The translations under genes were made by a program, and so were the position numbers. Under the pieces are notes generated by a model. It saw nothing but the letters and a program-made list of their open reading frames with translations, did no database searches and was not told the origin of the DNA. Shown here in pieces: positions 1 through 38,464 of a stretch of DNA of 38,464 nt (within the stretch, counting starts at the first letter, position 1; each line of letters begins with the position of its first letter). Source of the stretch: Frankiales bacterium. Lineage in GTDB: Bacteria > Actinomycetota > Actinomycetes > Mycobacteriales > SCTD01. The stretch is taken from the NCBI GenBank assembly GCA_025464915.1, contig JAODNF010000311.1, positions 1 to 38,464 of the forward strand, given 5' to 3'.

Positions 1-151
1 CGACCTCGGCGCCCCGGCCGCTCGCCTCGCCGGCGAACCACTCCTTCAGCTCCCGGTCCTGCGGGGTCCAGGCAAACCGCCGGTACCCGCCCGAACCGGT
101 GCGGCCGATGTCCGCGATCGAGCTCCAGAGCGCGGAGAATTGTTCGGCCAT
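1..151 (-). CDS. Allantoate amidohydrolase / N-carbamoyl-amino-acid hydrolase family protein, N-terminal fragment (truncated by window edge)
   Basis: Minus-strand reading from ATG at 151 gives MAEQFSALWSSIADIGRTGSGGYRRFAWTPQDRELKEWFAGEASGRGAEV..., resembling the family N-terminus (GYRRFAWTP.D..L..WF). Alternative ATG at 160. Not in the ORF track. Confidence 0.75.
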   Translation of the reverse strand, partial: MAEQFSALWSSIADIGRTGSGGYRRFAWTPQDRELKEWFAGEASGRGAEV

Positions 152-175
152 GCTCTGCATGCTCTAGTAGGCGAC

Positions 176-1708
176 GTGCCTGACCAAGCGCTGACCCTCG
201 GCGGGTCGCCGATCACCGAGACCGACCTGGTGGCCGTCGCCCGGCACGGCGCCGCTGTCGCGCTCTCACCGGAGGTCGTGGAGGTGCTGGGCGCGGCCCG
301 GGCGCACGTCGACCAGCTCGCAGCGTCGAGCACCCCGTCGTACGGCATCTCGACCGGGTTCGGCGCGCTCGCCAACCGGCACATCCCGGTCGAGCGTCGG
401 GCGCAGCTGCAGCGGTCGCTCGTCCGCTCGCACGCCGCCTCGAGCGGCACGCCTGTCGAGGACGAGGTCGTGCGCGGCATGGCGCTGCTGCGGCTGCAGA
501 CGATGGCAACGGGACGGACGGGAGTACGTCCGGACACGGCGCTGGCGTACGCCTCGCTGCTGAACGCGGGCATCACCCCCGTCGTCCGCGAGTACGGCTC
601 GCTCGGCTGCTCGGGTGACCTTGCCCCGCTCGCGCATCTCGCCCTCGCGGTGATGGGCGAGGGCACCGTCGTGCTCGACGGCATCGAGATGGAGGCGTGG
701 GAGGCCCTCGCCTCCAAGGGGATCCAACCCCAGCAGCTCGCCGAGAAGGAGGGCCTCGCCCTCATCAACGGCACCGACGGGATGCTTGCCACGCTGATGC
801 TCGCCTGCCACGACCTGCACCAGCTCCTGAAGGTCGCGGACCTCAGTGCCGCGATGTCGCTGGAAGCCCTGCTGGGCACCGCCCGCACCCTCGCCGCGGA
901 TCTGCTGGCTCTCCGGCCGCACCCCGGGCAGCAGGTCGCGGCGTCCAACATGCGTCGCATCCTCGACGGATCGCCGATCGTCGCCTCGCACGCCGGACCC
1001 GAGGACACCCGCGTGCAGGACGCCTACTCACTGCGGTGCGCGCCCCAGGTCGCCGGCGCCGCGCGCGACACCCTCGCGCACGCCCGGACCGTGGCAGCGC
1101 ACGAGGCCGCCTCCGCCATCGACAACCCCGTGCTGCTCCCGGACGGGCGGATCGAGAGCAACGGCAACTTCCACGGTGCCCCGGTCGGCTACGTCCTGGA
1201 CTTCCTCGCCATCGCCGTCGCCGACGTCGCCTCCATCAGTGAGCGGCGCACAGATCGGATGCTCGACAAGAACCGGTCCTTCGGGCTGTCGCCGTTCCTC
1301 GCCGACGACCCCGGCGTCGACAGCGGGCTGATGATCGCGCAGTACACCCAGGCAGGCATCGTCTCGGAGCTCAAGCGGCTCGCGGCGCCGGCCTCGGTCG
1401 ACTCGATCCCGTCGAGCGCGATGCAGGAGGACCACGTCTCGATGGGCTGGTCGGCAGGACGCAAGCTGCGCCGTGCGATCGACGGCCTGTCTCGGGTGCT
1501 GGCCATCGAGGCGCTCACGGCGGCCCGGGCGCTGCAGCTGCGCGCGCCGCTGCGTCCGGCCGTCGCGACGCAGGCTGCCGTCGACGCCATCGGGCACCTG
1601 CCGGGGACGGACCGCTTCCTGTCCCCCGACATCGAGAGCGCCGTGGCGCTCGTCCAGAGCGGCGCGCTGCTCGCCGCCGTCGAGGCCGTCACAGGAGGGC
1701 TGGACTGA
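176..1708 (+). CDS. hutH: Histidine ammonia-lyase
   Basis: Contains the MIO motif context [23 protein letters not shown] and [22 protein letters not shown] at 176 preferred over the track's TTG at 140, which lies inside the divergent gene. Confidence 0.95.
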
Positions 1709-1709
1709 C

Positions 1710-3328
<1,619 letters not shown>

Positions 3329-3332
<4 letters not shown>

Positions 3333-4462
3333 CCTCGACCCTCTTCCGAGGCGGCTCGATCACGACCTGGGCCGACGAGCCTGCGACCGCCCTGGTCCTC
3401 GAGGACGGCTTGGTCGTCAGCCATGACGAGCAGCCGTGCGACGAGGTCGTCGAGCTCGACGGCCGGTGCGTGGTCCCGGGGTTCGTGGACAGCCACACGC
3501 ACCTGGTCTTCGGCGGCGACCGGACAGCCGAGTTCGAGTCGCGGATGGCCGGGATCCCCTACGCCGCAGGAGGGATCAGGACGACCGTCGCCGCGACGAG
3601 GGCCGCCTCGACGGAGGAGCTGGCGTCCCGGGCCAGGAGGCTGGCGGACGAGTGCCTGCGGTCCGGCACGACGACGATCGAGGTGAAGTCCGGCTACGGC
3701 CTGACGGTCGAGGACGAGCGGCGGCTGCTCGAGGTGGCGCGTGGCATCACGTCGCACACCACCTTCCTCGGTGCGCACGTCCCTGACGGGGACGGGTACG
3801 TCGACCTGGTCACCGGTCCGATGCTCGACGCCTGCGCTCCGCTCGCGACGGCCGTCGACGCGTTCTGCGAGGAGGGAGCGTTCGACGTCGACCAGTGCCG
3901 TGAGGTGCTGAGCGCCGGCAGGGCGCGCGGTCTCGCCGTGCACCTGCACGCCAACCAGCTGCGGCCCGGCGGCGGTGTGCGGCTCGCCGCCGAGCTCGGC
4001 GCCCTCTCTGCCGACCACTGCACGCACGTCTCCGACGAGGACATCACGGCGATGAGGGACGCACGGGTCGCTGCCGTGCTCGTCCCCGCCGCCGAGTTCA
4101 GCACCCGGTCGCCGTACGCCCCCGCCCGTCGCCTGCTCGACGCGGCCGTCACCGTCGCCCTGGCCACGGACTGCAACCCGGGCACCAGCTTCACGACGTC
4201 GATGCCGTTCGTGATCGCGCTGGCCGTGCGAGAGCTCCGCCTGACACCGCTCGAGGCGCTGCGCGCCGCCACCCTCGGAGGGGCGACGGCGCTGGCGGTC
4301 GATGCCGGTCACCTTCGGGTCGGCGCGCACGCGGACCTCGTGGTGCTGGACGCGCCCTCGCCGGCGCACCTGGCCTACCGGCCGGGCGTGGACCTCGTCG
4401 CGCAGGTCTGGCGCGGCGGGACGCTCGTCAGCGGCCCTGCCGCGCGCAGTCGATGCAGGTGA
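3329..4462 (+). CDS. hutI: Imidazolonepropionase
   Basis: GTG at 3329 overlaps the hutU stop (GTGA). [60 protein letters not shown]. Confidence 0.95.
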
Positions 4463-4760
4463 GGGCGCTCGGACGCGCCTCGAGCCGCTCGGCGCCGATC
4501 TGCCTGCCGCACGCCCGGCAGATCCCGTAGGTCCCGTCCGCGCGGGCGGCGATGGCGGCTTCGGCCGCCGCCACGGACTCGGCCGCCTGGGCGATCAGGG
4601 CCGCGAGCTGCTCGCGCTCGTAGGCGATCGTGGCCCCCTCCGGGTCGTGCTCGTCGTCGGAGTTCGCCCCTTCGGCCGCGGCGACCACCTCGGCTCGGGC
4701 AGCCTGGAGGTCGACGACCCGTCGTCGGGCGTCGTCCAGGGCTTCGGAGAGCGCATCCAT
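4428..4760 (-). CDS. TraR/DksA-type C4 zinc-finger protein
   Basis: 110 aa, N-terminal coiled coil and C-terminal [33 protein letters not shown] (four Cys). Confidence 0.85.
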
Positions 4761-4800
4761 GTGACGTCTCCCACCTCCCCCTCCGTCGCCGGCTCAGCCA

Positions 4801-4818
4801 TGTCATCATATGATGACA
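4801..4818. promoter_or_regulatory. Perfect 18-bp palindrome TGTCATCATATGATGACA, probable operator over divergent -10 elements
   Basis: Exact self-complementarity read from sequence; it contains TATGAT on both strands between TraR/DksA (-) and MFS (+). Confidence 0.75.
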
Positions 4819-4842
4819 TCACGCGCTGACATCGAGGTCCCC

Positions 4843-6270
4843 ATGCGCCACCGGCCCGGCACCCCCCTCGTCCCCGTCCTGGTCTACCTCGCGATGGTCA
4901 CGTCCGTCGTGAGCAGCCTCGGCGCCCCGCTGGTGCCGACGATCGCCCACGACACGCACGTGTCCCTCTCGACGGCGCAGTGGTCGCTGACCATCTCGCT
5001 GCTCATGGGGGCGGTCGCGACCCCCACCCTCGGGCGCCTCGGTGACGGCACCCGGCGCCGGCCCGCCGTCCTGGGTGCGCTGTCCGCCGTGCTGCTCGGC
5101 TGCATCCTCGCGGCGATCCCCGGCCCGTTCTGGCTGCTGCTCCTCGGCCGCGGCCTGATGGGGGTCGGCCTCGGGCTCATCCCGCTGACGATGGCGATCG
5201 CCCGCGACCACCTCGAGGGCGAGCACCGCACCCGCATCGTCGGGCTGCTCTCGATCGCGGCCGTCGCCGGCATCGGGCTCGGGTACCCCCTGACCGGCAT
5301 CATCGCCGAGCAGTGGACCTTCCGCGCCGGCTTCTGGTTCGGTGCGGGCGTCGTCGCCGTCGCCCTCGTGCTTGCCGTGGTCGCCGTGCCCGGCGTCACG
5401 GACCGGCCGGCAGCTCCCCTCGACGCCGTCGGAGCCGTTCTGCTCGCGGCCGGCGTTGCCGGCGTCCTGCTGGCCATCGGGGAGGCAGAGGTCTGGTCCT
5501 CCGCGCTGGTCCTGGCCCTCATCGCCGCCAGTGCCCTGGTGCTCGCCGGCTGGTTCTGGCACGAGCTGCGCACCCCGCACCCGCTGGTGGACCTGCGGTT
5601 GGTGAAGGACCGCACGGTGCTCACCGCTGACCTCACCGGCATCCTTGCCGGCGTCGGGATGTACGCCCTGATGTCGATGATCATCCGCTTCGCGCAGACG
5701 CCGTCGTCCGCGGGCTACGGCTTCGGCTCGAGCATCGTGGTCAGCGGCCTGCTGCTCCTCCCGCTGTCGGTCATGTCGACCGCGTCCAGCCGCATCGCAC
5801 CGCTGCTCGCGCGCCGCTTCGGGCAGCGCGCCGTCCTGCCCATCGGCTGCGGCATCTTCGTGCTGGCCAACCTGCTGTTCGCCCTCGAGCGCGGCAGCTA
5901 CCTGTCCGTCGTCGTCGTGATGGCCCTCGCCGGCCTCGGCGTCGGCTGCACGTTCGCCGCCCTGCCCGGCCTCATCGTCGCGAGCGTCCCGGCTCACGAG
6001 ACGGGCAGTGCGATGAGCTTCAACCAGGTCCTCCGCTACGTCGGCTACTCCACCGGGTCGGCACTGTCCGCGACGGTCCTCGAGGCCCACACCCCCTCGG
6101 GCGAGCTGCTGCCGACCGCGTCCGGCTACACCACCGTGGCCCTGCTCGGCGTCGCGATCCTCGTCGTCACGGGCATCGTGAGCGCGATCGTCCCAGGACG
6201 CGAGTCGGCACCCGGCCTCGAGCTCGCCGAGGAGAGCGTCGTCGACGGCATCCCTGTGTCGGTCGACTGA
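4843..6270 (+). CDS. MFS transporter (EmrB/QacA-like, DHA2 type)
   Basis: Multiple hydrophobic TM segments, TISLLMGAVATPTLGRLGDGTRRRP. ATG 4843 preceded by GAGG; the track start 4810 lies inside the palindrome. Confidence 0.9.
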   Translation: MRHRPGTPLVPVLVYLAMVTSVVSSLGAPLVPTIAHDTHVSLSTAQWSLTISLLMGAVATPTLGRLGDGTRRRPAVLGALSAVLLGCILAAIPGPFWLLLLGRGLMGVGLGLIPLTMAIARDHLEGEHRTRIVGLLSIAAVAGIGLGYPLTGIIAEQWTFRAGFWFGAGVVAVALVLAVVAVPGVTDRPAAPLDAVGAVLLAAGVAGVLLAIGEAEVWSSALVLALIAASALVLAGWFWHELRTPHPLVDLRLVKDRTVLTADLTGILAGVGMYALMSMIIRFAQTPSSAGYGFGSSIVVSGLLLLPLSVMSTASSRIAPLLARRFGQRAVLPIGCGIFVLANLLFALERGSYLSVVVVMALAGLGVGCTFAALPGLIVASVPAHETGSAMSFNQVLRYVGYSTGSALSATVLEAHTPSGELLPTASGYTTVALLGVAILVVTGIVSAIVPGRESAPGLELAEESVVDGIPVSVD

Positions 6271-6791
6271 TGGCCCGCGGGCAGGAGCTGCTCCTGACGG
6301 CGGCCCAGGAGCTGTTCGCCGAGCGCGGTTACGAGCGCGTCACCACCCGCGAGATCGCCGAGCGAGCCGGGGTCGACGCGACCCTCATCGCCCGCTACTT
6401 CGGGAGCAAGGCCGGCCTCTACCTCGCCTCGCTGCGCGCCGAGCTCGGCGACGGGCCGCCCCCGGACCTGCTGCAGCCGAACCGGATGGCGGCGCTGCTC
6501 GGGCGCGTCGACCATCGCGGACCCGGCCCCGTGTTCCAGTCCGCCGTGCACCCTCACGAGGACGAGGACGTGCAGGCGCAGGCCCGCGAGGCCCTGCACG
6601 CGCGACTGGTCACACCGCTGGCCGAGCGCTTCTGGGCCGCAGGTGTCCCCGACGCGCAGACCCGGGCGGAGGTCGTCGCCGCGGCCTTCGCGGGCATCGC
6701 GCTCGGCCGCGCCAGCGGCGCCTTCCCCGCCCTCGAAAAGCTGCCTGCCGACGAGCTGGTCGCGATGGTCCAGGAGCTGCTCACCCCGTGA
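6270..6791 (+). CDS. TetR/AcrR family transcriptional regulator
   Basis: N-terminal HTH: LLTAAQELFAERGYERVTTREIAERAGVDATLIARYFGSKAGLY. TGATG overlap with the MFS stop. Confidence 0.92.
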   Translation: MARGQELLLTAAQELFAERGYERVTTREIAERAGVDATLIARYFGSKAGLYLASLRAELGDGPPPDLLQPNRMAALLGRVDHRGPGPVFQSAVHPHEDEDVQAQAREALHARLVTPLAERFWAAGVPDAQTRAEVVAAAFAGIALGRASGAFPALEKLPADELVAMVQELLTP

Positions 6792-7036
6792 GGTGGTTTC
6801 TCACGGACCGGACGACGGGCCGGTACGTCGTCGCGCAGTGGCCCAACCCGCCGCTCTGGCTGTGGATCGTGCCGACCCTCGCGCACCGCGTGACCGGAGC
6901 TGCCTGGCTCAGCTGGGTCGCCACCGCCGCGCTGGGAGCGTGGGCGCTGCTCGAGCTGGTGCGCGGCCAGAGCCCCTTTCGCCGCCTCCTCGGCGCCGCC
7001 GTCCTGGCGGCGACGGTCCTCGGGCTGCTGGGCTAG
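6788..7036 (+). CDS. Small membrane protein (82 aa), unknown function
   Basis: GTG start overlaps the TetR stop; about two hydrophobic helices. Confidence 0.7.
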   Translation: MRWFLTDRTTGRYVVAQWPNPPLWLWIVPTLAHRVTGAAWLSWVATAALGAWALLELVRGQSPFRRLLGAAVLAATVLGLLG

Positions 7037-7065
7037 CAGCTAGCGCCGGGTCCCACGACGGCGGG

Positions 7066-7761
7066 TCAGAGCGGGAGCGCCTGTTCGAAGGTGGCCTGCA
7101 TCCTCTCGGTCCAGGTCGTGATGACGACCGGGGCGTCCGGCAGGCCGAGGGACTGGAGCTCCTTGGCGATCGGGTGGGTGCCGAGGGTGAGCGTCACGCC
7201 GTCCCCGAACCCCATCGAGGAGCCGGACCCGCCCTGCGTGAACCTGGTGGCGTGCGGCTTGCCGGCGATGAGGGTGTACGACGTCATGGGCAGCGGCGGC
7301 ATCTCGTCGGTGCCACCGCGCGGGACCGTGATGTCGAGGACGAGCTCGCCGCCCATGGTCAGGACCCAGCGCGAGGTCGTGTCGGTCTGGGTCACGTCGA
7401 TCTGCTCGACGGACTTCGGGAACCCCCAGATCCGGTTGCCGGCCACGTTGGTGAACTCCTGGTCGACGGGCAGGTGGGTGATGAAGTTGCCCTCCTCGCC
7501 GCCGCCGGTGGGGCGGACGAACAGGATCGTGCCGACCTCGTGGTAGGCCCCGAGGTCGTTGACCCGGTAGTCCACCAGCGCCAGCGCGAACTGGGCGCGG
7601 CCGGGTGCGGCCTCGATGACGTCGAAGCCCTCCGGGGCCAGCGCCTGCGCGGCGGCCAGGTCGACGTCGAAGATGACCGTGCCCGCGGAGGCGTCCGCCA
7701 CCTCGACGGGGAGCGTGACGGTCTGGCCCAGGATCTCGAAGGAGGTCGTCATGGCTGACAT
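7066..7761 (-). CDS. Acetoacetate decarboxylase-like protein
   Basis: YHEVGTILFVRP...FITHLPVDQEFTNVAGNRIWGFPKSVEQIDV pattern of the ADC family. Confidence 0.7.
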   Translation of the reverse strand: MSAMTTSFEILGQTVTLPVEVADASAGTVIFDVDLAAAQALAPEGFDVIEAAPGRAQFALALVDYRVNDLGAYHEVGTILFVRPTGGGEEGNFITHLPVDQEFTNVAGNRIWGFPKSVEQIDVTQTDTTSRWVLTMGGELVLDITVPRGGTDEMPPLPMTSYTLIAGKPHATRFTQGGSGSSMGFGDGVTLTLGTHPIAKELQSLGLPDAPVVITTWTERMQATFEQALPL

Positions 7762-7813
7762 GGAACACGTTTCACCTCAGAAGGGGAAGCGTGCGCTCCG
7801 AGGTCGCGTGGGT

Positions 7814-9238
7814 TCAGCGCGTGGAGACGGTGAGGGTCGCCGGTCCGTTCGCCTTGACCAGCAGCACCTGGGCGTTCGGCTTCGAGACGACCGTGCCACC
7901 CGTGAGCCGCACGCCGTAGCCCCGGGACGCCCAGCTCCTCGGCACCCACACCTCGGTGAGGCCCCTGCGGGCGCTGCCGGTCCAGGTCGCGACCAGCGCC
8001 GCGGCAGTGAGGTGGGTCGAGCCGGGTGTGCCGGCCCAGGCGCGGACGTACGGCTGCTCCAACAGGGCCAGCTTCGCCTTCTTCGCCGTCCGCAGGTCGG
8101 TGTCGTCGGCGAACAGGCCCTGGCCGCCGGAGTCCTGCGACTCGGTGGTCGGGTCGGCCCACTCCTTGTAGTGCCAGTAGACCCAGCCAGTCAGCGCCTT
8201 GTCCGCGGAGGTCGTGACCCGGCTGATGTCGCCGAGGTCGTCCGAGGCGCCGAACTCGGTCATCAGCGTCGCCCAGCCGTTGGCCTGCGCCGCGCTGCTC
8301 GCGTTGCCGAACACCAGGGCTCCCTGCGGACCGCACTCGGGCGTCGCCTTGCCGCCCGAGGAGTGCGTCAGGCCCGCGGAGGTGCAGTACTGGTGGAAGG
8401 ACAGCCCGATGTTGCTGCCCCTGAGGTCCAGGCCGGTCTGCGACCCGTCGTTGAACAGCACCTGCGGCTCGATCCAGACCAGGTGGACCGCGTCGACCCT
8501 GCGGATCGCCGAGAGCGCCTTCGCGTAGACGGGCTGCAGGTCCAGCCGGTCGAAGGCGGGGCACCCGGCCGGCTGGGCGCAGGTAGCTGTCTGGGTGCCC
8601 GGCCACGGCTCGTTCATGAGGTCGTAGCCGAGAACGTACGACGTCGTCGCGAAACGCTTCGCGACGGCGGCCCAGGCCTGGGCGTAGAGGTCCGCGAGGC
8701 CATCGTTGTTCGCGTAGAAGTTGTCGAAGGCGCGGCTCGTCGAGGGCTGGAAGTAGTTCCCCGGGAAGCCCGCGTCCACCGGGGTCGGCAGGCCGTCGTC
8801 GTCGACCGCCCACGCCGGGAAGCCCTCGCCGGAGAACTGCTCGCTGTAGAGGTCCTGGTGGAAGTCCAGCAGCACCCAGATCCTGCGGTCGGTCAGCAGC
8901 TTGGCCTCGGCGTAGACCCTGTCGAGGTAGGCGTGGTCGATCACCCCGCGCCTCGGCATGACGCCGGCGAAGATCACGCCCATCCGCACGACGTTGAAGC
9001 CGCGGGCAGCGATCCAGTCGGCGTCCTTCGCCGTGAAGCCCGACGGCGTTGCCGGTGGCACGTAGGGCGCGCGCTTCCACACGGCGTTGACGCCGTGCAG
9101 CGTGACCACGCGGCCCTGCGCGTCGGCGAGGAACCTGCCCTCGCGGTGCAGCACGACCGGACCCGAGGACGAACCCGAAGCGGGGACCGCGGTCAGAGCG
9201 GTGAGGGCCAGCAGCAACGGCAGCAGGAAGCGACGCAC
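7814..9238 (-). CDS. Secreted glycoside hydrolase family 5, endoglycoceramidase-like
   Basis: Signal peptide MRRFLLPLLLALTALTAVPASG; LHGVNAVWKRAPY, LLDFHQDLYSEQFSGEGFPAWA, LGYDLMNEPWPG, LMTEFGASDD. Confidence 0.85.
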   Translation of the reverse strand: MRRFLLPLLLALTALTAVPASGSSSGPVVLHREGRFLADAQGRVVTLHGVNAVWKRAPYVPPATPSGFTAKDADWIAARGFNVVRMGVIFAGVMPRRGVIDHAYLDRVYAEAKLLTDRRIWVLLDFHQDLYSEQFSGEGFPAWAVDDDGLPTPVDAGFPGNYFQPSTSRAFDNFYANNDGLADLYAQAWAAVAKRFATTSYVLGYDLMNEPWPGTQTATCAQPAGCPAFDRLDLQPVYAKALSAIRRVDAVHLVWIEPQVLFNDGSQTGLDLRGSNIGLSFHQYCTSAGLTHSSGGKATPECGPQGALVFGNASSAAQANGWATLMTEFGASDDLGDISRVTTSADKALTGWVYWHYKEWADPTTESQDSGGQGLFADDTDLRTAKKAKLALLEQPYVRAWAGTPGSTHLTAAALVATWTGSARRGLTEVWVPRSWASRGYGVRLTGGTVVSKPNAQVLLVKANGPATLTVSTR

Positions 9239-9266
9239 ACCAGCAACGTTCGACGGCTCGTCACTC

Positions 9267-9296
9267 TTGACCTGCTGAACTCCACAGGTGTAGAAC
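9267..9296 (+). promoter_or_regulatory. Predicted promoter TTGACC-N18-TAGAAC for the ABC ATPase; likely leaderless
   Basis: -35 at 9267-9272, -10-like at 9291-9296, 7 nt before GTG at 9304. Confidence 0.5.
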
Positions 9297-9303
9297 TCAA
9301 CGC

Positions 9304-10005
9304 GTGGTGAATTCAGTGAACGTGGAGGGCCTGACCGTCGTCCGGGGGCGTACCGAGGTGCTGCACGACCTGACGTTCTCCCTGCAGCCGTCGCGCATCA
9401 CCGGCCTGCTCGGCCCCAGCGGCTGCGGCAAGACCACCCTGATGCGCGCGCTCGTCGGCGTGCAGTCCGGCATCACGGGCACCGTCACCGTGCTCGGGCA
9501 GGCGGCGGGCACCAGGGAGCTGCGCAGCAGGGTCGGATACGTCACCCAGGCACCGGCCGTCTACACCGATCTCAGCGTCGGGGAGAACCTCCGCTACTTC
9601 GCCAGCGTCCTCGGCGCCACCGGGGTCGAGCAGGTGCTCGGGCAGGTCGGCCTCGCCGACCGGTCGGACCAGCTGGTCGGCACGCTCTCCGGCGGCCAGC
9701 GCGCTCGCGTCTCGCTCGCCTCCGCTCTCCTCGGCAGTCCTGAGCTGCTCGTCCTCGACGAACCGACGGTCGGGCTCGACCCCGTGCTCCGCCGTGACCT
9801 GTGGGCGCTGTTCCGGTCGCTGGCCGACGACGGCACGACGATCCTGGTCAGCAGCCACGTCATGGACGAGGCCGGCCGCTGCGACCGGCTGCTGCTGATG
9901 CGCGAGGGCCGGCTGGTCGCCGACGACTCCCCCTCGGGGCTGCTGATGGCGACCGGGGCGACAGACGTCGAGGGCGCGTTCCTCTCCCTGGCGCTGGCGT
10001 CGTGA
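9304..10005 (+). CDS. ABC transporter ATP-binding protein (ABC-2 type exporter)
   Basis: Walker A GPSGCGKTT, signature LSGGQRARVSLA, Walker B LLVLDEPTVGLDP. Confidence 0.93.
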   Translation: MVNSVNVEGLTVVRGRTEVLHDLTFSLQPSRITGLLGPSGCGKTTLMRALVGVQSGITGTVTVLGQAAGTRELRSRVGYVTQAPAVYTDLSVGENLRYFASVLGATGVEQVLGQVGLADRSDQLVGTLSGGQRARVSLASALLGSPELLVLDEPTVGLDPVLRRDLWALFRSLADDGTTILVSSHVMDEAGRCDRLLLMREGRLVADDSPSGLLMATGATDVEGAFLSLALAS

Positions 10006-10730
10006 GGACCGTCGCCACGGCCCGGCGGGTCCTCAGCCAGCTGCGCCGCGACCGCCGCACGATGGCGTTGCTGCTCGTCGTACCGCTCGTGCTGCTGACC
10101 CTGCTCCGCTACGTGTACGACGACCAGCCGCGGGTCTTCGACCGCGTCGGCGGCCCGTTGCTCGCACTGTTCCCCTTCATCACGATGTTCCTCGTCACCT
10201 CCGTCGCGATGCTGCGCGAGCGCACGACCGGCACGCTCGAGAGGCTGCTCACGACGCCGATGGCCAAGGGCGACCTGCTCGTCGGCTACGCCCTCGCGTT
10301 CGGGCTCGTGGCAGTCGTCCAGACGTCACTCGCCTCCGCGCTGGCCCTGGGCCCGCTGGGTCTGGACCTCACCGCCGGACCGGTCCTCGTGGTGCTGCTC
10401 GCGGTCCTCGACGCCCTGCTGGGCATGGCCCTCGGCCTGTTCCTGTCGGCCTTCGCGCGGTCGGAGTTCCAGGCCGTCCAGTTCCTGCCGGCGGTCGTCC
10501 TGCCGCAGCTGCTGCTCTGCGGCCTGTTCGCCCCGCGGGCGACGATGGCGGCGCCGTTGCGCTGGCTGTCCGACGTGCTCCCCCTGACCTACGCCGTCGA
10601 CGGGATGCAGGAGCTGGCGCGGACGTCGTCGGTGAGCGGCCGCCTCGCACGTGACCTCGGAGTCGTCGCCGGGGCGTCCGTGCTGGCCCTGGCGCTCGGT
10701 GCCGCGACCCTGCAACGGCGCAGCGCGTGA
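10002..10730 (+). CDS. ABC-2 type transporter permease
   Basis: MRTVATARRVLSQLRRDRRTMALLLVVPLVLLTLLRYV plus further TM helices. GTG 10002 overlaps the ATPase stop; the track start 9801 is too early. Confidence 0.9.
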   Translation: MRTVATARRVLSQLRRDRRTMALLLVVPLVLLTLLRYVYDDQPRVFDRVGGPLLALFPFITMFLVTSVAMLRERTTGTLERLLTTPMAKGDLLVGYALAFGLVAVVQTSLASALALGPLGLDLTAGPVLVVLLAVLDALLGMALGLFLSAFARSEFQAVQFLPAVVLPQLLLCGLFAPRATMAAPLRWLSDVLPLTYAVDGMQELARTSSVSGRLARDLGVVAGASVLALALGAATLQRRSA

Positions 10731-11305
10731 CCGGCCGACGGCCCGGGGACAGCGGCACCCGCGAGGCCATCCTGGCGGCGGCCAAGGAGGGCTTCGGGAC
10801 CCAGGGGTACGCCGCGACGTCACTGCGCTCGGTGGCCCGCGCGGCCGGGGTCGACCCGTCGCTCGTGACGCACTACTTCGGCGGCAAGGACGGGCTGTTC
10901 GAAGCGGCGCTGGAGCTGCCCATGGAGCCGGGTGCGCTCGTGACCGGGCTCCTGCAGGGGGCGGTGGGAACCCTCGGCGAGCGCGTCGTGCGGACCTTCC
11001 TGCTGGTCTGGGACAGCACCCCGGGCCAGGGCCCGATGCTGGCGATGCTGCGCAGCGCGGTGTCCCACGACGACAGCGCCGCGAAGCTGCGCGAGCTGCT
11101 GCTGCGGGTGCTCCTGCGCCCGCTCGCGCTCGGCGCCGGCGGCGACGACCCCGACCGGCGCGCCGCACTGGTGGCCTCGCAGGTGGTCGGCCTCGCCATG
11201 ACCCGGTACGTCCTGAAGCTCGAGCCGATCGCCTCCGCGCACCCCGACCAGCTGGCCCCGGTGATGGGAAAGACGCTCCAGCGCTACCTCACGGGTCCTC
11301 TGTAG
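10727..11305 (+). CDS. TetR/AcrR family transcriptional regulator
   Basis: ILAAAKEGFGTQGYAATSLRSVARAAGVDPSLVTHYFGGKDGLF; GTGA overlap with the permease. Confidence 0.92.
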   Translation: MTGRRPGDSGTREAILAAAKEGFGTQGYAATSLRSVARAAGVDPSLVTHYFGGKDGLFEAALELPMEPGALVTGLLQGAVGTLGERVVRTFLLVWDSTPGQGPMLAMLRSAVSHDDSAAKLRELLLRVLLRPLALGAGGDDPDRRAALVASQVVGLAMTRYVLKLEPIASAHPDQLAPVMGKTLQRYLTGPL

Positions 11306-11384
11306 GAGGTCACGTGAAGGGCGTCCAGCACCAGCTCGCCCGGCCCACACCGACCAGCAGCGCGTCCCCCAAGGGGATCGTCCC

Positions 11385-11398
11385 GACGCCGTAGCGTC
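11385..11398. promoter_or_regulatory. Inverted repeat GACGC-CGTA-GCGTC overlapping candidate -10 TAGCGT upstream of DJ-1/PfpI gene
   Basis: Direct reading: arms 11385-11389 and 11394-11398; TAGCGT 11392-11397; ATG at 11405. Confidence 0.45.
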
Positions 11399-11404
11399 AG
11401 CGGC

Positions 11405-12100
11405 ATGGCCCGTGTGCTGCTCCCGCTGCCCGACAGCGACTTCGACGTCACCGAGGTCGCGGTCCCCTGGAAGCTGCTGACCGAGGCGGGTCACGACGTC
11501 GTCTTCGCGACCGAGCAGGGCACCGTCCCTGCAGCGGACCGGCTGCTCCTGACCGGGGTCCTGTTCGGCCGGCTGGGCGCAGAGCCCGAGCCGAAGCAGT
11601 TCTACGCCGAGATGCTGCCCGCGATGACGCCCATCACCTGGGAGGCGATCGACACGTCGTACGACGCACTGCTCCTGCCCGGCGGGCATGCGCCGGGCAT
11701 GCGCCAGTACCTCGGCAGCGAGCTGCTGCGGCAGCGCATCCGGGACTTCTGGGACACCGGGCGGCCGGTCGCGGCGATCTGCCACGGCGTGCTGCCGCTG
11801 GCCCGCGCGGGCGTCCTGAAGGGCGTCCACACGACGTGCCTGCCGAAGTACATGGAGAGATCCGCCTACCTGTCGACGGCCTGGCTGCGCGGCCGCTACT
11901 ACCGGACCTACCCGGCGTACGTCGAGGACGAGGTACGGGCGTCCGGAGCCGTGTTCGAGCGCGGACCGCGAGTCCTGAACCGGCGCGGGACGCGGACCGA
12001 GCACTCAGCGGCCTTCACCGTGCGCGACGGGCGCTACCTCTCGGCCCGCTGGCCCGGCGACGCCTACCTGTTCGCGCAGCAGCTCCTGGAGATGGTCTAG
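11405..12100 (+). CDS. DJ-1/PfpI family (type 1 glutamine amidotransferase-like) protein
   Basis: VLLPLPDSDFDVTEVAVPWKLLTEAGHDVVFATE, LLLPGGHAPGM, AAICHGVLPLA nucleophile elbow. Confidence 0.88.
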   Translation: MARVLLPLPDSDFDVTEVAVPWKLLTEAGHDVVFATEQGTVPAADRLLLTGVLFGRLGAEPEPKQFYAEMLPAMTPITWEAIDTSYDALLLPGGHAPGMRQYLGSELLRQRIRDFWDTGRPVAAICHGVLPLARAGVLKGVHTTCLPKYMERSAYLSTAWLRGRYYRTYPAYVEDEVRASGAVFERGPRVLNRRGTRTEHSAAFTVRDGRYLSARWPGDAYLFAQQLLEMV

Positions 12101-13506
12101 AGCTCCAGGCCCGTCAGCACCATGACGCGCTCCTCGGTGAAGTCGGCCATCGCCGACCGCAGCCCCTCGCGACCGCGGCCGCTGTCCTTGACGCCGCCGT
12201 AGGGCATCTGATCAGCGCGGTAGCTCGGCACGTCGCCGATCACGACGCCGCCGACCTCGAGCGCGGCGAACGCCTTCCAGGCCACCTGCAGGTCCGTGGT
12301 GAAGACGCCTGCCTGCAGGCCGAACCGACTGTCGTTGACCTTGTCGAACGCCTCGTCGAGGTCGTCGCAGGCGTCGAGCACGAGCACGGGCCCGAAGACC
12401 TCCTCGGCCAGCACCTTGGAGCCGGCGGGCGCGCCCTCGAGCAGCGTCGCCTCTACCGTTGTCCCCGTCCTGGATCCGCCCGTGACGAGAGTGGCTCCCC
12501 CGGCGACCGCCTCCTGGACCCAGTCGACGACGCGGATGGCAGCCCTCTCGTCGATGAGCGGCCCGATGTCGTCGGCCACGCTGAGGCCTTCGAGAGCGGC
12601 TACCAGCTTGGTCCGGAAAGCGTCGAGCACCTGCCGGGCGACGTAGACGCGCTGCACGCCGACGCAGCTCTGGCCGCCCTGGTAGGTGCCGAAGACCGCG
12701 ACCCGCTGCGCCGCCCAGTCGAGGTCGGCGTAGTCGGCGGCGACCACCACGGCCGCGTTGCCACCTAGCTCGAGGACGACCTGCTTGCGGGGCACGGCGT
12801 CGCGGATGCCCCAGCCGACGGGCACCGAGCCCGTGAACGACACCACGGGGAGCCGTGGGTCCTGCACGAGCCGGGCGGTCGCGTCGTTGTCGAGCGGCAG
12901 CACCGACCAGGCGCCCTCGGGCAGGTCGGTCTCGGCCAGCAGCTCCGCGAGCAGCAGCGACGACAGCGGTGTAGCCGGGGCGGGCTTCAGGATGATGGGG
13001 GCACCGACGGCAATCGCCGGCGCGACCTTGTGGGCCACTAGGTTGAGCGGGAAGTTGAACGGCGCGATGCCGAGCACCGGGCCGTAGGGCACCCGCCTGG
13101 TGACCGCGAGGCGGCCGTTGGCTGCGGGGTCGGTGTCGAGGCGCTGCAGCTCGCCGGAGAACCGGCGGGCCTCCTCAGCGGCCCAGCGGAACGTCGAGAC
13201 AGCGCGGCTGGTCTCGCCCTGCGCCCACTTCAGGGGCTTGCCGTTCTCGCGGACGATCGTCTCGGCGAACTCATCGGCGCGGGCGCGGATTCCGGCGCTG
13301 ACATGGTCCAGCGCGGCCGCGCGGACGTGCGCCGGGGTCGAGCGCAGCTCGCGGGCGACCGCGTCCGCAGCAGCCACGGCGCGCTCGACGTCGGCGTCGC
13401 TCGGCACCACGACCGAGCCGACCACCGAGCCGTCGGCCGGGCTCGTCACGTCCCGGGTGGCGCCGTCGCTGACGGGCTTGCCGGCCACCCACGCTGGTGT
13501 CGTCAT
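12097..13506 (-). CDS. Aldehyde dehydrogenase family protein
   Basis: GIAPFNFPLNLVAHKVAPAIAVGAPIILKPA, VSFTGSVPVG, VLELGGNAAVVV, GGQSCVGVQRVYV (catalytic Cys), EEVFGPVL. Confidence 0.95.
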   Translation of the reverse strand: MTTPAWVAGKPVSDGATRDVTSPADGSVVGSVVVPSDADVERAVAAADAVARELRSTPAHVRAAALDHVSAGIRARADEFAETIVRENGKPLKWAQGETSRAVSTFRWAAEEARRFSGELQRLDTDPAANGRLAVTRRVPYGPVLGIAPFNFPLNLVAHKVAPAIAVGAPIILKPAPATPLSSLLLAELLAETDLPEGAWSVLPLDNDATARLVQDPRLPVVSFTGSVPVGWGIRDAVPRKQVVLELGGNAAVVVAADYADLDWAAQRVAVFGTYQGGQSCVGVQRVYVARQVLDAFRTKLVAALEGLSVADDIGPLIDERAAIRVVDWVQEAVAGGATLVTGGSRTGTTVEATLLEGAPAGSKVLAEEVFGPVLVLDACDDLDEAFDKVNDSRFGLQAGVFTTDLQVAWKAFAALEVGGVVIGDVPSYRADQMPYGGVKDSGRGREGLRSAMADFTEERVMVLTGLEL

Positions 13507-13641
13507 GCCCTCATCCTGCCGCGGCCCTGCCGAGCCGAACCGGCAGGGGTCGCGTCAGACGGGTGTGGGACGACGAGGCGATGCGAGGCTCCAGGCGCCC
13601 GTGGGCCGCTTCGTGCAGGACACCAGCGACGGACAGCCCGA

Positions 13642-14067
13642 CTACTGAGCGAAGTGGCCGGCGACGAGCTTGGCCATCAGCTTCTCGAGCTGCTTCTGCT
13701 CGGGCTTGGTCAGCACCGCGTAGAAGTCCTTGTCCACCTCGCGGGCGAGCTCGTTGAAGCGGTCGAGGGTCAGCTCGCCCTTCACGGTGAGCGTCAGGTC
13801 GTACCGGCGCCTGTCCCCCTCCGCCCGGACGCGGGTGACCAGGCCGTACTCCTCGAGCTGGTCGACGACCTTGACCATGTCCGACGGGTGCACGCCGAGA
13901 CGCTCGGACACCTCGCGCTGCGAGATCGGCCCGTGGTGCGCGACCACCTTGAGGGTGCCGATCGAGGGCGGCCGCAGTCCCCAGTCGGTGAACGCGTCCT
14001 GCTCGCGCAGGTGCGCCTGCATGGCGCTGCGATAGGCCAGCGCCAGGCGGCCGAGTGGGATGTCCAC
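13642..14067 (-). CDS. MarR family transcriptional regulator
   Basis: GPISQREVSERLGVHPSDMVKVVDQLEEYGLVTRVRAEGDRRRYDLTLTVKG wHTH. Confidence 0.92.
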   Translation of the reverse strand: MDIPLGRLALAYRSAMQAHLREQDAFTDWGLRPPSIGTLKVVAHHGPISQREVSERLGVHPSDMVKVVDQLEEYGLVTRVRAEGDRRRYDLTLTVKGELTLDRFNELAREVDKDFYAVLTKPEQKQLEKLMAKLVAGHFAQ

Positions 14068-14095
14068 GTTGCCGAGGGTAGTGCGAGTCCCCTAT

Positions 14096-14112
14096 CGTTG
14101 GAAAGACCAACG
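14096..14112. promoter_or_regulatory. Inverted repeat CGTTGG-AAAGA-CCAACG, candidate MarR operator
   Basis: Perfect 6-bp arms between divergent MarR and ABC genes; overlaps TATCGT (14093-14098). Confidence 0.65.
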
Positions 14113-14125
14113 GTTGGGAGAGCGC

Positions 14126-15076
14126 ATGAGTGCGGTCGAGGTACGCGGCCTCAAGAAGTCGTACGGCGAGATCGAGGCCGTCAAGGGCGTCGACTTCGAC
14201 GTGCAGCCGGGTGAGACCTTCGGCTTCCTCGGCCCGAACGGTGCCGGGAAGTCCACCACCATCAAGATCCTCTGCACCTTGGCGAAGGCCTCCGGCGGCT
14301 CGGCCTCCGTCGCCGGCTTCGACGTCACCAGCCAGCGGGACCAGGTGCGCCGGCACATCGGCCTGGTCTTCCAGGACACGACGCTGGACAACTACCTGAC
14401 GGCCGAGCTCAACCTGCGCTTCCACGCCGAGCTCTACGGCATGCCGCGCGAGAGCGTCGCCCCGCGGTTGGAGCAGGTGCTGAAGATGGTCGGGCTGTGG
14501 GACCGCAAGGACTCGAAGGTCATCACGTTCTCCGGAGGCATGAAGCGCCGGCTCGAGATCGCCCGCGGCCTGATGCACTCACCCCGGGTGCTGTTCCTCG
14601 ACGAGCCGACAGTAGGTCTCGACCCGCAGACCCGCGCCTCCATCTGGCAGTACATCCACGAGCTGCGGCAGCAGGAGGAGATCACCATCTTCCTGACCAC
14701 GCACTACATGGACGAGGCCGAGCAGTGCGACCGGATCGCGATCATGGACCACGGGCTGCTGGTCGCCCTCGACACCCCAGCCGCCCTCAAGGCCAGCGTC
14801 GGCACCGACCGCGTCACCATCAGGACCTCCGATGACGAGGAGGCGCTCAAGCGCCTGCCGGACGCGATCCAGACCGGTGACGGGATCGTCCTCAACGTCG
14901 AGGACGGCGAGGGCTACGTCCCGAAGCTCTTCGCCGAGCTCGGCGTCCCGATCACGAACGTCAGCATCAGCAAGCCGTCGCTCGACGACGTCTTCCTCTC
15001 CTACACCGGACGCACGATCCGCGACTCGGAGGTCAACCCCGGCATGCCTGCCTTCTTCGCTGCGATGCGCCGATGA
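14126..15076 (+). CDS. ABC transporter ATP-binding protein (daunorubicin-resistance DrrA-like)
   Basis: GPNGAGKSTT, FSGGMKRRLEIARGLMHSPRVLFLDEPTVGLDPQTRASIW, LTTHYMDEAEQCDRIAIMDHG. ATG at 14126 with GGGAGAG upstream. Confidence 0.93.
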   Translation: MSAVEVRGLKKSYGEIEAVKGVDFDVQPGETFGFLGPNGAGKSTTIKILCTLAKASGGSASVAGFDVTSQRDQVRRHIGLVFQDTTLDNYLTAELNLRFHAELYGMPRESVAPRLEQVLKMVGLWDRKDSKVITFSGGMKRRLEIARGLMHSPRVLFLDEPTVGLDPQTRASIWQYIHELRQQEEITIFLTTHYMDEAEQCDRIAIMDHGLLVALDTPAALKASVGTDRVTIRTSDDEEALKRLPDAIQTGDGIVLNVEDGEGYVPKLFAELGVPITNVSISKPSLDDVFLSYTGRTIRDSEVNPGMPAFFAAMRR

Positions 15077-15930
15077 CCACGCTCCCCGTCGCCTCGGTCG
15101 TCGTGCCGAAGCGCACCTTCGCCCTCGACGCGCGCGCCATCAAGATCGTGGTGCAGCGCGACCTCATCCGGACCTTCCAGGACCGGACGCGGTTCATCAG
15201 CCAGCTCATCCAGCCGGTGCTGTTCCTGTTCGTCCTCGGGTCGGGCCTGTCCAGCCTGACCGGCAGCGCGACCGGCCCGATCGACCTGCGGACCTTCATG
15301 TTCCCGGGCGTGCTCGCGACGTCGACGCTGTTCACCGCGATGTTCAGCGCCATGTCGATCGTGTGGGACCGCGAGTTCGGGTTCCTGCGCGAGATGCTGG
15401 TCGCCCCCGTTCGGCGCAGCTCGATCATCCTGGGCAAGGCCCTCGGCGGCGCGACGATCGCCACGGCGCAGGCGGTCATCGTCATGGTCCTCGGGGCCTT
15501 CGTGCACGTCCCCTACACGTTCGGCCTGGTGCTCACCCTGCTCGCCGAGGTGTTCCTGCTGTCGTTCACCCTGACCGCCTTCGGCCTCGCCATCGTCGCG
15601 CGGATCACCCAGGTGCAGACGGTCATGGGTCTCATGCAGATGCTCCTGCTGCCCCTGTCGTTCCTGTCCGGTGCGCTCTACCCGCTGTCGAACCTGCCGA
15701 CCTGGCTGTCGATCGTGGTGCGCTTCAACCCGCTCACCTACGCCGTGCACCCGGTGCGGACGGCGGTCTTCGCGCACCTGACCCTGCCGGACACCGTGCG
15801 GCAGCGGCTGAACCCGCCGCTGACCTGGTTCGGCTGGGACGTGCCGACGTGGATGCAGCTCGGGCTGGTCGCCGTGATGGGCATCGGCCTGATGCTCGTC
15901 GCCATCCGCCAGTTCCAGAGGGTCGAGTAG
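15073..15930 (+). CDS. ABC-2 type transporter permease (DrrB-like)
   Basis: RDLIRTFQDRTRFISQLIQPVLFLFVLGSGLSS, FPGVLATSTLFTAMFSAMSIVWDREFGFLREMLVAPVRRSSIILGKALGG; ATGA overlap. Confidence 0.93.
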   Translation: MTTLPVASVVVPKRTFALDARAIKIVVQRDLIRTFQDRTRFISQLIQPVLFLFVLGSGLSSLTGSATGPIDLRTFMFPGVLATSTLFTAMFSAMSIVWDREFGFLREMLVAPVRRSSIILGKALGGATIATAQAVIVMVLGAFVHVPYTFGLVLTLLAEVFLLSFTLTAFGLAIVARITQVQTVMGLMQMLLLPLSFLSGALYPLSNLPTWLSIVVRFNPLTYAVHPVRTAVFAHLTLPDTVRQRLNPPLTWFGWDVPTWMQLGLVAVMGIGLMLVAIRQFQRVE

Positions 15931-15982
15931 CTCAGCCACCCTGGCACAGGACCGGCCGGCGGAGCCCCTTAGCCTCGTGACC

Positions 15983-16546
15983 ATGAGGATCTACCCCCTG
16001 GTCGCTCTGGCCGACACGCTCCTCGCCGCGTCCGGCCGTCATCGCGAGCGGTGCGTCACGAAGCCGCTGCTGATGCCGGCGCTGCTCGCCGGGAAGCCGC
16101 GACCCATCCAGCGCGCGCTCGCTCTGGGCGGTGCGGGCGACGTCGCGCTCCTGGGTACGTCGGACCTCGCGTTCACCGCAGGCCTGGGGTCCTTCCTCGC
16201 CGGGCACGTCGCGTGGATGGCCGCGCTGCGGCCACGGTCGCGCGGTGCCGTGACCCCGGCCCGCGCGGCCCCGTACCTGGCTGCATGGGTGGGCCTGAAC
16301 GCCTTCCTGTGGAAGCGCACCGGCAAGGACCGCGTCCCCGTACTGGCCTACTCGGCCGCGCTGATGGGCACCGCTCTGGCCGGTCTCGACACCGGCGACC
16401 CGGCCGTCGCCGCCGGCGGGCTGCTGTTCGTCGCCAGCGACACCATGCTCTCTCTCGAGAGGTTCGCCGGCGTCCACCTCCCCCTGCACGAGGGCCTCGT
16501 CATGGCTAGCTACACCGCAGCCCAGGCGCTCCTCGCGTCCGACTGA
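15983..16546 (+). CDS. YhhN family protein (lysoplasmalogenase-like)
   Basis: Multi-TM, KPLLMPALLAG, LGGAGDVALL, GHVAWM, AGGLLFVASDTMLSLERF. Confidence 0.75.
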   Translation: MRIYPLVALADTLLAASGRHRERCVTKPLLMPALLAGKPRPIQRALALGGAGDVALLGTSDLAFTAGLGSFLAGHVAWMAALRPRSRGAVTPARAAPYLAAWVGLNAFLWKRTGKDRVPVLAYSAALMGTALAGLDTGDPAVAAGGLLFVASDTMLSLERFAGVHLPLHEGLVMASYTAAQALLASD

Positions 16547-16577
16547 CCTCGTCGCCGCAGCTCCTGACGACCGACGG

Positions 16578-16604
16578 CCACACATGAGGCGGACTCACGT
16601 GTGG
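16578..16604 (-). terminator. Imperfect hairpin CCACACATGAG-GCGGA-CTCACGTGTGG at the end of the minus-strand operon
   Basis: 11-bp arms with one wobble in the minus-strand transcript; overlaps the ligase stop codon; no U-tract. Confidence 0.35.
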
Positions 16605-18007
16605 GAGCCGCTGAGGTGGTCGGCGGCGAGCTGCGTGAGGGTGCCCTTGGCGAGCTTGCCGCCGGACGATCGGGGCAGCTCGTCCAGGACGAGCAGGTGC
16701 TCGGGCCAGGACTCCTTGCCGAGGCCGCGCTCCTCCAGGTGCGTCGTGAGCTCCTCGAGAGTCAGGGTCGCCCCCGGAAGAAGTGTGACCACCGCACACA
16801 CCTTCTCGCCGAACACCTCGTCCGGCACCGGCACGATGCCCACTGCGTCGACGGCCGGGTGGCTGTCGACGTGGTTCTCGACGACGACGGCGCTGATGTT
16901 CTTGCCGCCCCGGATGATGATGTCCGAGGTCCGGCCGACGACGGAGACGTAGCCGTCGTCGTCGACCGAGACCAGGTCGCCCATGAGCATGAAGCCGTCA
17001 GGGGCGTAGAGCTGCGCGTTGGCCGCGTCGTCGTCCCAGTAGCCGTTGCACGTCAGCGGACCCAGTCCCCCAGGGATGCCGGTCCCCTCGACCTCCTCGC
17101 CCTCCGGCGAGTAGAGCCGCATCTGCATCGAGGGGACGACCCGGCCTACCGTCGTGAGGCGCTTGTCGCGCGGGTCGTCGTGCCGGGTCGCCGTCAGCGC
17201 GCCGGTCTCGTTCGACCCGAAGAAGCTGAGCACGACCGCACCGGTGCGGTCCTCGAACTCGCGGGCGCGGTCCGGCGGGATCATCTCGCCACCGGTGAAC
17301 ATCACCTTCAGCGACGACAGGTCGTGCTCGCCCGACGCCGGGTGGTTGAGCAGCATCCGGAACTGCGTCGAGACGCACATCAGGACGGTGACCTGCTCCT
17401 GCTCGATGAGCCGCGCCATCGTCGGCACGTCGAACCGAGGGAGCACGACGCACGGACGACCCGAGACGATGGGCGCCACGTGGGCAGTCCAGAGCCCGAA
17501 GCCGAACGGCGCGGGGATGACCGACATGAAGGTCTCGTCCAGGCCGAGGTCACCGAACTCGACCGCGTGCTCGAAGAAGCGCATCCAGCGGGCCTGCGTC
17601 TGGGTGACCACCTTCGGCATGCCGGTCGTGCCGGACGTCGAGTTCAGCAGCCACAGGTCCTCGACCCCGAGGGCCCGAGCGGGGTCCAGCTGACCGGAGC
17701 CCGAGCCGAGGGTCAGCAGCCGGCGCGCCCCCGTCCTCGCGAGCAGGTGGTCCCGCTCGGCGTCCGAGGCACGGGAGCCGATGCCGACCCCGACGACGCC
17801 CGCCCGCTCCGTACCGAGGAAGGCCGCGTGCACCGCCTCGTCGTCCTGGAGCTGGATCCCCACCCGGTCGCCCGGGTCGAGATCCCTGAGCCCCCAGGCG
17901 ATGTCGTCCGCCATCGCCGAGAGGTCGGACCAGGTCGTCCGACCGGACGGAGTGACGTAGGCCGTGCCCGAGTTGCGACGGACCAGGTCAGACAGCGACG
18001 CCGGCAC
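16595..18007 (-). CDS. Class I adenylate-forming enzyme (acyl/aryl-CoA synthetase)
   Basis: LLNSTSGTTGMPKVV, FFGSNETGALTATRHDD, YVSVVGRTSDIIIRGGKNIS, RSSGGKLAKGTL. Confidence 0.93.
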   Translation of the reverse strand: MPASLSDLVRRNSGTAYVTPSGRTTWSDLSAMADDIAWGLRDLDPGDRVGIQLQDDEAVHAAFLGTERAGVVGVGIGSRASDAERDHLLARTGARRLLTLGSGSGQLDPARALGVEDLWLLNSTSGTTGMPKVVTQTQARWMRFFEHAVEFGDLGLDETFMSVIPAPFGFGLWTAHVAPIVSGRPCVVLPRFDVPTMARLIEQEQVTVLMCVSTQFRMLLNHPASGEHDLSSLKVMFTGGEMIPPDRAREFEDRTGAVVLSFFGSNETGALTATRHDDPRDKRLTTVGRVVPSMQMRLYSPEGEEVEGTGIPGGLGPLTCNGYWDDDAANAQLYAPDGFMLMGDLVSVDDDGYVSVVGRTSDIIIRGGKNISAVVVENHVDSHPAVDAVGIVPVPDEVFGEKVCAVVTLLPGATLTLEELTTHLEERGLGKESWPEHLLVLDELPRSSGGKLAKGTLTQLAADHLSGSHT

Positions 18008-19262
18008 TGAAGCTCTCGGGGTCGTCGATCACCGACTGCGGGACCGGGTGCCGGTAGAGCTTCGCCGCGTTGCCGTAGGTGAGCTTGTCCTGCGTCACGC
18101 GGGGGAGGTCCTTCAGGCACGTCGACAGGACTGACTGCGTCTTCGGCCAGAGCGAGTCGCAGTGCGGGTAGTCCTCCTCCATGAGGACGTTGTCCTCACC
18201 GATCACGTCGAGCAGCCGGAACGCCGACGGGTCCTCGAGCGCGCAGTACCAGAAGTTGCGGCGCAGCACGTCGGCCGGCGAGACATCCTTGATATGGTCC
18301 CAGGTGCCGTACATCGACGAGTACGACGACATGTGGTCCAGCCGGTCCATCAGCGCGGGCACCCAGCCGATGCCGCCCTCGGACAGCGCGATCTTGATGT
18401 CCGGGAAGCGGACCGGGATGAGCGAGTAGAGCCAGTCGACCGCCGCGTACATCGCGTAGGCGAAGAACAGCACACCGACGACGTCCGGCGGCGCGTCGTC
18501 CGACGTGGACGGCGAGGAGCTCGAGGAGCCGATGTGAAGGTTGAGCACCGTCCCCGTCTCGGCGCAGGCGCGCATGATCGGGTCCCAGTGGCCGGTGTGG
18601 AGCGACGGCAGCCCGAGCTTGTGCGGCGCCTCCGTGAAGGTCATCGCCGAGAAGCCGCGCTCGGCGTTGCGGTAGACCTCCTGCGCCCCGATCTCCGGGT
18701 CGAGCATGTAGGGGATCTGGCACGGGATGATGCGGTCCGGGTAGGAGCCGTACCACTCCTCGAAGTGCCAGTCGTTCCAGGCCCGCACCGACGCGAGCGC
18801 GAGCTCGGGGTCCTTGGTCGAGAGCTGGAGCCGCTGACCGCCGAAGCCCGGCAGGAACGACGGGAACGACATCGAGGCGTAGACGCCCGACAGGTCCATG
18901 TCGCGGACGCGGTGGTGGATGTCCCACGACCCGCGACGCATGTCCTCGAAGCGGCTGGGGTCGAACCCCCACTCGTCGACCGGACGGCCGACGACGGCGT
19001 TGAAGCCGACGTTGGGGAAGACCTGCCCGTCGTACATCCAGACGTGCGCGCCGTCCTTCTCGATGACCCGGGGCTGCTGCTCGGCGAACTTCGCCGGCAT
19101 CCGCCCCTCGAAGGTGTGCGGCGGCTCGACGATGTGGTCGTCGACGCTGATGAACAGGTGGTCGCGCCTGGCCCGCGGCGGGTCGGGCAGCAGCGTGACC
19201 TTGCCCTTCACGGCCGTGGTGAAGCCGCTGCCGTTGTTGATGAGGTCGTCAAGGTCAGCCAT
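17988..19262 (-). CDS. Amidohydrolase (Amidohydro_2 / ACMSD-like superfamily)
   Basis: LFISVDDHIVEPPHTFEGRMP, GVYASMSFPSFLPGFGGQRL, VLNLHIGSSS, IALSEGGIGWVPALMDRLD. Start 19262 preferred over track start 19427. Confidence 0.85.
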   Translation of the reverse strand: MADLDDLINNGSGFTTAVKGKVTLLPDPPRARRDHLFISVDDHIVEPPHTFEGRMPAKFAEQQPRVIEKDGAHVWMYDGQVFPNVGFNAVVGRPVDEWGFDPSRFEDMRRGSWDIHHRVRDMDLSGVYASMSFPSFLPGFGGQRLQLSTKDPELALASVRAWNDWHFEEWYGSYPDRIIPCQIPYMLDPEIGAQEVYRNAERGFSAMTFTEAPHKLGLPSLHTGHWDPIMRACAETGTVLNLHIGSSSSSPSTSDDAPPDVVGVLFFAYAMYAAVDWLYSLIPVRFPDIKIALSEGGIGWVPALMDRLDHMSSYSSMYGTWDHIKDVSPADVLRRNFWYCALEDPSAFRLLDVIGEDNVLMEEDYPHCDSLWPKTQSVLSTCLKDLPRVTQDKLTYGNAAKLYRHPVPQSVIDDPESFSAGVAV

Positions 19263-20035
19263 CAGGAAAGGACCTCCGGGTCGTTGCGAAGCAGGGATCG
19301 CACGGCACCGTTCCAGTAGACCTCGGTACCGCGCTCGAGCAGGGACTTCTTCATGCCGACCTTGATCCCGCGCGTGATGGGCAGGGGCGAGCGGTCGATC
19401 GCGAGCAGGTCGTAGGCCAGCCGGCACACGCGGTCGATGGATGCGGCCTTGTAGGTCGCCTCCTCGATCGTCGGTGCCGTGACGATGACGCCGTGCGAGG
19501 CCAGGATCGTCGTGCTGTAGTCGCCGATCTGCTCCGCCAGCCGAACGGCCAGCTCGGCGGTGTCGACCTCGCCGGAGTACTCCTCGACGAGGTGCAGGTC
19601 GCCGTCGAACATCGACCCGGTCTGGTGCACCAGCTCGGGCAGGATGCCGGCGCCCGCGAGGACGCTCACGTGGTAGGGGTGGTTGTGCACGACGACCCGG
19701 GCGTCAGGGCGGCGGCGGTGCAGCTCGGTGTGGATGTGGATCGCGGGTGTGACGTCCCACTTGCCCTCCAGCACCTTGCCGTCGGCGTCGACGCGGCACA
19801 GGTCGGAGGCCTTCACCTCGTCCCACCACAGGCCCCAGGGGTTGACCCACATGCTCCCGGTGTCGGCGGCCACGGTGATGTGTCCGGCGATGTTCTCGCT
19901 GAACCCGCTGCGGGCCAGGATGCGGAACGAGCAGGCCAGCTGCTGCTGCATCGTCAGCTCGACGCCGATGCCCGGCGTGATCGACGGCGACCAGACCTCG
20001 CGGCCTCCGGCCCGGACCTCCTCGACGGCTGTCAT
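19262..20035 (-). CDS. Class II aldolase/adducin family protein
   Basis: ARSGFSENIAGHITV, WVNPWGLWWDEVKASDLCRVDADGKVLEG, HTELHRRRPDARVVVHNHPYHVS, ILASHGVIV. Confidence 0.9.
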   Translation of the reverse strand: MTAVEEVRAGGREVWSPSITPGIGVELTMQQQLACSFRILARSGFSENIAGHITVAADTGSMWVNPWGLWWDEVKASDLCRVDADGKVLEGKWDVTPAIHIHTELHRRRPDARVVVHNHPYHVSVLAGAGILPELVHQTGSMFDGDLHLVEEYSGEVDTAELAVRLAEQIGDYSTTILASHGVIVTAPTIEEATYKAASIDRVCRLAYDLLAIDRSPLPITRGIKVGMKKSLLERGTEVYWNGAVRSLLRNDPEVLS

Positions 20036-20394
20036 GACCTCTCCACAAGCTGCTGGAGCAGGCCCTCGATGCGCTCGTTGGACGCACGCGTCTGGGACAT
20101 CTCGGCGTGCAGCCGGGTGAGCCAGAACGCGAAGTAGCTGAAGCCGCCGGCGATCACCAGGCAGCCGCCGAGGATGCCTCCGCTGATCAGGTAGGGGATC
20201 TGCTCGAAGACGTAGATCGTGTGCGAGGCGCCCATGTAGCCGAGGAACACCATGCAGAGCCCCAGCGAGATCGCTGCGCCTCCGAACACGAACAGCAGCT
20301 TCGACCGGTCCGTCGAGGTCTTGCCGCGCAGTCTGGTCGCGCGTTCCGACAGGTGCGCGTACCTGCCTGCCATCTCCGCTGAGAGCTCAGTCAT
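20032..20394 (-). CDS. Two-TM small protein (120 aa), unknown
   Basis: Two hydrophobic segments and a C-terminal helix LHAEMSQTRASNERIEGLLQQL; ATGA overlap with the aldolase. Confidence 0.75.
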   Translation of the reverse strand: MTELSAEMAGRYAHLSERATRLRGKTSTDRSKLLFVFGGAAISLGLCMVFLGYMGASHTIYVFEQIPYLISGGILGGCLVIAGGFSYFAFWLTRLHAEMSQTRASNERIEGLLQQLVERS

Positions 20395-21688
20395 CGAGGT
20401 CCTCCTCCAAGGGGCACCGGACAGGGCGTGGTTCGACGAGCAGCAGGCCGGGCACCTGCCAGAGCCCGGCCAGGCCGAGCAGCCCGCCGACGACGGCCAG
20501 CAGCACCGACCAGGTCGGAGCGGTGCTGCCGGACGCGACGGGCTCGAGGGCGACGGTGGTCCCGTCCCCCACGGGCGCGGTGGTCGGGCCGGGTACGACG
20601 GGGACGACGACCCCGCCCGCGGTGCCGCCGGGCTGCACCGGCGCCAGGACCCCCGGGCTCGCGGGCTGCGGCGCCGACGTCGGCACGGTCACCACCGGGG
20701 TGAGGCCCGGCGGCAGCGGCGGGAGCACCAGGGGCGACGAGGCGCTCGCGCCGGCGACGACGTGCGAGCCGCCGAAGCTCGCGGTGAGGGTGCTCGGATA
20801 GCCGGGTGTGCGCCAGAAGACGAGCAGCGAGCCCGCGTCGTAGGTGATCGTCCCGCCGCTCTTCTGCTGCGTCGCTGAGGAGAGCGTGATGGACATGCCG
20901 AGCGAGGCCAGCGCCGAGTTGACGGTGGCGACGGCCGTGGGCGGCACGGCCCCGTGCTGGGTGTCGACGGTGACGCCCTGGTCGTCGACCACGACCGGGA
21001 CGCCCGCGACTGTCAGCCCGGACACGGTGGTCTTGCCCTTGGCCGTCGCGTTGACGCCGTCGGTCGTGGCCTCCGCGTGCGACACGACCGAGCCGATCTT
21101 CACGATGCCCGCGACGCTGACGTCCCTGGCGGTGCTGTCGGCGGTGACCTTCGCGGTGCTGCTGCCGAGCTGCGCCACGCTGCCGCTCGAGGAGCTGCCG
21201 AAGCCGAGCGTCGAGCCCGCTGCGCCGCCGTCGACCTGGGCGTCCGCCGTGGTCCTCGCCAGGGTGGCGTCCGCGGCCATGTGCGATCCGGGGACGGAGT
21301 CGTTGGTGGCCGTGTGCGACGCGCTGCCGCTGCGGGCCTCGGCGCGCACGGGGTCGTTGAGCGCCGTCACCTGCGACGGTGCACCCGGCTGCACCAGCAG
21401 CACCAGCGACCCCGCGTTGCCCACGAGCGAGCCCGGCCAGGCGACCGAGGACAGCGCGTAGCCGACACCGCCCGCCAGCGAGACCTGGCTCTGCGGGACG
21501 TCGCCCTCGGCCTCGGGGTGGGAGTTGGCGCTGGGCTCGTCCTCGGTGAACCGGATCGCCGCCGACTGGGCCTGCAGGTCGTAACCGAAGAACCCGCTGC
21601 CGGGCGAGCCCGCGGCGTCGGCCGGGTAGAGGAAGACGGCCGTGACGAAGCACGCAACCGCCGGGACCAGCAGCAGGAGCCTTCTCAT
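20387..21688 (-). CDS. Secreted protein with C-terminal membrane anchor, unknown function
   Basis: Signal peptide MRRLLLLVPAVACFVTAVFLYPADA; Ser/Thr/Val-rich body; Pro-rich linker; C-terminal TM TWSVLLAVVGGLLGLAGLW. Start 21688 overlaps the LivF-like stop; the track start 22087 is too early. Confidence 0.8.
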   Translation of the reverse strand: MRRLLLLVPAVACFVTAVFLYPADAAGSPGSGFFGYDLQAQSAAIRFTEDEPSANSHPEAEGDVPQSQVSLAGGVGYALSSVAWPGSLVGNAGSLVLLVQPGAPSQVTALNDPVRAEARSGSASHTATNDSVPGSHMAADATLARTTADAQVDGGAAGSTLGFGSSSSGSVAQLGSSTAKVTADSTARDVSVAGIVKIGSVVSHAEATTDGVNATAKGKTTVSGLTVAGVPVVVDDQGVTVDTQHGAVPPTAVATVNSALASLGMSITLSSATQQKSGGTITYDAGSLLVFWRTPGYPSTLTASFGGSHVVAGASASSPLVLPPLPPGLTPVVTVPTSAPQPASPGVLAPVQPGGTAGGVVVPVVPGPTTAPVGDGTTVALEPVASGSTAPTWSVLLAVVGGLLGLAGLWQVPGLLLVEPRPVRCPLEEDLDD

Positions 21689-22398
21689 GCCGCGCCTCCC
21701 AGGTACGCCGCCGACAGGTGCTCCTCGACCTCGGCCGGAGTCCCGCGCCGGGTGACGCGGCCCTGGGCCAGGATGACGGCGTAGTCGGCCACGGCGAGCG
21801 CCGTCTGAGCGAACTGCTCGACGAGCAGGATGGCGATCCCCTCCTCGGCAAGGGTGCGGACCAGCTCGTACAGGTCCGCCACGATCAGCGGTGCGAGCCC
21901 CATCGAGATCTCGTCGAGCAGCAGCACAGCGGGGTCGACGAGCAGGGCCCGCGACATCGCGAGCATCTGCTGCTCGCCTCCTGACATCGTCCCGGCGAGC
22001 TGTCCCCGCCGCTCCCCCAGCCTCGGGAAGCGCGAGAAGGTGCGCTCCTCGACCTCGGGCAGTCGCAGGCCGCCGACCCCGGTCCACATCCGCAGGTTCT
22101 CCGCGACCGTCAGGTTCGGGAAGATGCCCCGCCCCTCAGGGATCCGGCACACGCCGGCCTGCGCGAGCGAGGCCGCATCGGCCCCGTTCACGTGAACGCC
22201 ACCGACGTGCAGGCAGCCGCCCATCGGCGTGAGGGTGCCGCTCGTCGTGCGCAGCAGGGTCGTCTTACCGGCGCCGTTGGGGCCGAGGAGCGCGACGACC
22301 GTCGCCGGCTCGACCGTGAGGCTGACGCCGTGCAGCACCTCGATCGAGCCGTAGCCCGCCCGCAGGTCGATGAGCTCGAGGGCAGCGTGGGCTGTCAT
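21685..22398 (-). CDS. LIV-type ABC transporter ATP-binding protein (LivF-like)
   Basis: LRAGYGSIEVLHGVSL, GPNGAGKTTLLRT, MSGGEQQMLAMSRALLVDPAVLLLDEISMGLAP. Confidence 0.93.
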   Translation of the reverse strand: MTAHAALELIDLRAGYGSIEVLHGVSLTVEPATVVALLGPNGAGKTTLLRTTSGTLTPMGGCLHVGGVHVNGADAASLAQAGVCRIPEGRGIFPNLTVAENLRMWTGVGGLRLPEVEERTFSRFPRLGERRGQLAGTMSGGEQQMLAMSRALLVDPAVLLLDEISMGLAPLIVADLYELVRTLAEEGIAILLVEQFAQTALAVADYAVILAQGRVTRRGTPAEVEEHLSAAYLGGAA

Positions 22399-23120
22399 GC
22401 GGCACTCGTCCCGAGGTAGGCGGCCTGGACGGCCGGGTCCTGCTGCACCTGCTCCGGCGCTCCGCTCGCGATGATCGCGCCGAAGTCGAGGACGTGCAGG
22501 TGGCTGCTGACGCGCATCACGAGCTCGACGTCGTGCTCGACGAGCAGGATCGACCGGCTGCCGTCCGCGACGAGCTCGACGAGCAGGTCCCCGAGGGCCT
22601 CCGACTCCGTCGTGTCGAGACCTGAGCCTGGCTCGTCGAGCAGCAGCAGCCGAGGCTGCGAGGCGAGGGCGCGAGCCACCTCGACGAGGCGCAGCAGGCC
22701 GGTCGGCAAGCGGTCGACCCGCTCGTGCTCGATCTCCAGGAGACCGACGCGCTCGAGGAGGTCGGAGGCGGTACGGCCAGGGTCGGCGTCGTCCCTGGAC
22801 CAGCTGCGCCGGGCCTCGGCCGCGGCGAGCACGTTCTCGTGGACGGTCAGCGAGGAGAACACCTCGATCCGCTGGAAGGTCCGGCCCAGGCCCTTGCGCG
22901 CCCGCAGGTGCGGCGCCAGGCCGGTGACGTCCTCGCCGGAGAGCAGCACCCGACCGGCACTCGGCCGCTCAAGGCCCGTGATGACGTTGAACAGCGTGGT
23001 CTTTCCGGCCCCGTTCGGGCCGATCAGCCCGACGACCGCACCCTCGGGCACGTCGAGGGTCACGCCCTTCAGGGCCTGCACCCCGCCGAAGCGGACCTCG
23101 ACCCTGTCAACCTGCAGCAC
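22395..23120 (-). CDS. LIV-type ABC transporter ATP-binding protein (LivG-like)
   Basis: VEVRFGGVQALKGVTLDVPEGAVVGLIGPNGAGKTTLFNVITG, GLGRTFQRIEVFSSLTVHENVL, LLLDEPGSGLDTTE. GTG at 23120; the track start 23975 is too early. Confidence 0.92.
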   Translation of the reverse strand: MLQVDRVEVRFGGVQALKGVTLDVPEGAVVGLIGPNGAGKTTLFNVITGLERPSAGRVLLSGEDVTGLAPHLRARKGLGRTFQRIEVFSSLTVHENVLAAAEARRSWSRDDADPGRTASDLLERVGLLEIEHERVDRLPTGLLRLVEVARALASQPRLLLLDEPGSGLDTTESEALGDLLVELVADGSRSILLVEHDVELVMRVSSHLHVLDFGAIIASGAPEQVQQDPAVQAAYLGTSAA

Positions 23121-24975
23121 GGGCCACCTCCCGGACTCTCGATACCCGGAGCGCGCGCAGCTTCTCGCCCGCGTCAGCGAGCTGGCCGCCGATGCCGTAG
23201 CGGTTGCGGCCCAGCGCCAGGACGCCCAGTCCGGTGAACAGGAACTGGACCTGGCCGAGGTCGGGGAACAGCTCCTGGAACTTGGGGAACAGCGCGTACG
23301 ACATCGCAGCCAGGAACGCCCCGGTCGGTGAGAAGAGGCCACCGAGCGTCGCGAGCAGCAGGAGCACGCACGAGTTGAGCAGCAGGAAGTCGTTGTTGCT
23401 GATCGACCCGTGCAGCCCACCCAGCAGAGCTCCGCCCACCCCGGCGATCGCGGCCGACAGGGCCATGACGACCAGCCGGGTCGAGGTCGCGCTGACGCCC
23501 ATCGTGGCGCTGGCAGCCGGGCTGTCGTTGAGGGCGATGAGCCGGCGGCCGAAGGCGCGGCGTCGCAGCGCGAGCACGCCGACGGCGGCGAGCGCGAAGA
23601 CGGCGGCGAGGAAGGCGAAGAAGACCCTGTCGTCCTGGAGGTCGATGCCCGGCAGCGACGGGCGCGGGACCTCGAGGCTCGAGCCGGAGCCCAGGGCGTG
23701 CAGGAAGAAGATCTTGTCCATCGCCTGCGCGAAGGCCAGCGTCGCGAGGGCGAGGAACAGCCCACGCAGCCGGACGACGGTGACGGCGACGAGGGCACCT
23801 GCCGCCGCGGGGAGCAGCGCCGCCAGCGCGAGCCCGCCCAGTCCTCCACCGGCCTTGGCCATGGCGTAGGCCCCGAGGCCCGCGAAGGTGAGCTGGCAGA
23901 GCGACACCTGCCCGCCGTAGCCCGACAGCAGGACCAGGCTGAGCATGACGACGCCGAGCACCATGCCCTGGCCACCGATGGCGAGGTTCGCCGGGGACAG
24001 CTGGGAGCCGACGACTCCCGCGACCAGGACGAAGGCCGCGCCGGAGAGCAGGGAGCGCTGCAACGACGGCGGCCGGGGCATCCGGAGTCCCTGCAGGGAG
24101 CCGGCCCGGAGCCGCTCGCCCTTGATGAACAGGACAGCGAGGAACAGCAGGATCATGGGGATCGCGGGCGACACGTAGTCGTTGAACCACGGCGGCGCGT
24201 AGCCGACGGCCTGCTGGTTCAGGAAGCCGATCAGCAGGGCGCCGCCCACCGTCGCGGGCAGGTTGCGCAGCCGGCCGATCATGGCCGCGGCGTAGCCGTT
24301 GATGACGAGCAGCGTGAGGTCGGTGACGTTCAGCGTCACGAGCGGGGCCAGCAGGATCCCGGCGAGGGCTGCGAGCGACGAGCCCATCGCCCACGACAGC
24401 TGCGAGACCCGCTCGGGCTTGGTGCCTGCTAGGGCCGCGAGCTCCGGGTCGTCGACCACCGCGCGCATGGCGATGCCGAGCCGCGAGCGGCTGAAGAACA
24501 GCCGCAGCGACACCGCGACCGTCACGGCGGCGGCGATCACGAGGAGCTGGTTCCAGTCGATGACGAGGCTGAAGACCGTCACGGTGTGACCTGCGAAGAA
24601 CCGCGGCAGCACCCGCGTCGTGTCCGGCGGCCAGACCAGGAAGGCGAGGCCGAGCAGCGTGACGAGCAGGCCGAGGGTCGCGACGAGCGTGACGCCGATG
24701 GGCGCGCCGTACAGCGGTCTAACGAGGATCCGCTCCACCACGGCGCCGAGGAGCGGCGCCAGGACGAGCAGCACGACGAGGAACGCGACCGGCGCCGGCC
24801 AGCCCCAGGCGATGTGCAGCTGCCAGAAGGTGAAGGCAGCCACCATGCCGATCGCGCCGTGGGCGAAGTTGAAGATGCCCGAGGTGACGTAGGTGACGAC
24901 CAGCCCCGACGCCGTCAGGGCGTAGACGCACCCGAAGACGAGTCCGCTGATGGCCAGCGCCAGGAAGGTCGTCAT
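23107..24975 (-). CDS. Fused LIV-type ABC transporter permease (LivH-LivM fusion)
   Basis: N-terminal LivH-like FLALAISGLVFGCVYALTASGLVVTY...FNFAHGAIGM followed by LivM-like LLSGYGGQVSLCQLTFAGLGAYAMAK in one 622-aa ORF. Confidence 0.93.
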   Translation of the reverse strand: MTTFLALAISGLVFGCVYALTASGLVVTYVTSGIFNFAHGAIGMVAAFTFWQLHIAWGWPAPVAFLVVLLVLAPLLGAVVERILVRPLYGAPIGVTLVATLGLLVTLLGLAFLVWPPDTTRVLPRFFAGHTVTVFSLVIDWNQLLVIAAAVTVAVSLRLFFSRSRLGIAMRAVVDDPELAALAGTKPERVSQLSWAMGSSLAALAGILLAPLVTLNVTDLTLLVINGYAAAMIGRLRNLPATVGGALLIGFLNQQAVGYAPPWFNDYVSPAIPMILLFLAVLFIKGERLRAGSLQGLRMPRPPSLQRSLLSGAAFVLVAGVVGSQLSPANLAIGGQGMVLGVVMLSLVLLSGYGGQVSLCQLTFAGLGAYAMAKAGGGLGGLALAALLPAAAGALVAVTVVRLRGLFLALATLAFAQAMDKIFFLHALGSGSSLEVPRPSLPGIDLQDDRVFFAFLAAVFALAAVGVLALRRRAFGRRLIALNDSPAASATMGVSATSTRLVVMALSAAIAGVGGALLGGLHGSISNNDFLLLNSCVLLLLATLGGLFSPTGAFLAAMSYALFPKFQELFPDLGQVQFLFTGLGVLALGRNRYGIGGQLADAGEKLRALRVSRVREVARAAG

Positions 24976-24985
24976 CGCCGGGCCG

Positions 24986-26458
24986 TCAGCCCTTGTAGTG
25001 GTAGAAGGCGCCGCAGCGGAAGCCCGTCGCCGGCGTGTCCTTGCGCTGCCACACGCCGTTCACGATCGTGAGCACGACGTAGCAGCTGTTGGGACCCTTC
25101 CCCGCAGGGTCCGCCTTGGCGAACATGCCCATGCCGTCGTAGGTGTGGATCGTCGTGAGCGCGTCGAGGAACGCCTTGCGGGTCAGGTGCGGCCCGGCCT
25201 TCTGCAGGGCCTGGACGGCGAGCTGCGCCGAGCCCCAGCCCCACGCGGAGTAGAGGTCCTCGTGCGCCTGCTGGCCGGTCTGCTTCATCCACTTCTGGTA
25301 GAGCGCGACACCCGGGATCGCGGCATCGGCCGGGTTGAAGAACGCGGCGTGCGGCTGGTCGGCGAACATGCCGTTCGCGGCCGCACCGGCCTCCGGGATG
25401 AAGCTCGGGTCGTAGGCCGCGTCACCGGCGCCGACCGCGATCATGGTGGGGTGCCACTGCTGCTGCTGGGCGGCGTTCAGCACCTTGGCGATGGTGTGCG
25501 AGTCGGCGCTGACGAAGTAGAGGAACTGCACGCCAGCGTTGCGCATCCGGATGATGTCGGCGGTGAAGTCGGTCTCGCCCGGCGAGTAGTTGCGGGTGTA
25601 GACGAACTTGTAGCCCACCGAGCCCGCCGCGGCCTCGATGCCCTTGAAGATCTCGACGGCCGAGCCGATGTTGCCGACCAGGGACGCGGAGTGCGTGATC
25701 ATGTCTGGGTGCAGGCTCTTGTAGTACTGGAAGGAGCCGAGGCGGTAGCCGGGTGACAGCGGGTTGATGCTGAAGGCGTTCGGCAGTCCGCCCAGTGCCG
25801 TCGTGAAGGAGACCGAGACCTCCGACATCGTGGGGTTGCTCTTCAGCACCGGGGCACCGCAGTTGTCGTAGAGCGACAGCGAGCTGACCCAGCCGAAGAC
25901 GTGACCGGCCTGAGCGAGGTGCTGCGTGCGGTTCTGACCGCAGTCGAGCTGGTCGTCGGCGACCTCGAGCTTGAGCTGCCGGCCGAAGACGCCGCCCTGG
26001 CTGTTGATGTAGGCCAGGTAGGCCTGGGCGCCGTAGACGTCACCGGAGAACAGCCCGGGAACGGGGCCCGACAGCGTCGTCACGGCTCCGAGCGAGATGG
26101 ACGTCGCCGTGACGCCCCTGTCGGTCGCACCACCGTTGCCGCCGGGCGGTGCGGGCGCGATGCCGGTCGAGCCGCTCCCGGCGCCGGTCGTCGAACTCGT
26201 CCCCGTGGTGCTGCCCGTCGTGCCCCCCGTCAGTGGGGTGGACCCGGTGGTCGTACCCGAGCCGACCGCCACGCCCGTCGTGCTGCCGCCCGGGGACGCA
26301 CCACCGGTGGCCCCGCCCTGCACGACGCTCGCGGCGCCCTGGCCGGTGGCGCCACGGATGCCCTTCTCGCGCAGGGAGGAGTCGACGCGCAGGCCGCACG
26401 AGCTCACCGCGAGCACCGCGGTGGCCAGGGCAGCGGTCCGGATCAGGGCGGATCGCAT
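24986..26458 (-). CDS. LIV-type ABC transporter substrate-binding lipoprotein with Gly/Ser/Thr-rich linker
   Basis: Lipobox AVSSC; GVTATSISLGAVTTLSGPVPGLFSGDVYGAQAYLAYINSQGGVFGRQLKL. Alternative GTG start at 26467. Confidence 0.92.
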   Translation of the reverse strand: MRSALIRTAALATAVLAVSSCGLRVDSSLREKGIRGATGQGAASVVQGGATGGASPGGSTTGVAVGSGTTTGSTPLTGGTTGSTTGTSSTTGAGSGSTGIAPAPPGGNGGATDRGVTATSISLGAVTTLSGPVPGLFSGDVYGAQAYLAYINSQGGVFGRQLKLEVADDQLDCGQNRTQHLAQAGHVFGWVSSLSLYDNCGAPVLKSNPTMSEVSVSFTTALGGLPNAFSINPLSPGYRLGSFQYYKSLHPDMITHSASLVGNIGSAVEIFKGIEAAAGSVGYKFVYTRNYSPGETDFTADIIRMRNAGVQFLYFVSADSHTIAKVLNAAQQQQWHPTMIAVGAGDAAYDPSFIPEAGAAANGMFADQPHAAFFNPADAAIPGVALYQKWMKQTGQQAHEDLYSAWGWGSAQLAVQALQKAGPHLTRKAFLDALTTIHTYDGMGMFAKADPAGKGPNSCYVVLTIVNGVWQRKDTPATGFRCGAFYHYKG

Positions 26459-26482
26459 GGGTAACACGTGCGGAACGTAGCC

Positions 26483-26500
26483 CCATCATCATAATGATGG
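26483..26500. promoter_or_regulatory. Inverted repeat CCATCAT-CATA-ATGATGG, candidate GntR/FadR-type operator
   Basis: Perfect 7-bp arms between divergent SBP operon and GntR gene. Confidence 0.6.
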
Positions 26501-26524
26501 CAACACAGGTCTACAGTCCTTGGC

Positions 26525-27325
26525 GTGACGACCCCCCGGCCGCGCCGCTCACGCGCAAAGGTCCGGCAGCCGCGCGTGGCGGAGGTCCTCGCCGATGTGC
26601 TGCGGGACCGGATCCTGTCGGGCGATCTCGACGACGGCGCGCTGCTGCCGAAGCAGGACGACCTGCTCGCGGAGTTCGGCACGTCGAAGGCGTCCGCCCG
26701 GGAGGCGTTCCGGATCCTCGAGACGGAGGGTCTGGTGACGGTGCTGCGCGGCAACGTCGGCGGTGCGGTCGTGCACCGGCCCAAGCCGGAGACGGCGGCC
26801 TACATGCTGGGCCTGGTCCTGCAGTCCAAGCGGGTGGAGCTGTCCGACGTGGGCGCGGCCCTGCAGTACGTCGAGCCGCTGTGCGCCGCGCTCTGCGCCG
26901 GCCGCGAGGACCGCGCGACGCAGGTGGTGCCTCAGCTCGAGGCCGCCCATCAGGCGCTGGTCGACGCCATCAACGACGGTGACGAGGCCCAGGCGGTGCC
27001 GGCGTCCCGCGCCTTCCACGAGGAGCTCGTGAAGCGCTCGGGCAACGAGACGATGATCCTGCTCGCCGGTGCGCTCGAGTCGCTCTGGTCGGCCCACGAG
27101 GGCGCCTGGTCCGTGGCCGCCTCCGAGGCCGGCCGTTTCCCCGAGCCGCTGCTGCGCAAGCGTGCCCTGCAGGAGCACGAGCAGCTCATCGACGCCATCG
27201 CCGCCGGCGACATCGACCGGGCCACCCGCACCGCCCGCCGGCACCTCACAACGGCGCAGCAGTACCCACTGGGCGACGGGAGCGGTGGTGCAGTCCAGGC
27301 GTCGTACCTGCGCCGGATCCCCTAG
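26525..27325 (+). CDS. GntR (FadR/FCD) family transcriptional regulator
   Basis: VLRDRILSGDLDDGALLPKQDDLLAEFGTSKASAREAFRILETEGLVTVLRGNVGGAVV plus all-helical C-terminal domain. Confidence 0.92.
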   Translation: MTTPRPRRSRAKVRQPRVAEVLADVLRDRILSGDLDDGALLPKQDDLLAEFGTSKASAREAFRILETEGLVTVLRGNVGGAVVHRPKPETAAYMLGLVLQSKRVELSDVGAALQYVEPLCAALCAGREDRATQVVPQLEAAHQALVDAINDGDEAQAVPASRAFHEELVKRSGNETMILLAGALESLWSAHEGAWSVAASEAGRFPEPLLRKRALQEHEQLIDAIAAGDIDRATRTARRHLTTAQQYPLGDGSGGAVQASYLRRIP

Positions 27326-28170
27326 TGGTCAGCGGTTCTGATCAGCAGGCGGGGCACTGACCCGTCGAGGTCGGTGAAGCCGTACTCGTCCGCGAGGTCG
27401 GCGATCCGGACAGCCCTGCCGGTCTTCGCGATCACGTTCTCGTCGCCCGCCAGGGCGGCCACGCCGCGACCGACGAAGCGCGGCGTCTCGGCCTGACCGA
27501 GGTCGAACTTCCCCTCACCACCGAGGTCGAGGTACTGGCCGCCGGCCTCGTCGGTCTTCGCGCCGAACATGACCAGCTCGGTCTTCACCAGCCCGGGCCA
27601 GACCGAGATGGCAGCCACGCCGTGGTCGCGCAGCTCGTGCGCCATGTCGGCCGTCATCTTGTCCACCGCGGCCTTGCCCACGCCGTACGGCACGTTGTGG
27701 GCGTACTGCACCGCACCGTCGCTCGTGACGTTGACGATGAGCCCGCTGCCGGCCTCGACCATGCTCGGCGCGGCGAGGGCGCTGGCGACGTAGTGGCTTC
27801 GGCAGCCGATGCCGATGACCTCGTCCCACGCCTTGACCGGGAGCTGCCAGAAGGGCGTGCCGAGCCAGCCGGCGAGGTCGGGGGCGGAGAAGACGTTGTT
27901 GACCAGGACGTCGATGCGGCCCTGCTCGGCGAGGACCTGCTGAATCGCTGCTTCGACGGCGTCGTCGTCGTGGTGGTCGACCGCGAGGGCGATGCCCGTC
28001 CCGCCGAGCGCGTCGATCTGAGCGGCGGTCTCCCCCACCGTGCCCGGCAGCATGCCGCCGTCGACTGTGCGGCCGGTGACGTAGACCGTCATCCCGGCCG
28101 CGCCCAGCTCCAGGGCGATGCCCTTGCCGATCCCCCGGCTGGCACCCGTGACCACAGCGACCTTCGACAT
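27322..28170 (-). CDS. SDR family oxidoreductase
   Basis: VAVVTGASRGIGKGIALELGAAGMTVYVTGRT; NNVFSAPD; YGVGKAAVDKM. ATG 28170 preceded by AAGGGAGGG; the track start 28221 is too early. Confidence 0.92.
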   Translation of the reverse strand: MSKVAVVTGASRGIGKGIALELGAAGMTVYVTGRTVDGGMLPGTVGETAAQIDALGGTGIALAVDHHDDDAVEAAIQQVLAEQGRIDVLVNNVFSAPDLAGWLGTPFWQLPVKAWDEVIGIGCRSHYVASALAAPSMVEAGSGLIVNVTSDGAVQYAHNVPYGVGKAAVDKMTADMAHELRDHGVAAISVWPGLVKTELVMFGAKTDEAGGQYLDLGGEGKFDLGQAETPRFVGRGVAALAGDENVIAKTGRAVRIADLADEYGFTDLDGSVPRLLIRTADH

Positions 28171-28184
28171 GTTGAGCCCTCCCT

Positions 28185-28220
28185 TGTGCGCAACATAGCA
28201 ATGATGGGACGTTGCGCACA
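28185..28220. promoter_or_regulatory. Inverted repeat TGTGCGCAAC-N16-GTTGCGCACA in divergent SDR/esterase promoter
   Basis: Perfect 10-bp arms (28185-28194, 28211-28220), each containing the palindrome TGCGCA. Confidence 0.75.
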
Positions 28221-29566
28221 TGACTCAGGCGCGTACCTCCGTGGCTACCTTCGACGGCAGCGACGCAGGCGCGTGGCTCGGCATCCGCTACGGCGTGGCC
28301 GACCGCTGGCAGGCCCCGCGACCGGTCGGTCCGGTCGACGGGCTGCAACCGGCGAAGTGGTTCGGGCCGTCCGCCCCGCAGCAGCCCGGTCCGATGTCCG
28401 GCGCCGTCCCCGGCATGGCGGTCACCGACACGGCCGAGGACTGCCTGACCCTGAACGTCTGGGCACCGCACGCCGCGGACGGTCTGCCGGTGATGGTCTG
28501 GATCCATGGCGGCGCGTTCCAGATCGGCGGCACCAGTCTGCAGACGTACGACGGCAGCACCCTGTCCCGTGAGCAGCAGGTCGTCGTGGTGTCGCTCAAC
28601 TACCGCCTGGGGGCGCTCGGCTGGCTCACCGGCGTCGACGGCGTCGTCCCGAACTGCGGCCTGCTCGACCTGCAGCTCGGCCTGCAATGGGTCCGGGACC
28701 ACATCGCGGCCTTCGGCGGCGACCCCGCCAACGTGACGGTCTTCGGCGAGTCCGCCGGCGCGGGTGCGGTGCTGCACCTGATGGCGAGCAGCACCGGCCT
28801 GTTCGACAGGGCGATCGCGATGTCCCCCGGCGCCGGCCAGACGCTGCCGTCCGAGCTCGGCAGGCAGGTGGCGGACGCGTTGCTCGCCAAGGTGCCCCTC
28901 GACGCTCCGGTCGAGGACATCCTCGCTGCCCAGGCGGAGGTCAGCGCCGAGCTGCTCCCCCTCGTCGGCGCCATGCCGTTCCACCCGTCGGGGGAGCCGC
29001 TCTGGGGCCGCACGGGCGACGTGCCGCTGCTGATCGGCACGACGTCGCAGGAGATGTCGCTGTTCGTCCCGCCGATGGAGCTGGACGCCGACACCCTGAC
29101 GTCGCTGCTAGAGCCGCTGCTGTCAGCGGAGGCGCACCGGCCGCTCGGCGCCGATGCCGTGAACCGGGTCGTGAAGGCCTACAGCGGACCGACCGCCATG
29201 GCCGACATCGCCACCGACGTCACGATGCGGCTGCCCGTCGAGCGCCTCCTCGACGCTCACCCCGGGCCCGCGTACGCCTACCAGTTCACCTACGAGACGA
29301 CCCACGGCGCCTGCCACGCCGCCGACCTGCCCTTCGTCTTCAACAGCTTCGACGTCGAGGGCTGGCGCGACTGGGTCGGTGGCTCCCCCGACGGGCTGGG
29401 CCGCACCATCCGCGACGCCTGGGCGGCGTTCGCCCGCACCGGCGTCCCGCGCGACGACTGGCCGCCCTACGACGAGCGGCGCCTGATGATGGAGCTCGGC
29501 CCCGAGGTGACGGTGGTGGCCGACCCCCTCGCCGAGGCGCGCAGCCGCTGCGCCCCCGTCCTGTAG
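28220..29566 (+). CDS. Type B carboxylesterase/lipase family protein
   Basis: GIRYGVADRWQAPRPV, EDCLTLNVWAP, VWIHGGAFQIGG, NVTVFGESAGAGAVLHLMAS. Confidence 0.93.
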   Translation: MTQARTSVATFDGSDAGAWLGIRYGVADRWQAPRPVGPVDGLQPAKWFGPSAPQQPGPMSGAVPGMAVTDTAEDCLTLNVWAPHAADGLPVMVWIHGGAFQIGGTSLQTYDGSTLSREQQVVVVSLNYRLGALGWLTGVDGVVPNCGLLDLQLGLQWVRDHIAAFGGDPANVTVFGESAGAGAVLHLMASSTGLFDRAIAMSPGAGQTLPSELGRQVADALLAKVPLDAPVEDILAAQAEVSAELLPLVGAMPFHPSGEPLWGRTGDVPLLIGTTSQEMSLFVPPMELDADTLTSLLEPLLSAEAHRPLGADAVNRVVKAYSGPTAMADIATDVTMRLPVERLLDAHPGPAYAYQFTYETTHGACHAADLPFVFNSFDVEGWRDWVGGSPDGLGRTIRDAWAAFARTGVPRDDWPPYDERRLMMELGPEVTVVADPLAEARSRCAPVL

Positions 29567-29615
29567 CCGCGGCTCTCTGGTCCGTCCCCCGCCCCGTGCT
29601 GGCGAGCGCAGGACG

Positions 29616-29954
29616 TCAACGGCCGAGTCGCTCGCGGATGAGGAACTTCGGCACGCACATCGCCCACGCCTCGGTCACCCGCTCCTGCATCTCGTCCAGG
29701 TCCAGCTCGCCGATGCGGCAGGCGACCCACTGGTACCTCATGTCCGACGCGCCGGGCAGCAGGTAGCGGTCGTCGGACGCGACAAGGGCCGTCCGTTCCT
29801 CGCGCGGGAAGGCGAAGCCCATCAGCGTCTCGTCGCGACTGAAGGCGCAGTAGACGATCGACGTGACGCGGAACTTCACGCGGTCGTGGATGAGGTGCTC
29901 GGTGGTGCGGGGCAGCGTCAGCGCCAGCTTGCGCACGTCCTCGACGGTGGCCAC
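29616..29954 (-). CDS. MmcQ/YjbR family protein
   Basis: TVEDVRKLALTLPRTTEHLIHDRVKFRV...MGFAFPREER...YQWVACRIGELDLDEMQERVTEAWAMCVPKFL. Upstream GTG 29960 is an alternative start. Confidence 0.8.
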   Translation of the reverse strand: MATVEDVRKLALTLPRTTEHLIHDRVKFRVTSIVYCAFSRDETLMGFAFPREERTALVASDDRYLLPGASDMRYQWVACRIGELDLDEMQERVTEAWAMCVPKFLIRERLGR

Positions 29955-30118
29955 GCCCACATATTCGCTGGACTCACCGACAACCGCCAGGCATCCTGAC
30001 CGGCTCAGCACCGAGGAAGGACCGACCGCGTGACACGCAGACGAGATCAGCACCTACGGGTGCCCGTCCTGCGCTGATCGCGGGGTCACCCGGGCGCCCC
30101 GACCTACCGGAGAGCCCC

Positions 30119-31126
30119 GTGGACACCATCCTGGGACAGTTCGACCTGTCCGACCTGCACAACGACCTCGGTCCCTACCTGTACTTCCGCGCGCACGAGC
30201 GCCGCGGCGACGCGCACCTCGTGAAGCGCGACCTCAAGCACGCCGTCACGCGCGACGTGCTGCCCGACCGGGCCGTCCTCGTCCGGACCGTCGACAACGG
30301 TCCCTGCGTCGACGTGCTCGCCGAGGTGGACGACACCGTCGTGCTGCTCCGCACCTGGAAGCAGGCGGCCGACGTCTGGGTCACGGCTCACGACGAGCCC
30401 ACCGCCCGGGCCGTCGCCTCGGAGATCGAGGCGCGCGCCTTCAAGCAGCCGGCGCAGGGCCGCATCGAGCTGCGGTTCACCTCCGACGACAGCAGCACCC
30501 GGTACGTCGAGGTGGACGTGCCCACGTGGACCCAGGTCGAGGGCCACTACAGCCCGGCCGTGCACACCGCGCTGAACGGCCTCGTCGCGCACCGGCACTC
30601 GACGGCAGAGGCCCGTCGCCTGATGCTCTGGCACGGCGAGCCGGGTACGGGGAAGACGACCGCCATCCGGGCGCTCCTGCACGCGTGGCAGGAGTGGACC
30701 GAGGCGGTGGTCGTCACCGACCCCGAGTCGCTGCTCTCGAGCGGCAAGTACCTGCGCCGCGTGATGCTCGACGCCAACGACGACCACAAGTGGCAGGTGG
30801 TCGTCCTCGAGGACGCCGAGTCCCTGCTCCACAAGACCGGCGGCAAGGGGATGGCGAAGCTGCTGAACCTGTGCGACGGCCTGCTCGGGCAGGGCCTGCG
30901 CTGCCTGTTCCTCATCACCACCAACGAGCCGCTGCAGGCCGTGCACCCGGCGCTCGTCCGCCCCGGACGCTGCCTGTCGCGCGTCGAGTTCGACCGGCTC
31001 CCCGCCAGCCAGGCTGCCGGCCTGCTGGGCCGTCCCGTCGACCGCGGCATGACGCTCGCCGAGGTGATGGCGGCCAAGCCGGTGACGGTCGTGCAGGAGC
31101 CGGTCGCGGTGGGTCAGTACCTGTAG
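30119..31126 (+). CDS. AAA-family ATPase (DUF5925-like N-terminal region)
   Basis: Walker A GEPGTGKTT, Walker B WQVVVLEDAE, sensor ITTNEP, HPALVRPGRC. Confidence 0.85.
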   Translation: MDTILGQFDLSDLHNDLGPYLYFRAHERRGDAHLVKRDLKHAVTRDVLPDRAVLVRTVDNGPCVDVLAEVDDTVVLLRTWKQAADVWVTAHDEPTARAVASEIEARAFKQPAQGRIELRFTSDDSSTRYVEVDVPTWTQVEGHYSPAVHTALNGLVAHRHSTAEARRLMLWHGEPGTGKTTAIRALLHAWQEWTEAVVVTDPESLLSSGKYLRRVMLDANDDHKWQVVVLEDAESLLHKTGGKGMAKLLNLCDGLLGQGLRCLFLITTNEPLQAVHPALVRPGRCLSRVEFDRLPASQAAGLLGRPVDRGMTLAEVMAAKPVTVVQEPVAVGQYL

Positions 31127-32073
31127 AACCGCTGCACGTCGGCCCACTCCCGCTCGAGTCCCTTCGTCACCGCCGCGCTCAGCGGGGCGAAGGGCTCGAG
31201 CGCTCCGGACGACACGGTCCAGGTGGCGACGGCCCTGCCCCTGACCAGTGCGATCGGCTTGAAGATGCCGTTGACCGTGATGACGCCCTCGGCACCTGCC
31301 ATCACCCAGTCGCGGGAGTCCCAGCCGCAGAGCAGCTCGTCCCAGGGACCGAGCAGCGTGGGCCCGGGCACGGTCGCCTCGTACGCCGGAGCCTCGCGTC
31401 CCTGGAGGGCGGCGCGGGCGTCGCGCAGGGTCAGCCCGGCCCACTTCGCGAGGTCGCGGTCGGTCGAGGGGCCGTGGCCGGCGAGATAGCGGGTGCCGAG
31501 CTCCTGGAGCGCCGTCTCGCGCGACACCCTCGGCTGCTTGCCGAGCCAGTCGGCGACGAGCACGAAGGCCTGCTCCCGGCCGACCATCGGCCCACGCACG
31601 CAGATGCCTGCCAGCGTCGCCTTGAGGAGCAGGTGCACGATCGCCTGCCCCGCGACCGGGACGCCCTTGCGCTCCAGGGCGTCCTTGAGCTGCGTGCGGG
31701 TCGCCGGCCCGTCTTTCAGCACCCTCGTGATGATCGGCAGCGCCTTGTCGGCCTGGCCGGTCGAGACGCCCTCCTGCCGCAGCCGCGTCGCGTTGCTCGT
31801 CACGAGCTGGGGCGTGGTCAGCGCGTGCAGCCAGGCGTAGTCCTCCGACCGGATCAGGTGCAGCGTCCCGCGGTTCACCCAGGTGACGACCGCGGCGCGT
31901 GAGGCGAGGGCCTCGTCCACGTCGTCGACGGTCAGCCCGGTGCTGCGAGCTCGCACCCCGAGCTGGCCGGCCCGCAGCTCCTGGCACTGGACAGCGAGGC
32001 AGCGGTCGAGCACGCCGAGGACGGAAGTCGCCTTCGGGCCCGCGAGCAACTGGGCCGCGAGCCGTGGGATCAC
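31114..32073 (-). CDS. Winged-helix DNA-binding domain protein (HTH_42, AlkZ-like)
   Basis: CLAVQCQELRAGQLGVRARS, VVTWVNRGTLHLIRSEDYAWLHALT, YLAGHGPSTDRDLAKWAGL. Confidence 0.8.
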   Translation of the reverse strand: MIPRLAAQLLAGPKATSVLGVLDRCLAVQCQELRAGQLGVRARSTGLTVDDVDEALASRAAVVTWVNRGTLHLIRSEDYAWLHALTTPQLVTSNATRLRQEGVSTGQADKALPIITRVLKDGPATRTQLKDALERKGVPVAGQAIVHLLLKATLAGICVRGPMVGREQAFVLVADWLGKQPRVSRETALQELGTRYLAGHGPSTDRDLAKWAGLTLRDARAALQGREAPAYEATVPGPTLLGPWDELLCGWDSRDWVMAGAEGVITVNGIFKPIALVRGRAVATWTVSSGALEPFAPLSAAVTKGLEREWADVQRFYRY

Positions 32074-32405
32074 TCCGCGAGGGTAGGCGGGCAGGCTGAG
32101 AGCAGCGCAAGGAGGACGGCGTCCAGCTCGGGCTCCGGGGCACCGGATGCCATCTCGTCACAGGTGAGCAGCACCCGCGTGCCGCCCGACCCGACGGGCG
32201 TGAACGCCCAGGTCAGGAACACGCCGTCCTCACAGCCGTCGCCGACGGACATGAGCAGCTGGCAGGAGGTGCGGGACTGCAGCACCTCGGTCTGGTCGGA
32301 CCACAGCTGCGTGACGAGGCGGTGGACCTCGTCCCAGGCCCGGACGACGGGCACCGGCAGCAACGTTGTCGCCGACGTCGTCGAGAGCAGCTCGTCGGAC
32401 GTCAT
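32070..32405 (-). CDS. Small protein, possible SRPBCC-like fold
   Basis: 111 aa; VFLTWAFTPVGSGGTRVLLTCDEMASG pattern; overlaps both neighbours by 4 nt. Track start 32711 is too early. Confidence 0.55.
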   Translation of the reverse strand: MTSDELLSTTSATTLLPVPVVRAWDEVHRLVTQLWSDQTEVLQSRTSCQLLMSVGDGCEDGVFLTWAFTPVGSGGTRVLLTCDEMASGAPEPELDAVLLALLSACPPTLAE

Positions 32406-33019
32406 GGCCGGACCGCGATGCCCGTGAACAGCGAGCCGATGGCTCGGGGCACGCCCTTCTCGTACCGGTGGTCGACCTGCTTCACCTCGAGGCCGCCCCG
32501 GGTAAGGATCCCGGGGACGTCGCGGTCGAGGTGGCAGCCGGCGGCGAGGACCCGCTGAACCGGGTTGACCCGGCGCTGCCAGCGCACGACGCCGACGTCC
32601 GGCGCCAGCCCGTGCTCGGCGAAGTGCACTGCCCCACCCGGGCGCAGGACCCGCGCCATCTCCCGTACCGCCTTCTCGGGGTCCGGGATCGAGCACAGGC
32701 TCCAGGTGCACAGCACCATGTCGGCGGACTCGTCCTCGAACGGCAGCGCCTGCCCGTCGAGCCCGCTGATCTCGACCGGCACCGGCGACGCGGCGATTCG
32801 GTCGGCGGCCAGCCGGACGCCGACACCGAGCGGCTCGACGGCCCGGACGCGCGTGACGGTCGAGGGCAGGTACGGCAGGTTGTGGCCGGTGCCGAAGCCG
32901 ATCTCCACCACGTCGCCGGCGAGCCCTGCGCAGACCTCCGCGCGGACGTGCCGGGTCTGGGCCGTGTCCATCACCTTGTTCATCAGGTGCGGGAACACCC
33001 GCTCGCTGTAGCGGCTCAT
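32402..33019 (-). CDS. Class I SAM-dependent methyltransferase
   Basis: GDVVEIGFGTGHNLPYLPSTVTRVRAVEP, EDESADMVLCTWSLCSIPDPEKAVREMARVLRPGG. Track start 33919 is too early. Confidence 0.9.
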   Translation of the reverse strand: MSRYSERVFPHLMNKVMDTAQTRHVRAEVCAGLAGDVVEIGFGTGHNLPYLPSTVTRVRAVEPLGVGVRLAADRIAASPVPVEISGLDGQALPFEDESADMVLCTWSLCSIPDPEKAVREMARVLRPGGAVHFAEHGLAPDVGVVRWQRRVNPVQRVLAAGCHLDRDVPGILTRGGLEVKQVDHRYEKGVPRAIGSLFTGIAVRP

Positions 33020-33121
33020 GTCGGCGTCGTCATCCCCCCCAGGTGTCAGACGTGCCCTCACAGTGTGACCGCACCAGCCCTCGCTGTGAAGAGAACGGGG
33101 AGTTCTGTGAGGATGACGCTC

Positions 33122-33970
33122 ATGCGTCTCGGTATCCAGATCCCGTCGTTCACGTTCCCCGGTGGCAAGGCCACCCTCGGCCAGGACCTCGCCGCGATCG
33201 CCCGTACGGCGGACGACGCCGGGTTCAGCGCCATCGCCGTGATGGACCACTTCTTCCAGATCGGCCCGGTGGGCCCGCCGGAGATGGAGATGCTCGAGGC
33301 CTACACGACGCTCGGCTTCCTGGCCGGCCACACCAGCCGCGCACAGCTGCTCACCCTCGTCACCGGCGTGATCTACCGCGAGCCGGGCCTGCTGGCGAAG
33401 ACGCTCAGCACCCTCGACGTCCTGAGCGGCGGCCGTGCGGTGCTCGGCATCGGGGCGGCGTGGAACGAGCAGGAGGCCAGGGGCCTGGGCTTCCGGTTCC
33501 CGCCGGTGGCCGAGCGGTTCGAGCGGCTCGAGGAGACCCTGCAGATCTGCCGGCTGATGTTCGACGGCCAGGACACGTCGTACGACGGGAAGCACTTCAC
33601 CCTGGAGCGCACCCTCAACGTGCCCTCGCCCATCAGCGCCCTCCCGATCATGATCGGCGGCGGCGGGGAGAAGAAGACGCTGCGGCTGGTCGCGCAGTAC
33701 GCGCAGCTGTGCAACCTGTTCCCTGGGCCCGACCTGGCGCACAAGCTCGAGGTCCTGCGCGGCCACTGCGAGGCGGTCGGCAGGCCGTACGACGACATCG
33801 AGAAGACCGTCTACTACACGTTCGACACGGCCAAGTCGTCCGCCGAGACGGTGGACGAGCTCGGCGCCCTGAAGGACCTCGGATTCGGCCTCGCTCTCGG
33901 CGGCGTGCGGGACGTCCACACCCTGGCGCCTCTGGAGACGATCGGCGCGGAGGTGCTGCCCCAGCTCTGA
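33122..33970 (+). CDS. LLM-class (F420-dependent type) oxidoreductase
   Basis: MRLGIQIPSFTFPGG, AIAVMDHFFQIG, LLTLVTGVIYREPGLLAKTLSTLDVLSGGRAVLGIGAAWNEQEARGLGF. Confidence 0.93.
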   Translation: MRLGIQIPSFTFPGGKATLGQDLAAIARTADDAGFSAIAVMDHFFQIGPVGPPEMEMLEAYTTLGFLAGHTSRAQLLTLVTGVIYREPGLLAKTLSTLDVLSGGRAVLGIGAAWNEQEARGLGFRFPPVAERFERLEETLQICRLMFDGQDTSYDGKHFTLERTLNVPSPISALPIMIGGGGEKKTLRLVAQYAQLCNLFPGPDLAHKLEVLRGHCEAVGRPYDDIEKTVYYTFDTAKSSAETVDELGALKDLGFGLALGGVRDVHTLAPLETIGAEVLPQL

Positions 33971-33987
33971 CCGGGTAGGGGCCGCCC

Positions 33988-34830
33988 ATGGCCTACGTCA
34001 GCGAGTCAGGTTCCTTCGAGCGCGACACCCGTTACCTGAACGGGGACTGGGGTCCGGAGCCCGGGCGCTACCAGCTGGTGGTGAGCCGGGCGTGCCCCTG
34101 GGCGAGCCGCGCGATCGTCGTCCGGGAGCTGCTCGGACTTCAGGAGGCGCTGCCGATGCTGGTCTGCGGGCCCGTGCACGACGAGGACTCGTGGACCTTC
34201 GAGGGCGGCCGGCTCAAGGACCTCTACCCCGACGGGTACGACCGCGGCATCACGGTGCCTGCGATCGTCGACCTCACCACGGGCACCGTCGTCAACAACG
34301 ACTACCCGTCGCTGACGCTCAGGCTCGAGACGGAGTGGACCGCCCTGCACGCCGAGGGCGCACCGGACCTCTACCCCGAGCCGCTCCGCGAGGAGATGGA
34401 CGAGGTGATGGAGCTGGTCTTCCACGACGTGAACAACGGCGTCTACAAGTGCGGCTTCGCCGGCGACCAGGACGCGTACGAGAAGGCCTACCGCACCCTG
34501 TGGGACCGTCTCGACTGGCTCACCGACAGGCTCTCGGGTCAGCGCTTCCTGATGGGCGACGCGATCACCGAGGCGGACGTGCGGCTGTTCACGACCCTGG
34601 TGCGCTTCGACGCGGTCTACCACTCGCACTTCAAGTGCAACCGCCAGAAGCTGAGCGAGATGCCGGTGCTGTGGCGCTACGCGCGCGACCTGTTCCAGAC
34701 GCCCGGGTTCGGCGACACCGTCGACTTCGAGCACATCAAGCAGCACTACTACGTCGTGCAGAAGGACATCAACCCCACGCAGGTCGTGCCCCTCGGTCCG
34801 GACCTCAGCGGGTGGCAGCAGCCGGTGTGA
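33988..34830 (+). CDS. Glutathione S-transferase family, Xi-class/glutathionyl-hydroquinone-reductase-like
   Basis: GRYQLVVSRACPWASRAIVVRELLGL (CPWA motif), DLYPEPLREEMDEVMELVFHDVNNGVYKCGFAGDQDAYEKAY, LMGDAITEADVRLFTTLVRFDAVYHSHFKCN. Confidence 0.92.
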   Translation: MAYVSESGSFERDTRYLNGDWGPEPGRYQLVVSRACPWASRAIVVRELLGLQEALPMLVCGPVHDEDSWTFEGGRLKDLYPDGYDRGITVPAIVDLTTGTVVNNDYPSLTLRLETEWTALHAEGAPDLYPEPLREEMDEVMELVFHDVNNGVYKCGFAGDQDAYEKAYRTLWDRLDWLTDRLSGQRFLMGDAITEADVRLFTTLVRFDAVYHSHFKCNRQKLSEMPVLWRYARDLFQTPGFGDTVDFEHIKQHYYVVQKDINPTQVVPLGPDLSGWQQPV

Positions 34831-36121
34831 GGCACGACCAGCGGAAGTGCCGGTGGGGCTGGAGCCTCACGGTGATGCGCAGCCCCGGGACGCCGGTCTG
34901 CTTCTCGTCCGCAGGGACGACGGTACGCGCGCCGCGACCGCCCTTGTCGATGCTGATGACGTCGAGCCCGCGGGTGTAGTCGGCGACGTAGACGAGGTCG
35001 TCGCGGCCGGGGAAGAAGTCGGCCTGAGAGGCGGTCGTGCTGTCGCCCGCCCAGACGCCGACGGGGCGCGGGTGCCTCGGGTCGGACACGTCGAGGAAGC
35101 GGACGCCGGCGCCGTACCACGCGTCGGCCACGACCTTGCTGCTGTTGAGCGAGAACCAGTGGCTGCTGCAGTACTGCTTCTGCGTCAGCGGCCCGTGGTT
35201 GTCGGCGTTGACAGGGGCGTTCCAGCTCGAGACGGGACGGAGCAGCTTCGCCTTGCGGTCGATGCGCCAGACCTCGAAGCGGCCGTCGTCCGTGCAGCCC
35301 GGTGCGTAGCTCTCCTCGGTGATGAGCCAGGTGTCGCGGTCGAGGCGCTTGCCGCCGTGCAGGATCAGGTTGTCGTTGGCCTTGTTGTCCGCGGCACTGA
35401 CGCGGGCGACGAGGGTCGGGTGCAGCGGGTCCTTCCCGAGGCGGTGGACCGCAGCCCCCTTGCTGCCGTAGACGGTGATGTCGCCGAAGCGGTCGACCTC
35501 GGCGTCGTGGACCGAGCCGCCGGCCGGTGTGGCGAACGTGCCGACGACCTTCGGCACGGCGAGGTCGCGCACGTCGACGACCACGACCTGGCTGCCTCCG
35601 GACACCCACAGGTAGCGGTCACCGTCGACGAGCGTCGAGGTGTGGCCGTACCCGCTCGGCAGGCCGACCCCGCCGATGACGGTCGGCCTGGACGGTGTGC
35701 GGAGGTCCACCAGGTTGACGCGTCCGGCGCCGCCGACCTGACTGTCCTGGCTCATGACGGCGAACCGCCGCGTCTGCGAGACCGCGATGTCCTCGTTCTG
35801 GTAGTTCGGCAGCTCGAGCTTCGCGAGCGGCTTGGGGGCCCGAGGGTTGCTGACGTCGAAGACCTGCAGGCCGCCGGTCAGCTTCACCGGCGTCGCGCCC
35901 GCCTCGTTCCAGACGAGGTCGGGCTCCGAGAGCACGTAGACCGTCCTGCCGAGGAAGTGCCCGCTGACGGCGCCCCCGGCGTCGAACGCGTGCGAGACCA
36001 GGTGCACGTTCGGTGTGGCCACGCCCGAGGAGCTGGAGGGCAGCAGCTGGGCCGGGGCGGCGTGCGCCGGCGGTGCGAGCACGGTGGCCGTGCAGAGGGC
36101 GGCGAGCAGGACGCGGCGCAT
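34805..36121 (-). CDS. Secreted LVIVD-repeat beta-propeller-like protein
   Basis: Signal peptide MRRVLLAALCTATVLAPPAHA; repeated GGLQVFDVSNPRAPKPLAKLEL / RVNLVDLRTPSRPTVIGGVGL / VVVVDVRDLAVPKVVGTF. Start 36121 preferred over 36445. Confidence 0.88.
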   Translation of the reverse strand: MRRVLLAALCTATVLAPPAHAAPAQLLPSSSSGVATPNVHLVSHAFDAGGAVSGHFLGRTVYVLSEPDLVWNEAGATPVKLTGGLQVFDVSNPRAPKPLAKLELPNYQNEDIAVSQTRRFAVMSQDSQVGGAGRVNLVDLRTPSRPTVIGGVGLPSGYGHTSTLVDGDRYLWVSGGSQVVVVDVRDLAVPKVVGTFATPAGGSVHDAEVDRFGDITVYGSKGAAVHRLGKDPLHPTLVARVSAADNKANDNLILHGGKRLDRDTWLITEESYAPGCTDDGRFEVWRIDRKAKLLRPVSSWNAPVNADNHGPLTQKQYCSSHWFSLNSSKVVADAWYGAGVRFLDVSDPRHPRPVGVWAGDSTTASQADFFPGRDDLVYVADYTRGLDVISIDKGGRGARTVVPADEKQTGVPGLRITVRLQPHRHFRWSCLTPAAATR

Positions 36122-36203
36122 GCCTCGTCGTTCGACGTGAGCGCGGCTATCCCTGCCTGGCAACACCCAGGGAACCCGGCGGCAACCCCGGGGAGACCGT
36201 CGA

Positions 36204-36215
36204 CAGACCGGTCTG
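36204..36215. promoter_or_regulatory. Perfect 12-bp palindrome CAGACCGGTCTG between divergent LVIVD and GT genes
   Basis: Direct reading of self-complementary sequence. Confidence 0.4.
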
Positions 36216-36425
36216 GCCGCACCGCTTGGCGCACGCCGATCAGGTACGAACCCGGTCAATGTGCGGCCGATGACAGGATGCCCTAACCTCGCCGGGTGGC
36301 GGCTCCCGACCTCCGAGGAGTGCCCCCGCTCCCCGTCCGAACAGGGGCTGCCGCGCGGACGGACGCAGCGGTTGCCGCGACGCGAGCCCGTGGTTGCCTG
36401 AGGGACGGCGGGGCAGGTCCCTGAC

Positions 36426-37136
36426 ATGCCCGCCCTGACCCTCATCGGCGTCTACCGCGAGCGCAACGCTGCGTGCATGCTGGCCATCGCGCGGCAGGCC
36501 ATGGCACTCGGGGCCGAGGTGCGCCTGCACGCCCTGGGAGAGGTCGAGCGCAGCCTGGCGCGCTGGACGGTCGCCCAGGGCGCCGGTGGTCGTTGCACGC
36601 TGCTGAACGAGCTGTACCTGGGCGCGCAGCCGACGGGCGACGTGGTGGTCTCCGACGACGACGTGGACTTCTGCCGCGGAGACCTCGCGCGGTTCCTCAC
36701 GCACTTCCACGAAGGCGGCTGGGACCTCGCCCAGCCGGCTCATCCCTGGCGGGGCAGCCACTCGTCGTACCGCTTCTTCCTGAAGCGGCGGCCCTGGCTC
36801 GTCAGCCGGGACACGACGTTCGTCGAGATCGGCCCCCTGTTCGCCGTTGCGGAGCGCGCGCGCGACGCGTTCCTGCCGCTGCCCGAGTGGGGCATGGGGT
36901 GGGGCGTCGAGCTGCTCTGGTGGGACCGGGCCCGGGCGGGTGCCCGTCTCGGCATGGTGGACGACGTGACGATCCGGCACCTGTCGCCGCTATACGGCGA
37001 CTACGGCCGCGCCGACGAGGAGCGCCGCTTGCGCGACCAGCTGGCGCTGCGCGACCTCCGGCACATCCGGCAGACCCAGCGCACGCTGCGCAGCACCCCT
37101 CGGTGGCAGCGGTTGCGCCCGCGGGGTGCGTCGTGA
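36426..37136 (+). CDS. Putative GT-A-like glycosyltransferase
   Basis: Alpha/beta N-terminus TLIGVYRERNAACMLAIARQAMALGAEVRLHAL and VVVSDDDVDFC acidic motif. Confidence 0.5.
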   Translation: MPALTLIGVYRERNAACMLAIARQAMALGAEVRLHALGEVERSLARWTVAQGAGGRCTLLNELYLGAQPTGDVVVSDDDVDFCRGDLARFLTHFHEGGWDLAQPAHPWRGSHSSYRFFLKRRPWLVSRDTTFVEIGPLFAVAERARDAFLPLPEWGMGWGVELLWWDRARAGARLGMVDDVTIRHLSPLYGDYGRADEERRLRDQLALRDLRHIRQTQRTLRSTPRWQRLRPRGAS

Positions 37137-38464
37137 TCAGACCGGCTTGCCGTCGCAGCGGAAGGCGCCTGCGGGCGTGTCGATCCGCTGGTACTCGCCC
37201 TTGCGGATGACCCAGAGGATGTAGCAGTTCCCCGGCTTCTTGCCCGCCGGGTTGGCGACGGCGTAGAAGCCGTGGTCGTCGAAGCTGGAGATCTTCGCCA
37301 GCTCTGCCAGCACCTTCGCCCTGGTGAGCCGGGGGCCGGCGGCTCTCAGAGCCTGCACGAGCAGGGCGGTCTCTGCCCAGCCGTCCGCGGCGAACGTGTC
37401 GGCCGCGGCTCCGCCGGAGACCGTCCGGTACCACTTCTGGAACAGCGCGACCTCCGGCACGTTCCTGGCGTCGGCCGCGGAGAAGAACAGCGTCTCGCCG
37501 TTGAACCCGTAGATGCCCTCGGCGGCCGCGCTGCCGCCGAGCTTCTTGAAGAAGGACTGGTCGTAGACGAGCGGCGCGAAGATCACCGGCCGAAACGACT
37601 GCTGGTCGGCCTGCGGCTTGAAGTTCGACAGCTCGTCGGCGTTGAAGAGCGTGAGGAACGTCTTGATGCCCTTGCCCTTCATCTGGATGATGTCAGCCGT
37701 GAAGTCGGTCTCCGTCGCCCCGACGGCCCGCTCGTAGTCGAACTTCCAGCCCACCGACTCGGCGGCCCGCTTCTGGAGGGCCGCGACGTTGGTGACCGCA
37801 GGCAGGTTGGCGTACATGAAGGCGGCGTGCTGCACGACCGACGGCCCGAACTTCTTGGCCGCCCAGGCGAAGTAGCCGTTGTTGAGGGTCGTGCCGATCG
37901 GGTTGACGCTGAAGTTGTTCTTGACCGCGTTGGCCTCGGGCGTGACGGCCAGGTGCGCGTCGGGGACCTGCGGGTGGTCCTTGAGGACGGTCGCGCCGCA
38001 CTGGTCGTAGAGCGAGAACGAGCCGGCGAACGCGAAGACCTTGCTGACCAGGCCGGACGTTCCGGTGCGGTCGCCCTCGCAGGACGTCTGCGCGTCGGCG
38101 ACGGCGATCTTGAGCTGCCGCCCGAACAGGCCTCCGGTGCTGTTGACGTAGGCGATGTAGGCGTTGGTGCCGTTGACGGCCGTCTGGAACAGGCCGGGCT
38201 GCGGGCCGCTCAGGTCACTGACGTGGCCGAGCAGGATGCTCGACGCCGTGACCCCGACGTCGGTCGCCCCGCCGTTGCCGCCGGGCGGAGCGGGGGCGGC
38301 CGGCCCGGTCGCGCCGCTGGTCGTGGTGGCGGTCCCGGTGGTGCCGCCGGAGCCGGCCGTCGCGCCGCCCGTGCCGGTCGCCCCTCCGGTGGACCCGGCA
38401 CCGGTGGTCGTGCCGCCGTCGCTGCTGACAGCTCCCGTCCCGTTGGCAGCAGCGCCCGTGCTCC
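37137..38464 (-). CDS. LIV-type ABC transporter substrate-binding protein, partial (N-terminus beyond right edge)
   Basis: Frame stays open from 37835 to the window edge: ...GPAAPAPPGGNGGATDVGVTASSILLGHVSDLSGPQPGLFQTAVNGTNAYIAYVNSTGGLFGRQLKIAVADAQTSCEGDRTGTSGLVSKV.... Track ORF 37137..37835 is only its C-terminal part. Confidence 0.9.
   Translation of the reverse strand, partial: STGAAANGTGAVSSDGGTTTGAGSTGGATGTGGATAGSGGTTGTATTTSGATGPAAPAPPGGNGGATDVGVTASSILLGHVSDLSGPQPGLFQTAVNGTNAYIAYVNSTGGLFGRQLKIAVADAQTSCEGDRTGTSGLVSKVFAFAGSFSLYDQCGATVLKDHPQVPDAHLAVTPEANAVKNNFSVNPIGTTLNNGYFAWAAKKFGPSVVQHAAFMYANLPAVTNVAALQKRAAESVGWKFDYERAVGATETDFTADIIQMKGKGIKTFLTLFNADELSNFKPQADQQSFRPVIFAPLVYDQSFFKKLGGSAAAEGIYGFNGETLFFSAADARNVPEVALFQKWYRTVSGGAAADTFAADGWAETALLVQALRAAGPRLTRAKVLAELAKISSFDDHGFYAVANPAGKKPGNCYILWVIRKGEYQRIDTPAGAFRCDGKPV

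Follow-up and report, generated by a model that had tools for sequence, protein, structure and literature searches.

QacR, a TetR regulator of the MFS pump gene qacA in Staphylococcus aureus, belongs together with CgmR, Ms6564, and CprB to the TetR regulators that occupy long operators as two dimers. The operators of QacR, Ms6564, and CgmR span 28, 31, and 32 bp, respectively, within a range of 22 to 32 bp for two-dimer TetR regulators, and the half-site centers of QacR are 37 Å apart (PMC4150764). Where palindromes overlap, base pairs are shared by the proximal subunits (PMC6018408), and DarR of Mycobacterium and Rhodococcus binds overlapping palindromes as a dimer of dimers, the second palindrome being imperfect with one weak half-site (PMC10636190). 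In the TetR/tetA, Streptomyces ActR, and SCO3367 pairs, the repressor lies beside an exporter and the operator near both promoters (PMC3511530), with the repressor gene divergent from its target.

The locus described here was found in a 38,464-nucleotide contig of a Frankiales bacterium (JAODNF010000311.1; the window), and close relatives of the locus are Frankiales MAGs. As with QacR and qacA, a TetR regulator is predicted to control an MFS pump from a long operator, and as with the tetA and ActR types, the repressor gene lies beside that of the exporter with the operator near the promoters; but the TetR gene is located downstream of the pump gene in the same operon, co-transcribed behind its target rather than divergent from it. 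Moreover, in contrast to the QacR group, the half-sites form a run at a fixed 13-bp pitch that is three to six units long in relatives. Overlapping palindromes with an imperfect second one, on which two dimers are predicted to sit, are present here as for DarR, which differs in its motif (ATACT-N4-AGTAT), targets, and effector. The features of the locus are as follows.

4428-4760, minus strand: DksA-like C4 zinc-finger protein (PF01258, 41.5 bits), the divergent neighbor.
4801-4818, strand not applicable: palindrome 1, TGTCATC-ATAT-GATGACA, center 4809.5, proposed to hold the first TetR dimer and conserved ahead of the MFS gene in relatives.
4801-4831, strand not applicable: whole predicted operator, a run of three half-sites spaced 13 bp apart (units 4799-4807, 4812-4820, and 4825-4833; 33-bp matrix over 39 loci).
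4805-4832, minus strand: promoter-like sequence facing the DksA-like gene, made up of ATGTCA (4832-4827), 16-nt spacer, and TATGAT (4810-4805), covered by the operator.
4809-4814, plus strand: TATGAT, a possible MFS -10 box with no recognizable -35 box, unreported by the promoter scan.
4814-4831, strand not applicable: palindrome 2, TGACATCACGCGCTGACA, imperfect (6 of 9 pairs) and overlapping palindrome 1, center 4822.5, 13 bp from that of palindrome 1, the predicted second dimer site.
4843-6270, plus strand: MFS efflux transporter (PF07690, 138 bits).
6270-6791, plus strand: TetR-family repressor (PF00440, 61.7 bits; cutoff, 24), the predicted operator ligand.
6788-7036, plus strand: 82-amino-acid protein, overlapping the TetR gene by GTGA.

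A hut cluster on the plus strand (HutH and an imidazolonepropionase-like amidohydrolase) precedes the DksA-like gene, which diverges from the MFS gene across an 82-bp gap. The MFS start at 4843, with GAGG upstream, was preferred to an in-frame ATG at 4810 that falls within the palindrome. The pump resembles EmrB/DHA2 transporters in being an MFS_1 (PF07690) protein with TIGR00711 as its best NCBIfam match, but at 119 bits it lies below the curated cutoff of 230 for that subfamily. The first base of the TetR gene is also the final base of the MFS stop codon, and the gene for the 82-amino-acid protein, to which Pfam and NCBIfam profiles assigned no family and which has a homologue at the same place in a second genome (G005), is a probable third member of what is a compact operon. 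The TetR protein has an N-terminal TetR_N helix-turn-helix formed by helices 26-33 and 38-44 in an AlphaFold model (pLDDT 90), residues 38-44 being the recognition helix α3, and a fold search with this model gave moderate matches (TM about 0.4 to 0.67), the Ms6564-DNA complex among them. The sequence-only reading had called the divergent neighbor TraR/DksA-like, and the TraR label was lost at 29.9 bits against a cutoff of 59.7 (TIGR02419); the DksA cutoffs likewise lie well above the scores of this gene (46.8 versus 105 bits for NF033459 and 43.7 versus 115.5 for TIGR02420). A second TetR gene, of the TetR_C_16 type (10727-11305), closes an ABC transporter unit (9304-10730), and no copy of the 4801-4818 site was found near it at up to 3 mismatches.

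The palindrome TGTCATCATATGATGACA was located at 4801-4818 of the window exactly as the sequence-only reading had reported it, perfect and indeed self-complementary over 20 bp (4800-4819), and it is single, with no other copy at ≤3 mismatches in the 38-kb window or in the 3.80-Mb, 501-contig assembly. A wider regulon was rejected on the same result, there being no second site within 3 mismatches in its own genome. Perfection alone is no evidence of function, because, at a base composition of 71% GC, a 38-kb window should contain ∼0.66 perfect 18-bp palindromes by chance, and a second, GC-rich one exists at 17234-17251. That expectation speaks for a palindrome arisen by chance; however, one this AT-rich is expected only ∼0.0003 times per window and ∼6e-7 times within the 82-bp intergenic gap, and the site is conserved across families, so that a chance origin was rejected on composition and conservation in relatives, and its probability is practically negligible.

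The palindrome makes up the left side of an array of 31 bp at 4801-4831 (TGTCATCATATGATGACATCACGCGCTGACA), the third half-site of which (4825-4831) had been missed by the earlier reading. The half-sites of the window, TGTCATC, GATGACATC, and GCTGACA, form two overlapping palindromes, the arrangement of QacR-like two-dimer operators, with the second one imperfect in the window, and an inverted repeat of 16 nt around 4816 emerged independently. In relatives, the conserved block is likewise 31 bp long and has three half-sites, 13 bp apart, that form two overlapping palindromes (TGTCATCAT-NN-GATGACATC-NNN-TGATGACA). When distances from 9 to 19 bp were scanned, the next half-site was 13 bp away in 44 of 50 loci, while any other distance occurred in at most one locus. 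Counted by a 5-of-6 arm match, which misses GTAGAC-type arms, the arrays mostly comprise three half-sites, with four in nine loci (L049, L050, L067, L111, L112, L114, and L117 among them) and six in one. In the latter, L051 of Streptomyces sp. SID10853, the six half-sites follow one another at exactly 13 bp, and the array lies ∼168 bp ahead of the inferred start of the MFS gene. This fixed-pitch array of three to six half-sites is the sole unusual-looking feature of an otherwise mostly ordinary predicted TetR operator.

The sequence-only reading had named conservation upstream of MFS-TetR pairs as a check on its proposal, and such conservation was found. Among MFS relatives gathered by protein, the array was present upstream of 36 of the 37 with a co-oriented downstream TetR gene and of 1 of the 20 without (Fisher p = 6e-13, uncorrected for the relatedness of the loci and thus a mere guide, since these are related by descent; the TetR-less loci are largely from one family and therefore non-independent). 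Matrix scores were 30 to 59 at 36 of the 37 TetR-bearing loci and ≤ -12 at 19 of the 20 TetR-less ones. The exception in the former set, L045, retains the first palindrome alone, and that in the latter, L048 (Streptomyces sp. Act143), has a degenerate array, in which three direct 13-bp repeats (TGACATCGCACGG) lie 68 bp ahead of where the MFS gene is inferred to start; no TetR gene was found near L048, the repressor of which may have been lost or moved.

In addition, a motif-first scan independent of protein covered 395 genomes of the class and matched 12 (reversed control pattern, 0 matches), in all 12 cases immediately upstream of an MFS homologue. Once extended, the 11 loci besides the window carried a co-oriented TetR gene downstream of the MFS gene, as does the window itself. 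A strict 20-bp pattern matched only the window in a 397-genome sample of the phylum, and a pattern with TGATGACA as third half-site had no match in the family, because the third half-site of the window is GCTGACA. Moreover, one genome of another genus (G019) encodes a TetR orthologue (53%) with no MFS gene in front, and ∼210 bp upstream of it the site survives as two clear half-sites with the 13-bp spacing; this orphan locus corresponds to L095 1-900 (G019:C277), on a contig that begins just upstream. Among the results listed by literature searches for the motif letters there was no TetR operator of this sequence, an absence that is no proof because the results were partly swamped by unrelated papers.

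The palindrome is thus borne out as a predicted operator, on its conservation upstream of MFS genes and its co-occurrence with the pair across families, and the TetR encoded at 6270-6791 is very likely the protein that would bind 4801-4831, because the array tracks MFS-TetR pairs and an orphan TetR keeps a recognizable site. Several families share the use of palindromic operators, and the L048 array has no adjacent TetR gene, both of which would fit a different regulator as ligand, such as the TetR at 10727-11305 or a MarR or GntR protein; however, the array accompanies the downstream TetR gene in different families, the orphan TetR locus included, and no second site was found within 3 mismatches in window or assembly, which makes this very improbable.

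We therefore consider it highly probable, from comparative sequence evidence, that the 6270-6791 TetR has 4801-4831 as its dedicated operator, which serves autoregulated, inducible efflux by the MFS-TetR-82-amino-acid operon. TetR dimers would occupy both overlapping palindromes, 4801-4818 and 4814-4831, thereby masking the operon's promoter region and keeping transcription off; a pump substrate would bind TetR, release the repressor, and turn the operon on. The operator ends 11 bp before the MFS ATG, and because of this position a bound repressor would block the MFS transcript too. We infer two cooperating dimers on overlapping palindromes by analogy with QacR, CgmR, and DarR. Half-site centers within a dimer are 11 bp (∼37 Å) apart, matching QacR, and the length of the site lies inside the 22- to 32-bp range of two-dimer TetR operators. 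A 13-bp step would turn adjacent dimers by ∼86° and bring the centers of their inner recognition helices to within ∼2 bp of each other in a single groove. With sites and helices spaced so closely, it is uncertain whether both dimers could bind at once, and the strict 13-bp array is a clean test case for DNA sharing by TetR dimers. A more speculative proposal, which we regard as unlikely, is that these actinobacterial MFS operons define a TetR subfamily with a periodic operator of exact 13-bp pitch (3, 4, or 6 units), in which successive dimers share half-sites and array length, rather than a single two-dimer site, tunes the strength of repression. The analysis assigns a predicted repressor and operator to an uncharacterized efflux operon of Frankiales, Streptomyces, and other actinobacteria, and the 31-bp motif is specific enough for genome-wide detection of such operons.

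The hexamer TATGAT can be read at 4809-4814 (plus strand) and 4805-4810 (minus strand), as the sequence-only reading had noted, because the center of the palindrome is self-complementary. Its interpretation as overlapping divergent -10 boxes is weak: the promoter scan of 4420-5100 reported one sigma70-like site, on the minus strand with a fair -35 box and inside the operator, which gives the minus-strand hexamer a sigma70-type pair, whereas the plus-strand hexamer is without a -35 box. A TATGAT center occurs in 3 of the 39 operators of relatives and is thus not what selection keeps; as a conserved feature it was rejected. Genus relatives have TCTGAT, TGTGAT, or AGTGAT instead. At one relative, L042, the operator contains the sole plausible in-frame start of the MFS gene, a GTG; by eye, TAGAGT was seen six bases upstream of it, and the MFS transcript looks leaderless.

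The earlier reading had further proposed that one TetR occludes both TATGAT promoters in a designed switch co-regulating the DksA-like gene and the pump. The divergent order of the two genes is kept in the four genomes in which the DksA-like gene adjoins the operator, all of the window's genus, and the sole sigma70-like site from the scan, which faces the DksA-like gene, lies inside the operator, so that a bound repressor would block the best candidate for its promoter. Divergent TetR targets <200 bp apart are, moreover, usually repressed in Streptomyces, although in those cases one of the two divergent genes encodes the TetR (PMC3511530). However, the TATGAT center is lost in genus relatives, the plus-strand promoter lacks a -35 box, the operator has no DksA neighbor outside the genus, and no operator was found within the fetched flanks of the 13 DksA relatives of the family located elsewhere (0/13), by which the operator as a property of the DksA-like gene was rejected; we consider the full switch rather doubtful. 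We lean slightly towards an operator that serves MFS-TetR only, with the DksA-like gene an unregulated bystander using another promoter, since the operator follows TetR and MFS rather than DksA. Against this stands the distance of only 40 bp between the operator end and the DksA-like ATG, a gap so short that the promoter of the DksA-like gene probably lies partly within the operator or directly beside it, and bound TetR may reduce transcription of that gene. Under an operator dedicated to MFS-TetR, the DksA-like gene may still be co-repressed in this genus as a secondary effect, a local by-product given the restriction of the adjacency to the genus and the operator-free relatives elsewhere.

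Almost all TetR relatives carry Leu at residue 39, within helix α3, and seven carry Met; GTAGAC half-sites, the alternative to GATGAC, accompany six of these seven (L018, L020, L021, L022, L047, and L058). The TetR tree indicated three independent changes at residue 39; in two or three of these the half-site changed in step, and in none in the opposite direction, a covariation that is not significant (p = 0.25 to 0.5) because there are only three changes. The Leu/Met change beside the GATGAC/GTAGAC change counts in favor of this TetR as the ligand and suggests a specificity rule. One locus inside the Met-39/GTAGAC clade, L024, has Leu at residue 39 and mixed half-sites.
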